NCBI RefSeq assembly: GCF_900103985.1
Contig: NZ_FNIE01000005.1
Coordinates: 310,001 to 374,000, forward strand
DNA: 64,000 nt
Direction of reading: 5' to 3'
Source of the DNA: Actinacidiphila guanduensis
GTDB taxonomy: Bacteria; Actinomycetota; Actinomycetes; Streptomycetales; Streptomycetaceae
Under the pieces are notes generated by a model. The model made no database searches, had not been told where the DNA came from, and saw nothing but the letters and a program-made list of their open reading frames with translations. Position numbers and translations under genes: made by a program. Positions 1-64,000 of the stretch are shown here, in pieces. Numbering within the stretch: the first letter of the stretch is position 1; the number at the start of each line of letters is the position of its first letter.

Positions 1-23
1 CCGCCCGCCCCGCCGCGACAGCC

Positions 24-43
24 CGCCCCTCGCCGGCGGGGCG
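24..43 (-). terminator. possible terminator hairpin after the DUF4126 gene
   Basis: Short G+C inverted repeat (CGCCCC at 24-29 and GGGGCG at 38-43) just past the stop of the minus-strand DUF4126 gene. There is no T-run, which is usual for high-GC actinobacteria. In DNA this GC-rich such short arms also arise by chance. Confidence 0.3.
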
Positions 44-57
44 AGCTGCCCGTGTGC

Positions 58-642
58 CTACGTGGCCGCCGGGCGGAGCCTTCGGCGGTGGCGGAGGTAG
101 CGGCGGATGCGGGACAGCAGCAGGGAGACGACCGTGAGGCCGATGACGAGGAGAGCGGCGGCCGAGCACGCCGCGGCCACCGGGTGGAAGAGGCCGAAGA
201 CCACGATCGCGGCCACCCCTGTGTCCTCGGCGAGGCTGAGCACGATGTTGCTGAACGGCTCCGGTGTCGCGTTCACCGCCATCCGTGTGCCCGCCTTCAC
301 CAGGTGGCTCGCCAGCGCCGTCGCCCCGCCGATCGCGCCCGCGGCAAGGTGCGGGAGCGAACCGTTGTGCCCGGCGAGCAGCGCGGCCACCACTGCGCCG
401 GCCACTGGGCGGATCACCGTGTGCACGGCGTCCCAGGCCGTGTCCACGTAAGGGATCTTGTCGGCGACGGCCTCGCAGAGGAACAGCACGGCCGCCACCG
501 CCAGCACATCGGTGCGCTGCAACGAGTCGGGCACCTGGTCGGTGGCACCGGTGGCGCCCATCAGGCCGAGCAGCAGCACCACCGCGTAGGCGTTGACGCC
601 ACTGGCCCAGCCACTGGTGAACACGAGCGGGAGTACGGACAC
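58..642 (-). CDS. DUF4126-type integral membrane protein
   Basis: Integral membrane protein of about 194 residues resembling the DUF4126 family, whose function is unknown. The GTG at 642 was chosen because the frame upstream is Arg/Pro-rich and uncharacteristic, while the stretch after it begins directly with a hydrophobic segment (LPLVFTSGWASGVNAYAVVL). Five or six hydrophobic helices follow, with a conserved-looking DKIPYVDTAWDAVHTVIRPV loop near residues 60-80 and the Gly/Ala-rich AAGAIGGATALASHLVKAGTR segment after it. The tail is basic (RIRRYLRHRRR) and probably cytoplasmic. It stands alone on the minus strand, 202 bases beyond the peptidase E-like gene. Family assignment is from remembered sequence character, not a search. 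Confidence 0.75.
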   Translation of the reverse strand: MSVLPLVFTSGWASGVNAYAVVLLLGLMGATGATDQVPDSLQRTDVLAVAAVLFLCEAVADKIPYVDTAWDAVHTVIRPVAGAVVAALLAGHNGSLPHLAAGAIGGATALASHLVKAGTRMAVNATPEPFSNIVLSLAEDTGVAAIVVFGLFHPVAAACSAAALLVIGLTVVSLLLSRIRRYLRHRRRLRPAAT

Positions 643-844
643 CCGTGCGACGGTAGCCCCGTGCGGGCGACGGGAGGTGGGGGCGCGGCCACAGCCCCGC
701 AACAGCCGCGTCACAGCCCCGGATCGACCGAGCGACGTGCCCTCCTCCCGCCGCTGCGCAGCCGCTCACGCCGCCGCGGTGAGACCGGGCCCCACCTCGC
801 CCCTGCCTGCGGCGACCGCCTCCCACGGGCAGGCGAACCGGCGT

Positions 845-1519
845 TCACGATGCCGGGTCGAACCGCTTCCAGCGCCCCTCGGAGACGACCTCGACCCGGC
901 CGTCGACCACCTTGATCGCGGTCTGGGCGTCGATGGCGTACGCCGGACCGTCGATCCCGGCGGCCCACCGCTCCGCCTCGGCCATGGTGTTCTCCGGGGA
1001 GTCCGGGCTGTCGAGGTGCGGGAAGACGCAGAAGTCGACGACGCCGAGCGCGCTGTCGCCACCCGTGGGCGGTTCCCAGTCGACGAACCTCTCCCCGACG
1101 CGGGGAGCCAGGACCATGCTCCCGGCACTGAGCCCGACATAGACCGTGTCGGTCAGGGACTGGAAGAGATCGGCCAGTCCGGACTCCCGCATCCAGTGGT
1201 ACAGGTACAGCGCGTCGCCGCCGTTGACGAGGAGGACGTCCGCCTCCCGGACCCAGGAGACCCAGCGCTCCCTGTCGATGCCGGGCAGGGCGGTGAGTTC
1301 CAGCACGCCCACCGACTTCCATCCCAACCCGGTCATGGGACTGGGAGACCGTCCGCTGACGAAACGCCATGGCCCACCCGGCTCCCCGTACGGGCCCCCG
1401 TATCCGGCAGTGGGGATGCAGAGGGCATCGGCCTCGGCGATCGGCTTGCCCAGGAGATCGACCAGTGCCGTCCGGATGCTCGCGTTCCTGACCCCGGAGT
1501 CGGTGAGGAGAAGCTTCAT
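845..1519 (-). CDS. peptidase E-like (S51 family) protein
   Basis: Predicted cytoplasmic peptidase of the S51 / type 1 glutamine-amidotransferase-like fold, related to alpha-aspartyl dipeptidase PepE, 224 residues. Seen: VLLVNGGDALYL near residues 95-107, the nucleophile elbow VGLSAGSM with the candidate catalytic serine at about residue 131, and CVFPHLDSP with a candidate catalytic histidine near residue 168. S51 enzymes hydrolyse Asp-X dipeptides; whether this one does cannot be told, since the family also contains cyanophycinase-like members. Start: ATG at 1519; a GTG directly before it at 1522 would add one residue. No close same-strand partner; about 200 bases without a convincing gene lie on each side. 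Confidence 0.8.
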   Translation of the reverse strand: MKLLLTDSGVRNASIRTALVDLLGKPIAEADALCIPTAGYGGPYGEPGGPWRFVSGRSPSPMTGLGWKSVGVLELTALPGIDRERWVSWVREADVLLVNGGDALYLYHWMRESGLADLFQSLTDTVYVGLSAGSMVLAPRVGERFVDWEPPTGGDSALGVVDFCVFPHLDSPDSPENTMAEAERWAAGIDGPAYAIDAQTAIKVVDGRVEVVSEGRWKRFDPAS

Positions 1520-1726
1520 CACGCCACCCTAGAAGGTCCGTTGCCCTCGAGTACCCGCCTCCGTCGCACACGGTCGACCGGCCCGGTAGGCGCCCGCCCC
1601 GGGGCAGGGCCCTCGCCGAGGACCGAGACGTCCCGACTGCGGCTCGGCCCAGGGGGAAGGCACCGTCTCCGGCCGCGAGCAACCCGGGAGCGGCCAGTAT
1701 GTCCGCTCACAGCCGGCGGTGACCTG

Positions 1727-1945
1727 TCACGGGTCAGGGCGGCTGTTGGTGAGCAGCGCGGTGGCGTAGGTGGTGAGGGTGGTGAGGAGGAGGATCACTC
1801 GGTTGGTGCCCCCGGGGAAGAACGGCAGCAGGACGAAGGCGGGGATTGACGCCGCGGCGACAATGAGGGCAATCGGTGTCAGCAGGGTGACCAGGAGCAC
1901 GCGCTGCAGCGCGCCGAGCGGGCGCATGGGCAGGGGCAGCATCAC
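1727..1945 (-). CDS. small membrane protein, coupled to the winged-helix gene
   Basis: A 72-residue protein of unknown function. It contains two closely spaced hydrophobic segments (LLVTLLTPIALIVAAASIPAFVL and, after the PFFPGGTN turn, RVILLLTTLTTYATALL), suggesting a helical hairpin in the membrane. Its GTG start (1945-1943) overlaps the TGA of the upstream winged-helix gene (1944-1942) by four bases or fewer, so the two are probably translationally coupled. An ATG directly after the GTG (1942) could also be used. Such a pair of DNA-binding protein and small membrane protein is seen in actinomycete plasmids and accessory islands, but I recognise no specific family. Confidence 0.6.
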   Translation of the reverse strand: MMLPLPMRPLGALQRVLLVTLLTPIALIVAAASIPAFVLLPFFPGGTNRVILLLTTLTTYATALLTNSRPDP

Positions 1946-2769
1946 ATCCTGCTCTCGGTACGTGCGGACATCGTGGGTGGGAGGGTCTTCTTACGGCGCG
2001 GGCGCATTGTTGCCACAAGGCGGTACTGGTAGACCATGGTGAACCCGCTGGGGGACAGTGGGGTCTTGCGGTATGTCGCGCGGCGTTCGACCAAGCCGAG
2101 GCCGAGCAGCTTGGTGAGGCCGCGCAGGTGGGTGTCCGGCGACCATCCGTACCACTCCGGGGCTTTCTCGGCGGGGAAGGGAGACCAGGGCTTTTCGCGG
2201 GCGACTGCGAGGAACAAAGCCAGGCCGGGAACGTCGAGTTGCTCGTCGTATCCCCTGAGCCAGAAGGCGATGGGGATATTGATGAACCGATCGGCCTCGG
2301 TGCTGCCATCAGGGCGGGTGTAGTCGTTGCCGGAACCGTCCTCGCGCAGCAGGGTGACGGAGATTCTGGTGCTGCCGCGCTTGCGACCACATCGGATCAG
2401 ACCGCGGTCCTCAAGGCGCCGCAAGGTTCGCCAGGCGCCCGTGCGAGCAGCCTGGTCGGTGGCGGCCACGTCCGTGTCGAGCAGCCGGGCCCACACCGCG
2501 CTGTCGTGGGTGGTGGTCCAGCCGTCCTCATTTGACGCGCTGCAGCAGGCAACAACTATGAGGAAGGCCCGCAGGGCCCGCAGGTCACCGTTGGTGACGA
2601 ACTCCTTGAGCGGGCCGTGGCGGCTCGCGCTACCCCGCGCGGTCTGGACGAACTCCTTGCGTACAGGGACCTCCTTGCGTATAGCGCGCTTGAGCATCGC
2701 CGCACGCGTATCCCGGCCGGTGATCTTGGGAGGCTGCACATCTGCCGCTGCTGTTGTTGCGCTCTTCAT
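1942..2769 (-). CDS. winged-helix DNA-binding-like protein, function unknown
   Basis: A 275-residue soluble protein. Residues about 20-45 are rich in Lys/Arg. The middle (about 65-150) looks like a winged helix: a helical segment, then TGAWRTLRRLEDRGLIRCGRK as a plausible helix-turn-helix and wing. A second part (about 170-250) has FINIPIAFWLRGYDEQLDVPGLALFLAV and a further helical DTHLRGLTKLLGLGLVERRA, so two winged-helix-like units may be present, as in some plasmid or phage replication initiators and transcriptional regulators. No catalytic motif is visible. It is the first gene of a two-gene unit with the small membrane protein downstream. The region before it is unusually A+T-rich for the window, consistent with acquired DNA. 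ATG at 2769 has only a weak ribosome site (AAGG about 10 bases upstream). Confidence 0.6.
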   Translation of the reverse strand: MKSATTAAADVQPPKITGRDTRAAMLKRAIRKEVPVRKEFVQTARGSASRHGPLKEFVTNGDLRALRAFLIVVACCSASNEDGWTTTHDSAVWARLLDTDVAATDQAARTGAWRTLRRLEDRGLIRCGRKRGSTRISVTLLREDGSGNDYTRPDGSTEADRFINIPIAFWLRGYDEQLDVPGLALFLAVAREKPWSPFPAEKAPEWYGWSPDTHLRGLTKLLGLGLVERRATYRKTPLSPSGFTMVYQYRLVATMRPRRKKTLPPTMSARTESRM

Positions 2770-3454
2770 ACCGGTGAACCTTGCCGTACGGGTGGGGTGG
2801 ATCCAAACGGATCACCTCGCTCCCGTGTGAACGCACCAGCGGGTCCATGTGAGTTCCGTGAATGTGATGACTGGATGAGAGAACCATGTGCTGAGGACAA
2901 GATGAGAGGACAATATTGGCGTCTAGATTCGCCAGCTTTTCGATCTGTACGGCTCGACGGCATCGTCGATACGCCGGAGCGCCGGTTGCCGACCACTTTG
3001 CCATTCGGCTAACCGAGCGACGCCATTGGCAGGCGCAGAGTGGCGCGAGCCTGCGTCATTTTGTGGGCGTGGGGTGGCCGCTCGCGGCCTGGGCACGAGG
3101 GTGCTGGGTCCGGGGTGAGCACCCCTACCTAGGTGCGGTGTTGAGTAGCCGTACGGATGGCGCGGGGTGGCCCGGACGGAAGAGTGGAGGTCGCGGAGGG
3201 CGGGCGTCCGGAACCGCCGGCACGGGGCGGCGGACCCGGCGTGCGTCGTCCGCGCACACGGGGGCGGCACCGGGAGGCGCCGGCCCGCCACCACCCGCGC
3301 GGGGGATCGCGGGCGGCGGCGGACCGGCGCCTCCGCTCGGCGGCTGCTGCCCGTACGGCGCTCGGCCGGCTGCGAGGCCCGCGCGTCAAGTCCGGGCCGG
3401 GCGGCCCGTGTTCCGGCGATCCGGGCCCCCTCCTCGGCGCGCCGCCGGACGTGT
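2770..3454. other. gene-free stretch, locally low GC, possible promoter or element edge
   Basis: No credible gene on either strand. Bases about 2820-3010 are only moderately GC-rich, markedly below the surroundings. On the minus strand, reading toward the winged-helix gene, TTGTCCTC occurs twice within about 16 bases (near 2898-2915) and a related GTTCTCTC lies nearby: candidate operator repeats. From 3120 on, composition returns to very GC-rich DNA that is the 3' side of the tetR gene. This could mark the boundary of acquired DNA; no att repeat or integrase is visible. Confidence 0.45.
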
Positions 3455-4069
3455 TCAGCGGGCGGCCGCGGCGCCGCCCACCCGGCCCTGGAGGAGCCGG
3501 GACAGCGCCTCGTGGACCTCGGCCACGTCGCGCTCCGGCTGGAACGCCTGCCAGTCGAGGGCGGCCACCAGGACCATGCCGAACAGGGCGGACGCGGTGA
3601 GCGGGACGTCGATCTCGTCGCTGACCTCGCCCGCCGCCACGGCCTCGCCGAGCACCTTCTCGACCACGGCCACCGCCTCCTGACGGGCCGTCATCAGCGT
3701 GTCCTGCCAGGTGCGGTTGGTCCGCCACAGCTCGGCGACGTAGAGCTGGGTGAAGGACGGGTAGCGCTGGATGAAGCCCAGCCCCGCGCCGATCATCGCG
3801 TCCATCGCGTCGACCTGGGTGCCGCCGCGGGTCTGCGCGGCGGCCGCCGCCTCCTGCAGCGCCTCGGTCAGCAGCCCCACCCCGTGCCGCAGCAACTCCT
3901 CGAACAGGTCGTTCTTGCTGGCGAAGTTGTAGTAGACCGTCCCCTTCGCGACGCCGGCGCGCTCGGCGATCTCGTCGACCGTGGTGGCGGAGAAGCCCTG
4001 CTCGGCGATGAGGGAGACGGCGGAATCGAAGAGCCGGGCACGCGTGGCCTGGCGTCGGGCGCTGGTCAT
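3455..4069 (-). CDS. TetR/AcrR family transcriptional regulator
   Basis: One-component repressor of 204 residues, the usual TetR length. The N-terminal helix-turn-helix (about residues 26-58: FSATTVDEIAERAGVAKGTVYYNF) is a canonical TetR DNA-binding motif, including the VYYNF end. The C-terminal ligand-binding half is all-helical, with YPSFTQLYVAELWRTNRTW near the middle. ATG at 4069 was chosen because MTSARRQATRARLFDSAVSLIAE is the expected entry to helix 1; longer in-frame starts would run into the promoter region. It is divergent from the HEPN gene at 4299, so the 229-base gap probably holds the promoters of both and a candidate autoregulatory operator. Ligand unknown. Confidence 0.88.
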   Translation of the reverse strand: MTSARRQATRARLFDSAVSLIAEQGFSATTVDEIAERAGVAKGTVYYNFASKNDLFEELLRHGVGLLTEALQEAAAAAQTRGGTQVDAMDAMIGAGLGFIQRYPSFTQLYVAELWRTNRTWQDTLMTARQEAVAVVEKVLGEAVAAGEVSDEIDVPLTASALFGMVLVAALDWQAFQPERDVAEVHEALSRLLQGRVGGAAAAR

Positions 4070-4298
4070 GGCCCCGATTCTGCCTGCCCTTCCTGGGTGC
4101 CGCTGCCGCCGGCAAGTGCGCGCAAAGGCCGGGATACGCGCGTAGCACTCCGTATCACCCCAGGTCAGGGCCGATTCGGCAGGCCGATGGCGGGAACCGG
4201 ACAGATGTGCAAGATCGCGGAACGGCCGATTGTCAGTGGTGGGACCGAAGATGAGGGCAGGAGATACACCGGGAAACACGGAGAAAGGCAGGCACGTC

Positions 4299-4745
4299 AT
4301 GACAGTCCCCGCCGGCGACATCCATCCCGTACTGCGCCGCGCCGCCGCCTCGCCCGCCGCCCTCGACCTGCTCACCCAGGCACACCTCGGCCTCCAGGAG
4401 GCCGCCGTCCTGGAGCCCGCGCACGAGCGCTACGCCACCGCCCACCTCGCCGCCCTGCGCGCCGCGGCCGCCGTCCTCGCCGTGCGCGGCCGGCCCGAGG
4501 AGACGGCCCGGCGCCGCCGCCGGATCCGCAGCGTCTGGTCCGTGCTGCCCGAGGTCGCTCCGGAACTCGCGGAATGGAGCGCCCTGTTCGCTGCCGGCGC
4601 GGAGCGCAGGGCCCGCGCCGAGGCCGGCATAGCCGGCGCCGCCACCGCCCGCGAGGCCGACGACCTGCTCCGCGACTCCGGCATGTTCCTGCGCCTGGTG
4701 GAACGCATGCTGCTGCTCAGGCCCGCCCCGGGCACCACCCTCTAG
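4299..4745 (+). CDS. HEPN-domain protein, SAV_6107 type
   Basis: A 148-residue helical, Ala/Arg-rich protein matching the actinobacterial SAV_6107-type HEPN family as I remember it. It shows a helical hairpin AALDLLTQAHLGLQEAAV and ERYATAHLAALRAAAAVLAVRG, then an RRRRRIRSVWSVLPEVAPELAEWSALFAAGAERRARAEAG segment. HEPN proteins include RNases and nucleotide-binding partners; the RNase signature R-x4-6-H is not evident here, so no activity is claimed. Start: the ATG at 4299 has a purine-rich GAGAAAGG site about 10 bases upstream; an in-frame ATG at 4230 lacks one. The next gene, a methyltransferase, follows after 237 bases. Divergent from tetR. Confidence 0.7.
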   Translation: MTVPAGDIHPVLRRAAASPAALDLLTQAHLGLQEAAVLEPAHERYATAHLAALRAAAAVLAVRGRPEETARRRRRIRSVWSVLPEVAPELAEWSALFAAGAERRARAEAGIAGAATAREADDLLRDSGMFLRLVERMLLLRPAPGTTL

Positions 4746-4789
4746 AGTGGGAGCCGCCACATCCATGGGCCCGAAGCCCAGCCCGTAGA

Positions 4790-4915
4790 GCAGACGCAGA
4801 CCGACCCCCGGACCGAACCCGGACCGACCCCAGACCAGCCGCAGCCCCGTCGGCGGACCAGCCGCCAGACCAGCCCGACCCAGTCCGTGCCCAGTCCGTG
4901 CCCAGCCCGTCGCAC
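4790..4915 (+). repeat. C-rich low-complexity spacer with tandem CCCAGTCCGTG
   Basis: Between the HEPN and methyltransferase genes, the plus strand is built from variations of CAGACC and GACCC, ending in two tandem copies of CCCAGTCCGTG (4879-4889 and 4890-4900). The strand is C-rich and T-poor. No gene is seen. Such a stretch would give an unstructured C-rich transcript if the two genes are cotranscribed. Confidence 0.5.
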
Positions 4916-4982
4916 GCCCCCGGCCGCAGCCGAGCCGCAGCGATCCGGCCGGCCGCGGCCGCCCCGAGGAGAGCCGCCCGCC

Positions 4983-5753
4983 ATGTCCCCCGAAGGAGGG
5001 GCGGAGCCTATCCGCCCCCGCGCCAGCCTCCGTACCGCCGTGGTGTGGGAGGTCCTCAGGGACGCCCTCGACCGGCGGGCCAAGAGCACGGACCGCCCGG
5101 TCCTGGAGGTGCTCGACACCGGTGGCGGCACCGGCAACTTCGCGGTGCCCGTCGCCCGTCTCGGCCACCGGGTCACCGTGGTCGACCCCAGCCCGGACGC
5201 GCTGTTCGCCCTGGAGCGCCGGGCGGCCGAGGCCGGCGTCACCGACCGGGTCACGGGGGTCCAGGGCGACACCCAGGGCCTGCTCGGCGTGGTCGCGCCC
5301 GCCGGGTACGACATGGTGCTCTGCCACGGTGTCCTGGAGTACGTGGAGGACGCCGAGCAGGCCGTGCGCAACGTCGTGGCCGCCCTGCGCCCGGCCGGCG
5401 CCCTCAGTCTGCTCGCGGCGGGCCGCGGCGGTGCGGTGCTCGCCCGCGCGCTGGCCGGGCACTTCGCCGAGGCCCGGCACGCCTTGGCCGACCCGGACGG
5501 CCGATACGGCGAGGGCGACTCGCTGCCCCGCCGCTTCTCCTCCGAGGAGCTGACCCGGCTGGTGGCCGCGGCCGGGCTGCGTGCCGTCTCGGTGCACGGC
5601 GTGCGGGTCTTCGCCGACCTCGTGCCCGGGGTGCTGGTGGACACCGAGCCGGGTGCCGCGGAGGAGCTGCTGCGGCTGGAGCTGGCCGCGGCCGAGGACC
5701 CCGGATTCCATTCGGTCGCCACCCAGCTCCACGTCCTCGCCGAGCGCGGCTGA
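4983..5753 (+). CDS. class I SAM-dependent methyltransferase
   Basis: A 256-residue Rossmann-fold methyltransferase. Motif I is LEVLDTGGGTGNFAVPVA (residues about 41-57), the acidic end of strand 2 is VVDPSPD (about 65-71), and the post-I region includes GVQGDTQGLLG and CHGVLEYVEDAEQAVRNVVAALRPAG, typical of methyltransferases of the UbiE/COQ5 or small-molecule type. The substrate is unknown; the C-terminal half (FSSEELTRLVAAAGLRAVSVHGVRVFADLVPG) resembles tRNA or lipid methyltransferase-like actinobacterial proteins without a specific signature. ATG at 4983 is preceded by GAGGAG (about 4968-4973) at suitable spacing; longer in-frame starts would run through the low-complexity spacer. Probably linked to the HEPN gene by context only. 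Confidence 0.85.
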   Translation: MSPEGGAEPIRPRASLRTAVVWEVLRDALDRRAKSTDRPVLEVLDTGGGTGNFAVPVARLGHRVTVVDPSPDALFALERRAAEAGVTDRVTGVQGDTQGLLGVVAPAGYDMVLCHGVLEYVEDAEQAVRNVVAALRPAGALSLLAAGRGGAVLARALAGHFAEARHALADPDGRYGEGDSLPRRFSSEELTRLVAAAGLRAVSVHGVRVFADLVPGVLVDTEPGAAEELLRLELAAAEDPGFHSVATQLHVLAERG

Positions 5754-6138
5754 GCCCGGCCGGGCGGCGGCCGGCGGTGCGCTCGCGGATCGGCCCGCGG
5801 ACGCGCCGCGGGGTCGGCTGAGGGAGCACGCGGGGGCCGCGGCCCGGCAGGCCGCGGAAGCCGCCGTGAGGCCACGTGCGAAGCCCCCTGTCGGACCCCT
5901 CGCGCGACCCTTCACCGGGCCCGTCACGGGGCCCGCCGACGGCGGTGCGCGGGGAGTGCGTCACACGCCGCCCGCGGCGGCCGTCCTGACCGTATGCTGG
6001 CATGACGTGACGGTTCGCGGGGAAGGACAGCCCCATCGGATTGGCGCAGTGGGGCGGGTTTCACGGAGGCGATTCCCGCCTATCCTGAAAGGGACGGACC
6101 GGTCGCGGCCCCGCGCGACCGACGAGTAGGAGGTCTCC
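5754..6138. other. intergenic region with candidate DUF3040 promoter
   Basis: No gene seen. Near the right end an inverted repeat, GGCGGG (6053-6058) and CCCGCC (6075-6080), sits directly before TATCCT (6081-6086), a plausible -10 hexamer for the DUF3040 gene. No good -35 is visible at 17-18 bases upstream. The inverted repeat could be an operator or chance in GC-rich sequence. The left part is GC-rich and palindromic and may terminate the methyltransferase transcript. Confidence 0.35.
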
Positions 6139-6561
6139 GTGCCGCTCTCGGAGCATGAGCAGCGCATGCTCGAGCAGATGGAGCGAGCGCTGTACGCCGA
6201 AGATCCCAAGTTCGCGTCTGCGCTTGAGGGAAACGGGCTGCGCACGTTCACTCGGCGGCGGGTCTACCTCGCCGTGCTCGGCTTCCTGTGCGGTATCGGG
6301 CTGCTCATGGGCGGGATCGTCGCCAAGCAGACCTGGGTCGGGGTGGCCGGCTTCCTGGTGATGCTCATCTGCGCGGTCCTCGCGGTCTCCGGTTGGCGGC
6401 GCGCCAGCAGGCCGCTCGAGCAGCAGCAGCGGCAGCCGGTGGTTCCCGGGCATGTCGGGCGGCGCTTCGGTGCGCGGCGGCACCAGCCGCGGCGGGGCAA
6501 GGTGATGGACCGCATCGAGGAGCGCTGGCAGCGCCGAAGGGACCAGCAGCAGGGGCAGTAG
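6139..6561 (+). CDS. DUF3040 membrane protein
   Basis: A 140-residue protein of the actinobacterial DUF3040 family, of unknown function. It opens with a conserved amphipathic segment (LSEHEQRMLEQMERALYAEDPKF), has a short basic turn TFTRRR, and then two transmembrane helices (YLAVLGFLCGIGLLMGGIVA and VGVAGFLVMLICAVLAVSGW), followed by a polar, Gln/Arg-rich cytoplasmic tail. GTG at 6139 sits 6 bases after AGGAGG (6127-6132), an excellent ribosome site. In Streptomyces this gene lies close to mraZ and the dcw cluster; here about 12 kb of other genes separates them. A strong terminator follows. Confidence 0.88.
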   Translation: MPLSEHEQRMLEQMERALYAEDPKFASALEGNGLRTFTRRRVYLAVLGFLCGIGLLMGGIVAKQTWVGVAGFLVMLICAVLAVSGWRRASRPLEQQQRQPVVPGHVGRRFGARRHQPRRGKVMDRIEERWQRRRDQQQGQ

Positions 6562-6608
6562 CCCCGCCAAAGCATGCAGTAGCCCGCAGCTCCACCCTCA
6601 CGTACGAC

Positions 6609-6643
6609 GAGGCGCACTCTCCACTGCGGAGGGTGCGCCTTTT
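6609..6643 (+). terminator. rho-independent terminator with T-run after the DUF3040 gene
   Basis: Stem arms AGGCGCAC (6610-6617) and GTGCGCCT (6633-6640), extended by CTCC/GGAG, around a short loop, followed by TTTT (6640-6643). It lies about 50 bases past the DUF3040 stop. This is the clearest classical terminator in the window. Confidence 0.85.
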
Positions 6644-6687
6644 GTCGTGCTGTGCGGTGCTGTGTCCTGCCCGGCGGGGCAACTCCA

Positions 6688-6703
6688 GCCATGCACCCGT
6701 GCA
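6688..6703. promoter_or_regulatory. perfect palindrome CATGCAC-CC-GTGCATG, candidate operator before the amidase operon
   Basis: Seven-base perfect arms (6688-6694 and 6697-6703) followed immediately by A+T-rich sequence (TTTAGTTTATGTTTCACACA) in a 441-base gene-free gap (6562-7002). A second smaller inverted repeat, CACGG..CCGTG, lies near 6880-6895. The combination of a palindrome with locally low GC suggests a regulated promoter for the amidase operon. No regulator gene is adjacent, and the rest of the gap holds nothing I recognise. Confidence 0.45.
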
Positions 6704-7002
6704 TGTTTAGTTTATGTTTCACACAATTTCGCGGTGTCCACGAAGCGGAATGGCCACCTCCTGTGACCGCCGGATTGCCCGAGTGTGAACCGATTGTCGG
6801 CGACCGGCTTGTTACGGTCGCGGAATCCTGGCGAAACAAAGGTATGAGTGGGCCTCTGGCCGTCCAATCCAAGGTGATCACGGTCTTCCGTGGTGCAATC
6901 AATGGACTTATGGTCTGTTCGCGTGCACGTCGACGACGGCGCACCACCATCCCCCCGCGTTCGGCTCTTATCCGGTTCCCGCACAGGACAGGACACCTGC
7001 GC

Positions 7003-8907
7003 ATGCCAGCAGAACGTGATGCCGCTGCCACCCGCGGCCCCAGCCGCCGCGCCGTTCTCGGCGGTGCCGCCGCGGTCGGCGGCGCGGCCGCCGTCTCGGT
7101 CGCCGTGGCCGCCCCCGCCTCCGCCACCCCCGCCCCTGCCCCTTCCACCCCGGAGCAGAGCGCAACCGCCCGCCTGCTCGCCGCGCTGCCCAAGGCGAGC
7201 GGGATCAAGAAGCGCGCCCGGCTCGTGGACTACGAGGTCGTCGAACTGGCCGCCCTGCTGCGGGCCGGCACGGTCACCTCCGTCCAGATCACCAAGGCGT
7301 ACCTGGACCGCATCGACCGCTTCAACGGCCCCTTCGAGACCTACGGCGACAACGGGCTCTACAACGCCTTCGTCCGCCTGGACCGCGACGGTGCGCTCGC
7401 CGCCGCGGCCGCCGCCGACGCCCGCTTCGCCCGCGCCCGGCACACCCACGAGGAGCTGCCGCCGCTGCTCGGCATCCCGTTCGGCATCAAGGACTCGGTC
7501 GCCGTCAAGGGCCTGGAGGCCAAGGACGGCAGCCACGCCTTCGACGGCAACGCGGCCCTGCGCGACGCCACCGTCGTGCACCGGCTGCGCGAGGCCGGCG
7601 CGGTCATCCTCGGCCACACCATCGCCTCCGCCTTCTCCGGCTCGATCACCGGCACCTTCGCCGGCAACGCGTGGAACAAGGCGTACGTCCCCGGCGGCTC
7701 CAGCCAGGGCTCCGGCGTCGCTCCCATCGCCCGCCTCGCCGCCGCCTGCATCGGCGAGGAGACCGGCGGCTCGATCATGATGCCCTCGGCGGCCAACGGC
7801 GCCAGCGGCATCAAGCCGTCGCTCGGCACCACCCCCGTGGCCGGGCTGATGCCCCTGTCGCCCGGCTACGACGTTCTCGGCCCGATCGCCCGCTCGGTCC
7901 GCGACGCCTCGCTGATCCTGTCGGTGATCCTCGGCCCCGACCCGGCCAACGACCCGCTCAGCCTCTCCGCCCCCGACCCCTTCCCGGCGATGCCGCTGAC
8001 CGCCCGCTCCGGCCGCAGGCCGCTGGCCGGCACCGTCATCGGCATCCCGCAGACCGACTGGATGCGCACCAGCCGCGGCATCCAGACCGGCACCTCCCCG
8101 CAGGACACCTACGACGCCGACCACGCGGCCGCCTTCACCCGGCTCAAGCAGCAACTGGAGTCGCTGGGCGCGACCGTCAAGGAGTTCCCAGGCCTGGACG
8201 TCACCGTCGCGGCCAACGACCCCTACTTCTCCAGCACCGACGTGCTCGCCACGATCGACGGCTCCCCGGTCTCGCCGTCCTCCGCGGTGCTCAGCCCCAA
8301 CCGGTACGAGATCCGCTACTGGGACGCCGTCAAGGACTTCGCAGCCACCCGCCCCGCCGACCAGGCCGCCGCCCTGCTCGCCCAGTACGGCCGCAAGGGC
8401 CCCAACGACGCGACCGCCTCCTTCGACTCCGCGACGAACTTCGCCGGGCAGGTGCCCGCCGCCGTCCGCGCCGAGGGCGAGCACCGGCGCCGCACCCTGC
8501 AGGCCAACTACCAGGCGGCGCTGGACGCGGCCGGCGTGGACTTCATGCTGGTCTTCTCGCTCGGCGCCCAGATCGGCCTGCGCACCGGCAACGGCTTCCC
8601 CGTCTACCGCGCCTACTACCAGCTGCCCAACGCGCTGACCTGGCCGATGGTCTCCTTCCCGGTCGGCTACGACAGCACCGTCGGGCTGCCGATCTCCGCC
8701 CAGTTCTGGGGCCCCCGGTTCAGCGAGCCGCAGATCGTGCAGGCCGCGCTGGACTACCAGGCGAACTTCCCGCAGTACCACAACGCCGCCCCGGCGGACC
8801 CGGTCGCGAGCAGCCCCGCCGTCGCGCCGCGGGTGCTGCGGGCCGAGCCCGCCACCCCGCCCGAGCTCTCCAACGACCCGCTGGTCGCCGAGGAGGCCCT
8901 GCGATGA
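7003..8907 (+). CDS. Tat-exported amidase (amidase signature family)
   Basis: Predicted secreted amidase of 634 residues. The start (ATG 7003) gives a twin-arginine signal: PSRRAVLGGAAAVGGAAAVSVAVAA with an Ala-rich cleavage region near residue 40. The amidase-signature catalytic triad is visible: Lys163 in FGIKDS, cis-Ser233 in GGSSQGSG and nucleophile Ser257 in ETGGSIMMPSAANG. Their spacing (94 from Lys to nucleophile, 24 between serines) fits the family, which includes GatA, FAAH and peptide amidases. The protein is longer than GatA and export argues against a tRNA role; the substrate may be a peptide or an exogenous amide. Its TGA overlaps the start of the 60-residue gene (ATGA, 8904-8907), so the two are coupled. 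No ribosome site is obvious close to ATG 7003. Confidence 0.85.
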   Translation: MPAERDAAATRGPSRRAVLGGAAAVGGAAAVSVAVAAPASATPAPAPSTPEQSATARLLAALPKASGIKKRARLVDYEVVELAALLRAGTVTSVQITKAYLDRIDRFNGPFETYGDNGLYNAFVRLDRDGALAAAAAADARFARARHTHEELPPLLGIPFGIKDSVAVKGLEAKDGSHAFDGNAALRDATVVHRLREAGAVILGHTIASAFSGSITGTFAGNAWNKAYVPGGSSQGSGVAPIARLAAACIGEETGGSIMMPSAANGASGIKPSLGTTPVAGLMPLSPGYDVLGPIARSVRDASLILSVILGPDPANDPLSLSAPDPFPAMPLTARSGRRPLAGTVIGIPQTDWMRTSRGIQTGTSPQDTYDADHAAAFTRLKQQLESLGATVKEFPGLDVTVAANDPYFSSTDVLATIDGSPVSPSSAVLSPNRYEIRYWDAVKDFAATRPADQAAALLAQYGRKGPNDATASFDSATNFAGQVPAAVRAEGEHRRRTLQANYQAALDAAGVDFMLVFSLGAQIGLRTGNGFPVYRAYYQLPNALTWPMVSFPVGYDSTVGLPISAQFWGPRFSEPQIVQAALDYQANFPQYHNAAPADPVASSPAVAPRVLRAEPATPPELSNDPLVAEEALR

Positions 8908-9086
8908 GCTTCCTGACCGTCGCGTGGCAGCCGGTGGTCAACGCCGGCCTGCCGCCGCAGCACCCGACGGACGGCACCCAGCCGATCGCCACGGTCGGCT
9001 GGCTGCCCAAGCTCGGCACCGCCTTCTACCCCTATCCCGACGACGACCCCGACAGCACCGAGCCGAGCGAGGCGAAGTCGCAGTGA
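8904..9086 (+). CDS. unrecognised 60-residue protein coupled to its neighbours
   Basis: A small gene nested between the amidase and the secreted hydrolase. Its ATG overlaps the amidase stop (ATGA, 8904-8907), and its own stop overlaps the GTG of the next gene (GTGA, 9083-9086). AGGAGG (8891-8896) is well placed upstream. The 60-residue product (MSFLTVAWQPVVNAGLPPQH... ending in PYPDDDPDSTEPSEAKSQ) has no signal peptide or membrane helix, is Pro-rich, has three tryptophans or so spaced through VAWQP and VGWLPK, and ends acidic. I know no family. Two-sided coupling and a strong ribosome site support it as real; it could be a partner or chaperone of the enzymes, or a filler cistron. Confidence 0.65.
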   Translation: MSFLTVAWQPVVNAGLPPQHPTDGTQPIATVGWLPKLGTAFYPYPDDDPDSTEPSEAKSQ

Positions 9087-11746
9087 ACCGCACCACCTTC
9101 CGTATCCGGACCTCCAGACGCACGGCCACCGCGGTGGCCGCAGGCGTCCTGGCCCTGGCCGGCACCTCCGCCGCCACCGCCCTGCCGGCTGCGGCCGCGA
9201 CGCCGGGCGCCGGCTCGGCCGTCGTCGCCTCGGGCCACGACTGGACCGTCAGCCGCGCCGCCGGCGGCTACCTGGTCTCCCTCACCCTGGCCCAGGCCCT
9301 GCCGGTCCGCGACGACGTGCCCGAACTCGTCGCCGGCGGAACGGACCTGGGCCCGGCGGCCGAGTCCGCCGACGGCCGCACCCTGACCGCCGCCACCACC
9401 GACCCGGCCGTCGCCCACGCCGGCTCCGTCAGCTGGCAGTGGTCCAGCGGCGGCTCCAGCACCGCGACCGGCCCGACCTCGCTGCCCTCCGTGCAGGACC
9501 AGCTCAAGGCCCAGCAGAAGACGCTGCACAACGGCGGCACCAAGCCCGGCGGCACCGGCACCACCGCCGCCGACCCCACCACGGTCGGGCACGGCAAGTA
9601 CACCGTCGCCGACTACGACTTCGGCGACCAGGCGATACCGCTGGCCGACATCGGCGGTATCCGCGGCGAGCTGGAAGGCCGCATCTACCTGCCCGAGAGC
9701 CACGGCCCGCACCCGCTCGTGGTCTTCCTGCACGGCCGGCACAGCTCCTGCTACAACACCACCACCCTCAAGGGCGCCAGCGGCTGGCCCTGCCCGGCCG
9801 GCACCGCGCCCATCCTCAGCTACGCCGGCTACGACGGGGCCGGCGACGCGCTGGCCGCCGACGGCTACACCGTGGTGTCGATCTCGGCCAACGCCATCAA
9901 CGCCAACGACAACCAGCTCTCGCCCGACGACGGCGCCGTCTCCCGCGGCCAGCTGGTCCTCGACACCCTCACCATGCTGAAGGCCGCCGACGCCGGCCGC
10001 CCGGTCTCCTACCACGACGCCGCCACCGGCCAGGACCGCGACCTGCAGCAGGCCCTTGACGCCGGCCACGCCACCCTGCCCACCGGCACCGTGACCGCCC
10101 GTCAGCTCGTCGGCAGCATGGACTTCTCCGACATCGGCCTGATGGGCCACTCCCGCGGCGGCGAGGGCGTCGTCACCGCCGGCACCCTCAACGAGGGCCT
10201 GGCGCACCCGTGGGACATCAAGTCCGTCTTCGCGCTGGCCCCCATCGACTTCACCCGGGCCACCCTGCCCGACGTGATCACCACCACCCTGCTGCCCTAC
10301 TGCGACGGCGACGTCTCCGACCAGCAGGGCCAGCACTTCTACGCCGACTCCCGCGACGGCACCTTCGACGACCAGGTGGCGCGCTCGGACATCTGGGTCA
10401 TGGGCACCGACCACGACTTCTACAACAGCTCGTGGACCCCGCCCTACCCCGGCGCCTCCGACGACTGGTCCCGCGCCGACGACCCGGTCTGCGGCACCAG
10501 CCCCACCGCGCTCGCCTCCGGCCAGAACATCCGGCTCACCGCCGCCCAGGAGTACCAGGTCGGCTCCGCCTACATCGCCGGCTTCTTCGAGACCACGCTC
10601 GGCCACCAGGACCAGTTCCAGGGTATGTTCGACGGCTCCGGCCAGGAGCCGCCGTCGGTCTCCTCCTACGCCGACGTGCGCACCGTCGCCCAGCAGCCGG
10701 CCGCCGACCGGGAGGACGTCGCCACCTTCCAGGCGGCCTCCCACCAGGTGACCGCGAGCGGCGACGTCACCGCCGAGCCGTGCGCGAGCATGGGTGGCCG
10801 CACCACCGTGCAGGCCCTGCCCTCCTGCACCGTCCCCGGCAGCACCCTGGCCAAGCAGCAGGTGCCCTACTGGACGCCCGCCAACTACGCGCCCAACGTG
10901 CCGCTCAACCCGATGACGCACATGACCTGGACCGGCACCTCCGGCGGCGTCTCCGTCGCCGTCCCGGCAGCCCAACGCAACGTGTCGCGGTACGACGAGA
11001 TGACCGTCGACATGTCGCCCGACGAGACGGTCACCACCGGCACCGACGTGCGGATCACCGTCACCGACACCTCCGGCCGGCACTGGAGCGCGCCGGTCTC
11101 CTCGCTCAACCCGTGGGGGGTGAGCCGGATGCCCGGCGGGGCCGGCACCACGCTGCTGAGCAAGATCGTGCTGCAGCAGGTGCACGTCCCCGTCAGCACC
11201 CTGCGCAAGGCAGGAGTGAACACCGCCAAGATCGCCACGGTGTCCTTCACCCCGGCCGTGGGCGCCGACGGCACCGCCACCGGCGGGGTGTACCTGTCCG
11301 ACCTCTCCTTCGACAGCACCGGGCTCGGCACACCGGACGCGCACCCCAGGACCACCGTCGACGTGGCCTCCACCGAGGTCGAGGAGGGCGACGGCGCTGC
11401 CACCGACCATGTCGCGGTCTACCTGACCCGGCGCAGCGCCACCCCGGTCACCGCCTACCTGACGGTGCTCGGCACGGCGGGCACGCCGGTCGCGCCGGCC
11501 GCCCAGCAGGTCGTCTTCCGGCCCGGTGCGACCTGTGTGGCCGTGCCCGTCCCGGTGGTCGGCGACACGGCGCCCGGCGCCGCGCCCACCACCGCGTACA
11601 AGGTGGCGGTCTCCGACACCACCGGCGCCGTCCTGGGCAGCCAGGACTTCGGCACCCTCACCGTCCGCGAGGACGACGGGGTGACCGGAACGACGCCGCC
11701 GGCCCCGCCGGTCGGCCCGCAGCACGACGTGTGCGCCGGGCACTGA
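9083..11746 (+). CDS. large secreted alpha/beta hydrolase with Calx-beta-like tail
   Basis: Predicted exported serine hydrolase of 887 residues. The GTG start at 9083 (GTGA overlap) gives a signal region with arginines (RTSRRTATAVAAGVLALAGTSAATALPAAAA, residues 8-38), possibly Tat. The hydrolase core has PLVVFLHGRHSSCYN (oxyanion HG) and the nucleophile elbow LMGHSRGGEGV with Ser357. A downstream segment FQAASHQVTASG and the His-containing GTDHDFYNSSW are candidates for the rest of the triad. Residues about 530-750 form a large beta-rich part. The C-terminal 120 residues (VEEGDGAATDHVAVYLTRR ... LTVREDDG) resemble a Calx-beta domain. The likely role is an extracellular esterase, lipase or acyl hydrolase; substrate unknown. 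It converges on the phospholipase D-like gene. Confidence 0.8.
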   Translation: MNRTTFRIRTSRRTATAVAAGVLALAGTSAATALPAAAATPGAGSAVVASGHDWTVSRAAGGYLVSLTLAQALPVRDDVPELVAGGTDLGPAAESADGRTLTAATTDPAVAHAGSVSWQWSSGGSSTATGPTSLPSVQDQLKAQQKTLHNGGTKPGGTGTTAADPTTVGHGKYTVADYDFGDQAIPLADIGGIRGELEGRIYLPESHGPHPLVVFLHGRHSSCYNTTTLKGASGWPCPAGTAPILSYAGYDGAGDALAADGYTVVSISANAINANDNQLSPDDGAVSRGQLVLDTLTMLKAADAGRPVSYHDAATGQDRDLQQALDAGHATLPTGTVTARQLVGSMDFSDIGLMGHSRGGEGVVTAGTLNEGLAHPWDIKSVFALAPIDFTRATLPDVITTTLLPYCDGDVSDQQGQHFYADSRDGTFDDQVARSDIWVMGTDHDFYNSSWTPPYPGASDDWSRADDPVCGTSPTALASGQNIRLTAAQEYQVGSAYIAGFFETTLGHQDQFQGMFDGSGQEPPSVSSYADVRTVAQQPAADREDVATFQAASHQVTASGDVTAEPCASMGGRTTVQALPSCTVPGSTLAKQQVPYWTPANYAPNVPLNPMTHMTWTGTSGGVSVAVPAAQRNVSRYDEMTVDMSPDETVTTGTDVRITVTDTSGRHWSAPVSSLNPWGVSRMPGGAGTTLLSKIVLQQVHVPVSTLRKAGVNTAKIATVSFTPAVGADGTATGGVYLSDLSFDSTGLGTPDAHPRTTVDVASTEVEEGDGAATDHVAVYLTRRSATPVTAYLTVLGTAGTPVAPAAQQVVFRPGATCVAVPVPVVGDTAPGAAPTTAYKVAVSDTTGAVLGSQDFGTLTVREDDGVTGTTPPAPPVGPQHDVCAGH

Positions 11747-11808
11747 CCGCCTGAACCGGCCGGGGGTGACCCCGGCCGGACCGGCCGCAACCGGCGGCCC
11801 GCACGACC

Positions 11809-11850
11809 CCGGAGGACCCGCTCGGCCCGCCCGCCGAACGGGTCCTCCGG
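11809..11850. terminator. bidirectional terminator between convergent genes
   Basis: Perfect 12-base arms CCGGAGGACCCG (11809-11820) and CGGGTCCTCCGG (11839-11850) with an 18-base loop. A second small hairpin (CCGCCGG/CCGGCGG, 11856-11876) follows. It lies between the convergent hydrolase (plus) and phospholipase D-like (minus) genes and can serve both. Confidence 0.75.
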
Positions 11851-11886
11851 CCTGTCCGCCGGCCGCCTGCCGGCGGCCGGGCCCGC

Positions 11887-12879
11887 TCAGGCGCGGGTGC
11901 CGCCCGCGTAGTCGGACGCGAAGGTGGTCTCCACCGTGGTGGCCACCGACTGGGCGACGCCGGTGCCGGTCAGGATCAGGCCCAACTCGCGGTTCTTCGT
12001 CAGGGAGTTGCTGCTGAGGTTCATCGAGCCCGCCTCGACCTGCTGGGTGGACAGGCCGTAGTCGGCGACCATCGCCTTGGCGTGGATGTAGAAGCCGTTG
12101 GGGTCGGAGTAGCCGACGACCGTGCCGCCGGCGGCCTTGACCGCCGAGACCTCGCTCGCGTAGTCCGAGGGCGTCTCCAGCACCACCCGGACGGCCACGC
12201 CCGCCTTCGCGCGGGCCACGATCGCGTTCACCACGGTGCTGTCGCTGAACTCCAGCTCCTCGACGTCGAGGGTCTTGGTGGCGCCGTTGATCACGGTGAG
12301 CAGGCGGTTGCGGGAGTCGGTGGGGGACCACAGCAGGTGGTCGCCGTCGGTGGGGGTGATCGAGGCGCCGGTGTAGTCGGCGTTGAAGACCTTCTCGATC
12401 GAGGCGACATCGCGGGTGTCGTCGTCGAACACCCCGTAGTCGCGGCTGGTGGTGTAGTACTGCGAGGTCAGGTTGCCGGTGAGGATCAGCGACCGGGTGC
12501 CGTCCACCGTGATGGTCTTCTGGTGGGTGTAGACGAAGGCGGCCGGCGACCAGGCCACCCCGACGCCGGCGGCGGTCAGCGCGGTGTAGGCGGAGTTGTT
12601 GGCGGACTTGTGCGCCTGGTCGAGGATGACCCGCACGGTGACGCCCTTCTTCTTCAGGGCTATCAGGTCGTTGACGGCCGTGGTGTCCTCCAGCTCGTAC
12701 ATCGTCATGTCGAGCGAGCTGGTGGCCGAGTCGATGAAGTCGTCGATGGTCGGCTGGCTGCCGCTCTGCGAGAAGGCGAAGGCGGTGTAGCTGGCGGCGT
12801 TCGCGGGGACGGCGGTGGCGAGGATGGCGGCACCGGCCGTGAGGGCGACACCGGTACGGGCGAGGGCCTTCCACAACAT
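11887..12879 (-). CDS. secreted phospholipase D-like protein with two HKD motifs
   Basis: Exported member of the phospholipase D superfamily, 330 residues. A Sec-type signal peptide occupies residues 1-29 (hydrophobic core VALTAGAAILATAV, cleavage near ANA-AS). Both catalytic motifs are intact: H119-Q-K121-x4-D126 (THQKTITVD) and H266-A-K268-x4-D273 (IHAKAMVAD), the two halves that form one active site. PLD-superfamily enzymes cleave phosphodiester bonds in phospholipids or nucleic acid; the compact two-motif form with DMTMYELED at the start of the first half also fits secreted nucleases or cardiolipin-synthase-like proteins, so the substrate is open. ATG at 12879 was chosen because it opens directly onto the signal peptide. 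Confidence 0.87.
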   Translation of the reverse strand: MLWKALARTGVALTAGAAILATAVPANAASYTAFAFSQSGSQPTIDDFIDSATSSLDMTMYELEDTTAVNDLIALKKKGVTVRVILDQAHKSANNSAYTALTAAGVGVAWSPAAFVYTHQKTITVDGTRSLILTGNLTSQYYTTSRDYGVFDDDTRDVASIEKVFNADYTGASITPTDGDHLLWSPTDSRNRLLTVINGATKTLDVEELEFSDSTVVNAIVARAKAGVAVRVVLETPSDYASEVSAVKAAGGTVVGYSDPNGFYIHAKAMVADYGLSTQQVEAGSMNLSSNSLTKNRELGLILTGTGVAQSVATTVETTFASDYAGGTRA

Positions 12880-13071
12880 GCGTGACTCCTGGTCATGTCG
12901 ACGCCTACAGGGAGTGGGCGTGTGCATGACACCACGCGCGTAGAACGCGGGGGAAGGCCGATTCGGTGAACAAGTCGCCACGGGCCCGCCGGGAAACCCG
13001 GCAAAGCGGACGGAGGGCAGGTCAGGGGTGCTTCAGCAGATCACCGCGGCATCGCAAAGTCTTCGTAATCG

Positions 13072-13107
13072 CCGGTGGGGGCGGGCCGTCGGGCCCGCCC
13101 CCACCGG
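13072..13107 (-). terminator. strong hairpin after the transglutaminase operon
   Basis: Sixteen-base perfect arms, CCGGTGGGGGCGGGCC (13072-13087) and its complement at 13092-13107, with a 4-base loop. It stands 36 bases past the stop of the minus-strand transglutaminase gene. The remaining gap (12880-13071) probably holds the promoter of the phospholipase D-like gene; no clear hexamers are seen. Confidence 0.75.
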
Positions 13108-13143
13108 GTGCGGCAGTGCTGCCCCCGCTCCAGGGGCGCCGGG

Positions 13144-15564
13144 TCAGGCCGAGCCCGCGGAGCCCGCCGGGCGGCGGCGCAGGGGCGGCGGCACCAGGCG
13201 GCTCGCTCCCGCGGAGAGCCGGGCGGTCACGGCCCGGCGGCGGGCGGACAGGGCCCACAGCAGGCGGGCCGAGGAGCGCGGCAGCAGCGCGGCCCGCAGC
13301 CGGGTGCGGCGGCCGGCCGAGGCCCGCAGCCCCGCCCGGACCTTCTCCACGTCGGCCGAAAGGCCCTGCGGCGGCGCCGGGTCGGGCGCGTACAGGGTCT
13401 GCTCCACCGCGGTGGCCACGCGGGCCGCCGCCTCGGCCGCGGGACCGTCGAGACCGCCCTCGCGCACCAGCCGAGCCGTTGCCCGCCGGGGTGTCTCGGA
13501 CTCCTCCGGCAGTACCCCGAAGTCCCAGCCGGTGTCCAGGAGTTCACGCCATGCCGCAAGCGTCGGCCCCTCCGGCAGCCGCCGGCCGCCGCCGAGCCGC
13601 CGGTGCCGCCGGCGCCTGCGCCACAGCGCCGGGGTGGCCGGGACCAGCAGCACCAGCAGGGCGAGCAGCACGATCAGACCGGCCTGCGCGGCCCCGCCGA
13701 GGCCGCTGCCACCAGAGCCGCCGCCCGCGGTGACCGCGGCCTGCCCGCAGTCGCCCTGGGCCGGCGCCCGGTTCTCCGGGGCGCAGGTCGGGGCGGTGGT
13801 GGGGGAGGCGGTCGGGTTCGGGGCCGCGGTGTGCGGGGTGAGGTCCTGCTGGTTGTCCCCGCTGCCGGTGCTGGGCGTCTGCGTGTAGTCGGGGGCGGTG
13901 CCGCGGTACGGGGTCGGCTCGAAGCGGGTCCAGCCGATGCCCGGGAAGTACAGCTCGGGCCAGGCGTGGGCGTCCTTGAGGCCCACCGTCATCGAGCCGT
14001 CCGGGTTGAGCGAGCCGGGGGTGAAGCCGATCGCGACCCGGGCCGGGATGTCCAGGGTGCGGGCCATGGCCGCCATGGTGAAGGCGAAGTGGACGCAGAA
14101 GCCCTCCTTCGTCTGCAGGAAGCGCGCGATGGCGTCCACCCCGGTGCCGGCCTTGGCCTGCGTGTTGTACACGAACTGCCCGGAGGTGAAGTACCGCTGC
14201 AGGTCCACCGCCCGCTGGTAGTCGCTGGTGGCGCCCCGGGTGACCTGCAGGGCGGTCTGCTTGACCACCGGCGGCAGCGAGTCGGGGACTTGTGTGTACT
14301 GCTTGGCGATCCGGCCGGTGGCCTTGCCCGCGTCCGCCAACTGGGCAGCGGTGGGCTGCACTTCCATGCTGGTCACGGTGTAGCGCACACCGGAGGCGGT
14401 CTGCCCGTGCTCGCCGACGATCATCCGGCCCTCGGGCTGGAACTTCCAGTCGCCCGGCGCGGAGACCGACAGCGCGGGGAAGGGCACCGGCAGCAGGCCC
14501 TGCACATAGCTGTCGTCCACCTGCACCTGCGTGGTGGCCGCCTTGTAGCGGACATCGGCGGCCATGCCCTGCGGCTGCGGCAGCACCTGGGGGATCGTCT
14601 CGGTCGGCAGGTTCGACGGCGACCACTCCTTGCCGTCGAACTTGTCCAGCGCCGCGATCCGCAGGTACATCCCCGAGGTGTCGGCGGCGTTGGTGCGGTA
14701 GGTGAGCACCGCGTGGTTGTCCGGCTGGTTGAGGTTGTCCTGGAGAGCCGCCACCAGGTTGACCGCGCCGCCACCGCCGCGGCCGCCGATCCCGTTGCCG
14801 CCGCCGTGGCCGCTGGTGTCGAGCAGGCCGCTGCCGAGCGAGGGCAGCGCGAGCGGGGCCACCAGCGCGATGCCCAGCGCCAGCACGCCGATGCTGCGGG
14901 CCCCGCGGATCGGCGCGGGCCTGGACCCCTGCCCGCCGGGACCGGCCCAACCGGTGCTCGGCGGGCCGCTGCTGAACACCCGGCCCCAGCGCGAGAGCCG
15001 GTCGCGGCCCTCGGCGAGCAGCAGCACCAGGTAGCCGAGCCCGGCCACCAGGAAGTACAGCCAGCTGGCGCCGCCGCCGTCGGCCAGACCGGCCGCGATC
15101 GAGTACAGCGCGAGCAGCGGCAGCCCGGCCGGAGCCGCGCTGTTGTACGTCACGGCGATCGCGTCCACCGCGAGGCCGACCAGCACCACGCCCCCGACGA
15201 GCAGGATCTTGATGCCCGGGGTGACGGGCGCGGGGATCGCGAAGTTGGAGACGTCGGTCAGGCCGTCCTGGACCACCTGGTTCATGTGCTCCACGGCCTG
15301 CGGGCCCGGCAGTATCCCGCCCAGCGCCTGGTGCGAGGCGAAGATCATCGTCACCACGACGAGCGAGACCACCGCCTGCACCAGCACCGTCAGCGGCCGC
15401 GCCAGCGGCACCCGCCGGGCGCCGGCGCCCACCGCGGACTGCACGCACACCAGCAGCACCGCCTGGAAGAACCAGCCGCTGTCGCTGGTCAGCGGCAGCA
15501 GCGAGAACGCGGCCAGCACCGAGGCCAGCGCCGCACACACCGTCAACCGCGCCCGACCGCTCAT
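13144..15564 (-). CDS. TgpA-type membrane transglutaminase-like protein
   Basis: An 806-residue membrane protein, last gene of the moxR-DUF58-transglutaminase operon. The N-terminal third has about six hydrophobic helices (TgpA_N type). The extracytoplasmic transglutaminase core has Cys490 in EGFCVHFAFTMAAMAR and His533 in LKDAHAWPELYFPGIGW. The third catalytic position, often Asp in an FDPTP motif, reads FEPTP here. A single helix (near residues 620-640: AGLIVLLALLVLLVPATPALW) precedes a basic cytoplasmic DUF4129-like tail. Such proteins are thought to act on the cell envelope with MoxR ATPases; substrates are unknown. Its ATG overlaps the DUF58 stop (ATGA at 15561-15564). Confidence 0.88.
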   Translation of the reverse strand: MSGRARLTVCAALASVLAAFSLLPLTSDSGWFFQAVLLVCVQSAVGAGARRVPLARPLTVLVQAVVSLVVVTMIFASHQALGGILPGPQAVEHMNQVVQDGLTDVSNFAIPAPVTPGIKILLVGGVVLVGLAVDAIAVTYNSAAPAGLPLLALYSIAAGLADGGGASWLYFLVAGLGYLVLLLAEGRDRLSRWGRVFSSGPPSTGWAGPGGQGSRPAPIRGARSIGVLALGIALVAPLALPSLGSGLLDTSGHGGGNGIGGRGGGGAVNLVAALQDNLNQPDNHAVLTYRTNAADTSGMYLRIAALDKFDGKEWSPSNLPTETIPQVLPQPQGMAADVRYKAATTQVQVDDSYVQGLLPVPFPALSVSAPGDWKFQPEGRMIVGEHGQTASGVRYTVTSMEVQPTAAQLADAGKATGRIAKQYTQVPDSLPPVVKQTALQVTRGATSDYQRAVDLQRYFTSGQFVYNTQAKAGTGVDAIARFLQTKEGFCVHFAFTMAAMARTLDIPARVAIGFTPGSLNPDGSMTVGLKDAHAWPELYFPGIGWTRFEPTPYRGTAPDYTQTPSTGSGDNQQDLTPHTAAPNPTASPTTAPTCAPENRAPAQGDCGQAAVTAGGGSGGSGLGGAAQAGLIVLLALLVLLVPATPALWRRRRRHRRLGGGRRLPEGPTLAAWRELLDTGWDFGVLPEESETPRRATARLVREGGLDGPAAEAAARVATAVEQTLYAPDPAPPQGLSADVEKVRAGLRASAGRRTRLRAALLPRSSARLLWALSARRRAVTARLSAGASRLVPPPLRRRPAGSAGSA

Positions 15565-17018
15565 TCCGCCGCCCCCGCTCCGTGCCCCGACCGCTGCGGT
15601 TCCTCGCCGACCCGGTAACGGTCGGCCTGCTGCCACAGTTCCGTCAGCCGGTCGCCCGGCCGTACTTCCGCCACGGTCCACCCCGCCTCGCGCAGCATCC
15701 GGATCGCCGCGTCGGTGGTGTCGGCGCTCTCGCCCGCCGGCTCGGCGCCGGCCGGCTCGACGGGCGTGCCCGTCTCCCGGGCCAGCCAGTAGTCGCTGTC
15801 CAGGACGAACGCGACCGCGCCGCCCGCCCGTTGCCGCATCCGGGCGATCTCGGCGGCCTGCTCCCGGTAGAGGTCGCCGAAGAAGCCCACCAGCATGCCC
15901 TCGCTGCCCGAGCGCAGCACGTCGTACGCCGCCGACAGCGACTCGCCGTCGGAGTGGTCCACCACCGCGAGGGTGTCCAGCAGCACCCCGGCCATGTCGC
16001 CGGAGTCGCCGGAGAAGCCCGCGGCGCCGTCCGGGCCCGGCACGCTGCTGCCGGTGTCGGTGAGCAGCCGCACCGCGTAGCCGCGCTCCAGCATGTGCGC
16101 GGCCACCGAGGCCGCGCCCGAGACCGCCCACTCGAAGGCCGAGTCGGGACCGGCCCCGAAGTAGGCGTCCCTACGGGTGTCCAGCAGCACCGTGCAGCGC
16201 GCCCGGTTGGGCTGCTCCTCGCGGCGCACCATCAGCTCGCCGTACTTGGCGGTGGAGCGCCAGTGCACCCGGCGCAGGTCGTCGCCGTGCCGGTAGCCGC
16301 GCGGGATCACGTCGTCGTCGCCGGCCAGGGCGAGCGCGCGGGTGCGGCTCTCGCCGTAGCCGGACGCCTCGCCGGCCAGCCGCACCGGCGGCAGCGGCTC
16401 CACCCGCGGCACCACGGTGAGGGTGTCGAACGCGCTGAAGGAGCGGGTGAGTTCGACCATCCCGAAGGGGTCGGTCAGCCGCAGTTGCAACGGGCCCAGC
16501 GGGTAGCGGCCGCGCAGGTCGGAGCGGACCCGGTAGGAGACCTCGCGGTGGCCACCCGGCTCCACCCGATCCAGCACGAACCGCGGCCGGGGGCCCAGCA
16601 CGTAGGGCACCCGGTCCTGGAGCATCAGCAGGCCGGTGGGCAGCCGCGAGACGTTGTCCACCCGCAGGTGCACCCGCGCCTCGGACATCGCCGGCACCCG
16701 CGAGGGGGCCAGCCGGCGCGAGCCGGCCACCCGGTAGCGGGTCCGGTAGAGCACGGCCACGCACACCAGCGGCAGCGCGGCCAGCAGCAGGCCCACCCGC
16801 AGCAGGTCGGGCTGGCCGAGCATGTAGGAGCACGCGGCGGCGGCCACGCCCGCGGCCACGAAGGAGCGGCCGCGGGTGGTCAGGCCGCCCATCGCCCGGC
16901 GGAAGCCGCCGGCGGCCCGCTCGCCGCCCGGCGATCCCGGCGGCCGGTCGCCGGCGGGCGGCGCCTGCGCGGGCCGGTCCGCGGGGGGCCGCGCCGGCCC
17001 CGGGGAGACCGTGGACAC
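15561..17018 (-). CDS. DUF58 / von Willebrand A-like membrane protein
   Basis: Middle gene of the moxR operon, 485 residues. After a Pro/Gly-rich start, two hydrophobic segments (RSFVAAGVAAAACSYMLG and LLRVGLLLAALPLVCVAVLY) anchor it. The DUF58 signature is clear: RGYRHGDDLRRVHWRSTAKYGELMVRREEQ (about residues 240-270), followed by a vWA-like half with VLLDTRRD. In MoxR systems this protein is the presumed metal-binding client or adaptor of the AAA+ ATPase. The GTG at 17018 directly abuts the moxR stop codon (17019-17021); a later ATG (MGGLTTRGRSF) would give a protein about 40 residues shorter and is possible, since the first 40 residues are low complexity. Confidence 0.87.
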   Translation of the reverse strand: MSTVSPGPARPPADRPAQAPPAGDRPPGSPGGERAAGGFRRAMGGLTTRGRSFVAAGVAAAACSYMLGQPDLLRVGLLLAALPLVCVAVLYRTRYRVAGSRRLAPSRVPAMSEARVHLRVDNVSRLPTGLLMLQDRVPYVLGPRPRFVLDRVEPGGHREVSYRVRSDLRGRYPLGPLQLRLTDPFGMVELTRSFSAFDTLTVVPRVEPLPPVRLAGEASGYGESRTRALALAGDDDVIPRGYRHGDDLRRVHWRSTAKYGELMVRREEQPNRARCTVLLDTRRDAYFGAGPDSAFEWAVSGAASVAAHMLERGYAVRLLTDTGSSVPGPDGAAGFSGDSGDMAGVLLDTLAVVDHSDGESLSAAYDVLRSGSEGMLVGFFGDLYREQAAEIARMRQRAGGAVAFVLDSDYWLARETGTPVEPAGAEPAGESADTTDAAIRMLREAGWTVAEVRPGDRLTELWQQADRYRVGEEPQRSGHGAGAAE

Positions 17019-18131
<1,113 letters not shown>

Positions 18132-18246
18132 CAAGTGCTCCTCGGCCTGTTCCCAGGAATTGCAGGGTTCCGTCGCAGGGTGCCGGCAAGGAGCGCGGCC
18201 CCCGGACCGGCCCTCCCCGGTTGCCAAGCGACCCGCGGTCGGCGGG

Positions 18247-18291
18247 ACGTGGCCCCCACGGTGCATTCTCTCCTCACGGGTGGGGCCACGT
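18247..18291 (-). terminator. terminator hairpin after the carbonic anhydrase gene
   Basis: Arms ACGTGGCCCC (18247-18256) and GGGGCCACGT (18282-18291), extended inward by CAC/GTG, with a loop of about 20 bases. It begins 14 bases past the minus-strand carbonic anhydrase stop and should insulate the moxR operon from that gene. Confidence 0.65.
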
Positions 18292-18304
18292 CACTCGCCT
18301 GCCG

Positions 18305-18868
18305 TTACTTGCTCGTGATTTCCCGGAGCAGGCCGGTGTGCACGTCGAAGACGAAGCCGCGCACGTCGTCGGTGTGGGCCAGGAACGGCGAGGTCCGCAC
18401 CCGGGCCATGGACTGCCGCACGTCCTGGTCGATGTCGGTGAACGCCTCCACCGCCCAGGTCGGGCGCTGGCCCACCTCCCGCTCCAGTTCGGTGCGGAAG
18501 TCCTCGGTGATGGTCTGCATGCCGCAATTGGTGTGGTGGATCAGCACGACCGAACGGGTGCCCAGGGCGCGCTGGCTGATGGCCAGGGAGCGGATGGTGT
18601 CGTCGGTGACCACCCCGCCCGCGTTGCGGATGGTGTGGCAGTCACCCAACTGGAGGCCGAGCGCCTTGTGCAGGTCGAGCCGGGCGTCCATGCAGGCGAC
18701 CACGGCCACCCGCAGTACCGGCGCGGCGCCCATGCCCGGGTCGGTGAATTCGGCGGCGTAGCTCGCGTTGGCGGCGACCAGGCGGTCGGTGACGGATGCG
18801 GTGGCGGTGCCGGTCGAGGCGCCCTCCACGGCGGGGGACTCCTCGGAGCCGCTGGCAGGTATCGACAT
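18305..18868 (-). CDS. beta-carbonic anhydrase
   Basis: Small beta-class carbonic anhydrase of 187 residues catalysing reversible hydration of CO2. The zinc ligands are visible: Cys59 in the C-x-D-x-R motif ([10 protein letters not shown]; Asp61 and Arg63 form the catalytic dyad), and His112 and Cys115 in HHTNCGM. The [10 protein letters not shown]-like segment ([18 protein letters not shown]) is also typical. The short form of about 165-190 residues is common in actinobacteria. ATG at 18868 is preceded by no strong ribosome site; GTG/ATG alternatives would extend a low-complexity N-terminus. It is divergent from mraZ across 120 bases, as in other streptomycetes. Confidence 0.9.
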
Positions 18869-18926
18869 GTCTACGACGGTATCGGAGGCGGCGCGGGAAA
18901 GGGGGGCGCGCCGGGCCGGAGCGCCG

Positions 18927-18967
18927 TTGACCGTGGGGCAACGTGGAGTAAAGTGGCGCGAAGTGGT
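18927..18967 (+). promoter_or_regulatory. mraZ promoter overlapped by four MraZ-type boxes
   Basis: TTGACC (18927-18932) and TAAAGT (18949-18954) are spaced by 16 bases and form a good housekeeping-type promoter. Covering it are four GTGGN boxes at exact 10-base intervals: GTGGG 18933-18937, GTGGA 18943-18947, GTGGC 18953-18957, GTGGT 18963-18967. In other bacteria MraZ is known to bind clusters of TGGG-like boxes separated by 5 bases before its own gene, so the array is the probable autoregulatory operator of the dcw cluster. One helical turn of spacing fits one face of the DNA and the ring-shaped MraZ oligomer. Confidence 0.85.
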
Positions 18968-18988
18968 GCCGGCGGCGGGAGGTGTGCG

Positions 18989-19429
18989 GTGGACCTGGGC
19001 TTCCTGGGCACGTACACGCCGCGGCTGGACGACAAGAACCGGCTGGTGCTGCCGGCCCGGTTCCGCGAGCCGCTGGCCGGCGGGCTGGTCATCACCCGCG
19101 GGCACGAGCGGTGCCTGTGCGTGTGGCCGGTGGAGGGCTTCCGGGCCGCCACCGAGCAGCTGGCCGCCGCCCCGCTGACCTCCAAGGCCGCGCGTGACTA
19201 CTCCCGGGTGCTCTTCGCCGGCGCCCACGACGAGGTGCCCGACAAGCAGGGCCGGATCACCGTCCCGCAGCCCCTGCGGGAGTACGCGGGCCTGGTCCGC
19301 GACTGCGCGGTCATCGGCGCCAACACCCGGGTGGAGATCTGGGCGGCGGACGCCTGGGAGGCGTATCTGGCCGCCCAGGAAGACACCTTTTCGGCCCTGT
19401 CCCAGGAGGTTCCGACCGGATTACTGTGA
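18989..19429 (+). CDS. mraZ: transcriptional regulator MraZ, first gene of the dcw cluster
   Basis: AbrB-like DNA-binding protein of 146 residues (family about 140-150) that binds its own promoter. The tandem swapped-hairpin domains are recognisable: [24 protein letters not shown] (residues about 4-27) and the second copy [22 protein letters not shown] (about 83-104). The GTG start at 18989 follows GGGAGG (18977-18982) by 6 bases. Four GTGGN boxes lie in its promoter. rsmH follows after 175 bases, a gap with no feature I can name. It is the first gene of the cluster, as in most bacteria. Confidence 0.93.
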
Positions 19430-19604
19430 GCGCGGCCGACGGGCCCGCCCACCGCGCGCCACCTCGCCCCACCGCGGACGTACGACCCGGCCTCCTCCCG
19501 CTCCCCGGCCCAGCTGGCACCACTTCCCCGGTGCCAGAAGGGCCTCTGCCGAGCGGGCGGGGACCCGGTCCTGCGTCCCGGCCGCCCCCTGACATCGTGG
19601 AACC

Positions 19605-20588
19605 GTGAAACCAGGCCCCATGACCGACCCGTCCCCGACCCCGCAGCACGTCCCGGTGATGCTGCGCCGCTGCCTCGACCTCCTCGGGCCGGCGCTCGCC
19701 CTTCCGGGTGCCGTGGTGGTCGACGCCACCCTGGGCCTCGGCGGGCACAGCGAGGCGCTGCTCGCCACCTTCCCGTCCTGCCGGCTGATCGCCCTCGACC
19801 GCGACCCGGCCGCCCTGGACCTGGCCGGCAAGCGCCTGGCCCCCTTCGGCGACCGGGTCACCGCCGTCCACGCGGTCTACGACGAGCTGCCGCAGGTGCT
19901 CGCCCGGCTCGGGGTGCCCCGGGTGCAGGGCGTCCTGTTCGACCTCGGCGTGTCCTCCATGCAGCTGGACGAGGCCGACCGCGGCTTCGCCTACGCCCAG
20001 GACGCGCCGCTGGACATGCGGATGGACCAGTCGGTGGGCATCAGCGCCGCCGAGGTGCTCAACACGTACCCGCCCGGCGAACTGGTGCGCATCCTGCGCT
20101 CGTACGGCGAGGAGAAGTTCGCCCGCAAAATCGTGGAGGCGGTGGTCCGCGAGCGGGCCCGCGAGCCCTTCACCACCAGCGCCCGGCTGGTCGAGCTGAT
20201 CCGCGAGGCCCTGCCGCAGGCCGCCAAGCGCACCGGCGGCAACCCGGCCAAGCGCACCTTCCAGGCGCTGCGCATCGAGGTCAACGGCGAACTGCCGGTG
20301 CTGGAGCGGGCCGTACCCGCGGCCGTGGGCGCCCTCGCGGTCGGCGGCCGGATCGCCGTGCTGTCGTACCACTCGCTGGAGGACCGGCTGGTCAAGCAGG
20401 TGCTCGCGGCCGGCGCCGCGCACAGCGCCCCGCCGGGGCTGCCCGTGGTGCCCGAGCAGTACCAGCCGCGGCTGAAGCTGCTCACCCGCGGCGCCGAACT
20501 GCCGGGCGAGGACGAGATCGCCGAGAACCGCAGGGCGGCGCCGGCCCGGCTGCGGGCGGCGGAACGGATCAGGGAGGACGTGCGGTGA
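19605..20588 (+). CDS. rsmH: 16S rRNA (cytosine1402-N4)-methyltransferase RsmH
   Basis: SAM-dependent methyltransferase modifying C1402 of 16S rRNA at N4, 327 residues. Seen: [13 protein letters not shown] near the start, motif [17 protein letters not shown] (about 38-53), [34 protein letters not shown] (about 108-129) and the C-terminal [19 protein letters not shown], all RsmH hallmarks. GTG at 19605 is used here; an ATG at 19620 in the same frame is an alternative that loses five residues. The stop overlaps the ftsL start (GTGA, 20585-20588). Confidence 0.95.
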
Positions 20589-21301
20589 GCGGGGGCAGCG
20601 GCGGGACCGGCGGGGGAGCGGGGCGTACGGGCGGGAGCGGCGGCGGCCCGGGCGGCCGCGGCGCCGGTGGTCCCGGCGGGCGGAGCCGGACGGCCGGCCT
20701 GGCCGCCCTGGGCGGGCGGTTGACCGCCGGGCGGTCCGCAACCGCCGCCCGTACCCCTTTCGTCGTCCTTGTCGTGACACTGCTCGCCGGGGGCCTGATC
20801 GCGCTGCTGCTGCTCAACTCCGCGGTGAACTCCGACTCCTTCAAGCTCGACAAGCTCCAGAACGACACCACGAGCTACACCGACGAGCAGCAGAAGCTCC
20901 AGCAGGAGGTCGACGGCTACTCCGCGCCCGGCTCCCTGGAGGAGCGGGCCCGCAAGCTCGGCATGGTGCCCGGCGGCGACCCGGCCTTCCTCGGCCCCGA
21001 CGGCAAGGTGCGCGGCAGCGCCTCCCCGGCCACCGCCCCGCCGGCCCCGCCCCCCACCACACCGCCCACCACACCGCCCGCGAGCCCGCCCGTCCCGACG
21101 GCGACCCCGCCCGGCGCGGTGACCGGCACGACCGGGGGTACGAGCACGGTGAGCGGCACGACCGGCACCGCGAACGGCACCACCACCGGCACCGCGACCA
21201 GTACGACGACCGGTACGACGACCGGCGCCCCGACCGGCACCGGCACCACGACTCCCCCCGCGGCCCCGCCGGCCGCGACCACCACGACCTCCGGCAGGTG
21301 A
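20585..21301 (+). CDS. ftsL: cell division protein FtsL with long Pro/Thr-rich outer tail
   Basis: Bitopic divisome protein of 238 residues. A basic, Gly-rich cytoplasmic part (1-56) leads to one transmembrane helix ([21 protein letters not shown], about 57-77), then a short coiled coil ([27 protein letters not shown], about 85-112) and ERARKLGMV, the FtsL signature that pairs with the FtsB/DivIC protein. The last 100 residues are low-complexity Pro/Thr ([10 protein letters not shown], then [14 protein letters not shown]), outside the cell. This tail is longer than in typical FtsL and is a candidate O-glycosylated or wall-spanning linker. GTG start overlaps rsmH; ftsI follows after 4 bases. 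Confidence 0.88.
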
Positions 21302-21305
21302 ACGT

Positions 21306-23369
21306 GTGACCCCTCGTGACGAGTCCGGCGCCCCGGACGGCGCCGACCGCCGGCGGCCGGCGCGGCCGCGTACGACCGCGGGGGGAGCGGCAGGGGGCGC
21401 GGGCAGAGCAGGAGGCGCCCGCGGCCCGGTACCGGGCCGGCAGCGCGGTCCCGCCCGCGGCCCGGCCCGCCCGGTGCGCCCCGCCGCCCGGGGCCGGGTG
21501 CCGCGCGCGGCCGGGCGCGTGATGCGCCTCGGCGCCGCCCGCCCCCGGCTGCGGCTGGTCGGCGCGGTGCTCACCGTGGTGATGGCCGTCTTCGTCGTAC
21601 GGCTGCTGCAGGTGCAGGCGGTGGACGCCTCCGCCTACGCCGCCAAGGCCGAGGTGAACCGCTGGGTCACCCACGAGGTCACCGCCGACCGCGGCACCAT
21701 CACCGACCGCGACGGGGTGGACCTCGCCACCACCGTGGACGCCTTCGACATCACGGCGGACCCGCTGATGTTCACCCCCGCCCAGGCCAAGGTGAACGAC
21801 GCCCCGCAGCAGGCCGCCCAGTTGCTCGCGCCCATCGTCGGCGGCGACCCCACGGCCATCGCCAAGCAGCTGGCCACCCCGCACTCGCGGTACCAGATCA
21901 TCGCCCACCAGCAGAGCCCGCAGGCGTGGAACCAGATCCAGGACCTGAAGTCCGCGCTGGCCGCCAAGGCCGCCGCGGGTGAGGGCGCCGACGTGCTCGC
22001 CGGGATCTTCAGCGTCCCGCACTCCAAGCGGGTCTACCCCGCGGGCGACCTCGCGGCCGGCGTCATCGGCTTCGTCAACAGCGACGGGCGCGGCGCCGGC
22101 GGCCTGGAGTCGATGCTGGACAAGGAACTCGCGGGCAGGAACGGCAAAATCCGCTACGCCCAGTCCGACGGCCGCCAGGTGCCCACCGCGGGCAGCCAGG
22201 AGCAGCCCGCCGTGCCCGGCACCGACATCCAGCTCACCCTGGACCGCGACATCCAGTGGGCCGCCCAGAACGCCATCACCCAGCAGGTGCAGAAGTCCAG
22301 GGCCGACCGCGGCTACGTCATCGTCCAGGACCCGCGCACCGGCCAGGTGCTCGCCATGGCCGACGCCCCCGGCTACGACCCCAACGACCTCGCCCACGCC
22401 GACCCGCAGGCCCTCGGCAACGCGGCCATGCAGGACGCCTACGAGCCCGGCAGCGTCAGCAAGCTGATGTCGATGGCCGCCATCATCGACACCGGCACCG
22501 CCACCCCCACCACCCGCGTCACTGTGCCCGGCACCCTGCCGCGCGCGGACCGGCTCTTCCACGACGACGTCGACCACGGCACCTGGTACCTCACGCTCAA
22601 CGGCGTGCTCGCCAAGTCCAGCAACATCGGCACCATCGAGGCCACCGGCCAGCTCGGCAGGACACAGGCCCAGGCGAACCAGGTGCTCTACTCCTACCTG
22701 CGCAAGTTCGGCATCGGGCAGCCCACCGGCATCGGCTTCCCCGGCGAGACCCCCGGCATCCTCGCCGAGCCGCAGGACTGGAACGCCTCCCAGCAGTACA
22801 CGATCCCCTTCGGCCAGGGCCTGTCGGTCAACGCCCTACAGGCCACCTCGGTCTACTCCACGATCGCCAACGGCGGGGTCCGGGTGGAGCCCAGCCTCAT
22901 CCGCGGCACCACCGGGCCCGACGGGCGGTTCGTGCCCGCCGACCCGCCGAAGAAGACCCGGGTGGTGAGCGCCAGGACGGCCAAGACCCTCTCGGAGATG
23001 CTGGAGTCGGTGGTCGGCAGCGAGCAGGGCACCGGCATCAACGCCCGGATCGCCGGATACCGCGTCGCCGGCAAGACCGGTACGGCCAACCGGGTGGACC
23101 CGAAGACCGGCCGCTACAAGGGCTACACCTCCTCCTTCCTCGGCTTCGCCCCCGCCGACGACCCGCGGGTGACGGTCTCCTGCGTCATCCAGAACCCCAC
23201 CAGGGGCAGCTACTTCGGCGGCGACATCTGCGGCCCGGTCTTCAAGCAGGTCATGCAGTTCGCCCTGAAGTCCCTGGGCGTGCCGCCCACCGGCAAGCCC
23301 GCGCCCAACCTGCCGGTCACCTTCGACCCCGGGCAGCCCGCCACCACCCCCGGCAAGCAGGTCGGATGA
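21306..23369 (+). CDS. ftsI: septal transpeptidase FtsI (class B PBP)
   Basis: Division-specific peptidoglycan transpeptidase of 687 residues. A basic Pro/Gly/Arg-rich tail (about 1-75) precedes the membrane anchor LRLVGAVLTVVMAVFVVRLLQVQ. The pedestal domain is about 115-300. The penicillin-binding motifs are Ser383-V-S-Lys386 (EPGSVSKLM), Ser438-Ser-Asn440 (KSSNIG) and Lys590-T-G (AGKTGTANR). No PASTA domain is visible. It cross-links septal murein made by FtsW. GTG start, 4 bases after ftsL; its stop overlaps the murE start (ATGA, 23366-23369). The cytoplasmic tail of about 75 residues is long, in keeping with the extended N-terminus of FtsW in this strain. Confidence 0.95.
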   Translation: MTPRDESGAPDGADRRRPARPRTTAGGAAGGAGRAGGARGPVPGRQRGPARGPARPVRPAARGRVPRAAGRVMRLGAARPRLRLVGAVLTVVMAVFVVRLLQVQAVDASAYAAKAEVNRWVTHEVTADRGTITDRDGVDLATTVDAFDITADPLMFTPAQAKVNDAPQQAAQLLAPIVGGDPTAIAKQLATPHSRYQIIAHQQSPQAWNQIQDLKSALAAKAAAGEGADVLAGIFSVPHSKRVYPAGDLAAGVIGFVNSDGRGAGGLESMLDKELAGRNGKIRYAQSDGRQVPTAGSQEQPAVPGTDIQLTLDRDIQWAAQNAITQQVQKSRADRGYVIVQDPRTGQVLAMADAPGYDPNDLAHADPQALGNAAMQDAYEPGSVSKLMSMAAIIDTGTATPTTRVTVPGTLPRADRLFHDDVDHGTWYLTLNGVLAKSSNIGTIEATGQLGRTQAQANQVLYSYLRKFGIGQPTGIGFPGETPGILAEPQDWNASQQYTIPFGQGLSVNALQATSVYSTIANGGVRVEPSLIRGTTGPDGRFVPADPPKKTRVVSARTAKTLSEMLESVVGSEQGTGINARIAGYRVAGKTGTANRVDPKTGRYKGYTSSFLGFAPADDPRVTVSCVIQNPTRGSYFGGDICGPVFKQVMQFALKSLGVPPTGKPAPNLPVTFDPGQPATTPGKQVG

Positions 23370-25084
23370 GCGCGCCGCACCGCGGCACCGGGCAGGCCGC
23401 GCCGACCCCCGCCGCCGACCGCCGCGCCCGGGAGCGGCGGCGCGACCCGCAGCGGGCGGGCCGGCGCCGTTTTGGCCCGGAGCCCGGCCCTCCGGGTAAC
23501 CTCACCGCCGTGCCCAACGCTGATCAATCCACCCTCAGACAGCCGGGCGCGCCGCGCCCGGCGCACGTGCGCCCCAAACCGCTGGCGGAACTCGCCGAGC
23601 GCCTCGGCGCCCCCGTGCCGGCCGCCGCGGGGACCACCGCGTCGCCCACGGTCACCGGCATCACCCATGACTCGCGTGCGGTGCGTCCCGGCGACCTGTA
23701 CGCGGCCCTGCCCGGCGCCCGCGCCCACGGCGCGGACTTCGCCGCCCAGGCCGCCGAGGCGGGCGCGGTCGCGGTGCTCACCGACCCGGCGGGCGCCGAG
23801 CGCGCCGCCGCCACCGGCCTGCCGGTGCTGGCCGTGGCCGACCCGCGGGCGCGGATGGGCGAACTCGCCGCCGCCGTCTACGACGAGCCGGGCCGCGGCA
23901 TGCTGCGCATCGGCGTCACCGGTACCTCCGGCAAGACCACCACCTCCTACCTGGTGGAGGGCGGCCTGCGGGCCGCCCACGGCTCCGGGCTGACCGGCCT
24001 GATCGGCACCGTGGAGACCCGCATCGGCGACGAGCGGACCAAGAGCGAGCGCACCACCCCCGAGGCCACCGACCTGCAGGCGCTCTTCGCGGTGATGCGC
24101 GAACGCGGCGTGGACGCCGTCGTGATGGAGGTCTCCAGCCACGCCCTGGTGCTCGGCCGGGTGGACGGCGCCGTCTACGACGTGGCCGTCTTCACCAACC
24201 TCAGCCCGGAGCACATGGAGTTCCACTCCGGCATGGAGGACTACTTCCAGGCCAAGGCCCAGCTGTTCACCCCCCGCCGCAGCAGGCTGGGCGTGGTCAA
24301 CCTCGACGACGCCTACGGCCGCCGGCTGGTCGCCGAGGCGGGCGTGCCGCTGGTGACCTACTCCGCCGCCGGCCGGCTGGACGCCGACTGGCGGGCCGAG
24401 GACATCGCCGCCGGGCTGATGGAGAGCCGCTTCACCGCGGTCGGCCCCAAGGGCGAGCGGGTGCAGGCGGTCTCGCCGCTGCCCGGGCCCTTCAACGTCG
24501 CCAACACCCTGGCCGCGCTCGCCGCCCTGGCCGCCGCCGGTCTCGACCCGCAGACCGCCGCCGACGGCATCGCGGCCGTGCCGGGCGTCCCCGGCCGCCT
24601 GGAGCGGGTGGACGCCGGCCAGCCGTACCTGGCCGTGGTGGACTACGCCCACAAGACCGACGCCGTGGAGTCGGTGCTCCGCGCCCTGCGCACCACCACC
24701 GCCGGCCGCATCCACGCGGTGCTGGGCTGCGGCGGCGACCGCGACGCCACCAAGCGCGGCCCGATGGGCGCCGCGGTGGCCCGGCTCGCCGACACCGCCG
24801 TGCTCACCTCCGACAACCCGCGCTCGGAGGACCCGCTGGCGATCCTGGCCGCGATGCTCCAGGGCGCCGTGGAGGTGCCCGCGGACCAGCGCGGCCACGT
24901 CGTCGTCGAACCCGACCGGGCCGCAGCGGTGGCCACGGCCGTCGCCCTCGCGCAGCCCGGGGACATCGTGCTGGTGGCCGGCAAGGGCCACGAGCAGGGC
25001 CAGGACATCGCCGGAGAGGTGCGCCCCTTCGACGACCGAGAGGTGCTGCGCGCCGCTATCGAGAAGGACCAGAAGCAACTGTGA
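23366..25084 (+). CDS. murE: UDP-MurNAc-tripeptide synthetase MurE (diaminopimelate type)
   Basis: ATP-dependent ligase that adds diaminopimelate to UDP-MurNAc-L-Ala-D-Glu. With the ATG at 23366 (ATGA overlap with ftsI) it has 572 residues: a low-complexity lead of about 50 residues, then the conserved NLTAVPNADQS, domain 1, and the central domain with GTSGKTTT (Lys190). Specificity motif D483-N-P-R486 (TSDNPRSEDP) indicates diaminopimelate rather than lysine, as expected for streptomycetes. The GTG at 23511 (VPNADQSTL) is an alternative start giving about 524 residues, the family's usual size. I favour the coupled ATG for translation but am not certain. The stop overlaps murF (GTGA, 25081-25084). 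Confidence 0.93.
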   Translation: MSAPHRGTGQAAPTPAADRRARERRRDPQRAGRRRFGPEPGPPGNLTAVPNADQSTLRQPGAPRPAHVRPKPLAELAERLGAPVPAAAGTTASPTVTGITHDSRAVRPGDLYAALPGARAHGADFAAQAAEAGAVAVLTDPAGAERAAATGLPVLAVADPRARMGELAAAVYDEPGRGMLRIGVTGTSGKTTTSYLVEGGLRAAHGSGLTGLIGTVETRIGDERTKSERTTPEATDLQALFAVMRERGVDAVVMEVSSHALVLGRVDGAVYDVAVFTNLSPEHMEFHSGMEDYFQAKAQLFTPRRSRLGVVNLDDAYGRRLVAEAGVPLVTYSAAGRLDADWRAEDIAAGLMESRFTAVGPKGERVQAVSPLPGPFNVANTLAALAALAAAGLDPQTAADGIAAVPGVPGRLERVDAGQPYLAVVDYAHKTDAVESVLRALRTTTAGRIHAVLGCGGDRDATKRGPMGAAVARLADTAVLTSDNPRSEDPLAILAAMLQGAVEVPADQRGHVVVEPDRAAAVATAVALAQPGDIVLVAGKGHEQGQDIAGEVRPFDDREVLRAAIEKDQKQL

Positions 25085-26493
25085 TCCCCCTCACCCTCGC
25101 CGAGGTCGCAACAGCGGTCGGCGGGAGCACGCACGACATACCGGACAGCGCGGTACGGGTCACCGGCCCTGTGGTCAGGGACTCCCGCGAGGTGGTGCCC
25201 GGCGCCCTGTTCGTCGCCTTCGCCGGCGCCCGCGCCGACGGCCACGACTTCGCCGCGGGGGCCGTCGCCGACGGCGCCGTGGCGGTCCTGGCGACCCGGC
25301 CGGTCGGCGTGCCCGCGATCGTCGTGGACGACGTCCAGGAGGCCCTGGGCCGCCTCGCCCGGCACGTCATCGAGCAACTGGGCGCCACCGTGATCGGGCT
25401 GACCGGCTCGGCGGGCAAGACCAGCACCAAGGACCTGCTCGCGCAGCTGCTCCAGCGCCTGGCGCCCACCGTGTGGACGCCCGGCTCGCTCAACAACGAG
25501 ATCGGGCTGCCGCTGACCGCGCTCAGCGCCGACCGCGAGACCCGCCACCTGGTGCTGGAGATGGGCGCCCGGGGCATCGGCCACATCCGCTACCTCACCG
25601 GCCTCACCCCGCCGCGGATCGGCCTGGTGCTCAACGTCGGCTCCGCGCACATCGGCGAGTTCGGCGGCCGCGAGCAGATCGCCCAGGCCAAGGGCGAACT
25701 CGTGGAGGCGCTGCCGGCCGAGGCCGAGGGCGGCATCGCCGTGCTCAACGCGGACGACCCGCTGGTAAGTGCCATGCGCACCCGAACCAAGGCGAAGGTG
25801 GTGACCTTCGGAGAGGCCCCGGAAGCGGACGTACGGGCGGAGAACGTGACGCTCAACGACCGCGGCCAAGCCGTCTTCACCCTGCAAACACCCTCCGGGT
25901 GCGCTGATGTGACCTTGCGCCTGTACGGTGAGCATCACGTGTCGAACGCGCTCGCCGCGGCCGCCGTCGCCAGTGAACTCGGCATGCCTGCCGGGGAGAT
26001 CGCCACCGCGCTCTGCGCGGCGGACTCGCTCTCGCACTGGCGCATGGAGGTCACCGAGCTGCCCGACGGCGTGACGGTCGTCAATGACGCCTACAACGCG
26101 AACCCCGAATCGATGAAGGCAGCCCTGCGCACGCTCGCGGCGATGGGCGGCCCGGCACAGGCTCGGGGGGGCCGTACGTGGGCTGTGCTGGGGGCGATGG
26201 CCGAGCTCGGCGAGCGGTCGCTCGCGGAGCACGACGCCGTGGGCCGGCTGGCCGTCCGGCTCAACGTCAGCAAGCTCGTGGCCGTCGGCGGCACCGAAGC
26301 CGCCTGGCTGCAAATGGGCGCCTATAACGAGGGTTCGTGGGGTGAGGAGTCGGTGCACGTGTCCGACGCGGAGGCGGCGATCGACCTGCTGCGCACACAA
26401 GTGCGGCCGGGAGACATCGTGCTGGTGAAGGCATCGAGGTCGGTCGGACTGGAGTCCGTCGCCCTGGCGCTGATCGAGGGTGCCGCTCGATGA
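25081..26493 (+). CDS. murF: UDP-MurNAc-pentapeptide synthetase MurF
   Basis: Ligase adding D-Ala-D-Ala to UDP-MurNAc-tripeptide, 470 residues. Seen: [14 protein letters not shown] (about 33-46) in the substrate domain, the ATP-binding [15 protein letters not shown] (Lys113), [14 protein letters not shown] (about 137-150), [35 protein letters not shown], and the C-terminal [15 protein letters not shown] with [16 protein letters not shown] at 25081 overlaps the murE stop; the murF stop overlaps the mraY start (26490-26493). Confidence 0.95.
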
Positions 26494-27554
26494 AGCAGAT
26501 CCTCGTCTCCGGCGTCCTCGGACTCTTCCTGTCGCTGATCGGCACCCCGCTGCTGATCCGCCTGCTCGCCTCGCGCGGCTACGGGCAGATGATCCGGGAC
26601 GACGGCCCGAAGGCCCACCACAGCAAGCGCGGCACCCCCACGATGGGCGGCATCGCCTTCATCCTGGCCACGCTGATCGCCTACGCGGTGACCAAGCTGA
26701 TCACGGGCGACAAGCCCACGATGTCCGGCGTGCTGGTGCTCTTCCTGACCACCGGCCTCGGTCTGGTGGGCTTCCTGGACGACTACATCAAGATCGTCAA
26801 GCAGCGCAGCCTGGGCCTGCGGGCGAAGGCGAAGATGGCCGGGCAGCTCATCGTCGGCATCACCTTCGCGGTGCTGGCGCTGAACTTCCACGACTCGCGC
26901 GGCCAGACGCCGGCCTCCACCAAGCTCTCCTTCACCACGGACTTCGGCTGGTCCATCGGCCCGGTGATCTTCGTCATCTGGGCGCTGTTCATGATCCTGG
27001 CGATGTCCAACGGCGTGAACCTCACCGACGGCCTGGACGGCCTGGCCACCGGCGCCTCCACCATGGTCTTCGCCGCCTACACCGTCATCGGCGTGTGGCA
27101 GTACGGCCAGTGGTGCGGCGCCCCGGTCAGCGCCAACGGCGCCTGCTACGAGGTACGCGACCCGCTCGACCTCGCGGTGGTCGCCGCCGCCCTCATGGGC
27201 GCGTGCTTCGGCTTCCTGTGGTGGAACACCTCGCCCGCCAAGATCTTCATGGGCGACACCGGCTCCCTCGCGCTCGGCGGCGCCCTGGCGGGCCTGGCGA
27301 TCTGCTCGCGCACCGAGATGCTGCTCGCCATCCTGGGCGGCCTGTTCGTCCTCATCACCCTGTCGGTGATCATCCAGGTCGGCTCCTTCCGGCTCACCGG
27401 CAAGCGCGTCTTCCGGATGGCGCCGCTGCAGCACCACTTCGAACTCAAGGGCTGGAGCGAGGTCCTGGTGGTGGTCCGGTTCTGGATCATCCAGGGCATG
27501 TGCATGGCCGTCGGGCTCGGCATCTTCTACGCCGCCTGGGTGGCCGCCTCATGA
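26490..27554 (+). CDS. mraY: phospho-MurNAc-pentapeptide translocase MraY
   Basis: Integral membrane enzyme of 354 residues with about ten helices. It transfers phospho-MurNAc-pentapeptide to undecaprenyl phosphate, making lipid I. The signature loops are present: [19 protein letters not shown] (about 41-60), the aspartate pair in [16 protein letters not shown] (about 93-108), [12 protein letters not shown] (about 180-191), [21 protein letters not shown] (about 247-267) and [13 protein letters not shown] near the C-terminus. ATG at 26490 overlaps the murF stop and its stop overlaps the murD start (ATGA, 27551-27554), so it is in a strictly coupled chain. Confidence 0.96.
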
Positions 27555-29041
27555 CCGCCTCCCCTTCCGCTTCCGGCGCGCCGCTCTCCCCCCACGAACT
27601 CAAGGGCGTCCCGGTCACCGTCGCGGGGCTCGGCGTCTCCGGGGTGCCGGCCGCCAAGGCGCTGCACACCCTGGGCGCCCAGGTCACCGTCGTCAACTCC
27701 ACCGCGGACGAGCGGCGGCAGGCCGAGGCGGCCGAACTGGAGGCGCTCGGCATCGCCGTCCGCCTCGGCGAGGACGCCGTCACGCGGCTTCCCGAGCAGA
27801 CCCGGCTGGTCGTCACCGCGCCCGGCTGGCGGCCGGACAGCCCGCTGTTCGCGGCCGCCGCCGAGGCCGGCGCCCCGGTCTGGGGCGACGTCGAACTCGC
27901 CTGGCGGCTGCGCGGCCCCAACGCCGCGCCCTGGCTCGCCGTCACCGGCACCAACGGCAAGACCACCGCGACCCGGATGCTCGCCGAGATCCTCACCGCG
28001 GCGGGGCTGAGCACCGCGGCCGTCGGCAACATCGGCGTCTCGCTGCTGGACGTCGTCCTCGGCCAGGAGCACCACGACGTGCTCGCCGTGGAGCTGTCCA
28101 GCTACCAGCTGCACTGGGCGCCCAGCATCCGCCCGCACTCCGCGGCCGTGCTCAACCTCGCCCCCGATCACCTCGACTGGCACGGCTCCATGGCCGCCTA
28201 CGCCGCCGACAAGGGCCGCGTCTACCACGGCAACCAGGTCGCCTGCGTCTACAACGCGGCCGACCCGGAGACCGAGCGGCTGGTGCGCGAGGCCGACGTC
28301 GAGGAGGGCTGCCGGGCGATCGGCTTCACCCTGGGCGCCCCGGCGCCGTCGCAGTTCGGCGTCGTGGACGGCATCCTCGTGGACCGCGCCTTCGTCGCCG
28401 ACCGGCAGCGCGAGGCCCAGGAGCTGGCCGAGACCGGCGACGTGCGCCCCGGCGCCCCGCACAACATCGCCAACGCGCTCGCCGCCGCCGCCCTCGCCCG
28501 CGCCTACGGCGTGGCGCCGGCGGCGGTCCGCGCGGGCCTGCGCGCCTTCCGGCCCGACGCCCACCGCATCGCGGAGGTCGCCGTGGTGGACGGCGTCACC
28601 TGGGTCGACGACTCCAAGGCGACCAACACCCATGCCGCCGAGGCGTCGCTGGCCGCCTACGAGCCGATCGTCTGGCTCGCCGGGGGCCTGGCGAAGGGCG
28701 CCACCTTCGATGAACTCGCCGCCAAGGCCGCGCCACGGCTGCGGGCCGCGGTGCTCTTCGGCGCCGACCGCGCCCTGATCGCCGAAGCACTCGCGCGACA
28801 CGCCCCGCAGGTCCCGGTGGTGGAGCTCGAACGGACCGACACTGGGGCGATGTCCGCCGCCGTCGCCACGGCCCGCGACCTCGCCCGCGAGGGCGACACG
28901 GTCCTGCTCGCCCCGGCCTGCGCGTCGATGGACATGTTCGCCAACTACAACCAGCGCGGCGACCTGTTCGCCGAGGCGGTGCGCGCGCTTGCGGCCGCCG
29001 CCGGCCAGGGGCAGCAGCCGGACGACCCGCACGACCACTAG
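27551..29041 (+). CDS. murD: UDP-MurNAc-L-alanine:D-glutamate ligase MurD
   Basis: ATP-dependent ligase that adds D-glutamate to UDP-MurNAc-L-Ala, 496 residues, longer than the usual 430-480. Seen: [27 protein letters not shown] (Rossmann-like UDP domain, about 20-46), [13 protein letters not shown] (Lys137), [35 protein letters not shown], and the C-terminal [27 protein letters not shown] and [24 protein letters not shown] at 27551 overlaps mraY. The order murE-murF-mraY-murD is the standard one, although MurD acts before MurE. The C-terminus has a short polar tail ([11 protein letters not shown]). Confidence 0.95.
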
Positions 29042-29083
29042 GCCGCCGGCGGGCGGCGGCGCCGCGCACCGAGGAGGGGACGC

Positions 29084-31060
29084 ATGCCGCGAGACCGCTT
29101 CACCGCTCCCGGCGGCGAGGACCGCGCCCCGAACGAGCCGCAGCCTCCGGCGGCGCGCGGGGGTCGCGGCGCGAACCCCAGCGGCCTGGGCCGCCCCCCT
29201 GCCCCGGGCGGGCGCCCTTCGCCTCCGGCGGAGCGCGGAGCCCGCGGCACGGACCCGGCCGGCTCCGGCGGGGCCCGGGGCAGCTGGGGCGTTGGCCCCG
29301 AGCGGGGTGGGCGGGGCCGTGTTCCGGGCGAGGACCCGGGGCGGGCGGCAGGTCGTTCGGCTCCGGGTGGTCGGCCGGCGGCTTCGGCGGGCCGGGGTGG
29401 GCGCGGTTCCGGGACCGGCGAGCCCTCGCCTGCGGCGGAGCGCGGCGTTCGTGGCGGGGACCGGACCGGTTCCGGGGCGGTTCCCGGTGAGCGCGCGGCG
29501 AGGGCGGCGGAGCGGGGCGGGCGTCCTGCCCCTGCACAGCGGTCGGGGGCGGCGGCCGGGCGGGGCGGGAGGGCGGCGGAGCGCGACGCTGCCCGCGCGG
29601 CGGCCGGTGCGCGGCGGCGGGCGGCTGCCGCCGGGGTGGCCCCGGGCGGTTCGGGACCCGAGCGTCCTGGCGAGCGCGTACCGGGCGGGGGGCGGCGGGG
29701 ACCCGTTGCCGCGGTCGCCGTGGCCGGGGCGGGGGGCGAGCGGCCCGCTGCCCGGCTGCCGCGCGGGTTCCTCGTACCGCCGGCCCGGTCCGTACGCACC
29801 GGCAGCGCCCGGCGCGGGGCCGCACTGCTGCCGCGGCGGCTGCGCGAGGCCTGGGACCGGCCGCTGACCGCGTACTACGTGATCCTCGGCGGCGGCCTGC
29901 TGATCACCGTGCTCGGCCTCGTCATGGTGTACTCCGCCTCGATGATCCAGGCGCTGCGCTACGGGCTGCCCTCCACCTACTACTTCCGCAAGCAGCTGCT
30001 CGCGGTCGCGATCGGCTCGGTGCTGCTCTACGGCGCCGCCCGGATGCCGGTGCGGCTGCACCGCGCGCTCGCCTACCCGCTGCTGCTCGGCGCGGTGTTC
30101 CTGATGTGCCTGGTGCAGGTGCCGGGGATAGGGCAGACGGTCAACGGCAACACCAACTGGATCTCCATCGGCGGCCCCTTCCAGCTCCAGCCCAGCGAGT
30201 TCGGCAAGCTCGCCCTGGTGATGTGGGGCGCCGACCTGCTGGCCCGCAAGAACGACAAGAAGCTGCTCACCCAGTGGAAGCACCTGCTGGTGCCCCTGGT
30301 CCCGGTCGCGGTGCTGCTGCTCGGCCTGATCATGCTCGGCGGCGACATGGGCACCAGCATGGTGCTCACCGCCATACTGTTCGGGATGCTCTGGCTGGCC
30401 GGCGCACCGACCAGGCTCTTCACCGGCGTCCTGGGCGCGGCCGGCGTGCTCGCCGCGCTCTTCGTGGCCACCAGCCCCAACCGGATGGGCCGCCTGCACT
30501 GCATCGCCGCCACCTCGCCCGGCAGCAACGACCAGTGCTGGCAGGCCGTGCACGGCATCTACGCCCTGGCCTCCGGCGGCTGGTTCGGCACCGGTCTCGG
30601 GGCGAGTGTGGAGAAATGGGGAGAACTCCCCGAGCCGCACACCGACTTCATCTTCGCCGTGACCGGGGAGGAACTGGGCCTGGCGGGCACACTGTCGGTA
30701 CTGGCCCTCTTCGCGGCACTAGGCTACGCGGGTATCCGCGTGGCCGGTCGCACGGAGGACCCCTTCGTCAGGTTCGCAGCGGGTGGCGTGACCACCTGGA
30801 TCACGGTGCAGGCCGTGATCAACATCGGTGCGGTGCTCGGCTTGCTGCCGATCGCCGGTGTCCCGCTCCCGCTGTTCTCCTACGGGGGTTCGGCCCTCCT
30901 GCCGACCATGTACGCCCTCGGGCTGCTGATCTCCTTCGCCAGAAGCGAGCCGGCCGCCCGGGCGGCGCTGGCCACGCGGGGGCGCAACTCCCTTACCGGG
31001 GCCATCAGAAGGACGATGCGACGGCCCGCCGCCCGGCGGCGGCCGTCCGGAGAGCGGTGA
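29084..31060 (+). CDS. ftsW: septal peptidoglycan glycosyltransferase FtsW with about 250-residue extension
   Basis: SEDS-family lipid II polymerase of the divisome, 658 residues. The membrane part starts near Trp257 (AWDRPLTAYYVILGGGLLITVLGL) and carries the SEDS hallmarks: PSEFGKLALVMWGADLLAR, GGWFGTGLGASVEKWGELPEPHTDFIFAVTGEELGLAG (conserved Asp521 in TDFIF) and PIAGVPLPLFSYGGSALL. It is preceded by about 255 residues of Arg/Gly/Pro/Ala-rich low complexity, far longer than the short cytoplasmic tail of typical FtsW. The start is supported by GAGGAGGGG (about 29069-29077) directly before ATG 29084, so the extension is probably translated. It may be a disordered cytoplasmic scaffold. murG follows after 6 bases. 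Confidence 0.92.
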   Translation: MPRDRFTAPGGEDRAPNEPQPPAARGGRGANPSGLGRPPAPGGRPSPPAERGARGTDPAGSGGARGSWGVGPERGGRGRVPGEDPGRAAGRSAPGGRPAASAGRGGRGSGTGEPSPAAERGVRGGDRTGSGAVPGERAARAAERGGRPAPAQRSGAAAGRGGRAAERDAARAAAGARRRAAAAGVAPGGSGPERPGERVPGGGRRGPVAAVAVAGAGGERPAARLPRGFLVPPARSVRTGSARRGAALLPRRLREAWDRPLTAYYVILGGGLLITVLGLVMVYSASMIQALRYGLPSTYYFRKQLLAVAIGSVLLYGAARMPVRLHRALAYPLLLGAVFLMCLVQVPGIGQTVNGNTNWISIGGPFQLQPSEFGKLALVMWGADLLARKNDKKLLTQWKHLLVPLVPVAVLLLGLIMLGGDMGTSMVLTAILFGMLWLAGAPTRLFTGVLGAAGVLAALFVATSPNRMGRLHCIAATSPGSNDQCWQAVHGIYALASGGWFGTGLGASVEKWGELPEPHTDFIFAVTGEELGLAGTLSVLALFAALGYAGIRVAGRTEDPFVRFAAGGVTTWITVQAVINIGAVLGLLPIAGVPLPLFSYGGSALLPTMYALGLLISFARSEPAARAALATRGRNSLTGAIRRTMRRPAARRRPSGER

Positions 31061-31066
31061 ATTTCG

Positions 31067-32155
31067 GTGCATGTCGTACTCGCCGGTGGGGGGACCGCCG
31101 GCCACATCGAGCCGGCCCTCGCGCTCGCCGATGCCCTGCGCAGGCAGGACCCGACCGTGGGGATCACCGCACTCGGCACCGAGCGCGGCCTGGAGACCCG
31201 GCTCGTGCCCGAACGGGGCTACGAACTCGCCCTCATCCCCGCGGTCCCGCTGCCCCGGCGCCCCACCCCCGAGCTGATCACCGTCCCCGGACGGCTGCGC
31301 GGCACCATCAAGGCGGCCGAGCAGGTGCTGGAGCGCACCAAGGCGGACTGCCTGATCGGCTTCGGCGGCTACGTCGCCCTGCCCGGCTACCTGGCCGCCA
31401 AGCGGCTCGGCGTGCCGATCGTCGTCCACGAGGCCAACGCGCGGCCCGGGCTGGCGAACAAGATCGGCTCCCGGTACGCGCACACCGTCGCCGTCTCCAC
31501 CCCCGACAGCAAGCTGCGCGACGCGCACTACATCGGCATCCCGCTGCGCCGCTCCATCGCCACCCTCGACCGGGCCGCCGCCCGCCCCGAGGCCCGGCAC
31601 ATGTTCGGGCTGGACCAGAACCTGCCCACGCTCCTGGTCTCCGGCGGCTCGCAGGGCGCCCGGCGGCTCAACGAGGTCGTCGCCACCGTGGCACCGCGGC
31701 TGCAGCAGTCCGGGGTGCAGATCCTGCACGCGGTGGGCCCCAAGAACGAGTTGCCGCGCTCGGACAACATGCCCGGCATGCCGCCCTACCGCCCGGTGCC
31801 CTACCTGGACCGGATGGACCTCGCCTACGCCGCGGCCGACATGATGCTGTGCCGGGCCGGCGCGATGACGGTCGCCGAACTGTCCGCGGTGGGGCTGCCC
31901 GCGGCCTACGTACCGCTGCCGATCGGCAACGGTGAGCAGCGGCTCAACGCGCAGCCGGTGGTCAAGGCGGGCGGCGGGCTCCTCGTCGACGACGCGGACC
32001 TTACGCCGGACTGGGTCCTCGGCAACGTCCTCCCCGTCCTCACCGACCCGCACCGCCTCTACGACATGTCCCGCTCCGCCGCGGAGTTCGGCCGCCGCGA
32101 CGCCGACGAGCTGCTGCTCCGCATGGTGTACGAGGCCGTAGCCGCGCGGCGCTGA
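31067..32155 (+). CDS. murG: MurG, lipid II synthase (UDP-GlcNAc transferase)
   Basis: Peripheral membrane glycosyltransferase of 362 residues that adds GlcNAc to lipid I. The first loop [22 protein letters not shown] (about 4-25) and the second G loop [15 protein letters not shown] (about 99-113) contact the lipid and donor. [17 protein letters not shown] (about 187-203) and [36 protein letters not shown] (about 264-299) are the GT28 donor site. The GTG start at 31067 lies 6 bases after ftsW. Downstream is an intergenic repeat that separates it from ftsQ. Confidence 0.95.
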
Positions 32156-32204
32156 GGGGGCCACTGCCCCAGGCCCCTTCCGGCCGGTCCGGCCCACCGG
32201 CCGG

Positions 32205-32470
32205 CGGGCGGCTTGTCGCGGCCCCCAGGAACGGCAACCCGTCTGCCCGACGGGGGTGATCTTCCGTCCCAAGGACGGTGACCTCTGCTGGGAGAGCAGT
32301 TCCCCGCGCCGCCGTACGGCTCGCTTTGCGCGCGAACGGCGAGGCCGTACCACCCAGGGGCGCTGGGGGTACCTCCCAGGCGAAGCTCTGGGGGTGGGGG
32401 TACCTCCCAGGCGAAGCACTGGGGGAGAACTGCGCGAGCAACCGGCCACCGGCCCGCGGCCGGGGACGGC
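32205..32470 (+). repeat. modular intergenic repeat, copy A (murG-ftsQ gap)
   Basis: The 457-base gene-free gap 32156-32612 contains modules shared with three other gaps: GAACGGCAACCCGTC (32229-32243), GCAGTTCCCCGCGCC (32296-32310), CGCGAACGGCGAGGCCGTAC (32331-32350) and GGTACCTCCCAGGCGAAGC, here twice (32368-32386 and 32399-32417) as a 31-base tandem repeat. Several can fold: CTCCCAG and CTGGGGGAG flank the GCGAAG loop. No coding potential or transposase is visible. It interrupts the otherwise tightly coupled dcw cluster. The right part (32471-32612) probably holds the ftsQ ribosome site and possibly a promoter. Confidence 0.8.
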
Positions 32471-32612
32471 GGGGTGGGGGCAGACGCGTAGCCGTTCTTG
32501 GCGGCGTGAGAGCGGCGCAGCCTTACGGCGGGGTGCCGCGGCGTAGGGGCAAAGCCGGGGGAGGATGGGGGGATTCGCGGGGCGAGCCCGCGTCGGACGC
32601 CGGGAGGGCGAG

Positions 32613-33437
32613 GTGTCGCCGATGGGTGGGAACTCCACGCGCGAGGGTCGCGTACAGCGCCCGGCGCAGCCGGACTCGGTTCGGCGGGCGCCGAGTTCGC
32701 CGCCGCGGGGCCCGCGCACCCGGGACACCGTGGTCCGCCGGAGGCGGGCCGTGCTCGGGGGCCTCGCGGCCGCCTCCGTGCTGATCGGCGGCGGCACGTG
32801 GCTCGTCTACGGCTCACCCTTGCTGCGGGCGGAGCACGTGACCGTGCGCGGGAACCACAATCTGTCCGATGATCAGATCATCCGCAGCGCTCATGTCCCC
32901 CTCGGCGGAGCCCTCTTGTCGGTGGACACCGGCAAGGTCCGCTCCCGCCTGCTCAAAGCGCTGCCGCGGCTGTCCGCCGTGACGGTCGAACGCTCCTGGC
33001 CGCACACCGTGCGGCTGGAGGTGACCGAGCGGACCCCCTCCGCCGTGCTGCGCAGCGGCTCGCACTACACCGAAGTCGACCGCGACGGCGTGCGGTTCGC
33101 CACCGTCGACCGCGCGCCCGCCGGTGTCCCCCTCGTGCAATTGACCGACCCCCGTGCGGACAGTATTCGGCAGTTCGGTACGAAAAGGCTGCTGCGCGCG
33201 GCGATTGCGGTCTCCGCCGACCTCCCGGAAAGCCTGCGCGGCCACGCGACCGCGATCCAGGTCGTCTCCTATGACGGCATCACCGTCGAACTCACCGGCG
33301 GCCGCGATGTGATGTGGGGCAGTTCCGAGCAGGGCGCCCGCAAGGCCGCGGTGCTCACCGCGCTGATGAAGGCGCAGCCCGACGCGACCCACTACGACGT
33401 CAGCGCTCCCAGCGCCCCTGCCGCGTCCGGGAGTTGA
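32613..33437 (+). CDS. ftsQ: cell division protein FtsQ
   Basis: Bitopic divisome protein of 274 residues. A basic, Arg/Ser/Pro-rich cytoplasmic tail (about 1-45) precedes one membrane helix (AVLGGLAAASVLIGGGTWLVY), then the POTRA domain (SPLLRAEHVTVRGNHNLSDDQIIRSA) and the FtsQ beta domain (LPRLSAVTVERSWPHTVRLEVTERTPSAVL). It links FtsL/DivIC to the Z ring machinery. GTG at 32613 has GGGAGG (32602-32607) upstream; an ATG at 32622, three codons on, is equally possible. An earlier ATG at 32565 lacks a clear ribosome site. Separated from murG by the intergenic repeat and from ftsZ by a 270-base regulatory leader. Confidence 0.92.
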   Translation: MSPMGGNSTREGRVQRPAQPDSVRRAPSSPPRGPRTRDTVVRRRRAVLGGLAAASVLIGGGTWLVYGSPLLRAEHVTVRGNHNLSDDQIIRSAHVPLGGALLSVDTGKVRSRLLKALPRLSAVTVERSWPHTVRLEVTERTPSAVLRSGSHYTEVDRDGVRFATVDRAPAGVPLVQLTDPRADSIRQFGTKRLLRAAIAVSADLPESLRGHATAIQVVSYDGITVELTGGRDVMWGSSEQGARKAAVLTALMKAQPDATHYDVSAPSAPAASGS

Positions 33438-33502
33438 CGCCGCGGCCGGGCCGGGTGCGGCCGGGCGCGCGGGTGTTCGGACCCGCTGCAGCGGCGCATG
33501 AC

Positions 33503-33641
33503 GTGATCACATAGGGTGAAAAGAAATACGGGAGGTTCGGCGTGTTCGTTGAACCGCCACCGCTTGTCGACTTAGTGTCTCGTCCCAAGGGAACACAAGG
33601 GACAGGGCATACTGGTAACCCTAAACCTCAGGGTTAGGGTT
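33503..33641 (+). promoter_or_regulatory. ftsZ upstream regulatory region
   Basis: The 270-base gap before ftsZ (33438-33707) is less GC-rich than its surroundings. It holds GTGATCAC (33503-33510), a perfect palindrome like the half-sites bound by BldD, and GTGTC (33575-33579), the complement of the WhiA-type GACAC core. It also has CATACT (33608-33613) as a possible -10 without a good -35. An inverted repeat follows: AACCCTAA (33617-33624) and TTAGGGTT (33634-33641) with a 9-base spacer, just downstream of that hexamer. Streptomyces ftsZ is known to have several promoters under developmental control. Which elements work here is not shown by sequence alone. Confidence 0.5.
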
Positions 33642-33707
33642 CGGAACGGCACCGGCGAGCCACCGACCGTCCCACACGATTCGTAATCGAGGCGAGAGGG
33701 CTTCGAC

Positions 33708-34928
33708 GTGGCAGCACCCCAGAACTACCTCGCGGTCATCAAGGTCGTCGGCATCGGCGGCGGTGGTGTCAACGCCATCAACCGGATGATCGAGGTCGGT
33801 CTCAAGGGCGTCGAGTTCATCGCGATCAACACCGATGCACAGGCCCTCCTGATGAGCGACGCCGACGTCAAGCTCGACGTCGGCCGTGAACTGACCCGCG
33901 GCCTCGGCGCGGGCGCCAACCCCGACGTCGGCCGCAAGGCCGCCGAGGACCACCGCGAGGAGATCGAAGAGGTGCTCAAGGGCGCCGACATGGTCTTCGT
34001 CACCGCGGGCGAGGGCGGCGGCACCGGCACCGGCGGCGCCCCCGTCGTGGCCAACATCGCCCGCTCGCTGGGCGCGCTGACCATCGGTGTGGTCACCCGG
34101 CCCTTCACCTTCGAGGGCCGCCGCCGGGCCAACCAGGCCGAGGACGGCATCGCCGGCCTGCGGGAGAACGTCGACACCCTGATCGTGATCCCCAACGACC
34201 GGCTGCTGTCGATCTCCGACCGCCAGGTCAGCGTGCTCGACGCCTTCCGCTCCGCGGACCAGGTGCTGCTCTCCGGTGTCCAGGGCATCACCGACCTGAT
34301 CACCACCCCGGGCCTGATCAACCTCGACTTCGCCGACGTCAAGTCCGTGATGTCCGAGGCCGGTTCGGCCCTGATGGGCATCGGCTCCGCCCGCGGCGAC
34401 GACCGCGCGGTGGCCGCCGCCGAGATGGCCATCTCCTCCCCGCTGCTGGAAGCCTCCATCGACGGCGCCCGCGGTGTGCTGCTCTCCATCTCCGGCGGCT
34501 CCGACCTCGGCCTGTTCGAGATCAACGAGGCGGCCCAGCTGGTCAGCGAGGCCGCGCACCCCGAGGCGAACATCATCTTCGGCGCGGTCATCGACGACGC
34601 GCTCGGCGACGAGGTCCGGGTCACCGTGATCGCGGCCGGCTTCGACGGCGGCCAGCCGCCGACCAAGGGCAGCCGGGACAAGGTGATCAGCTCCTACACC
34701 TCCCGTGACGAGCCTGTCCCGCCGGCCGCCCCGGCCCCCCGGATCGGCACCGAACCCGGCCGCCCCACGCCGTCGTTCAACGGCATCGGCAGCGTCCCGC
34801 CGGCGGCCGGCGAGCCGGAGCCGGTCGCCGAGACGCCCGGCACCCCGGTGCCGCCGCCGGTCGTGCCGCCGGCCCGCCCGTACCCGGACTCGGTCGAAGA
34901 GCTCGACGTCCCCGACTTCCTGAAGTGA
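33708..34928 (+). CDS. ftsZ: cell division tubulin homolog FtsZ
   Basis: GTPase of 406 residues that polymerises into the Z ring. The GTP-binding core has [17 protein letters not shown] (about 10-26) and the tubulin signature [10 protein letters not shown] (103-112) within [48 protein letters not shown] (T7-type synergy loop region, about 205-230) is present. After a Pro-rich linker (about 315-390) it ends in [10 protein letters not shown], the conserved peptide that binds SepF and FtsW-type partners. GTG start at 33708 is preceded by GGCGAGAGGG at suitable spacing. pgeF follows after 10 bases. Confidence 0.97.
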
Positions 34929-34938
34929 CCGCCCGGCA

Positions 34939-35676
34939 GTGATAGCGCACAACACGGCAGTGGACGGCGCGCACTTCGCCTTCACCGACAGGTGGGGCGG
35001 GGTGAGCGCCGTTCCGTATGACAGCCTCAACCTCGGCGGGGCGGTCGGCGACGAGCCGACCGCCGTGCTCGCCAACCGGGACCGGGCCGCCGCCGCACTC
35101 GGCCGCGACCCCGCCCGGGTGGTGTGGATGCACCAGGTGCACGGCCGCGAGGTCGCCGTCGTCACCGAACCCTGGGGCGAGCGGCCCGTTCCCGAGGTGG
35201 ACGCGCTCGTCACCACCCGCCCGGACCTCACCCTCGCGGTGCTCACCGCCGACTGCGTGCCGGTGCTGCTGGCCGACCCCGTCGCCGGGGTCGCCGGGGC
35301 CGCGCACGCCGGGCGGTCGGGGATGGCCGTCGGCGTCGTACCGGCCGCGGTGGAGGCGATGACCGCCCTGGGCGCCGACCCCGCCCGGATCGCCGTCCGG
35401 ATCGGCCCCTCGATCTGCGGCAAGTGCTATGAAGTGCCCGACACGCTCCGGCGCGAGGTGGCTGCCTCGGTTCCCGAGTCGTACGCCGGGACGAGCTGGG
35501 GCACACCCTCGATCGACGTGGCCGCCGGCGTACGCGCCCAACTCGCGCGCTGCGGCGTCCGGGAGATCGACGGCCCGCACGTGTGCACGCTGGAGTCCGC
35601 CGACCACTTCTCCTACCGCCGCGACGGGCGCACCGGCCGGCTGGCGAGCTACGTCTGGCTGGACGGCGACCGGTGA
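34939..35676 (+). CDS. pgeF: YfiH/PgeF-type copper/zinc enzyme (peptidoglycan editing factor family)
   Basis: A 245-residue protein of the YfiH/LACC1 family (formerly multicopper polyphenol oxidase laccase; known members act as purine nucleoside phosphorylases or as a factor that prevents misincorporation of amino acids in murein). The metal-site candidates are WMHQVHGREV (about 63-72), LAVLTADCVPVLLADP (Cys at about 103) and AGAAHAGRSGMAVGV (His about 121). The KCYEVPDTLRREV and DGPHVCTLE segments complete the signature. GTG start at 34939. Its stop overlaps yggS (GTGA, 35673-35676). Its place directly after ftsZ is conserved in actinobacteria. Confidence 0.88.
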   Translation: MIAHNTAVDGAHFAFTDRWGGVSAVPYDSLNLGGAVGDEPTAVLANRDRAAAALGRDPARVVWMHQVHGREVAVVTEPWGERPVPEVDALVTTRPDLTLAVLTADCVPVLLADPVAGVAGAAHAGRSGMAVGVVPAAVEAMTALGADPARIAVRIGPSICGKCYEVPDTLRREVAASVPESYAGTSWGTPSIDVAAGVRAQLARCGVREIDGPHVCTLESADHFSYRRDGRTGRLASYVWLDGDR

Positions 35677-36413
35677 CCGGCTCCGCGCTGCCCACCGGGC
35701 AGCGGACCGCCGAACTCGCCGCCAACCTGGCCCGGGTGCAGGAGCGGATCGCCGCCGCGTCCGCCGCGGCCGGCCGCCGCCGCGAGGACGTCACCCTCAT
35801 CGTGGTCACCAAGACCTACCCCGCGCAGGACGTGCGCGCGCTCGCCGGGCTCGGGGTGCGGCAGGTCGCGGAGAACCGCGACCAGGAGGCCGGGCCGAAG
35901 GCCGCCGCGCTCGCCGACCTGCCGCTGCGGTGGCACTTCGTGGGCCAGTTGCAGACCAACAAGGCGCGCTCCGTGGTCCGTTACGCCGACCACGTGCACT
36001 CGGTCGACCGGCTGCGGCTGGTCGGCGCGCTGTCCGCGGCGGCCTCCGCCGCCAGCCGGCAGATCGGCTGCCTGGTGCAGGTCGCGCTGGACGCGGAGTC
36101 CGGCGACCGCGGGGAGCGCGGCGGGGTGGCCCCCGACGCCGTGGCCCCGCTCGCCGACGCGATCGCGGCCGCCGAGGGGCTGCGGCTGGACGGGGTGATG
36201 ACCGTAGCACCGCTGGCCGGACCGTACGCGGGCCAACCCCGTGCTGCCTTCGATCGGTTGATGGAAATCTCATCCCGCCTGCGCGAGACGCATCCGGCTG
36301 CGAACATGGTCTCGGCAGGGATGAGCCAGGACCTCGACGAAGCGGTGGCGGCCGGAGCGACACATCTACGCGTCGGAACGGCGGTACTCGGAGTCCGTCC
36401 TGGGCTCCGGTAA
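35673..36413 (+). CDS. PLP homeostasis protein YggS family
   Basis: Pyridoxal-phosphate-binding alanine racemase-fold protein of 246 residues (YggS/PLPBP/PROSC family), involved in PLP homeostasis with no known racemase activity. Seen: [39 protein letters not shown], with the PLP-binding Lys in VVTKTYP (about residue 47), [25 protein letters not shown] and [30 protein letters not shown] start at 35673 overlaps pgeF. It lies between ftsZ and sepF in actinobacterial and Firmicute division clusters, with no proved division role. Confidence 0.9.
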
Positions 36414-36507
36414 CGTCACCAAACAAGTCGGACCACAGCATAAATATGGTGTGGCGGCCGCCCGGACGGCGGCTCAGGACCGCAACCCCGCTGAGAGGAC
36501 GCAGAGC

Positions 36508-37131
36508 ATGGCCGGCGCGATGCGCAAGATGGCGGTCTACCTCGGCCTCGTGGAGGACGACGGATACGACGGACCGGGGTTCGACCCGGACGACGAGTTC
36601 GAGCCCGAGATGGCCGCGCCGCCCAGCGGCAGGGCCGCGCCGGAGCCCGAACTCGCCGAGCCCCGTCGGCCGCACAACCAGCACGTGCCGGCAGGTCGGC
36701 TGCAGCCGCCCCAGGACGAGCCGCCGCGGCTCGTGCACGCCCCGGCACCGCGCGAACCGCGGATCGCCCCAGTGGCATCCATCACACCTGAACGCCAGAA
36801 CCTGGAGAAGAACGCACCGGTGATCATGCCCAAGGTCGTGTCAGAGCGGGAGCCGTACCGGATCACCACGCTGCACCCCAGGACCTACAACGAAGCCCGT
36901 ACCATCGGGGAACACTTCCGTGAGGGTACGCCGGTGATCATGAACTTGACGGAGATGGACGACACGGATGCGAAGCGACTTGTCGACTTTGCGGCCGGTC
37001 TGGTCTTCGGTCTCCACGGCAGCATCGAGCGGGTGACGCAGAAGGTCTTTCTGCTCTCGCCTGCTAACGTCGATGTCACGGCGGAGGACAAGGCCCGGAT
37101 CGCCGAGGGTGGGTTCTTCAACCAGAGCTAG
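36508..37131 (+). CDS. sepF: FtsZ membrane anchor SepF
   Basis: A 207-residue protein that tethers FtsZ to the membrane. An amphipathic N-terminal helix ([20 protein letters not shown]) is the membrane-targeting part. An acidic and Pro-rich linker (about 20-105) follows, then the SepF globular domain ([79 protein letters not shown]). Actinobacteria lack FtsA and rely on SepF. Upstream (36414-36507) is a short gap with TAAATA/TATGGT near 36441-36450, a possible promoter. ATG at 36508 has GAGAGGA about 9 bases upstream. Confidence 0.94.
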
Positions 37132-37287
37132 GCGAACCGGGACACAACCGCACAGGACAACTGCACACCGTCACAACCAGCATCACCAAGAGCAACAGAC
37201 AGCAACACGAGCAACAGGCACAGGGCAACCGCACGACAGTTGGACCCGGCCGGCAGGCCGAAGACGAGCAGGGGAGAGGGAAGGGCG
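37132..37287 (+). other. C/A-rich, G/T-poor leader between sepF and yggT
   Basis: From about 37141 to 37235 the plus strand is mostly C and A (CACAACC, GCAACAG, CAACACG units) and has very few T and comparatively few G. A transcript here would be almost unstructured. Rho binding (rut-like) or a spacer is possible. No gene is visible. The yggT ribosome site (GGGGAGAGGGAAGGG) follows. Confidence 0.45.
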
Positions 37288-37575
37288 ATGAACATCGCAC
37301 TCCAAGTGCTGTACATCGCGCTGTACGTCTTCCTGTTCGTGCTGATCTTCCGTTTGGTGATGGATTACGTCTTCCAGTTCGCTCGTTCGTGGCACCCTGG
37401 GAAGGCCATGGTGGTCGTCCTGGAAGGCACCTACACTGTCACCGATCCGCCACTTAAGCTTCTGCGGCGTTTCATCCCGCCGCTACGTCTCGGGGGCGTG
37501 GCGCTCGACCTGTCCTTCTTCGTATTGATGATCATCGTTTACATCCTGATCTCCATCGTCGGGGGTTTGATGTGA
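37288..37575 (+). CDS. YggT-family membrane protein
   Basis: A 95-residue protein with two transmembrane helices (IALQVLYIALYVFLFVLIFRLVMDYVF and the C-terminal LDLSFFVLMIIVYILISIVGGL), linked by VLEGTYTVTDPPLKLLRRFIPPLRLGGVA, the YggT signature with the conserved Pro-Pro and RxIPP. The function is unknown; it is found beside sepF and divIVA and is implicated in division or osmotic tolerance in other bacteria. ATG at 37288 sits just after a strong purine-rich ribosome site. It lies 46 bases before divIVA. Confidence 0.9.
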   Translation: MNIALQVLYIALYVFLFVLIFRLVMDYVFQFARSWHPGKAMVVVLEGTYTVTDPPLKLLRRFIPPLRLGGVALDLSFFVLMIIVYILISIVGGLM

Positions 37576-37621
37576 CCGGTGCGGGCTCCCGATATGTCGA
37601 CGATCACGTTGAGGTGAAGAG

Positions 37622-38875
37622 ATGCCGCTGACCCCCGAGGACGTTCGGAACAAGCAGTTCACGACCGTCCGCCTTCGAGAGGGCTATGACGAGGACGAGG
37701 TCGACGCCTTCCTCGACGAGGTGGAGGCGGAGCTGACCCGACTGCTCCGCGAGAACGAGGACCTGCGGGCCAAGCTGGCCGCGGCCACTCGTGCCGCCGC
37801 GCAGAACCAGCAGCCGGGCATGCGCAAGGACCAGCAGGACCGTCCTGTGCCGCCGGCCATATCCGGACCGCAGCCGGTGCAGCAGCAGATGCCGCCGCAG
37901 CAGCAGCACATGGGCGGACCGCCCCAGCTGCCCGGCGGTGCCCCGCAGCTGCCGGCTGGTCCGAGCGCCCAGCAGCACGGCCCCGGCCCGGGTGGACCCG
38001 GTGGACCGATGGGCCAGCACCCCATGCAGGGCCCCGGTGGACCGGGCGGCCCGATGGGTCAGATGCAGCACCCGATGCAGGGCCCCGGCGGTATGCAGGG
38101 TCCCGGTGGGATGCAGGGCGGCCCGGGGGGTCCCGGTGGCCCGATGGGTCAGATGCAGCACCCCATGCAGCAGCACCACCCGATGCAGCAGCAGGGCCCC
38201 GGTGGCGACAGCGCCGCCCGCGTCCTGTCGCTCGCGCAGCAGACCGCCGACCAGGCCATCGCCGAGGCGCGGTCCGAGGCCAACAAGATCGTCGGTGAGG
38301 CCCGCAGCCGTGCCGAGGGCCTGGAGCGCGACGCCCGCGCCAAGGCGGACGCACTCGAGCGGGACGCGCAGGAGAAGCACCGCGTGGCGATGGGCTCCCT
38401 GGAGTCCGCGCGCGCCACGCTGGAGCGCAAGGTCGAGGACCTGCGCGGCTTCGAGCGCGAGTACCGCACCCGGCTGAAGTCCTACCTGGAGTCCCAGCTG
38501 CGCCAGTTGGAGAATCAGGCGGACGACTCGCTCGCCCCGCCGCGGACGGCCCCGCCGTCCGCCCCGTCCCTGCCGTCCGCGCCCTCGATGGGCGGCACCA
38601 TGGGTGGCGGTGGTATCGCCAGCATGGCTCCCGCCGGTGCGGGCGCCATGGGCCACGGCTCTTCCGGCCCGTCCTACGGCGGCGGTGCCAACGGCAGCCA
38701 GAACGGTGGCCCGATGGGCGGTCACGGCCCCGGCCCGACGTACGGCGGCCAGCAGCAGATGTCGCCGGCGATGACCCAGCCGATGGCCCCGGTCCGCCCC
38801 CAGGGCGGCCCGTCCCCGCTCCAGCAGGCGCCCACGCCGATGCGCGGCTTCCTGATCGACGAGGACGACAACTAA
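37622..38875 (+). CDS. divIVA: polar growth scaffold DivIVA
   Basis: Coiled-coil scaffold of the hyphal tip and septum, 417 residues. The N-terminal membrane-binding domain is intact ([48 protein letters not shown]). A linker of about 140 residues (about 62-200) is built of degenerate [16 protein letters not shown] repeats. A second coiled coil (about 200-295: [54 protein letters not shown]) drives assembly. A Gly/Met/Pro/Gln-rich tail ends in [11 protein letters not shown], a conserved Streptomyces terminal motif. It is the last gene of the dcw cluster; a terminator lies between it and ileS. The repeated linker is prone to length variation. Confidence 0.95.
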
Positions 38876-38898
38876 GCCAGACCGAGTCACACGCACCA

Positions 38899-38940
38899 CG
38901 CGAAAGGCCGGCCCCCGGAGACGGGGTGCCGGCCTTCGCG
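38899..38940. terminator. bidirectional terminator between divIVA and ileS
   Basis: Arms CGCGAAAGGCCGGC (38899-38912) and GCCGGCCTTCGCG (38928-38940), with one unpaired base, closed by CCCCGG..CGGGG in the loop region. It lies between the convergent divIVA and ileS stops. Confidence 0.75.
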
Positions 38941-38951
38941 TTGTCCGCCTC

Positions 38952-41900
38952 TTACGACCGCCGGAGGTGGAACGTCAGGGAGAGACCCTCGTCGGTGAAG
39001 GCGGCCCCGAAGGTGTCGTCGGGAGCGCCCTCGGCGATCTCGGTGGCCAGCACCTCCTCCGCGATGAGGTCCGCGTGCGCGGTGAGCGCGGCGGCGACCT
39101 CGGGGTCCTCGGTGGTGTGCCGCAGCGCGATGCGGTCGGTGACCTCGAAGCCCGAGGACTTACGGGCCTCCTGGACGAGACGGATCACGTCCCGGGCGAG
39201 GCCGGCAAGGCGCAGGTCCGGGGTGATCTCCAGGTCGAGGGCGACCGTGGCGCCCGCGTCGGAGGCGACGGACCAGCCCTCGCGCGGGGTTTCGGTGATG
39301 ATCACTTCCTCGGGCGCGAGCGCGATCTCCTCACCGTCCACGAGGACACTCGCCGTGCCCTTCTCGCGCAGGGCCGCCGACAGCGCAGCCGCGTCCGCCG
39401 CGGCGACGGCCGCCGCGACCGCCTGCACGCCCTTGCCGAACCGTTTTCCCAGCGCCCGGAAGTTGGCCTTCGCGCTGGTGTCCACCAGCGATCCGCCGAC
39501 CTCGGAGAGCGAGGCGAGCGTGGCGACATTGAGCTCCTCGGCGATCTGCGCCCGCAGTTCGGCGGAGAGCTCGCCGAAGCCGGCCGCGGCGACGAGCGCG
39601 CGCGAGAGCGGCTGGCGGGTCTTGACGCCGGACTCCGCCCGCGTGGCGCGGCCGAGTTCGACCAGCCGCCGTACCAGCCGCATCTGCTCCGACAGCGCCG
39701 GGTCGAGCGCCGCCTCGTCCGCCACCGGCCAGCTCGCCAGGTGCACGGAGTCGGGCAGGTCGGGGGAGACGGGCACCACCAGGTCCTGCCAGACCCGCTC
39801 GGTGATGAAGGGCACCAGCGGCGCCATCAGCCGGGTGAAGGTCTCCAGCACATCGTGCAGGGTGCGCAGCGCCGCCGCGTCGCCCTGCCAGAACCGCCGG
39901 CGGGAGCGCCGCACGTACCAGTTGGACAGGTCGTCGACGAAGGCCGAGAGCAGCTTGCCGGCCCGCTGGGTGTCGAAGGACTCCAGCGCGTCGGTCACGT
40001 CCCGTACCAGCGCGTTGAGTTCGCCGACCAGCCAGCGGTCCAGCAGCGGGCGGTCGGCGACCGCCGGGTCGGCCGCCGAGGGCGCCCAGCCGGAGGTGCG
40101 GGCGTACAGGGCCTGGAAGGCGACGGTGTTCCAGTAGGTGAGCAGCGTCTTGCGCACCACCTCCTGGATCGTGCCGTGGCCGACCCGGCGGGCCGCCCAC
40201 GGCGAGCCGCCGGCCGCCATGAACCAGCGCACGGCGTCGGCGCCGTGCTGGTCCATGAGCGGGATGGGCTGCAGGATGTTGCCCAGGTGCTTGGACATCT
40301 TGCGGCCGTCCTCGGCGAGGATGTGGCCGAGGCAGACCACGTTCTCGTAGGCGGAGCGGTCGAAGACCAGGGTGCCGACGGCCATCAGCGTGTAGAACCA
40401 GCCGCGGGTCTGGTCGATCGCCTCGGAGATGAACTGCGCCGGGTAGGTGCGCTCGAACAGCTCCTTGTTGCGGTACGGGTAGCCCCACTGCGCGAACGGC
40501 ATCGAGCCCGAGTCGTACCAGGCGTCGATCACCTCGGGCACCCGGGTCGCGGTGCCGCCGCAGGTCGGGCAGTCGAAGACGACCTCGTCGATGTACGGGC
40601 GGTGCGGGTCCAGGCCCGACTGGTCGGTGCCGGTCAGGCCGGTCAGCTCGGCCAGCGAGCCGACGCAGGTGAGGTGGCCGTCCGGGCAGCGCCAGATGGG
40701 CAGCGGCGTGCCCCAGTAGCGGTTGCGGGACAGCGCCCAGTCCACGTTGTTGTCGAGCCAGTCGCCGTAGCGGCCGTGCTTGACGCTCTCCGGGTGCCAG
40801 GTGGTCCGCTCGTTCTCCCGCAGCAGGGCGTCCTTGACGGCGGTGGTGCGGATGTACCAGGAGGGCTGGGCGTAGTAGAGCAGCGCGGTGTGGCAGCGCC
40901 AGCAGTGCGGGTAGCTGTGCTCGTAGGGCACGTGCCGGAACAGCCGCCCGCGCGCCTGGAGTTCGGCGACCAGCGCCTCGTCGGCCTTCTTGAAGAAGAC
41001 GCCGCCGACCAGCGGCACACTCTCCTCGAACGTGCCGTCCGGGCGCACCGGGTTGACCACCGGCAGGCCGTAGCCGCGGCAGGTGCGCAGGTCGTCCTCG
41101 CCGAAGGCGGGGGACTGGTGCACCAGGCCGGTGCCGTCCTCGGTCGTCACGTACTCGGCGTTGACGACGTAGTGCGCGTCGGGGATCTCGATGAAGTCGA
41201 AGGGCCGCTGGTACGTCCAGCGCTCCATCTCGCGGCCGGTGAAGCGCTCGCCGGTGGGCTCCCAGCCTTCGCCGAGCGCCTTGCCGAGCAGCGGCTCGGC
41301 GACGACCAGCTGCTCGTCGCCGTCGGTGGCCACCACGTAGGTGACGTCGGGGTGGGCGGCGACCGCGGTGTTGGAGACCAGCGTCCAGGGCGTGGTCGTC
41401 CACACCAGGAGCGCGGCCCGGCCGGCGAGCGGCCCCGAGGTCAGCGGCAGCCGCACGTAGACGGACGGGTCGACGATCGTCTCGTAGCCCTGGGCCAGCT
41501 CGTGGTCGGACAGGCCGGTCTGGTCGCGCGGGCACCAGGGCGCCACCCGGTAGTCCTGGACGAGCAGGCCCTTGTCGAAGATCTGCCGCAGCGACCACCA
41601 CACGGACTCCACGTACTGCGGGTCCATGGTGCGGTAGGCCTCGTCGAGGTCCACCCAGTACCCCATGCGCGTGGTCAGCTCGGCGAACGCGTCGGTGTGG
41701 CGGGTGACCGACTCGCGGCACTTGGCGTTGAACTCGGCGATGCCGTACGCCTCGATGTCCTTCTTGCCGGTGAAGCCCAGCTCTTTCTCGACCGCCAGCT
41801 CCACCGGCAGGCCGTGGCAGTCCCAGCCGGCCTTGCGGGTCACATGGTGGCCCTGCATCGTCTTGAACCGGGGGAAGACGTCCTTGAAGACGCGGGCCTC

Positions 41901-42098
41901 GATGTGGTGGGCCCCGGGCATGCCGTTGGCGGTGGGCGGGCCCTCGTAGAACACCCACTCCGGGCGGCCCTCGGTCTGCTGGAGGGAGCGGGCGAAGGTC
42001 TTGCGCTCGCTCCACAGGTCCAGCACCTCCCGTTCGAGGGCGGGCAGGTCGACCTGGGCGGGCACCTGGCGGTACTGCGGCTGGCGCAACTCACTCAT
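38952..42098 (-). CDS. ileS: isoleucyl-tRNA synthetase
   Basis: Class I aminoacyl-tRNA synthetase of 1048 residues charging tRNA-Ile. The HIGH-like motif is in GPPTANGMPGAHHIEARVFKD (about 53-73) and the KMSKS-like motif is DGRKMSKHLGNIL (KMSKH 600-604). The CP1 editing domain is between them, and zinc-binding or anticodon parts follow. Length and the GAHH form of the HIGH motif match the actinobacterial long, eukaryote-like clade. The leader upstream is a T-box (42105-42400). ATG at 42098 is preceded by GGAGGAAG in the leader. It converges on divIVA. Confidence 0.95.
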   Translation of the reverse strand: MSELRQPQYRQVPAQVDLPALEREVLDLWSERKTFARSLQQTEGRPEWVFYEGPPTANGMPGAHHIEARVFKDVFPRFKTMQGHHVTRKAGWDCHGLPVELAVEKELGFTGKKDIEAYGIAEFNAKCRESVTRHTDAFAELTTRMGYWVDLDEAYRTMDPQYVESVWWSLRQIFDKGLLVQDYRVAPWCPRDQTGLSDHELAQGYETIVDPSVYVRLPLTSGPLAGRAALLVWTTTPWTLVSNTAVAAHPDVTYVVATDGDEQLVVAEPLLGKALGEGWEPTGERFTGREMERWTYQRPFDFIEIPDAHYVVNAEYVTTEDGTGLVHQSPAFGEDDLRTCRGYGLPVVNPVRPDGTFEESVPLVGGVFFKKADEALVAELQARGRLFRHVPYEHSYPHCWRCHTALLYYAQPSWYIRTTAVKDALLRENERTTWHPESVKHGRYGDWLDNNVDWALSRNRYWGTPLPIWRCPDGHLTCVGSLAELTGLTGTDQSGLDPHRPYIDEVVFDCPTCGGTATRVPEVIDAWYDSGSMPFAQWGYPYRNKELFERTYPAQFISEAIDQTRGWFYTLMAVGTLVFDRSAYENVVCLGHILAEDGRKMSKHLGNILQPIPLMDQHGADAVRWFMAAGGSPWAARRVGHGTIQEVVRKTLLTYWNTVAFQALYARTSGWAPSAADPAVADRPLLDRWLVGELNALVRDVTDALESFDTQRAGKLLSAFVDDLSNWYVRRSRRRFWQGDAAALRTLHDVLETFTRLMAPLVPFITERVWQDLVVPVSPDLPDSVHLASWPVADEAALDPALSEQMRLVRRLVELGRATRAESGVKTRQPLSRALVAAAGFGELSAELRAQIAEELNVATLASLSEVGGSLVDTSAKANFRALGKRFGKGVQAVAAAVAAADAAALSAALREKGTASVLVDGEEIALAPEEVIITETPREGWSVASDAGATVALDLEITPDLRLAGLARDVIRLVQEARKSSGFEVTDRIALRHTTEDPEVAAALTAHADLIAEEVLATEIAEGAPDDTFGAAFTDEGLSLTFHLRRS

Positions 42099-42104
42099 CA
42101 GGGG

Positions 42105-42400
42105 TTACTTCCTCCGGCGGGACGCTTGTCGCTGGTCGCGTGCTTCCGTCGGAGGGACGAGAGCGAGCGCTCCCGCGGTACCACCCTCCTTGGCGGCGTG
42201 GACGGCTCGCGGCCGCGCCCACCGCCCCCTCATTGGGGTCAGCGATGCCGGGTCTACTGGCCGGACGGGCACGACGGCCCGCGGTGTTCTTCCGGCGGCT
42301 CCGGGGTGATCTTCACACCGCGCACGCCCCCGGGCTTCCACCGTCCCCGGGTCGCTCATGGCTGCGTGCGGCGCTACTCGTCCCTTCCACGCCTCTCGCT
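42105..42400 (-). promoter_or_regulatory. T-box leader (isoleucine, translational type) of ileS
   Basis: Reading on the minus strand, AGGGTGGTACCGCGGG carries the T-box core TGGTACCGCG (complement of 42175-42184), which pairs with the uncharged tRNA acceptor end. Upstream on the same strand are a stem I-like part (GGACGAGTAGCGC near 42379-42390) and the triplet ATC (complement of 42308-42310) in GTGAAGATCACCCC, a fitting specifier for isoleucine. Downstream, GTCCCTCCGACGG can pair with the ribosome site GGAGG before ATG 42098, so uncharged tRNA should free translation rather than block termination. This is the known ultrashort-stem translational T-box of actinobacterial ileS. Exact ends were estimated by eye. 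Confidence 0.85.
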
Positions 42401-42791
42401 GCGCCCAGTGTACGGGGCCGCGGCCGCTGGGTCGCCGCGGTTTTCCCCCGCCTCGGCCGAGCGGTGGCCGACTGATGGCCGACTGATGGGTTACTGGCGG
42501 CCGACCGGCGGTTCCAGTGCCGGCCGCCCACGGCCGCCCGTGGAAGCGCGGCATCACCCGTAGTGTGGTGGTATTGGCCCGAATGGCGGCTCTTGCCCTG
42601 CCTTGCGGCATGGTCCGGGGGCCTCACCGGAATACCTGGCGGTGAGCTGGGCACAACCGATGCAGACCTGTCTCCCGTCCCGGGGGTGCGGGTCGGCCCG
42701 GCAGCGCGCCCCGTTGCCGCGGGTCGATGCCCGATTTACCGTTTCCGGCACGATTCGCGCACAAGATCACTGAGGTGAAGGGGTCGCGGCC
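42401..42791. other. gene-free region before the TraR/DksA-like gene
   Basis: No gene seen. GGCCGACTGAT occurs twice in tandem (about 42467-42488). The ileS promoter should lie on the minus strand here and the promoter of the TraR/DksA-like gene on the plus strand; no convincing hexamers were found. The ribosome site AGGTGAAGGGG (about 42774-42784) ends the region. Confidence 0.4.
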
Positions 42792-43568
42792 ATGGTCGTG
42801 AAGAAGAAGTCGGCTGCCGCCGAGCCCTCCGGGGCCAAGGCGGCGGGCAAGGCGGCGACGAAGGCGGGCGCGACGAAGAAAGCGGCGAAGGCGGCGAAGA
42901 AGCCGGCCGGGAAGTCGGCGAAGGCCGCGGCCAGGACCGCCGCCCGCCCGGCGGCCAAGGGCGCGCAGGCCACGACGACGGGGAAGTCCGCGGGCAAAGC
43001 CGCGGGGACGGGGAAGGCGGCCGGAGCGGCCGCGAAGAAGGCGCCGGCCGGCAAGCGCGCGGCAGCGAGAAAGAAGACAGGAGCCCGCAAAGTGGCAGCT
43101 AAGAAGACCGTGGTCGGGACGGCAGCCTCGGCAGGCGGGGGATCGGCAGTGCCCGCGGCGCGGAACACGGCCGCGCCGGGGGACCTCGCGGTCCTGCCGG
43201 GCGAGGAGCCGTGGACCGAGGAGGACGTCGAGGAGGCCAGGTCCGAGCTGCTCGGCGAGGTCGAGCGGCTCAAGGCGGAGATCGCCTCCTCCGAGGCCGC
43301 CGTGCAGGGTCTGCTGCGCGACTCCGGGGACGGCGCGGGGGACGAGGCGGACACCGGGGCGAAGAACATCACCCGCGAGTCGGAGCTGGCGCTGGCCGCG
43401 AACACCCGGGAGATGCTCACGCAGGCCGATCGGGCGCTGCGGCGGCTGGAGGAGGGTACCTACGGGCTCTGCGAGGTGTGCGGCAAACCGATCGGCAAGG
43501 CGCGGATGCAGGCGTTTCCCCGCGCGACGCTGTGCCTGGACGACAAGCAGCGCCAAGAACGGCGTTGA
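42792..43568 (+). CDS. TraR/DksA zinc-finger-like protein with histone-like Lys/Ala tail
   Basis: A 258-residue protein in two parts. Residues 1-115 are Lys/Ala-rich repeats (KKAAKAAKKPAGKSAKAAAR, AAKKTVVG), like the C-terminus of eukaryotic H1 and bacterial histone-like tails, suggesting DNA or RNA binding. Residues about 130-258 are TraR/DksA-like: a coiled coil (EDVEEARSELLGEVERLKAEIASSEAAVQGLL) and the finger GLCEVCGKPIGKARMQAFPRATLCLDDKQRQERR. The finger keeps Cys227, Cys230 and Cys248, but the fourth position is Asp251 instead of Cys, so zinc binding may be altered. The gene sits between ileS and lspA, as its homolog does in other streptomycetes. DksA-like proteins act on RNA polymerase; whether this one does is unproven. 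Confidence 0.88.
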   Translation: MVVKKKSAAAEPSGAKAAGKAATKAGATKKAAKAAKKPAGKSAKAAARTAARPAAKGAQATTTGKSAGKAAGTGKAAGAAAKKAPAGKRAAARKKTGARKVAAKKTVVGTAASAGGGSAVPAARNTAAPGDLAVLPGEEPWTEEDVEEARSELLGEVERLKAEIASSEAAVQGLLRDSGDGAGDEADTGAKNITRESELALAANTREMLTQADRALRRLEEGTYGLCEVCGKPIGKARMQAFPRATLCLDDKQRQERR

Positions 43569-43717
43569 GCCGCGCGGGGTTCCCCCGCGCCCCCGTACCC
43601 AGGGTGGCCCCTGTCCGGGGTTCCCCCGAGCCCCCGTGCTCAGGGCGCCCCTGCGCGGGGCGGCGCCGCGCCCTCCCGGGCAAGGGTGCCGCTCCGCGCC
43701 AGGGTGATGTGTGACAC

Positions 43718-44110
43718 CTGCTGCGCGCGCAATTTGGGCGGTCTTGGGCTTCGCCACCGGCCGGAAGGGGCAGCTCGGTCCGTCCCGGACCACCGGCCGG
43801 CAGATGGCTTGTCGCGCAGTTCCTCCCCCAGAGCTTCGCCTGGGAGGTACCCCCAGCGCCCTGGGTGGTACGGCGCTCGCTTTGCGCGCAAAGGGCAAGC
43901 TCAATAGGGGCGCGGGGAACTGCGCGCGCAATTGGAGCGGTCCTGCGCTTCGCCACCGGCCGGGAGGGGCAGCCCGGTCCGTCCCGGATCACCGGCTTCG
44001 GGACAGCATTGGACCCCGTGGGGCAGACGGGTTGCCGTTCTTGGGGGCGCGGGGAACTGCGCGCGCAATTGGGATGGTCTTGCGCGTTGCCGCCGGGCGG
44101 GAGGGGCGGC
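43718..44110. repeat. modular intergenic repeat, copy B (TraR/DksA-lspA gap)
   Basis: The 650-base gap 43569-44218 holds repeat modules in mixed orientation. GCTTCGCCTGGGAGGTACC (43833-43851, reversed relative to copy A), GGTCCGTCCCGGACCACCGG (43777-43796), GACGGGTTGCCGTTC (44026-44040, reversed) and GGGGCGCGGGGAACTGCGCG twice (43907-43926 and 44044-44063). A unit of about 137-190 bases beginning GCGCGCAATT and running through a CACCGGCC segment is partly repeated three times. No gene is seen. The lspA promoter probably lies at 44150-44200. Confidence 0.8.
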
Positions 44111-44218
44111 CCGGGGCGCTCCGGGCCGCCGGGCGGGGGTTGGGGACCCGCTGGGGGGAGCGGGATCGCGTACCCTCTGGAGGGGGCCGGGGCAGCCCCC
44201 GGAGAGAGGGAAGAGCAC

Positions 44219-44833
44219 GTGACGGAAGCGGAGCGCATCATCGGTACGTCCGAGCCGCCGGAGGCACCCCGTACGTCCGAGCCGCCGGAGGCCGGGGCCC
44301 GGGACGCCGAGGGGCAGCCGGCGACCCCCGAAGCCCCGCGCAGCGGCTCGCGGCGGATCCCCGTACTCATCGGCGTCGCCGTCTTCGCGTACGTGCTGGA
44401 CCTCCTGTCGAAGCTCTGGGTCGTGCACAGCCTGGAGCACCACGACCCGGTCGACATCTTCGGGCACTACCTGCGGCTGGACGCCATCCGGAACGCCGGC
44501 GCCGCCTTCGGCATGGGCCAGGGGATGACCATCGTGTTCACGGTGATCGCCGTCGGCGTGATCGTCGTGATCGCCCGGCTCGCCCGCCGCCTGTACAGCG
44601 TGCCGTGGGCCATCGCGCTGGGACTGCTGCTCGGCGGCGCCCTCGGCAACCTCACCGACCGGGTCTTCCGCGCCCCCGGCGACTTCCAGGGCCGCGTCGT
44701 GGACTTCATCGCCCCCGTCCACTTCGCCGTCTTCAACCTCGCCGACTCCGCCATCACCTGCGGCGGCGTCCTGGTCGTGCTGCTCTCCTTCCGCGGCATC
44801 GACCCGGACGGCACCCGGCACCAGTCGGACTGA
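44219..44833 (+). CDS. lspA: lipoprotein signal peptidase LspA
   Basis: Aspartic membrane protease that cuts prolipoprotein signal peptides, 204 residues, four transmembrane helices. A 45-residue polar tail precedes helix 1 ([23 protein letters not shown]). The conserved RNAGAAFGM region (about 90-100), the catalytic Asp147 in GNLTDRVF and Asp176 in FNLADSAI are clear, with [30 protein letters not shown]. The GTG at 44219 follows GGAGAGAGGGAAGAG with good spacing. It leads into rluD after 42 bases, a conserved pair in actinobacteria. Confidence 0.94.
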
Positions 44834-44875
44834 CGGCGGACCCGGCGCCCCCGCGGCGGCCGTAAAATCGATCGG

Positions 44876-45820
44876 GTGACTACCCCCCAAGCCGAAATCC
44901 GCTCCCTGCCCGTGCCCGAAGGGCTCGAGGGCGAGCGTGTCGATGCCGCCATCGCCCGCATGTTCGGGTTCTCCCGGACCAAGGCCGCCGAGCTGGCGGC
45001 GGGCGGGAAGGTGACCATCGACGGCGCGGCCGCCGGCAAGTCGGAGCGGGTGCACGGCGGGGCCTGGCTGGAGGTCGAGATGCCCGCCCCGCCGGCCCCG
45101 GTGCGGGTGGTCGCCGAGCCGGTGGCCGGCATGGAGATCGTGCACGACGACGAGGACGTGGTGGTCGTCGTCAAGCCGGTCGGCGTGGCCGCGCACCCGA
45201 GCCCGGGGTGGAGCGGGCCCACCGTGATCGGCGGGCTGGCCGCGGCCGGCTACCGGATCTCGACCTCGGGTGCCGCCGAGCGCCAGGGCATCGTGCACCG
45301 GCTGGACGTCGGCACCTCCGGGCTGATGGTGGTGGCGAAGTCCGAGCGGGCGTACACCCTGCTCAAGCAGCAGTTCCGGGACCGCACGGTGGACAAGCGG
45401 TACCACGCCCTCGTCCAGGGCCACCCGGACCCGCTCAGCGGCACCATCGACGCCCCGATCGGCCGCCACCCCACCCACGACTACAAGTGGGCGATCGTCG
45501 CCGACGGCAAGCCCTCGGTGACGCACTACGACCTGGTGGAAGCGTTCCGCGCCGCGAGCCTGCTCGACATCAAGCTGGAGACCGGCCGCACCCACCAGAT
45601 CCGCGTCCACATGTCGGCCCACCGGCATCCGTGCGCAGGCGACCTCACCTACGGCGCCGACCCCGTGCTCGCCAAGCGGCTGGGCCTGACCCGGCAGTGG
45701 CTGCACGCCGTCCGGCTCGGCTTCGAGCACCCCGGCGACGGGCAGTGGGTGGAGTTCGCCAGCGACTACCCCGAGGATCTGCAGCACGCCCTTGACGTGG
45801 TGAGGGCCGACAGCCAGTAG
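44876..45820 (+). CDS. RluA-family pseudouridine synthase (RluD-like)
   Basis: A 314-residue enzyme isomerising uridine in large-subunit rRNA. An S4-like domain at the N-terminus ([32 protein letters not shown], about 20-52) is followed by the catalytic domain. Motif II is [18 protein letters not shown] with catalytic Asp144, with [16 protein letters not shown] before it and [16 protein letters not shown] (about 238-253) after. The GTG at 44876 is used. Its place after lspA matches actinobacterial RluD-type genes. Confidence 0.92.
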
Positions 45821-45840
45821 CCGCATGGCAGTCTGACGGC

Positions 45841-47427
45841 GTGGATCAGCTCGCGTTGTTCTTCGCCCTCATGCTCGCCGCGATCGTCATGGTGCCGCTG
45901 GCGGACCGGGTCGCGCTGCCGGCGCCGGTGCTGATGACCCTCTTCGGCGTCGCGCTCGCGCTGATCCCGCAGGTGCCCAACGTCCGCATCGACCCGGACC
46001 TGATCCTGCCGCTGGTGCTGCCGCCGCTGCTGTACGCGGCGGTGCAGCGCACCTCCTGGCGGCAGTTCGCGGCCAACCGGCGGCCGATCTTCCTGCTGGC
46101 GGTGGCGCTGGTCTTCATCACCACCGCGGCGGTCGCCTTCGTCGCCGACGCGATCGTGCCCGGCATCACCCTGGCTGCGGCCTTCACCCTGGGCGCGCTG
46201 GTCGCCCCGCCGGACCCGGTGGCGGCCACCGCGGTCGCCGGCAGCCTCGGCCTGCCCCGCCGGATGATCTCCATCCTGGAGGGCGAGGGGCTGTTCAACG
46301 ACGTGACGGCGATCGTGCTCTACCACGTCGCCGTCGCCGCCGCGGTCTCCGGCCACTTCTCGGCCGCGCACGCCACCCTCGAACTGGTGCTGTCCGCGGT
46401 CGTCGCCGTCGTCGTCGGCCTGGTGCTCGGCTGGGGCGCCAACAAGCTGATGAGCGTGGTCGGCGACGCCACCTTGCAGACCGGCCTGTCCCTGCTGGTG
46501 CCCTTCGCCTCCTACGCCATCGCCGAGGAGCTGCACGGCTCCGGGGTGCTCGCGGTGCTCACCTCGGGCCTGTTCCTGGCCGAGTACGCCTTCGAGGCCG
46601 ACGACGTGACCGCCCGCCTGGCCGGCAACACCTTCTGGGACATCGTGGACACCATGGTCACCGGCATCGCCTTCGGCCTGATCGGGCTGGAGATCCACAC
46701 CGTCTTCGGGGTGGGCCACTGGGGGCCGATGCTGCGGCACGCCGGGGTGGTGGTCGCCGTGGTCGTCGGGGTGCGGCTGCTCTACCTGCTGCCGGCCGCC
46801 TGGGCCGCCCGGCGGCTCCACCGGCTGCGGGACATGGACGAGGACATCCCCATGACCTGGCGCGAGACGGTCACCATGTGGTGGGCCGGGATGCGCGGGG
46901 TGGCCTCGGTGGCGCTGGCGCTCGCCATCCCGCTCACCACGGACGACGGCCGCCCCTTCCCCGGCCGCCAGGAACTGCTCTTCATCGCCTTCGCGGTGGT
47001 GCTGGTCACCCTGGTGCTCCAGGGCCTCACCCTGCCCATGCTGATCCGCCGGCTCGGGGTGAGCAAGGACGTCGGCGCGGAGCACGACCAGGAACGGGAG
47101 TTGGCGCTGCGGGCGATGAAGGCCGCCCGCCGGCGGCTGCGGGAGATCGAGACGGCCGAGTCGCTGGACGAGGAGCTGGCCGAGATGCTCTACCACCGGG
47201 CGATCGACCTCGGCGCCCGCATCTCGCCGGACGTGCTGGACGACGAGCGACGCGAGAGCCACGCCCGCCGCGCCTCGCGGCTCAAGGCGCTGCGCCGCAT
47301 CCAGGACGAACTGCTCTCGGCCGCCCGGCACGAGGTCGTCGCCGCCCGCAGCGAGCCCGGCTCCGACCCGGAGATCGTCGACCGGGTGCTGCGCCACCTG
47401 GACGTCCGCTCCCTGCGCGGCATCTGA
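45841..47427 (+). CDS. CPA1-family Na+/H+ antiporter
   Basis: Cation/proton antiporter of 528 residues. About 12 transmembrane helices cover residues 1-400. The ion-binding region is GALVAPPDPVAATAVAGSLG (about 119-138) with the PPDPVAAT motif, and ISILEGEGLFNDVTAIVLY (about 143-161) has the conserved Asn-Asp pair. The WWAGMRGVASVALALA helix (about 348-363) is typical. The C-terminal 120 residues are cytoplasmic, Arg/Glu-rich helical (ELALRAMKAARRRLREIETAESLDEELAEML). GTG start at 45841, 20 bases after rluD. It converges on the MscS-like gene. Confidence 0.92.
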   Translation: MDQLALFFALMLAAIVMVPLADRVALPAPVLMTLFGVALALIPQVPNVRIDPDLILPLVLPPLLYAAVQRTSWRQFAANRRPIFLLAVALVFITTAAVAFVADAIVPGITLAAAFTLGALVAPPDPVAATAVAGSLGLPRRMISILEGEGLFNDVTAIVLYHVAVAAAVSGHFSAAHATLELVLSAVVAVVVGLVLGWGANKLMSVVGDATLQTGLSLLVPFASYAIAEELHGSGVLAVLTSGLFLAEYAFEADDVTARLAGNTFWDIVDTMVTGIAFGLIGLEIHTVFGVGHWGPMLRHAGVVVAVVVGVRLLYLLPAAWAARRLHRLRDMDEDIPMTWRETVTMWWAGMRGVASVALALAIPLTTDDGRPFPGRQELLFIAFAVVLVTLVLQGLTLPMLIRRLGVSKDVGAEHDQERELALRAMKAARRRLREIETAESLDEELAEMLYHRAIDLGARISPDVLDDERRESHARRASRLKALRRIQDELLSAARHEVVAARSEPGSDPEIVDRVLRHLDVRSLRGI

Positions 47428-47480
47428 CGATGCGTCAGTAAAGTTCCGTGCGGTCCCGTCCCCGCCCGCACCGACCTCTG

Positions 47481-48626
47481 CTAGTCCGTCGCCTCGCGCG
47501 GGGACGGCGGCGGGGTGCCCACCTCGCGGCCCGGGCCCGGGCCCAGGTCCTCGGCGTCCGGCGGCTGCGCGGCCTCGCGGGGGCGCTGCTCGGCGATCCC
47601 GGGCGCGGGCGCGGTGCTGATCCGCGGCAGCGCGTAGGGGTGCTCGCAGCGCAGCCAGTCGATCAGCTGCTCGCGGATGATGCACCGCAGGTTGAAGATG
47701 TCGCTGGCGTCCTTCGCGGTGGCCAGCGCCCGCACCTGGATCGTCGTCGGCGTGGAGTCCACGACCACCAGGCCCCAGGCCCTGCGGTCCCACTCGGCGG
47801 CCTGCTCCAGGATCTCCAGCAGCCGCTTGCGCATCAGGTCCACCGGCGCCGCGTGGTCCAGGTGCAGCAGCACCGTGCCGGTCATCCGCGGGTCGCCGCG
47901 CGACCAGTTCTCGAACGGCTTGCTGGTGAAGTACGACACCGGCATCGTGATCCGCCGCTCGTCCCAGGTGCGCACGCTCAGGAAGGTGAGGGTGATCTCC
48001 TCGACCACGCCCCACTCCCCGTCCACCACCACCGTGTCGCCCAGGCGCACCATGTCGCCGAAGGCGATCTGCAGCCCGGCGAAGAGGTTGCCCAGCGTGG
48101 ACTGGGCGGCGACACCCGCGACGATGCCGATGATGCCGGCCGAGGCCAGCATCGAGGCGCCCACCGTGCGCATCTCCGGGAAGGTGAACAGCATCGACGC
48201 GGCCACGATCACGCCCACGATCGCGGTGAACACCCGCTGGATCAGCGTCAACTGGGTGCGCAGCCGGCGGATCTTCGGCACGCTGTGGGAGGTCGCGGCG
48301 TAGCGGGCGTAGGAGGAGTCGATGACCGCGGCCGCCACCCGCACCACCAGCCAGCCCGAGGCGGCGATCAGCACCAGCGTCAGGCCGCGGCTGATCGCGG
48401 CCCCATGGCCGTACGAGGCGTGCGCGGCGTGGTAGGCGCCGCGCAGCAGCGCCGAGCAGAGCACCACCTGCGAGGGGAGCCGGCAGCGTCGCAGGTGGTC
48501 CCACAGCGGGGTCTCGGGGTGGCGGGCGTCCACCGAGCGCAGCGCCCGGTCGCCCACCCAGCCGACCGCGACGGTGAGCACCACTGTGGCGCCGATCACG
48601 ATGGCAGGCCGCAGTACGTCCTGCAT
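47481..48626 (-). CDS. MscS-family mechanosensitive channel
   Basis: Small-conductance mechanosensitive ion channel of 381 residues. Helices at about 8-25 and 80-100 precede the pore helix LASAGIIGIVAGVAAQSTLGNLFAGLQIAFG (about 168-198), which carries the Ala/Gly packing of MscS TM3. The beta domain DMVRLGDTVVVDGEWGVVEEITLTFLSVRTWDERRITMPVSYF follows, then an alpha/beta C-terminal domain. The last 50 residues are Pro/Glu-rich. The ATG at 48626 is supported by an AGGAGG-like site (complement near 48630-48636). Divergent from the dienelactone hydrolase-like gene. Confidence 0.92.
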   Translation of the reverse strand: MQDVLRPAIVIGATVVLTVAVGWVGDRALRSVDARHPETPLWDHLRRCRLPSQVVLCSALLRGAYHAAHASYGHGAAISRGLTLVLIAASGWLVVRVAAAVIDSSYARYAATSHSVPKIRRLRTQLTLIQRVFTAIVGVIVAASMLFTFPEMRTVGASMLASAGIIGIVAGVAAQSTLGNLFAGLQIAFGDMVRLGDTVVVDGEWGVVEEITLTFLSVRTWDERRITMPVSYFTSKPFENWSRGDPRMTGTVLLHLDHAAPVDLMRKRLLEILEQAAEWDRRAWGLVVVDSTPTTIQVRALATAKDASDIFNLRCIIREQLIDWLRCEHPYALPRISTAPAPGIAEQRPREAAQPPDAEDLGPGPGREVGTPPPSPREATD

Positions 48627-48807
48627 GGCCAGGAGGCTCCCTTCACCGGTTCGCGGCGGCATGCCGCCCGCCGCCGCGGGCGGCCCTATCCGCCATGTGT
48701 ACGGCGTGGCCGCCGTCCGTGGCAACCGCCGCTCGGACGCCGGACGCGGGCCCGGCGGAATGGCACCATGGACGCGTACCCGGCCCACGGCGAACGAAGG
48801 CACCTCT

Positions 48808-49383
48808 GTGACCGCTGCGACAATCCTCCTGCTGCACTCCACCTACGGGCTGCGTCCCGCGGTGCACACCGCCGCCGACCGGCTGCGCGCGGCCGGCCAC
48901 GAGGTGCACGTCCCCGACCTGTTCGACGGGCGGACCGCGGAGACGATGGAGGAGGGACTGCGGCTGCGCGAGGAGATCGGCCGCGACGAGCTGCTGCGGC
49001 GGGCCGTGACCGCGGCCGCCCCGTACTCCGAGGCGGGTCTGGTGTACGCCGGTTTCTCGCTGGGCGGCGCCATCGCGCAGAACCTGGCGCTGGGCGACGA
49101 GCGGGCCCGCGGCCTGCTGCTCCTGCACGGCACCTCGGACGTCGCCGACGACGCGGCCACCCACATCCCGGTGCAGCTGCACGTCGCCGACCCCGACCCC
49201 TTCGAGCCGGACGACTGGCTGAACGCCTGGTACCTGCGGATGCGCAAGGCCGGCGCCGATGTCGAGGTGCACCGCTACCGGGGGGCCGGCCACCTCTACA
49301 CCGACCCCGAGCTGCCCGACTACGACGCCGAGGCCGACAAGCGCACCTGGGCGATCGCGCTGGACTTCCTCCAGGACGTGTAG
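48808..49383 (+). CDS. dienelactone hydrolase-family protein
   Basis: Alpha/beta hydrolase of 191 residues. The nucleophile elbow is VYAGFSLGGA with Ser84 (dienelactone hydrolases often have Cys here), the acid candidate is in LHVADPDPFEP and the histidine in YRGAGHLYTD. The N-terminus TILLLHSTYGLRPAVHTAADRLRAAGHEVHVPDLF is typical of the family. The GTG at 48808 was chosen because it leads directly into strand 1; longer frames cross the promoter region. Cytoplasmic, substrate unknown. It converges on the thioredoxin-like gene across a terminator. Confidence 0.85.
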   Translation: MTAATILLLHSTYGLRPAVHTAADRLRAAGHEVHVPDLFDGRTAETMEEGLRLREEIGRDELLRRAVTAAAPYSEAGLVYAGFSLGGAIAQNLALGDERARGLLLLHGTSDVADDAATHIPVQLHVADPDPFEPDDWLNAWYLRMRKAGADVEVHRYRGAGHLYTDPELPDYDAEADKRTWAIALDFLQDV

Positions 49384-49411
49384 CCGCCGTGGTCCGGGCC
49401 CGGACCGGCGG
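49384..49411. terminator. bidirectional terminator between two convergent genes
   Basis: The 16-base perfect palindrome GGTCCGGGCCCGGACC (49391-49406), extended by CCGCCG/CGG, lies between the dienelactone hydrolase-like stop and the thioredoxin-like stop. Confidence 0.65.
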
Positions 49412-49443
49412 CCGGCCGCCCGGGAGGAAGTCCCGCGCGGCCG

Positions 49444-50241
49444 CTACTTCTTCAGGCCGGCCTCGATCGAGGACATCACCTGGTCCGAGGGGACGCCGGC
49501 GACCTGGATGTTGTTGCCGTTGAGCTTGACGGTCGGGGTCTGGTTGACGCCGGAGTCGTCGAAGGACTTGCTCATCGTCAGCGCCCACTTGTCGAAGGTG
49601 CCGTTGCGCACCGCGTCGGAGAACTTGGTGTTGTTCTTCAGCGCGGGCACCTGCTGGGCGAGCTTGATCAGGTGGTCGGCGTTGTTGAACTCGTCCTTGG
49701 TCTCGTCCGGGTGGACGGCCTTGGAGTAGAGCAGGGTGTGGTACTGCTCGAAGGCGTCCACCGACACGTTGAGCGCGGCGCCGACGGCGCTGAGCGCCTT
49801 CTTCGAGCCCGAGCCGCCCTCGCCGGCGTCCAGGAAGGTGCCGAAGGTGTACTGGATCTTGTACTTGCCGTCCTTGGCGCCCTGAAGCACGGCGGCGCCG
49901 GCCGTCTGCTCGTAGGCCGCGCAGATCGGGCAGCGCATGTCCTCGTACTCGTGCAGGGTGTTCTTGTTGGACGGGTTGCCGATCGTGATCGTCGTGCCGT
50001 TGGTGCCCGAGGTGTTGGCCGGCTTGACGAGCGGCTTCTTGGCGGCCGCGGACCAGTAGCCCGGCTTGTTGGCGTTGTTGACGGCCACCGCGATACCGCC
50101 GGCCGCGCCCAGGACGACGACGATGCCGACCGCCACCGCGATCTGGCGGCGGACCTTGGCGCGCTTGGCTTCCTTCTCGCGCTGGACGCGCAGCCGCTCG
50201 CGGGCGGCGGCCTTGGCGGCCTTGCTGTTCCGGGTGCTCAT
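49444..50241 (-). CDS. membrane-anchored DsbA-like thioredoxin-fold protein
   Basis: A 265-residue extracytoplasmic oxidoreductase candidate. A charged cytoplasmic tail (AAKAAARERLRVQREKEAKRAKVRRQ) precedes one helix (IAVAVGIVVVLGAAGGIAVAV, about 34-54), which anchors a thioredoxin-like DsbA domain with the active-site EDMRCPICAAYE (Cys104-Pro-Ile-Cys107). VNQTPTVKLNGNNIQVAG includes the cis-Pro of this fold. The ATG at 50241 is preferred: the GGAG site lies 9 bases upstream, whereas an in-frame ATG at 50250 directly adjoins it. Downstream of a membrane protein gene on the same strand (90 bases away). Probably involved in disulfide formation of exported proteins. Confidence 0.9.
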   Translation of the reverse strand: MSTRNSKAAKAAARERLRVQREKEAKRAKVRRQIAVAVGIVVVLGAAGGIAVAVNNANKPGYWSAAAKKPLVKPANTSGTNGTTITIGNPSNKNTLHEYEDMRCPICAAYEQTAGAAVLQGAKDGKYKIQYTFGTFLDAGEGGSGSKKALSAVGAALNVSVDAFEQYHTLLYSKAVHPDETKDEFNNADHLIKLAQQVPALKNNTKFSDAVRNGTFDKWALTMSKSFDDSGVNQTPTVKLNGNNIQVAGVPSDQVMSSIEAGLKK

Positions 50242-50330
50242 GACAGACATCTCCGTTGGGGGTACGCGTGGGTGTGGGGGTGAGGACCGGTGTTCGGCGC
50301 GGGCGCTGCGGTGCCGTGGCCGCGAGGGCG

Positions 50331-51053
50331 TCAGGCGGCAGCGAGGGCGACGGGCGGTCCCCGGCGTACGAGGGAGTGCAGCAGGGGCCCGGCGGCAGGC
50401 GCGGCCGCGGGGCCGGCGGCGGCCGGGCGTAGCCGCGGCCGGGCGGGCCCGGCGGCGGTGCGGGCGAGGGCCGCGGCGAAGAACAGCGGGCGGAACGCGG
50501 CGGCGGCCACCGCGCGCAGCACCTGGTGCAGCGCGGCCTCGCCGCGGCGCAGCCACCACGAGGCGAGCAGGCCCACCGCGATGTGCAGGGCGAGCAGCAG
50601 CCAGGGCAGCACCGAGACGCCGGCGTGCCCGGTCACCTGGCCCGTGACCTGGCGGGTCATCTGGGACCCGGCCTGCGTCACGGTCACCCCGGGCAGCCGG
50701 CCGCCGACCTGCCCGTGGCAGACCACCGCCTCGTGCAGGGAGTGCCACGAGCCGGTCACCGGGCCGCCGCCGGGCCCGTAGCAGGACTGCTGGCCGTAGG
50801 TGAAGAGGGTGTCGATGGTCAGCTCCAGCGGCACCATCATCCCGGCGATCGCCCAGAAGCCGCGCTCACGGCGGCCGGCGAGCACGTAGGCCAGGGCGAA
50901 GACGGCGGCGAAGGCGCACGCGACCGCGGCGAGCGGCAGCGGGCGGTGGGCCATCAGCACGTGCGAGGTGGAGGAGAGCGTGACGCAGACCGCGGCGAAC
51001 AGGGCGGCGCGCGCCGCCCTGAGCCGCGGGCGTATCGCGCCCGTCGTCTCCAT
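50331..51053 (-). CDS. integral membrane protein, function unknown
   Basis: A 240-residue protein with about four to five transmembrane helices (LFAAVCVTLSSTSHVLMAH, LAAVACAFAAVFALAYVLA, FWAIAGMMVPLELTIDTLF, LPWLLLALHIAVGLLASWWL). Between helices 3 and 4 lies an extracytoplasmic loop with two cysteines (SCYGPGGG and AVVCHGQVGG), which might be disulfide-linked by the neighbouring DsbA-like protein. The C-terminus is Ala/Pro/Arg-rich. No family is recognised with certainty. ATG at 51053 was preferred over one at 51071 because MAHSVP lacks a ribosome site. Divergent from dnaE. Confidence 0.7.
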   Translation of the reverse strand: METTGAIRPRLRAARAALFAAVCVTLSSTSHVLMAHRPLPLAAVACAFAAVFALAYVLAGRRERGFWAIAGMMVPLELTIDTLFTYGQQSCYGPGGGPVTGSWHSLHEAVVCHGQVGGRLPGVTVTQAGSQMTRQVTGQVTGHAGVSVLPWLLLALHIAVGLLASWWLRRGEAALHQVLRAVAAAAFRPLFFAAALARTAAGPARPRLRPAAAGPAAAPAAGPLLHSLVRRGPPVALAAA

Positions 51054-51255
51054 GGGCACAGAGTGTGCCACGTGCGGCTGTGTGTGCGGCCCAAAGGGCG
51101 GACAAGGACCTGCGCGGGACCGGCGAAGAAGGGGCCGCGACCGGAAACCGTACCGCTTCGGGGCACGCGCGCCGGGTACGCCCGCGGTGTCGGACCCTGG
51201 TCGTAGACTTCCAGGCGCCGCAGATCCACCGCTCCTGCCGGAGGTGTCGCCACCC

Positions 51256-54200
51256 GTGACCGATCAGCCCTTCACGCATCTGCACGTCCACACCCAGTAC
51301 TCGCTTCTGGACGGAGCGGCGAGACTGAAGGACATGTTCAAGGCGTGCAACGAGATGGGCATGTCGCACGTCGCCATCACCGACCACGGCAACCTGCACG
51401 GCGCCTACGACTTCTTCCACCAGGCGAAGGCGGCCGGGGTGACCCCGGTGATGGGCATCGAGGCGTACCTGGCGCCGGAGTCGCGGCGGTACAACAAGCC
51501 GGTCAAGTGGGGCGCCCCCCACCAGAAGAACGACGACGTGTCCGGCGCCGGCGCCTACACCCACATGACGATCTGGGCACGCAACGCCACCGGCCTGCAC
51601 AACCTGTTCCGGGCCCAGTCCCGGGCCTCCTTCGAGGGTTACTTCCGCAAGCCCCGGATGGACCGCGAGCTGCTGAGCGAGTACGCCGAGGGCCTGATGG
51701 GCACCACCGGCTGCCCCTCCGGCGAGATCTCCACCCGCATCCGCCTCGGGCAGATGGACGAGGCGCTCAAGGCCGCCTCGGAGTACCAGGACATCTTCGG
51801 CAAGAACAACTTCTTCGTCGAGATCATGGACCACGGCATCGACATCGACCGCCGCGCCCGCGACGGCCTGATGGAGATCGCCAGGAAGCTCAAGGCGCCC
51901 TTCGTCGTCACCAACGACTCGCACTACACCTACGCCGAGGAGGCCTCGGCGCACGACACCCTGCTGTGCATCCAGACCGGCTCCAACATGTCGGACCCGG
52001 ACCGCTTCAAGTTCGACGGCTCGGGCTACTACCTGAAGTCCGCCGCCGAGATGTACGCGATCGACTCCTCCGACGCCTGGCAGGAGGGCTGCCGCAACAG
52101 CCAGCTGCTGATCGCCGACCGGGTCGACATCGCGGGGATGTTCGAGCCGAAGAACCTGATGCCGCGGTTCGACGTGCCCGAGGGCTACACCGAGGTCACC
52201 TGGTTCCGCGAGGAGGTCGCCCGCGGCATGAAGCGCCGCTTCCCCGGCGGCATCCCCGAGGACCGGCAGAAGCTCGCCGAGTACGAGATGGACACCATCA
52301 TCCAGATGGGGTTCCCGGGCTACTTCCTCGTCGTCGCCGACTTCATCATGTGGGCGAAGAACAACGGCATCGCGGTCGGCCCCGGCCGCGGCTCGGCGGC
52401 CGGCTCGATCGTCGCCTACGCCATGGGCATCACCGACCTCGACCCGGTCCCGCACGGCCTGATCTTCGAGCGGTTCCTCAACCCCGAGCGCATCTCGATG
52501 CCCGACGTCGACATCGACTTCGACGAGCGCAGGCGCGGCGAGGTCATCCGCTACGTGACCGAGAAGTACGGCTCCGACAAGGTCGCCCAGATCGCCACCT
52601 ACGGCACCATCAAGGCCAAGGCCGCGATCAAGGACTCCGCCCGCGTGCTCGGCTACCCCTTCTCCATGGGCGACCGGATCACCAAGGCGATGCCCGCCGA
52701 CGTCCTCGGCAAGGGCATCCCGCTGTCCGGCATCACCGACAAGGACCACCCGCGCTACAGCGAGGCCGCCGAGGTCCGCGCGATGTACGAGAACGAGCCG
52801 GACGTCACCAAGGTGATCGACTCCGCGCGCGGCATCGAGGGCCTGGTGCGGCAGATGGGCGTGCACGCGGCCGGCGTGATCATGTCCGCCGAGCCGCTCA
52901 TCGACCACGTGCCGATCTTCTCGCCGAAGAACGACGGCGCCGTGGTCACCCAGTGGGACTACCCGAGCTGCGAGTCGCTCGGCCTGCTGAAGATGGACTT
53001 CCTCGGCCTGCGCAACCTGACGATCATGGACGACGCGGTCAAGTCCATCAAGGCCAACAAGGGCATCGACATCGACCTGCTGGCCCTGCCGCTGGACGAC
53101 CCGGCCACCTACGCGCTGCTCAGCCGCGGCGACACCCTGGGCGTCTTCCAGTTCGACGGCGGCCCCATGCGCTCCCTGCTGCGCATGATGAAGCCCGACA
53201 ACTTCGAGGACATCTCCGCCGTCTCGGCCCTGTACCGGCCGGGCCCGATGGGCATGAACTCGCACATCAACTACGCGCTGCGGAAGAACAAGCAGCAGGA
53301 GATCACCCCGATCCACCCGGAGCTGGAGGAGCCCCTCAAGGAGGTCCTCGACATCACCTACGGCCTCATCGTGTACCAGGAGCAGGTGCAGAAGGCCGCC
53401 CAGGTGCTCGCCGGGTACTCCCTCGGCCAGGCCGACCTGCTGCGCCGCGCGATGGGCAAGAAGAAGAAGGAGGTCCTGGACAAGGAGTTCATCCCCTTCC
53501 AGGCCGGCATGCGCGAGCGCGGCTACAGCGACCAGGCGATCCAGGCCGTGTGGGACGTGCTGGTGCCCTTCGCCGGCTACGCCTTCAACAAGGCGCACTC
53601 CGCCGCCTACGGCCTGGTCTCCTACTGGACCGCCTACCTCAAGGCCAACTACCCGGCCGAGTACATGGCGGGCCTGCTCACCTCGGTGAAGGACGACAAG
53701 GACAAGATGGCGCTCTATCTCAACGAGTGCCGCCGGATGGGCATCAAGGTGCTCCCCCCGGATGTCAACGAGTCGAACGCCAACTTCACCCCGCGCGGCG
53801 ACGACACGATCGTCTTCGGCCTGACCGCCGTGCGCAACGTGGGCACCAACGTGGTGGAGTCCATCGTCAAGTGCCGCCGCTCCAAGGGCCGCTACGCCTC
53901 CTTCCCGGACTTCCTGGACAAGGTCGAGGTCGTGGTCTGCAACAAGCGGACCGTCGAGTCGCTGATCAAGGCCGGCGCGTTCGACGAGATGGGCCACACC
54001 CGGCGCGGCCTGACCGAGCACTTCGAGTCGATGATCGACAACGTGGTGCAGGTCAAACGCAAGGAGGCCGAGGGCCAGTTCGACCTCTTCGGCGGCATGG
54101 GCGGCGACGACGGCGAGGAGACCCCCGCCTTCGGCATGGACGTGGTCTTCTCCGACATCGAGTGGGACAAGTCCTACCTGCTGGCGCAGGAGCGCGAGAT

Positions 54201-54804
54201 GCTCGGCCTCTACGTCTCCGACCACCCGCTCTTCGGCATCGAGCACATCCTCAACGACAAGACCGACGCCTCCATCGCGGCCCTGGCCGGCGACTACGCG
54301 GACGGCGCGATCGTCACCATCGGCGGCATCATCTCCGGCCTGCAGCGCAAGATGACCAAGCAGGGCAACGCGTGGGCCATCGCCACCGTGGAGGACCTGG
54401 CCGGCTCGGTGGACTGCATGTTCTTCCCCGCCACCTACCAGCTGGTCTCGACCCAACTGGTCGAGGACGCCGTCGTGTTCGTCAAGGGGCGGCTGGACAA
54501 GCGGGAGGACGTGCCGCGGCTGGTCGCCATGGAGCTGCAGGTGCCCGACCTGACGGACGTGGGGGCCAACGCGCCGGTGATGATCTCCATCCCGACGGTG
54601 AAGGTCACCCCGCCGCTGGTGGCCCGGCTCGGCGAGGTGCTGGAGAGCCACAAGGGCAACACCGAGGTGCGGGTGCGGCTGCAGGGCGCCCGCAGCACCA
54701 CCGTGCTGCGGCTCGACCGGCACCGGGTGACGGCCGACCCCTCGCTCTTCGGCGACCTCAAGGCGCTGCTCGGCCCGGCCTGCCTGGCCGCGGCGGCGAG
54801 CTGA
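51256..54804 (+). CDS. dnaE: DNA polymerase III alpha subunit
   Basis: Replicative C-family polymerase of 1182 residues. The PHP domain starts at FTHLHVHTQYSLLDGA (about 6-20). The catalytic palm has GPGRGSAAGSIVAYAMGITDLDP (about 375-397) and MPDVDIDFDERRR with catalytic Asp419 and Asp421. The third acidic residue is probably in KMDFLGLRNL. FAGYAFNKAHSAAYGLVSYWTAYLK is the fingers segment; a helix-hairpin-helix and an OB-fold (AIVTIGGIISGLQRKMTKQGNAWAIATVEDLAGSVDCMFFP) follow. It matches the shorter DnaE1 essential in actinobacteria. GTG start at 51256 has GGAGG (51239-51243) upstream. A strong hairpin follows. Confidence 0.96.
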   Translation: MTDQPFTHLHVHTQYSLLDGAARLKDMFKACNEMGMSHVAITDHGNLHGAYDFFHQAKAAGVTPVMGIEAYLAPESRRYNKPVKWGAPHQKNDDVSGAGAYTHMTIWARNATGLHNLFRAQSRASFEGYFRKPRMDRELLSEYAEGLMGTTGCPSGEISTRIRLGQMDEALKAASEYQDIFGKNNFFVEIMDHGIDIDRRARDGLMEIARKLKAPFVVTNDSHYTYAEEASAHDTLLCIQTGSNMSDPDRFKFDGSGYYLKSAAEMYAIDSSDAWQEGCRNSQLLIADRVDIAGMFEPKNLMPRFDVPEGYTEVTWFREEVARGMKRRFPGGIPEDRQKLAEYEMDTIIQMGFPGYFLVVADFIMWAKNNGIAVGPGRGSAAGSIVAYAMGITDLDPVPHGLIFERFLNPERISMPDVDIDFDERRRGEVIRYVTEKYGSDKVAQIATYGTIKAKAAIKDSARVLGYPFSMGDRITKAMPADVLGKGIPLSGITDKDHPRYSEAAEVRAMYENEPDVTKVIDSARGIEGLVRQMGVHAAGVIMSAEPLIDHVPIFSPKNDGAVVTQWDYPSCESLGLLKMDFLGLRNLTIMDDAVKSIKANKGIDIDLLALPLDDPATYALLSRGDTLGVFQFDGGPMRSLLRMMKPDNFEDISAVSALYRPGPMGMNSHINYALRKNKQQEITPIHPELEEPLKEVLDITYGLIVYQEQVQKAAQVLAGYSLGQADLLRRAMGKKKKEVLDKEFIPFQAGMRERGYSDQAIQAVWDVLVPFAGYAFNKAHSAAYGLVSYWTAYLKANYPAEYMAGLLTSVKDDKDKMALYLNECRRMGIKVLPPDVNESNANFTPRGDDTIVFGLTAVRNVGTNVVESIVKCRRSKGRYASFPDFLDKVEVVVCNKRTVESLIKAGAFDEMGHTRRGLTEHFESMIDNVVQVKRKEAEGQFDLFGGMGGDDGEETPAFGMDVVFSDIEWDKSYLLAQEREMLGLYVSDHPLFGIEHILNDKTDASIAALAGDYADGAIVTIGGIISGLQRKMTKQGNAWAIATVEDLAGSVDCMFFPATYQLVSTQLVEDAVVFVKGRLDKREDVPRLVAMELQVPDLTDVGANAPVMISIPTVKVTPPLVARLGEVLESHKGNTEVRVRLQGARSTTVLRLDRHRVTADPSLFGDLKALLGPACLAAAAS

Positions 54805-54816
54805 CCGGACACGCGA

Positions 54817-54848
54817 CGCGGGGGCGTCCCCGAAGGGACACCCCCGCG
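54817..54848 (+). terminator. terminator hairpin after dnaE
   Basis: Arms CGCGGGGGCGTCCC (54817-54830) and GGGACACCCCCGCG (54835-54848) with a CGAA tetraloop and one mismatch. It stands 13 bases after the dnaE stop. It can also stop the minus-strand small gene that ends at 54874. Confidence 0.8.
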
Positions 54849-54873
54849 CGGTGGAAGTGCGCGACAGGCGCGA

Positions 54874-55056
54874 TCAGTTGTGGCCGAAGCGCTTCTGCTG
54901 CTTGCGGGTGACCTCGGTGGCGGAGGGCATCACGCGCTCCTCGGTCATGGTGCCCGCGGCGCGCTCCTGCGGCTCGCCGGCCCGCTCGGAGCGGCGCTCG
55001 CGCTGGTCGTGCTGCTGGTCGTGCTGCTGGCGGTTCTGGTTCCGGTTCTTAGCCAC
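54874..55056 (-). CDS. small basic/acidic hydrophilic protein
   Basis: A 60-residue hydrophilic protein of unknown function: MAKNRNQNRQQHDQQHDQR at the start, then ERAGEPQERAAGTMTEERVMPSATEVTRKQQKRFGHN. It is Gln/Arg/His-rich and probably disordered. The GTG at 55056 is preceded by AGGAAGG (about 10 bases upstream), and its very plain ribosome site and codon use support it. Small similar proteins recur near dnaE in streptomycetes as I recall them. Divergent from the NYN-domain gene. Confidence 0.7.
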   Translation of the reverse strand: MAKNRNQNRQQHDQQHDQRERRSERAGEPQERAAGTMTEERVMPSATEVTRKQQKRFGHN

Positions 55057-55211
55057 GATCGTGCCTTCCTAGTGTGGGGATTTGCCGGCCGATGGGGGCC
55101 GTCATCAGATTTGCACGCGAGTACGAAGCGCGCATTTCGGGCACGTTGACGGGGAAGACGCTCGGTAACCGGCCGCGACCGCCACGCCGAAGATCGCGTT
55201 CGGGGTCTCAA

Positions 55212-55248
55212 CCCCCGAGCATTCGGGCACACTCGGGGGAAACTCGGG
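55212..55248. promoter_or_regulatory. TCGGG repeat array and hairpin before the NYN gene
   Basis: TCGGG occurs at 55223-55227, 55233-55237 and 55244-55248, spaced 10 and 11 bases, and CCCCCGAG (55212-55219) with CTCGGGGG (55232-55239) forms an inverted repeat. TTGACG at about 55146-55151 may be a -35 for the NYN gene, with GGTAAC about 16 bases further. The repeats lie between this and the ATG at 55286: possible operator or leader structure. Confidence 0.4.
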
Positions 55249-55285
55249 AGCATCCGTGCCGGGGGCCGACCGGAAGAGGTGCGAA

Positions 55286-56452
55286 ATGGACCGCTGCGTC
55301 GTCCTGGTGGACGCCGGCTATCTGCTGGGCGCAGCGGCGAGCTTGCTGGCGGGCGAACCATCCCGCTCGCGGATCGTCGTCGATCATGCCGCCGTGGTCG
55401 CCGGCCTGCGCGAACGCGCGGAACGCGAGACCGGGCAGCCGCTGCTGCGGATCTACTGGTTCGACGGAGCGCCCGACCGGGTTCCGCAACCCGAACACCG
55501 GCGACTGCGCGTGATGCCCAGGGTCACGGTCCGCCTCGGCGCACTCACCCGAACGGACGGCAGGTGGGCGCAGAAGGGCGTCGACGCCGCCATGCACGCC
55601 GAGCTCTCCGAACTCGCCCGCAACCGGGCCTGCTCCGACGTGGTGCTCGTCACCGGGGACGGCGACCTGCTGCCCGGGATGATGTCCGCCAAGGAGCACG
55701 GGGTGGCCGTCCACCTGTGGGCCGTCCAGGCCGCCGACGGCGACTACAACCAGTCCGAGGACCTCGTCGCCGAGGCCGACGAGCGGCGGGTGCTGGACCG
55801 GGCGTGGATCACCGCGGCGATCCACGCCCGGGAGAGCGCCGCGGCCTGCCAGCCGGCCGGGCAGCGGCCCGGGGTCGGGCCCGAGATCGCGGCGATCCTG
55901 GCCGCGCCGCTGCCGGAGTCGCCCGAGGCGCCGCCCGAGGGCCCGGCGAAGAACGGGGTGGCACCGGCCGAGCCCACCGCGCCGGCGGCGCCGCACGGAA
56001 AGGGCGTGCCCACACCGAAGGACCTCGCCGACCTCGGCCGGCACCAGGCGCCACCACCGCCGGTGCACGCGCCCAGCACGCTGCGCTGGTCCTCCGACAA
56101 GGGCTGGACCGACCGGCCCGACCCCGCCGACGCCGGCCTGCCGACGCTCGCCCAGCTCACCACGGCCGAGCAGCGCTGGGCCGACCGCGAGGCCGACATC
56201 ACCGCGGTGAGCGGCGATCCCTACGAGGTCGGGCAGGTCTTCGCCCGCCGGTGGATCGCCCGCGTCTCCGACCAGTCCCTGCTCCAGCAGCTCTCCGCCC
56301 ACTACCCGCGCGTCCCCCACCGCATCGACGGCGAGCTCCTCCGCTACGCGGCACGCTTCGGCCTCCTGGCCCACAAGGACGATCAGATCGACGAGAACGA
56401 TCGCTACGCGATCCGCGCGGGCTTCTGGCGCGAGTTCTCCACCGATAGCTAG
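55286..56452 (+). CDS. NYN-domain (PIN-like) protein
   Basis: A 388-residue protein with a PIN-like NYN domain at the N-terminus (about 1-165), suggestive of an RNase. Acidic metal-site candidates are VVLVDAGYLLGAA (Asp9), QKGVDAAMHAEL (Asp about 104) and VVLVTGDGDLLPGMMSAKEHG (GDGD, about 123-126). The middle (about 200-290) is Pro/Ala-rich linker. The C-terminal about 95 residues (TTAEQRWADREADITAVSGDPYEVGQVFARRWIARVSDQSLLQQLSAHYPRVPHRIDGELLRYAARFGLL) are helical and conserved in streptomycetes as far as I recall. ATG at 55286 has AAGAGGT upstream. The target is unknown. Confidence 0.85.
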   Translation: MDRCVVLVDAGYLLGAAASLLAGEPSRSRIVVDHAAVVAGLRERAERETGQPLLRIYWFDGAPDRVPQPEHRRLRVMPRVTVRLGALTRTDGRWAQKGVDAAMHAELSELARNRACSDVVLVTGDGDLLPGMMSAKEHGVAVHLWAVQAADGDYNQSEDLVAEADERRVLDRAWITAAIHARESAAACQPAGQRPGVGPEIAAILAAPLPESPEAPPEGPAKNGVAPAEPTAPAAPHGKGVPTPKDLADLGRHQAPPPPVHAPSTLRWSSDKGWTDRPDPADAGLPTLAQLTTAEQRWADREADITAVSGDPYEVGQVFARRWIARVSDQSLLQQLSAHYPRVPHRIDGELLRYAARFGLLAHKDDQIDENDRYAIRAGFWREFSTDS

Positions 56453-56469
56453 CCGGCAGCTGGCCGCTG

Positions 56470-56880
56470 GGCTGCGAGGGTACGGCGTGCCCCCCGAGCC
56501 CAGGGTGCCCCTGCGCGGGGCAGCGGCACGCCCTCCCGGGCGAAGGGTGCCGCTCCCACGCGGGGCACTGTGTGCGATCCAGGGGGTACCTCCCGGGATC
56601 GGTGTCGGGCTTTGCCACCGGCCCGAGGGGGCGGTCCGGTCCGTCCCGGACCACCGGCCGGTGGTGGGCTGGTGGGGGTCCCCCCTCTGGGGGAGCAGTT
56701 CCCCGCGCCCCTGTTCGGTCAGCCCTTCGCGCGTAGGGCGAGGCGTATCACCCAGGGGCGCTGGGGGTACCCCAGCGCCCCTGAGAAACCTTGCCCTTCG
56801 CGCGAACGGCGAGGCCGTACAACCTGAGGGGCGCGGGGGACTGCTCCCCCCAGAGGGGGCACCCCCACAGCCGACGACGA
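56470..56880. repeat. modular intergenic repeat, copy C (NYN-ABC gap)
   Basis: The 533-base gap 56453-56985 holds GGTCCGTCCCGGACCACCGG (56638-56657), GCAGTTCCCCGCGCCCC (56695-56711) and CGCGAACGGCGAGGCCGTAC (56801-56820, identical to copy A). It has a shortened GGTACC hairpin (near 56768-56790) and CCCTCTGGGGG-type palindromes. It is AT-poor and without coding potential. Near the right end TTTGCCTTTGTG is the only A/T-richer part; the ABC promoter may be there. Confidence 0.8.
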
Positions 56881-56985
56881 GGTGCAGGCGGCAGCAGCGG
56901 CTAACCCCTACGGCGAGAAGCCGCCCCGTCACGGGGGCGGGGCCGTTTGCCTTTGTGCGGCGATGACCGCGTACGCTCGGGGACC

Positions 56986-58005
56986 GTGGAGAGCACGCAG
57001 AAGCAGGGGGGCGCCGGTGACGGCCTCGCGTGCTCGGTGCGCGGCCTGGTACGGACGTACCCGGGCAGCCGTGGCAGACCGGGTCGGCGCAGCCGGCCCA
57101 CCCCGCCCGTACGCGCCAACGACGGCATCGACCTCGACATCCGCCGCGGCGAACTCTTCGGCATCCTCGGCCCCAACGGCGCCGGCAAGTCCACCCTCGT
57201 CCGCCAGCTCACCGGCCTGCTCCGCCCGGACGCCGGCAGTATCGACCTGCTCGGCCACGACCTCGTCCGCCACCCCGAGCGCGCCGCCCGCCTCGTCGGT
57301 TACCTCGGCCAGGAGTCCAGCGCCCTGGACGAGTTGACCGTCGCGCTCGCCGCCGAGACCACCGGCCGGCTGCGCGGCCTGGACGCGGCAGCCGCCCGCA
57401 CGGCCCGCGACGCCGTCCTCGACGAACTCGGCCTCGGCCCGATCGCCGCCCGCCCCCTCAAACGCCTCTCCGGCGGCCAGCGCCGCCTCGCCTGCTTCGC
57501 CGCCGCCCTGGTCGGCCCCCGCCCCGTCCTCGTCCTGGACGAGCCCACCACCGGCATGGACCCCGTCGCCCGCCGCGCGGTGTGGGCCGCGGTCGACCGC
57601 CGCCGCACCGAGTACGGCGCCACCGTGCTGCTCGTCACCCACAACGTCATCGAGGCCGAGACGGTCCTGGACCGCGTCGCCGTCCTCGACCGCGGCCGGG
57701 TGATCGCGTGCGACACGCCCGTCGGGCTGCGCTCCCTGGTCGAGGGCGAGGTTCGACTCGACCTGGTGTGGCGGCTCGAACCGCCGGGCGAGCTGGCCTG
57801 CGTCGCCGCGCTGCGGCCGCTCGCCGAGGTGGCCGGCCGCCGCTGGACGCTGCGGCTGCCGCAGGACCGGGCGCGCGCGGTCGTCGCCGAGATCACCGGC
57901 GGGCCCGCGTTCGAGGCGCTGGACGACTTCACCCTGGCGATGCCGAGCCTGGAGGACGTCTACCTGGCCCTGGGCGGCAGCGGCGAAGGGCTGGTGAAGC
58001 TGTGA
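56986..58005 (+). CDS. ABC exporter ATP-binding subunit
   Basis: ATPase of 339 residues energising the permease encoded next. Walker A is ILGPNGAGKSTLV (Lys68), the signature is RLSGGQRRLACFAAAL, Walker B is PVLVLDEPTTGMDP, and the H-loop is LLVTHNV. The ABC domain covers about 13-235; the C-terminal 100 residues (VRLDLVWRLEPPGELACVAALRPLAEV) form an extra domain as in DrrA/NodI-type multidrug or lipid exporters. The GTG at 56986 was chosen as it precedes the conserved part; an upstream ATG (56947) has no clear ribosome site. Its stop overlaps the permease start (GTGA). Confidence 0.92.
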   Translation: MESTQKQGGAGDGLACSVRGLVRTYPGSRGRPGRRSRPTPPVRANDGIDLDIRRGELFGILGPNGAGKSTLVRQLTGLLRPDAGSIDLLGHDLVRHPERAARLVGYLGQESSALDELTVALAAETTGRLRGLDAAAARTARDAVLDELGLGPIAARPLKRLSGGQRRLACFAAALVGPRPVLVLDEPTTGMDPVARRAVWAAVDRRRTEYGATVLLVTHNVIEAETVLDRVAVLDRGRVIACDTPVGLRSLVEGEVRLDLVWRLEPPGELACVAALRPLAEVAGRRWTLRLPQDRARAVVAEITGGPAFEALDDFTLAMPSLEDVYLALGGSGEGLVKL

Positions 58006-58823
58006 CCGTCGCCACGCAGGACGGCGCGCTGTCCGGGGAGCGCGCCGCGCCCGGACCCGCGCCGCTCGCCCCGCGCGCCCGGCTGTGGCCCTCGCTCGGC
58101 GCCGTCTACCGGGCCCAGCTCTCCCGCGCCCGGGTGGCGCGGATCCCGCTGCTGTTCGTCGCCACCTTCCAGTCCATCGGGATCATGGTGATGCTGCGGG
58201 GCGTGGTCCACGCCGGGGACGGGGAGGCGGCCCGCGCGGTCGTCGCCGGCTCCAGCGTGCTGGTGGTCGCCTTCGTCGCGCTCAACCTGCTCGCGCAGTA
58301 CTTCGGGCAGCTACGGGCCTCGGGCGGGCTCGACCACTACGCGACGCTGCCGGTGCCGCCGGCGGCGGTCGTGCTCGGCGCGGCGGGGGCGTACGCCTCC
58401 TTCACGGTGCCGGGCACGCTGGTCACGGCGGTCACCGGGTGCCTGCTCTTCCATCTCACCCTGACGAACCTGTGGGTGCTGGTGCTGGTCGTGCCCCTGT
58501 CGGGGGCCGCGCTGTCCGGGCTCGGGGCGGCGCTGGGGCTGCTCGCGCCGCGGCAGGAGATCGCGACGCTGCTCGGTCAGCTCGGGATGTCCGCGGCACT
58601 GCTGCTCGGGGTGCTGCCCGCCTCGCACATGCCCGCGCCTGTCTCCTGGGCCCGCGACGCCCTTCCCTCCACCTACGGGGTGGAGGCCTTCGCCCGCACT
58701 TTCGCGGGCCGCTCCGCCACGGACTGGCCCGCCGTCTTCGCCGACCTCTCCGTCTGCGCGGCGGTCGGCATCGCCTCCCTGGCCCTCGCCACCTGGTCCT
58801 ACCGCCGCGCCGCCTGCCGTTAG
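58002..58823 (+). CDS. ABC-2 type exporter permease
   Basis: Membrane subunit of 273 residues with about six helices (IPLLFVATFQSIGIMVML, VVAGSSVLVVAFVALNLLAQYF, AAVVLGAAGAYASFTVPGTLVTAVTGCLLF, LWVLVLVVPLSGAALSGLGAALGLLA, IATLLGQLGMSAALLLGVLP and the last VFADLSVCAAVGIASLALATW). The architecture fits the DrrB/ABC-2 permease group. The GTG at 58002 overlaps the ATPase stop, so the subunits are made in a fixed ratio. Exported substrate unknown. Confidence 0.9.
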   Translation: MTVATQDGALSGERAAPGPAPLAPRARLWPSLGAVYRAQLSRARVARIPLLFVATFQSIGIMVMLRGVVHAGDGEAARAVVAGSSVLVVAFVALNLLAQYFGQLRASGGLDHYATLPVPPAAVVLGAAGAYASFTVPGTLVTAVTGCLLFHLTLTNLWVLVLVVPLSGAALSGLGAALGLLAPRQEIATLLGQLGMSAALLLGVLPASHMPAPVSWARDALPSTYGVEAFARTFAGRSATDWPAVFADLSVCAAVGIASLALATWSYRRAACR

Positions 58824-58859
58824 CCGCAAGCTCCGCAGGCAGACGGGGTACCTCCCGCC

Positions 58860-59230
58860 GTAGGGGTTCCCCGCCACCCCCGCCCGCAGCCCGCCTTGGG
58901 CTGCGGGGGTGCCCCCTCCGGCGGAGCAGTCCTCCGCGCCCCCAAGAACGGCAACCCGTCGTAGGGGCTTCTCCCGACTCCCGGCCACAGGCCGCCCTGG
59001 GTTGCTCGCGCAGTTCCCCGCGCCCCTGGGTGGTACGGCCTCGCCCTGCGCGCAAAGGGCAAGCACCTCAGGGGCGCTGGGGGCACCTCCCAGGCGAAGC
59101 TCTGGGGGAGGAACTGCGCGCTCAGCCAAGAGCCGGCCTGCCGCCGGGCACGGCGGGAACCCCCGCGGCGGGGAGCCGCCCTCGCACCGTGCGGGCAGCA
59201 CTCGGCACCGGTGGGAGAACCCCCGCGGCG
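58860..59230. repeat. modular intergenic repeat, copy D (permease-DUF2567 gap)
   Basis: The 450-base gap 58824-59273 holds GAACGGCAACCCGTC (58946-58960), CGCGCAGTTCCCCGCGCCCC (59007-59026, reversed form of the copy B module) and GGCACCTCCCAGGCGAAGC (59082-59100, one change from copy A). GCGCGCAAAGGGCAAGC (59048-59064 region) also occurs in copy B. At the right, GGAACCCCCGCGGCGGG-like units repeat at about 59158 and 59218. The promoter of the next gene, if any, is not evident. Confidence 0.8.
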
Positions 59231-59273
59231 GGTAGCCGCAGCCCCGTACAGAAAGACCTGGCACGATGGGCGA

Positions 59274-60185
59274 GTGACCGCACCGCTGACTCCGCCGGAG
59301 CCCCCACCCCACTCGCAGCCCGCGCAGCAACAAGCGCCGTATCCGGGCGGCGCCACCGTTTTTCCGCCCGTGGCGGCGCGGGAGCCGGTCTCCGTGACCC
59401 GTGAGGCGGGGCGCGGAGCCCTCGTCGCGGTGGCGGTCGCGGTGAGCGGGCTGCTGCTCGGCCTGCTGTGGCTGTGGCTGTCGCCGCGGGTACCGATGAT
59501 CTCCGACGGCCAGGCCGTGTACCTGAAGGACACCGAGGGCGAGGAGGCGATCGGCGGCGACGGGACGTTCGTCCTGATCGCCCTCGTCCTGGGCGCGCTG
59601 AGCGCCGCCATCGTGTTCTGGCGGATGCGCCGCGGCGGGCTCGCGGTGGTGCTGGGGCTGGCCGCGGGCGGCGCGGCGGCCTCGGTGATCGGCTGGAAGT
59701 TCGGCGCCGCGCTCGGCCCCACCTCGGACATCGTCGCCCACGCCAAGGCGGTCGGCCCGAAGGTGGTCTTCGACGGGCCGCTCCAGCTGCGGGCCAAGAG
59801 CGCGATCGTGGTGTGGCCCGCGGCGGCGATGCTCGTGCACATGGTGCTGACGTACGCGTTCGGGGAGCGGGAGGAGAGCGGCGAGGGCGCCGTGGTCCCG
59901 GCCTTCCCGCCGCCGTACGCGCAGGGCGGCCCGGTGCCAGGTCCCGTTCCCGGTCCTGTTCCGGGCCCGGTGCCGCCGCACCACCCGGATACGGGCCCGC
60001 AGGGCGCCACGCAGGCCCCGGACCCGAACGGCTCCGCCGGCATGAACGGTTCCTCAGCCGCGACCGGCCCGAACGCCCAGGGCTCCGCCAACGGCGCCCG
60101 GCCGCCGCGGGACGCCCCCGAGCCGGACGACGGCGCGGTCCCCCACCACGGCGGCCGCCCGGGCGGCGAGACCACGGACGACTGA
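59274..60185 (+). CDS. DUF2567-like membrane protein
   Basis: A 303-residue protein resembling the actinobacterial DUF2567 family from memory. A Pro-rich tail (1-50) precedes about four helices (LVAVAVAVSGLLLGLLWLWLS, GTFVLIALVLGALSAAIVFW, GLAVVLGLAAGGAAASVIGW and SAIVVWPAAAMLVHMVLTYAFG). VYLKDTEGEEAIGGDGTF and FGAALGPTSDIVAHAKAVG between helices are typical. The C-terminal tail is low complexity with PVPGPVPGPVPGPV (about residues 220-233) and Gly/Asn/Pro. The GTG at 59274 is used. It lies behind the ABC exporter and convergent to ybaK. Function unknown. Confidence 0.7.
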   Translation: MTAPLTPPEPPPHSQPAQQQAPYPGGATVFPPVAAREPVSVTREAGRGALVAVAVAVSGLLLGLLWLWLSPRVPMISDGQAVYLKDTEGEEAIGGDGTFVLIALVLGALSAAIVFWRMRRGGLAVVLGLAAGGAAASVIGWKFGAALGPTSDIVAHAKAVGPKVVFDGPLQLRAKSAIVVWPAAAMLVHMVLTYAFGEREESGEGAVVPAFPPPYAQGGPVPGPVPGPVPGPVPPHHPDTGPQGATQAPDPNGSAGMNGSSAATGPNAQGSANGARPPRDAPEPDDGAVPHHGGRPGGETTDD

Positions 60186-60209
60186 CGGGGCCGGGGGACG
60201 CGCGGGGCC

Positions 60210-60253
60210 CTTCCGGGGGCCACCGCGCCAACCGGGGACCGGCCCCCCGGAAG
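60210..60253. terminator. bidirectional terminator hairpin
   Basis: CTTCCGGGGGCC (60210-60221) and GGCCCCCCGGAAG (60241-60253) pair with one extra base. It lies between the convergent DUF2567-like and ybaK genes. Confidence 0.65.
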
Positions 60254-60270
60254 CCGCCCTGAAAACGTCC

Positions 60271-60795
60271 CTAGCCCGCCCTGCCCACCGGTGCCGTGAC
60301 CGCCGAGGTCAGGGCGACCAGGGTCTGCGGGGACAGCTCCAGTTCCAGGCCGCGCTTGCCCGCCGAGACGAAGACCGTGGGGTGGGACAGGGCCGTCTCG
60401 TCCACCACCGTGGGGAGCGGGCGGCGCTGGCCGAGCGGGGAGATGCCGCCGCGGACGTAGCCGGTGGTGCGCTCGGCCGCCGCCGGGTCCGCCATCGCCG
60501 CACGCTTGCCGCCGGCCGCCGCGGCCAGGGCCTTCAGGTCGAGGGAGCCCGACACGGGGACCACAGCCACGGTCAGGGCGCCGTCCACCTCGGCGACCAG
60601 CGTCTTGAACACGCGGCCCTCGACCTCCTCCGGGGCGATGCCGAGGGCGGCGCCGAGCGCCGCTGCCGCCTCACGGCCGTAGGACAGCTCGGAGGACGCG
60701 TCGTGCGCGTACGCGTGCAGCGTGTAGGGCGCCCCCGCGCGGTCCAGCGCCACCGTCGCCGGGGTGCCGCCCCCGCCGCGGGCCTTCTTCGCCAT
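60271..60795 (-). CDS. ybaK: Cys-tRNA(Pro)/Cys-tRNA(Cys) deacylase YbaK
   Basis: Trans-editing hydrolase of 174 residues. The key lysine is Lys64 in GRVFKTLVAEVDG. TVAVVPVSGSLDLKALAAAAGGKRAAMADPAAAERTTGYVRGGISPLGQRRPLPTVVDETALSHPTVFVSAGKRGLELELSPQTLVAL is the complete family signature, including GGISPLGQ. YbaK-type proteins remove mischarged Cys from tRNA-Pro. ATG at 60795, 18 bases after the LON-domain stop (60814), so they form one operon. Confidence 0.93.
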   Translation of the reverse strand: MAKKARGGGGTPATVALDRAGAPYTLHAYAHDASSELSYGREAAAALGAALGIAPEEVEGRVFKTLVAEVDGALTVAVVPVSGSLDLKALAAAAGGKRAAMADPAAAERTTGYVRGGISPLGQRRPLPTVVDETALSHPTVFVSAGKRGLELELSPQTLVALTSAVTAPVGRAG

Positions 60796-60813
60796 CTCCC
60801 GTGGACCCCCAGC

Positions 60814-61530
60814 TCAATTCGCGCAGATCGCCTGCTGCACCAGGTCCACCGCGGGCAGCGACGGCAGCTTGTCGATCACCGCGGTCTCCCGCCGCAGCAG
60901 CCGCAGCTCCTCGGTGAGCCGGGCCGCGGAGTCCGTGGCCTCCAGCAGCTGCTGCTTGGCCGGCGTCTCGACGATCATCGCGGCCGCGACCAGGTACGAC
61001 AGCACGGTGGCGTCGTCGGGCAGCTCCTGCGCGGAAAGGGTGCGCTCCCGCGAGCCCGCCAGCTTCTTCTGGTACGCCCGGAAGGCCCGCGTCACCTCGG
61101 GCACCAGCGCGCCCGCGCCCGTCCCCGTCTCCTCGGGCAGCTCCTCGATCTCGGCCGTCAGGTAGGGGCCCGAGGCGTCCACCGACAGCAGCCGGAAACG
61201 GGTGACGCCCGTGGCCACCAGCTCGAAGCCCTCCTCGCCGCGGTGGGAGATGCCGGCCGCGTCGGCGACGCAGCCGAAGGCATACAGGGCCGCGAGCGGG
61301 TCGTCGCCCAGGCCGGCCGCGGCGCCGCTGTCCCGGCCGTCCTGCCCGGTGGGGGCGACCTCCTGGCCGTTCTTGATGGCGACCACAGCGAACCGCCGGG
61401 GCCCGCTGTCCGGCAGTTCCAGGAGGTCGTGGACGAGGGCGCGGTACCGCTCCTCGAAGACGTTCAGCGGCAGCACCAGACCGGGGAACAGCGCCGAGCT
61501 GAGCGGGAAGAGCGGAAGGCGTTCGGTCAC
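60814..61530 (-). CDS. LON N-terminal (substrate-binding) domain protein
   Basis: A 238-residue protein with the PUA-like LON substrate-binding domain and no protease or ATPase domain. Seen: ERLPLFPLSSALFPGLVLPLNVFEERYRALVHDL (about 3-36), FAVVAIKNGQEV, YAFGCVADAAGISHRGEEGFELVATGVTRFRLLSVDASGPYLTAEIEEL (about 87-135), then a helical half. Such stand-alone proteins are common; their role is unknown. GTG at 61530 is preferred as it opens the conserved domain; an upstream ATG at 61632 would run through the C-rich spacer. Cotranscribed with ybaK. Confidence 0.88.
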   Translation of the reverse strand: MTERLPLFPLSSALFPGLVLPLNVFEERYRALVHDLLELPDSGPRRFAVVAIKNGQEVAPTGQDGRDSGAAAGLGDDPLAALYAFGCVADAAGISHRGEEGFELVATGVTRFRLLSVDASGPYLTAEIEELPEETGTGAGALVPEVTRAFRAYQKKLAGSRERTLSAQELPDDATVLSYLVAAAMIVETPAKQQLLEATDSAARLTEELRLLRRETAVIDKLPSLPAVDLVQQAICAN

Positions 61531-61764
61531 AGTGAGCCAGGGTACGGGCAGGGCGGCCCCGTCCGTCACCCGCTGTGCGCACTCCGCGGGAGACGGCACC
61601 CGTGCGGAGGCCGGGACGGGACCCCGGCGCAAGCCCCGCGCGGCCGCGCACAGCCCCTGTACAGGCCCAGCACAGGCCCCGTGCAGCCCCCGTGCGGCCC
61701 AGGAACAGATCCCGCGCGAGACCCCTGCTCAGGCGCCCGTGCAGCCCCCTGCCCAGCCCCCCGC
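61531..61764. repeat. C-rich low-complexity spacer
   Basis: The plus strand here is mainly CAGCCCC, CAGGCCC and GTGCAGCC units (61640-61775), strongly C over G. It separates the LON-domain gene from the preceding minus-strand membrane protein. No gene or clear hairpin is seen. A minus-strand transcript here would be G-rich (GGGGCTG units). Confidence 0.45.
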
Positions 61765-63351
61765 TCAGGCCCCCCGCCGCAGCAGCCGGGACGCGCCCGC
61801 GGCAGCGGTCGTCGCCAGCATCCACCCCAGCAGGATCAGGCCCGTGGCCACCCACTGCCCGACGCCCGTCTCCCGCCAGGCGTTGTCCTGGCCGAGGTCG
61901 ATCACCGGCAGCAGCAGGTCCAGCGCGTACAGGGCCGGGTTCCAGTGCGGCACGTAGCCGCTGTCGGCCGGGTGCGGCGCGGGCTCCACTGCGAAATACA
62001 CCGCGCCCAGCGCCCACAGCACCGCCATCCACACCGCGGCCCGGCCCGGCCGGAAGCCGTATCCCACCGTGACGTCCTGCAGCCAGCCCCACGTGCGGCC
62101 CACCACGGTCAGCGACTCGCGGCGCCGCCGCTGCCGGGCCAGCAGCACCTCGCGGGCCTCGACGTCCTCCCCGCTCGCCCGCAGCGCCGCGGCCAGCCGC
62201 TCGTACGGCTCCGGCCGGAACTCCGGGGTCGCCGCGCGCAGCCAGGCGATCCGGGAGCGCAGCGGGAAGTCGGCGGGCGGGGTGAGGCTGTCGTAGGTGA
62301 AGTCACGCAGCGACAGCCGGCCCGGGGCCGGCCAGCTCTCGGGCGCGTCCACCAGCTTGCCGACCCGGGCGCCGGACAGCGAGACCATGCCGTCCGGCGG
62401 GGTGCCCGGGGTGAAGCGCAGCTCGGGGGTCTGGATGCGCCGCAGCGAGAGCTGCTGCTCGTCGGCGAGCCGGAAGTCGGCGCGGGTGATGATCACCGCG
62501 TTGCCGAACCGGCCGTCGTCCAGCCGCAGCCCGCCCTCGCAGACGAAGTCCCGGGTGGGCATCCCGGGCGGCGGCGGGGTGTCGCCGCCGACGGAGTCCG
62601 CCGCGCTCCAGCCCGCCGTCAGGTAGAGGGTGTGCTCGACCTGGACCCTGGCCGCGTTGAGCGCGTAGCGGCCCGACGGGTTGCGCAGGGTGGAGCCGCG
62701 CAGGCTCAGCCGGCCGCCGATGCGAGCGCTGCGCAGGCTGAACTCTCCGGTGACGTCGAGCAGTTCGGCGTCCACGTCCTGCCCGACGTGCAGCCCGTCG
62801 GCGGCCACCGCGCGGCCGACCCGGTCGCGGCGCACGGTCGCCTGGTTGAGCATCAGATCGGTGCCGATCTGGGCGTCGGTCATGCGTATGCCGCCGGGGA
62901 CGACGCACTGCGGCAGGTGCAGGTCGCCGGTGATCTGCAGCCGGGCCGCCTCCACCCGCGGGATCAGGCAGTGCACCAGGCGGATGCTGCCGGCCCGGCA
63001 CTCCTGGAGCATCAGCTGCTCGTCGAAGCGGCAGTCGTCCATCTGGACGTAAGGGGTGATGACACCGCCGGAGAGCATCAGCCGGCCGCTGATCCGCACC
63101 CCGGCGAGCTTGAGCGCGGCCACCCGGCCCGGCTGGGAGGGCGGCGGGTTCAGTAACAGCTCGGCGACCGCCTGCGCCCGCACGGTGCGCTCCTCGGGCC
63201 ACGGCGGGCCGTCGATCGGGTCGGCCGCCGGCGCGCCGCCCTGCGCGGAAGGGTGCAGGTCGCAGGTGCGGCCGGCCCGGAACAGCCACCACATGCGCTG
63301 CTCCGGCGCCGTCCAGTCGTCCGGTGGCGCCGTCCTGTCCCGTTCGGCCAT
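61765..63351 (-). CDS. large membrane-anchored repeat protein (often misnamed oxidoreductase)
   Basis: A 528-residue protein. Residues about 40-330 are a pentapeptide- or beta-helix-like series of short strands (LKLAGVRISGRLMLSGG, LRSARIGGRLSLRGSTLRN, VEHTLYLTAG, LDDGRFGNAVIITRADFRL), with repeated G-R-L and A-R-I-G elements. A helical part follows (PEPYERLAAALRASGEDVEAREVLLARQRRRRESL), and then two or three hydrophobic helices (AVWMAVLWALGAVYFAV, WVATGLILLGWMLATTAAAG). It resembles Streptomyces proteins annotated as membrane-associated oxidoreductases, for which I see no redox motif. ATG at 63351 has GGGAGGGG upstream. Divergent from hisD. The role is unknown. Confidence 0.75.
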   Translation of the reverse strand: MAERDRTAPPDDWTAPEQRMWWLFRAGRTCDLHPSAQGGAPAADPIDGPPWPEERTVRAQAVAELLLNPPPSQPGRVAALKLAGVRISGRLMLSGGVITPYVQMDDCRFDEQLMLQECRAGSIRLVHCLIPRVEAARLQITGDLHLPQCVVPGGIRMTDAQIGTDLMLNQATVRRDRVGRAVAADGLHVGQDVDAELLDVTGEFSLRSARIGGRLSLRGSTLRNPSGRYALNAARVQVEHTLYLTAGWSAADSVGGDTPPPPGMPTRDFVCEGGLRLDDGRFGNAVIITRADFRLADEQQLSLRRIQTPELRFTPGTPPDGMVSLSGARVGKLVDAPESWPAPGRLSLRDFTYDSLTPPADFPLRSRIAWLRAATPEFRPEPYERLAAALRASGEDVEAREVLLARQRRRRESLTVVGRTWGWLQDVTVGYGFRPGRAAVWMAVLWALGAVYFAVEPAPHPADSGYVPHWNPALYALDLLLPVIDLGQDNAWRETGVGQWVATGLILLGWMLATTAAAGASRLLRRGA

Positions 63352-63574
63352 CCCCGCCCCTCCCCGTGCCCGCCGGTCCCCGCTGGTACCCGACCGGCCC
63401 TGCTCGTCCCTGCTGGCCACTGCTCGTCCCTGCCCGGCCCCCGTCCCGGCGGGGCGCGGCCGCCACGCTAGCGGCACCGCCGGTCCCCGCGGCAAACAGG
63501 CCCTTACCCCGCGGCCGCCCCCGTGTCACGGCGCCGCCACGAAAGCCGCGCCCGGCCGCGACCCGCCCCCGTAT

Positions 63575-63628
63575 CACGGAATGGAACCGTGAAACGGCCG
63601 CGGCGGGCGGGTCTCTACACTTGGCAGG
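63575..63628 (+). promoter_or_regulatory. candidate hisD promoter, possibly leaderless start
   Basis: CACGG (63575-63579) and CCGTG (63587-63591) form a small inverted repeat. TACACT (63615-63620) is a good -10, ending 8 bases before the GTG at 63629, with no clear -35. Transcription starting 6-7 bases after the -10 would begin within a few bases of the start codon. The nearby GGCAGG is too close to be a normal ribosome site. Confidence 0.35.
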
Positions 63629-64000
63629 GTGATCTCCCGAATCGACCTGCGCGGTGCCGCCTTCCCCGAGGGCGGTATCGACCGCGACCTGCTGCCCCGT
63701 GCCGAGTTCGACGTGGAGGCCGCGCTGGAGGCAGTGCGGCCGATCTGCGAGGACGTGCGCCATCGCGGCACCGCGGCGGTGCTGGAGTACGGCGAGCGGT
63801 TCGACGGGGTCCGCCTGGAGCGGCTGCGGGTGCCCGCCGAGGCGCTGGCCGGCGCGCTGGCCGCGCTCGACCCGGAGGTCCGCGCCGCCCTGGAGGAGTC
63901 GGTCCGCCGGGCCCGCGCCGTCCACCGCGACCAGCGCCGCACCGACACCACCACCCAGGTCGTGCCCGGCGGCAGCGTCACCGAGCGCTGGGTGCCCGTC
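63629..64000 (+). CDS. hisD: histidinol dehydrogenase, 5' part (cut by window end)
   Basis: First 124 codons of hisD, with no stop before the window ends. The enzyme makes L-histidine from L-histidinol via two NAD-dependent oxidations. Seen: [61 protein letters not shown], then [46 protein letters not shown], the typical HisD N-terminal region (PI-x-V-R-x-G-AVLEY and the W-x-P-V segment). GTG start at 63629. In streptomycetes hisD heads the histidine operon, so hisC and others should follow outside the window. Confidence 0.9.

Follow-up and report, generated by a model that had tools for sequence, protein, structure and literature searches.

Four short repeats at the promoter of the mraZ gene in Actinacidiphila guanduensis form, in all probability, the operator of the MraZ protein, whatever the sign of the regulation. 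They are found in a window of 64,000 nucleotides (contig NZ_FNIE01000005.1, positions 310,001 to 374,000), which is the whole stretch of DNA that was analyzed and to which all coordinates refer unless otherwise indicated. They sit at the promoter that heads the dcw cluster, whose first gene is mraZ. They have the form expected of an MraZ site, at least three direct repeats with a GTG/TGG core and a 10 bp period: In this case there are four. Among relatives in the same family, four boxes in this register are found in 54 of 54 upstream regions with mraZ and in none of the 39 without it, where single boxes survive, chiefly box 2.

All four boxes are placed in the intergenic gap between mraZ and a divergent carbonic anhydrase gene (18305-18868, minus strand, Pfam PF00484). 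The first-pass annotation had described them as four GTGGN words with an exact 10 bp spacing, overlapping the mraZ promoter. The sequence confirms the coordinates: GTGGG, GTGGA, GTGGC, and GTGGT start at 18933, 18943, 18953, and 18963. A better unit is GTGGNG, which fits the four boxes of the window. The predicted MraZ boxes are thus GTGGGG (box 1, 18933..18938), GTGGAG (box 2, 18943..18948), GTGGCG (box 3, 18953..18958), and GTGGTG (box 4, 18963..18968), all on the plus strand. A promoter scan agrees with the overlap. The -35 element TTGACC (18927..18932) and the -10 element TAAAGT (18949..18954), separated by a 16 bp spacer, form the only sigma-70-like promoter between 18800 and 19660 (18927-18954, plus strand; shuffled sequences give a mean of 0.0). 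The spacer is taken up by boxes 1 and 2, and the boxes also extend over the final part of the -10, since the first two letters of box 3 are the last two of TAAAGT. Box 4 probably lies at or just after the transcription start, which is predicted near 18961 from the position of the -10. A ribosome-binding site, GGGAGG, follows (18977..18982, plus strand), and the mraZ start is found 20 bp downstream of the four-box element.

The mraZ gene (18989..19429, plus strand) has a GTG start and codes for 146 amino acids, presumably the protein which binds the boxes. It matches Pfam PF02381 in two stretches (118 bits) and the solved MraZ structure 1n0e (E 5.4e-20). Its matches to solved structures also include 9qlg, 9qlr, 9r4j, 9sx6, and 9sz7. 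Proteins of the MraZ family are marked by a D-x-x-x-R motif in each of two domains. The motifs are DDKNR and DKQGR in this case, and the residues D14, R18, D85, and R89 are invariant in 24 aligned sequences. A structure prediction with a mean pLDDT of 44 was left unused. The next dcw gene is rsmH, also called mraW (19605..20588, plus strand, taken from the list of open reading frames). Between both genes there is a leader similar to mraW RNA (19484..19570, plus strand), which matches RF01746 with 39.3 bits (E 2.2e-6), as compared to a gathering score of 50. The stretch CTTCCCCGG is also visible upstream of rsmH in four genomes without mraZ. A candidate for a second MraZ site just before the mraW RNA (19449-19472, minus strand) was rejected, its conservation being too low: Three GTGG at 10 bp spacing are found in 3 of 31 loci of the genus, and at least two boxes in 9 of 31.

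The pattern GTGGN6GTGGN6GTGG appears three times in the window, while the mean is 0.02 in 100 shuffles which preserve dinucleotides. Two of the matches are the element at the mraZ promoter, and the third is the minus-strand site at 19449-19472. This excess is absent from the whole genome of 8.2 Mb, with 14 matches versus 24 for a reversed control pattern. The four-box pattern, with RTGG as the last box, shows no genome-wide excess either (4 matches versus 3 in the control). Three of these four matches belong to a single tandem array located outside the window (G000:C12:94844-94897), which is formed by units of GTGGCTGGCG. We have rejected the genome count as proof of function, as both the three-box and the four-box words are at background. 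The argument for a function therefore rests on position and conservation. The GTGG words might be considered a mere part of a conserved promoter, or chance repeats in GC-rich DNA, in view of the reversed pattern being at least as common genome-wide and of the frequent retention of box 2 in genomes without mraZ. We find this extremely improbable: The GTGG at boxes 1 to 3 is invariant in the 54 upstream regions with mraZ, in contrast to the variable first spacer, and relatives which lack mraZ but retain the -35 and the -10 have mostly lost boxes 1, 3, and 4.

All 35 genomes of the genus contain mraZ, and in all 35 it is preceded by the four-box element. There are 55 matches to the four-box pattern in these genomes, 35 at mraZ and 20 elsewhere, while the reversed control gives 79. 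The 20 matches found elsewhere have unlike sequences, mostly tandem repeats of differing units. A three-box search with GTGGNG in the genus did not find any other recurrent non-tandem sequence by its matched letters, except the 19449 site in one genome (G012). The set of MraZ targets in the genus is likely to be a narrow one, judging from these searches. The same is described in PMC8475190 for M. genitalium, whose only such site lies at mraZ.

In the family, 54 of 247 genomes gave a match to mraZ. One of these matches (G198, E 7.7e-4) contains a stop and was judged spurious. The other 53 genomes, together with one genome of the genus (G015), provide 54 distinct upstream regions, one per genome. 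The first-pass annotation had suggested an alignment of the mraZ upstream regions of relatives, and this alignment bears it out: The boxes are conserved in the 35 genomes of the genus and in the 54 distinct upstream regions of the family, always in the 10 bp register (42 are perfect, 12 have ATGG as the fourth box). The more specific pattern GTGGN6GTGGN2TAN2GTGG is also present in all 54, and the TTGAC of the -35 in 49. In the family, pairs of GTGG are found 152, 98, and 46 times at distances of 10, 20, and 30, and no other spacing in the range 3 to 45 occurs more than 7 times. Five upstream regions (L101, L118, L120, L121, and L198) have more than 100 bp between the element and the start codon, and the element is complete in them; in L118, L120, and L121 the fourth box is ATGG.

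A total of 194 genomes of the family, including G198, were counted as lacking mraZ. No convincing mraZ is found in any sampled member of seven genera, which we call g2, g75, g76, g81, g82, g85, and g86. The large sister genus g2 is very probably Streptomyces, judging from the family and from how large the genus is. We have examined further 40 genomes without mraZ. The Pfam profile did not find a full MraZ in any of the 40. Partial matches to PF02381 in three of them (G191, G203, and G174) were judged to be due to chance: They are single, cover 39-40 of 72 positions, and are located in open frames of 344-1229 amino acids, although two are at or over the curated cut-off. In a sample of the class, 13 of 118 genomes have no match to mraZ; seven of them belong to g2, and the other six are 60-86% complete. 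The description of the boxes as a Streptomyces version of the operator cannot be maintained: The genome is from Actinacidiphila, and in the g2 genomes which we examined both mraZ and the four-box element are missing. Another genome of the window's genus, G033, agrees with Actinacidiphila yanglinensis (L013) in the coordinates of mraZ and in the sequence upstream of it, and G166 shares its mraZ position with Streptantibioticus silvisoli (L025), which identifies the family as Streptomycetaceae.

These genomes amount to a series of natural knock-outs: MraZ and its putative operator have disappeared together, and the promoter has stayed. We have obtained rsmH from 39 of the 40 (G179 has no usable match); with mraZ absent, the promoter is directly followed by rsmH in these relatives. 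A carbonic anhydrase gene is found at 33 of the 39 loci, and in all 33 it points away from rsmH, the same arrangement as in the window. None of the 39 has more than two boxes upstream of rsmH, the same level as in shuffled sequences. GTGGN6GTGGN2TAN2GTGG is not found anywhere in the 40 genomes, as compared to 6 matches, attributed to chance, for the reversed control. A promoter which can be aligned is present before rsmH in 35 of 39 genomes, versus 1 of 1950 shuffles; it was scored on the letters of the -35 and the -10 alone, whose frequencies in these rows are set by the construction of the search. The box counts exclude four upstream regions which could not be aligned (L160, L178, L285, and L286), among which L178 has retained boxes 2 and 3. 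A whole GTGG is found at box 1 in 0 of the 35 aligned promoters, at box 2 in 24, and at box 3 in 3, versus 54 of 54 with mraZ in the three cases. The two letters of box 3 outside the -10 (GG) are kept in 6 of 35, as compared to 54 of 54. At box 4, GTGG is found in 3 of 35 versus 42 of 54, and ATGG in 0 of 35 versus 12 of 54. Even in box 2, the G at the sixth position is found in 16 of 35 promoters without mraZ and in 54 of 54 with it. Nine promoters have kept no box, 22 have kept one, and four have kept two. As the promoter is kept while boxes 1, 3, and 4 are mostly lost in the absence of mraZ, most of the box letters appear to be held by MraZ and not by the promoter.

A quick tree of RsmH, FtsI, MurE, and MurF from 36 genomes, with a similar result by FastTree, indicates that the presence of mraZ changes at least three times in the family, a number forced by well supported branches. 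A single clade without mraZ is rejected (p-AU 1.25e-28). The changes would be losses of mraZ, because its place is conserved across the class. Since the rows within each genus are related, the independent evidence amounts to about three events, not 35. A loss of mraZ with retention of the dcw genes is also described in multicellular Neisseriaceae (PMC9395523); what differs in this case is that there are at least three changes in a single family, and that the eroded operator is still visible. We have found no description of the loss of mraZ or its boxes in Streptomycetaceae or Streptomyces in the open-licence literature searched.

Not everything that is conserved in these promoters disappears with mraZ. 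Besides the 24 of 35 which keep box 2, all 10 aligned promoters of g2 (within L153-L165) retain the CGCGAA after the -10, beside box 3. In g85, 7 of 10 aligned promoters preserve one GTGGAG, at most 2 bases from the place of box 4. Some of the conservation must therefore have a cause other than MraZ, and something else may be holding these stretches. It might be another regulator which maintains the whole series, for example MtrA, for which a gel shift on the mraZ promoter of Dietzia is reported in PMC9602371, and the persistence of CGCGAA and box 2 in many promoters without mraZ would agree with it. We consider this very unlikely as the reason for the repeats. The boxes decay in relatives without mraZ even though MtrAB acts in Streptomyces according to PMC9602371, an argument which depends on g2 being Streptomyces, and the 10 bp series agrees with the MraZ sites described for other bacteria in PMC8475190 and PMC7761207.

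Box 3 may indicate how the operator of MraZ is eroded. It reads GTGA in 9 of the 10 aligned promoters of g2, and in 13 of the 15 promoters of g75, g76, and g82. The exception in g2 is L165, which still has GTGG; it belongs to G198, which groups on the tree as the sister of the three remaining g2 rows. It appears that one and the same letter of box 3 was altered separately in different groups. A tentative proposal, to which we give less than even confidence, is that MraZ has been given up several times independently in one family, that rsmH has inherited the promoter, and that the operator has eroded by a repeatable path, with the last G of box 3 changing to A both in g2 and in g75, g76, and g82. 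The retained GTGA-CGCGA beside the -10 would be a promoter which, once the repressor had gone, was either retuned or came under the control of a different regulator. If this is true, it would help explain how the dcw cluster operates in Streptomyces without MraZ.

When the boxes are pooled, they are A-rich and then read GTGG-N-G, with the second G in 89% of the boxes in the family and 81% in other Actinomycetes. The MraZ boxes of E. coli are reportedly three TGGGN repeats, a description attributed to Eraso et al. in 2014, versus four GTGGNG in this case, among which the exact pentamer TGGGN is only found in box 1. The idea of an MraZ operator heading the dcw cluster is thus supported by boxes which are conserved with mraZ and decay without it, while the E. 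coli-type TGGGN unit has to be replaced. Otherwise E. coli is similar, in features described in part in PMC8475190 and PMC7761207: The operator is at the mraZ promoter, has a 10 bp period and a TGG core, and the dcw cluster lies behind. According to PMC7761207, the E. coli repeats are downstream of the -10, while those of Actinacidiphila begin upstream of it. The same source reports binding of MraZ to four 10 bp repeats in Burkholderia cenocepacia (7 nt repeats with a 3 nt spacer), which share with our boxes the period, the GTG core, and the overlap with the start point; that site is downstream of the -10, while ours is shifted upstream, onto the spacer and the -10. The site of Mollicutes consists of AAAGTG[T/G] direct repeats (PMC8475190, citing Fisunov et al. 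2016). The pooled actinobacterial boxes are likewise A-rich before GTG; they differ in having, throughout the family, an invariable G after the GTG of boxes 1 to 3, and then a free letter and another G. The sites of B. cenocepacia and Mollicutes, as given in PMC7761207 and PMC8475190, also depart from the TGGGN pentamer. In summary, the type of operator is already known, and this putative member deviates slightly in consensus and location; the comparative test for it is unusually clear.

A ring-shaped MraZ on four 10 bp repeats is reported in other bacteria in PMC7761207. In a similar way, neighboring subunits of a ring-shaped oligomer would contact one face of the DNA, presumably with one subunit on each GTGGNG box and a box at every helical turn. 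MraZ would then occupy some 36 bp, beginning right after the -35 and reaching the start point. The bound protein would block RNA polymerase, so that mraZ, rsmH, and the genes further downstream would be transcribed less, a negative feedback of MraZ on its own gene cluster. Repression is the likely sign of the predicted control, as it is favored by the geometry of the boxes, which points to occlusion of the polymerase. According to PMC8475190, MraZ binds such boxes and represses the dcw genes in E. coli, and repression is also found in M. genitalium. In Neisseria elongata, on the other hand, deletion of mraZ lowered the expression of five dcw genes located behind it, and the absence of mraZ in its multicellular relatives goes with a lower dcw expression, as reported in PMC9395523. 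Published reports therefore disagree about the sign. Instead of being a plain repressor, MraZ bound to these boxes might activate transcription or switch it according to dose. If the boxes are its operator, we regard this as unlikely: They begin behind the -35, run across the -10, and reach the probable start, a region in which polymerase is normally blocked by a bound protein, and MraZ is termed a repressor in E. coli and M. genitalium in PMC8475190.

These results provide a putative form of the actinobacterial MraZ operator, four GTGGNG boxes in a fixed register with the -10. As g2, very probably Streptomyces, would be without MraZ control, the study of MraZ belongs in Actinacidiphila or similar relatives.

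We have also considered other Actinomycetes, with 126 upstream regions: 66 from mraZ loci in genomes of the class, and 60 more from relatives, of which the best 80 among 469 were taken. One with less than 60 bp (L046) was left out. Giving a value of 1 to each GTGG and one half to any other NTGG, with a maximum of 4, 121 of the remaining 125, which include many related freshwater MAGs, score at least 2.5, as compared to 10 of 2500 plain letter shuffles. In many of the freshwater Actinomycetes (L029-L092), the boxes continue upstream across the -35 (GTGGTTGA...) and include a central AAGG variant, which suggests arrays with five or more box positions.
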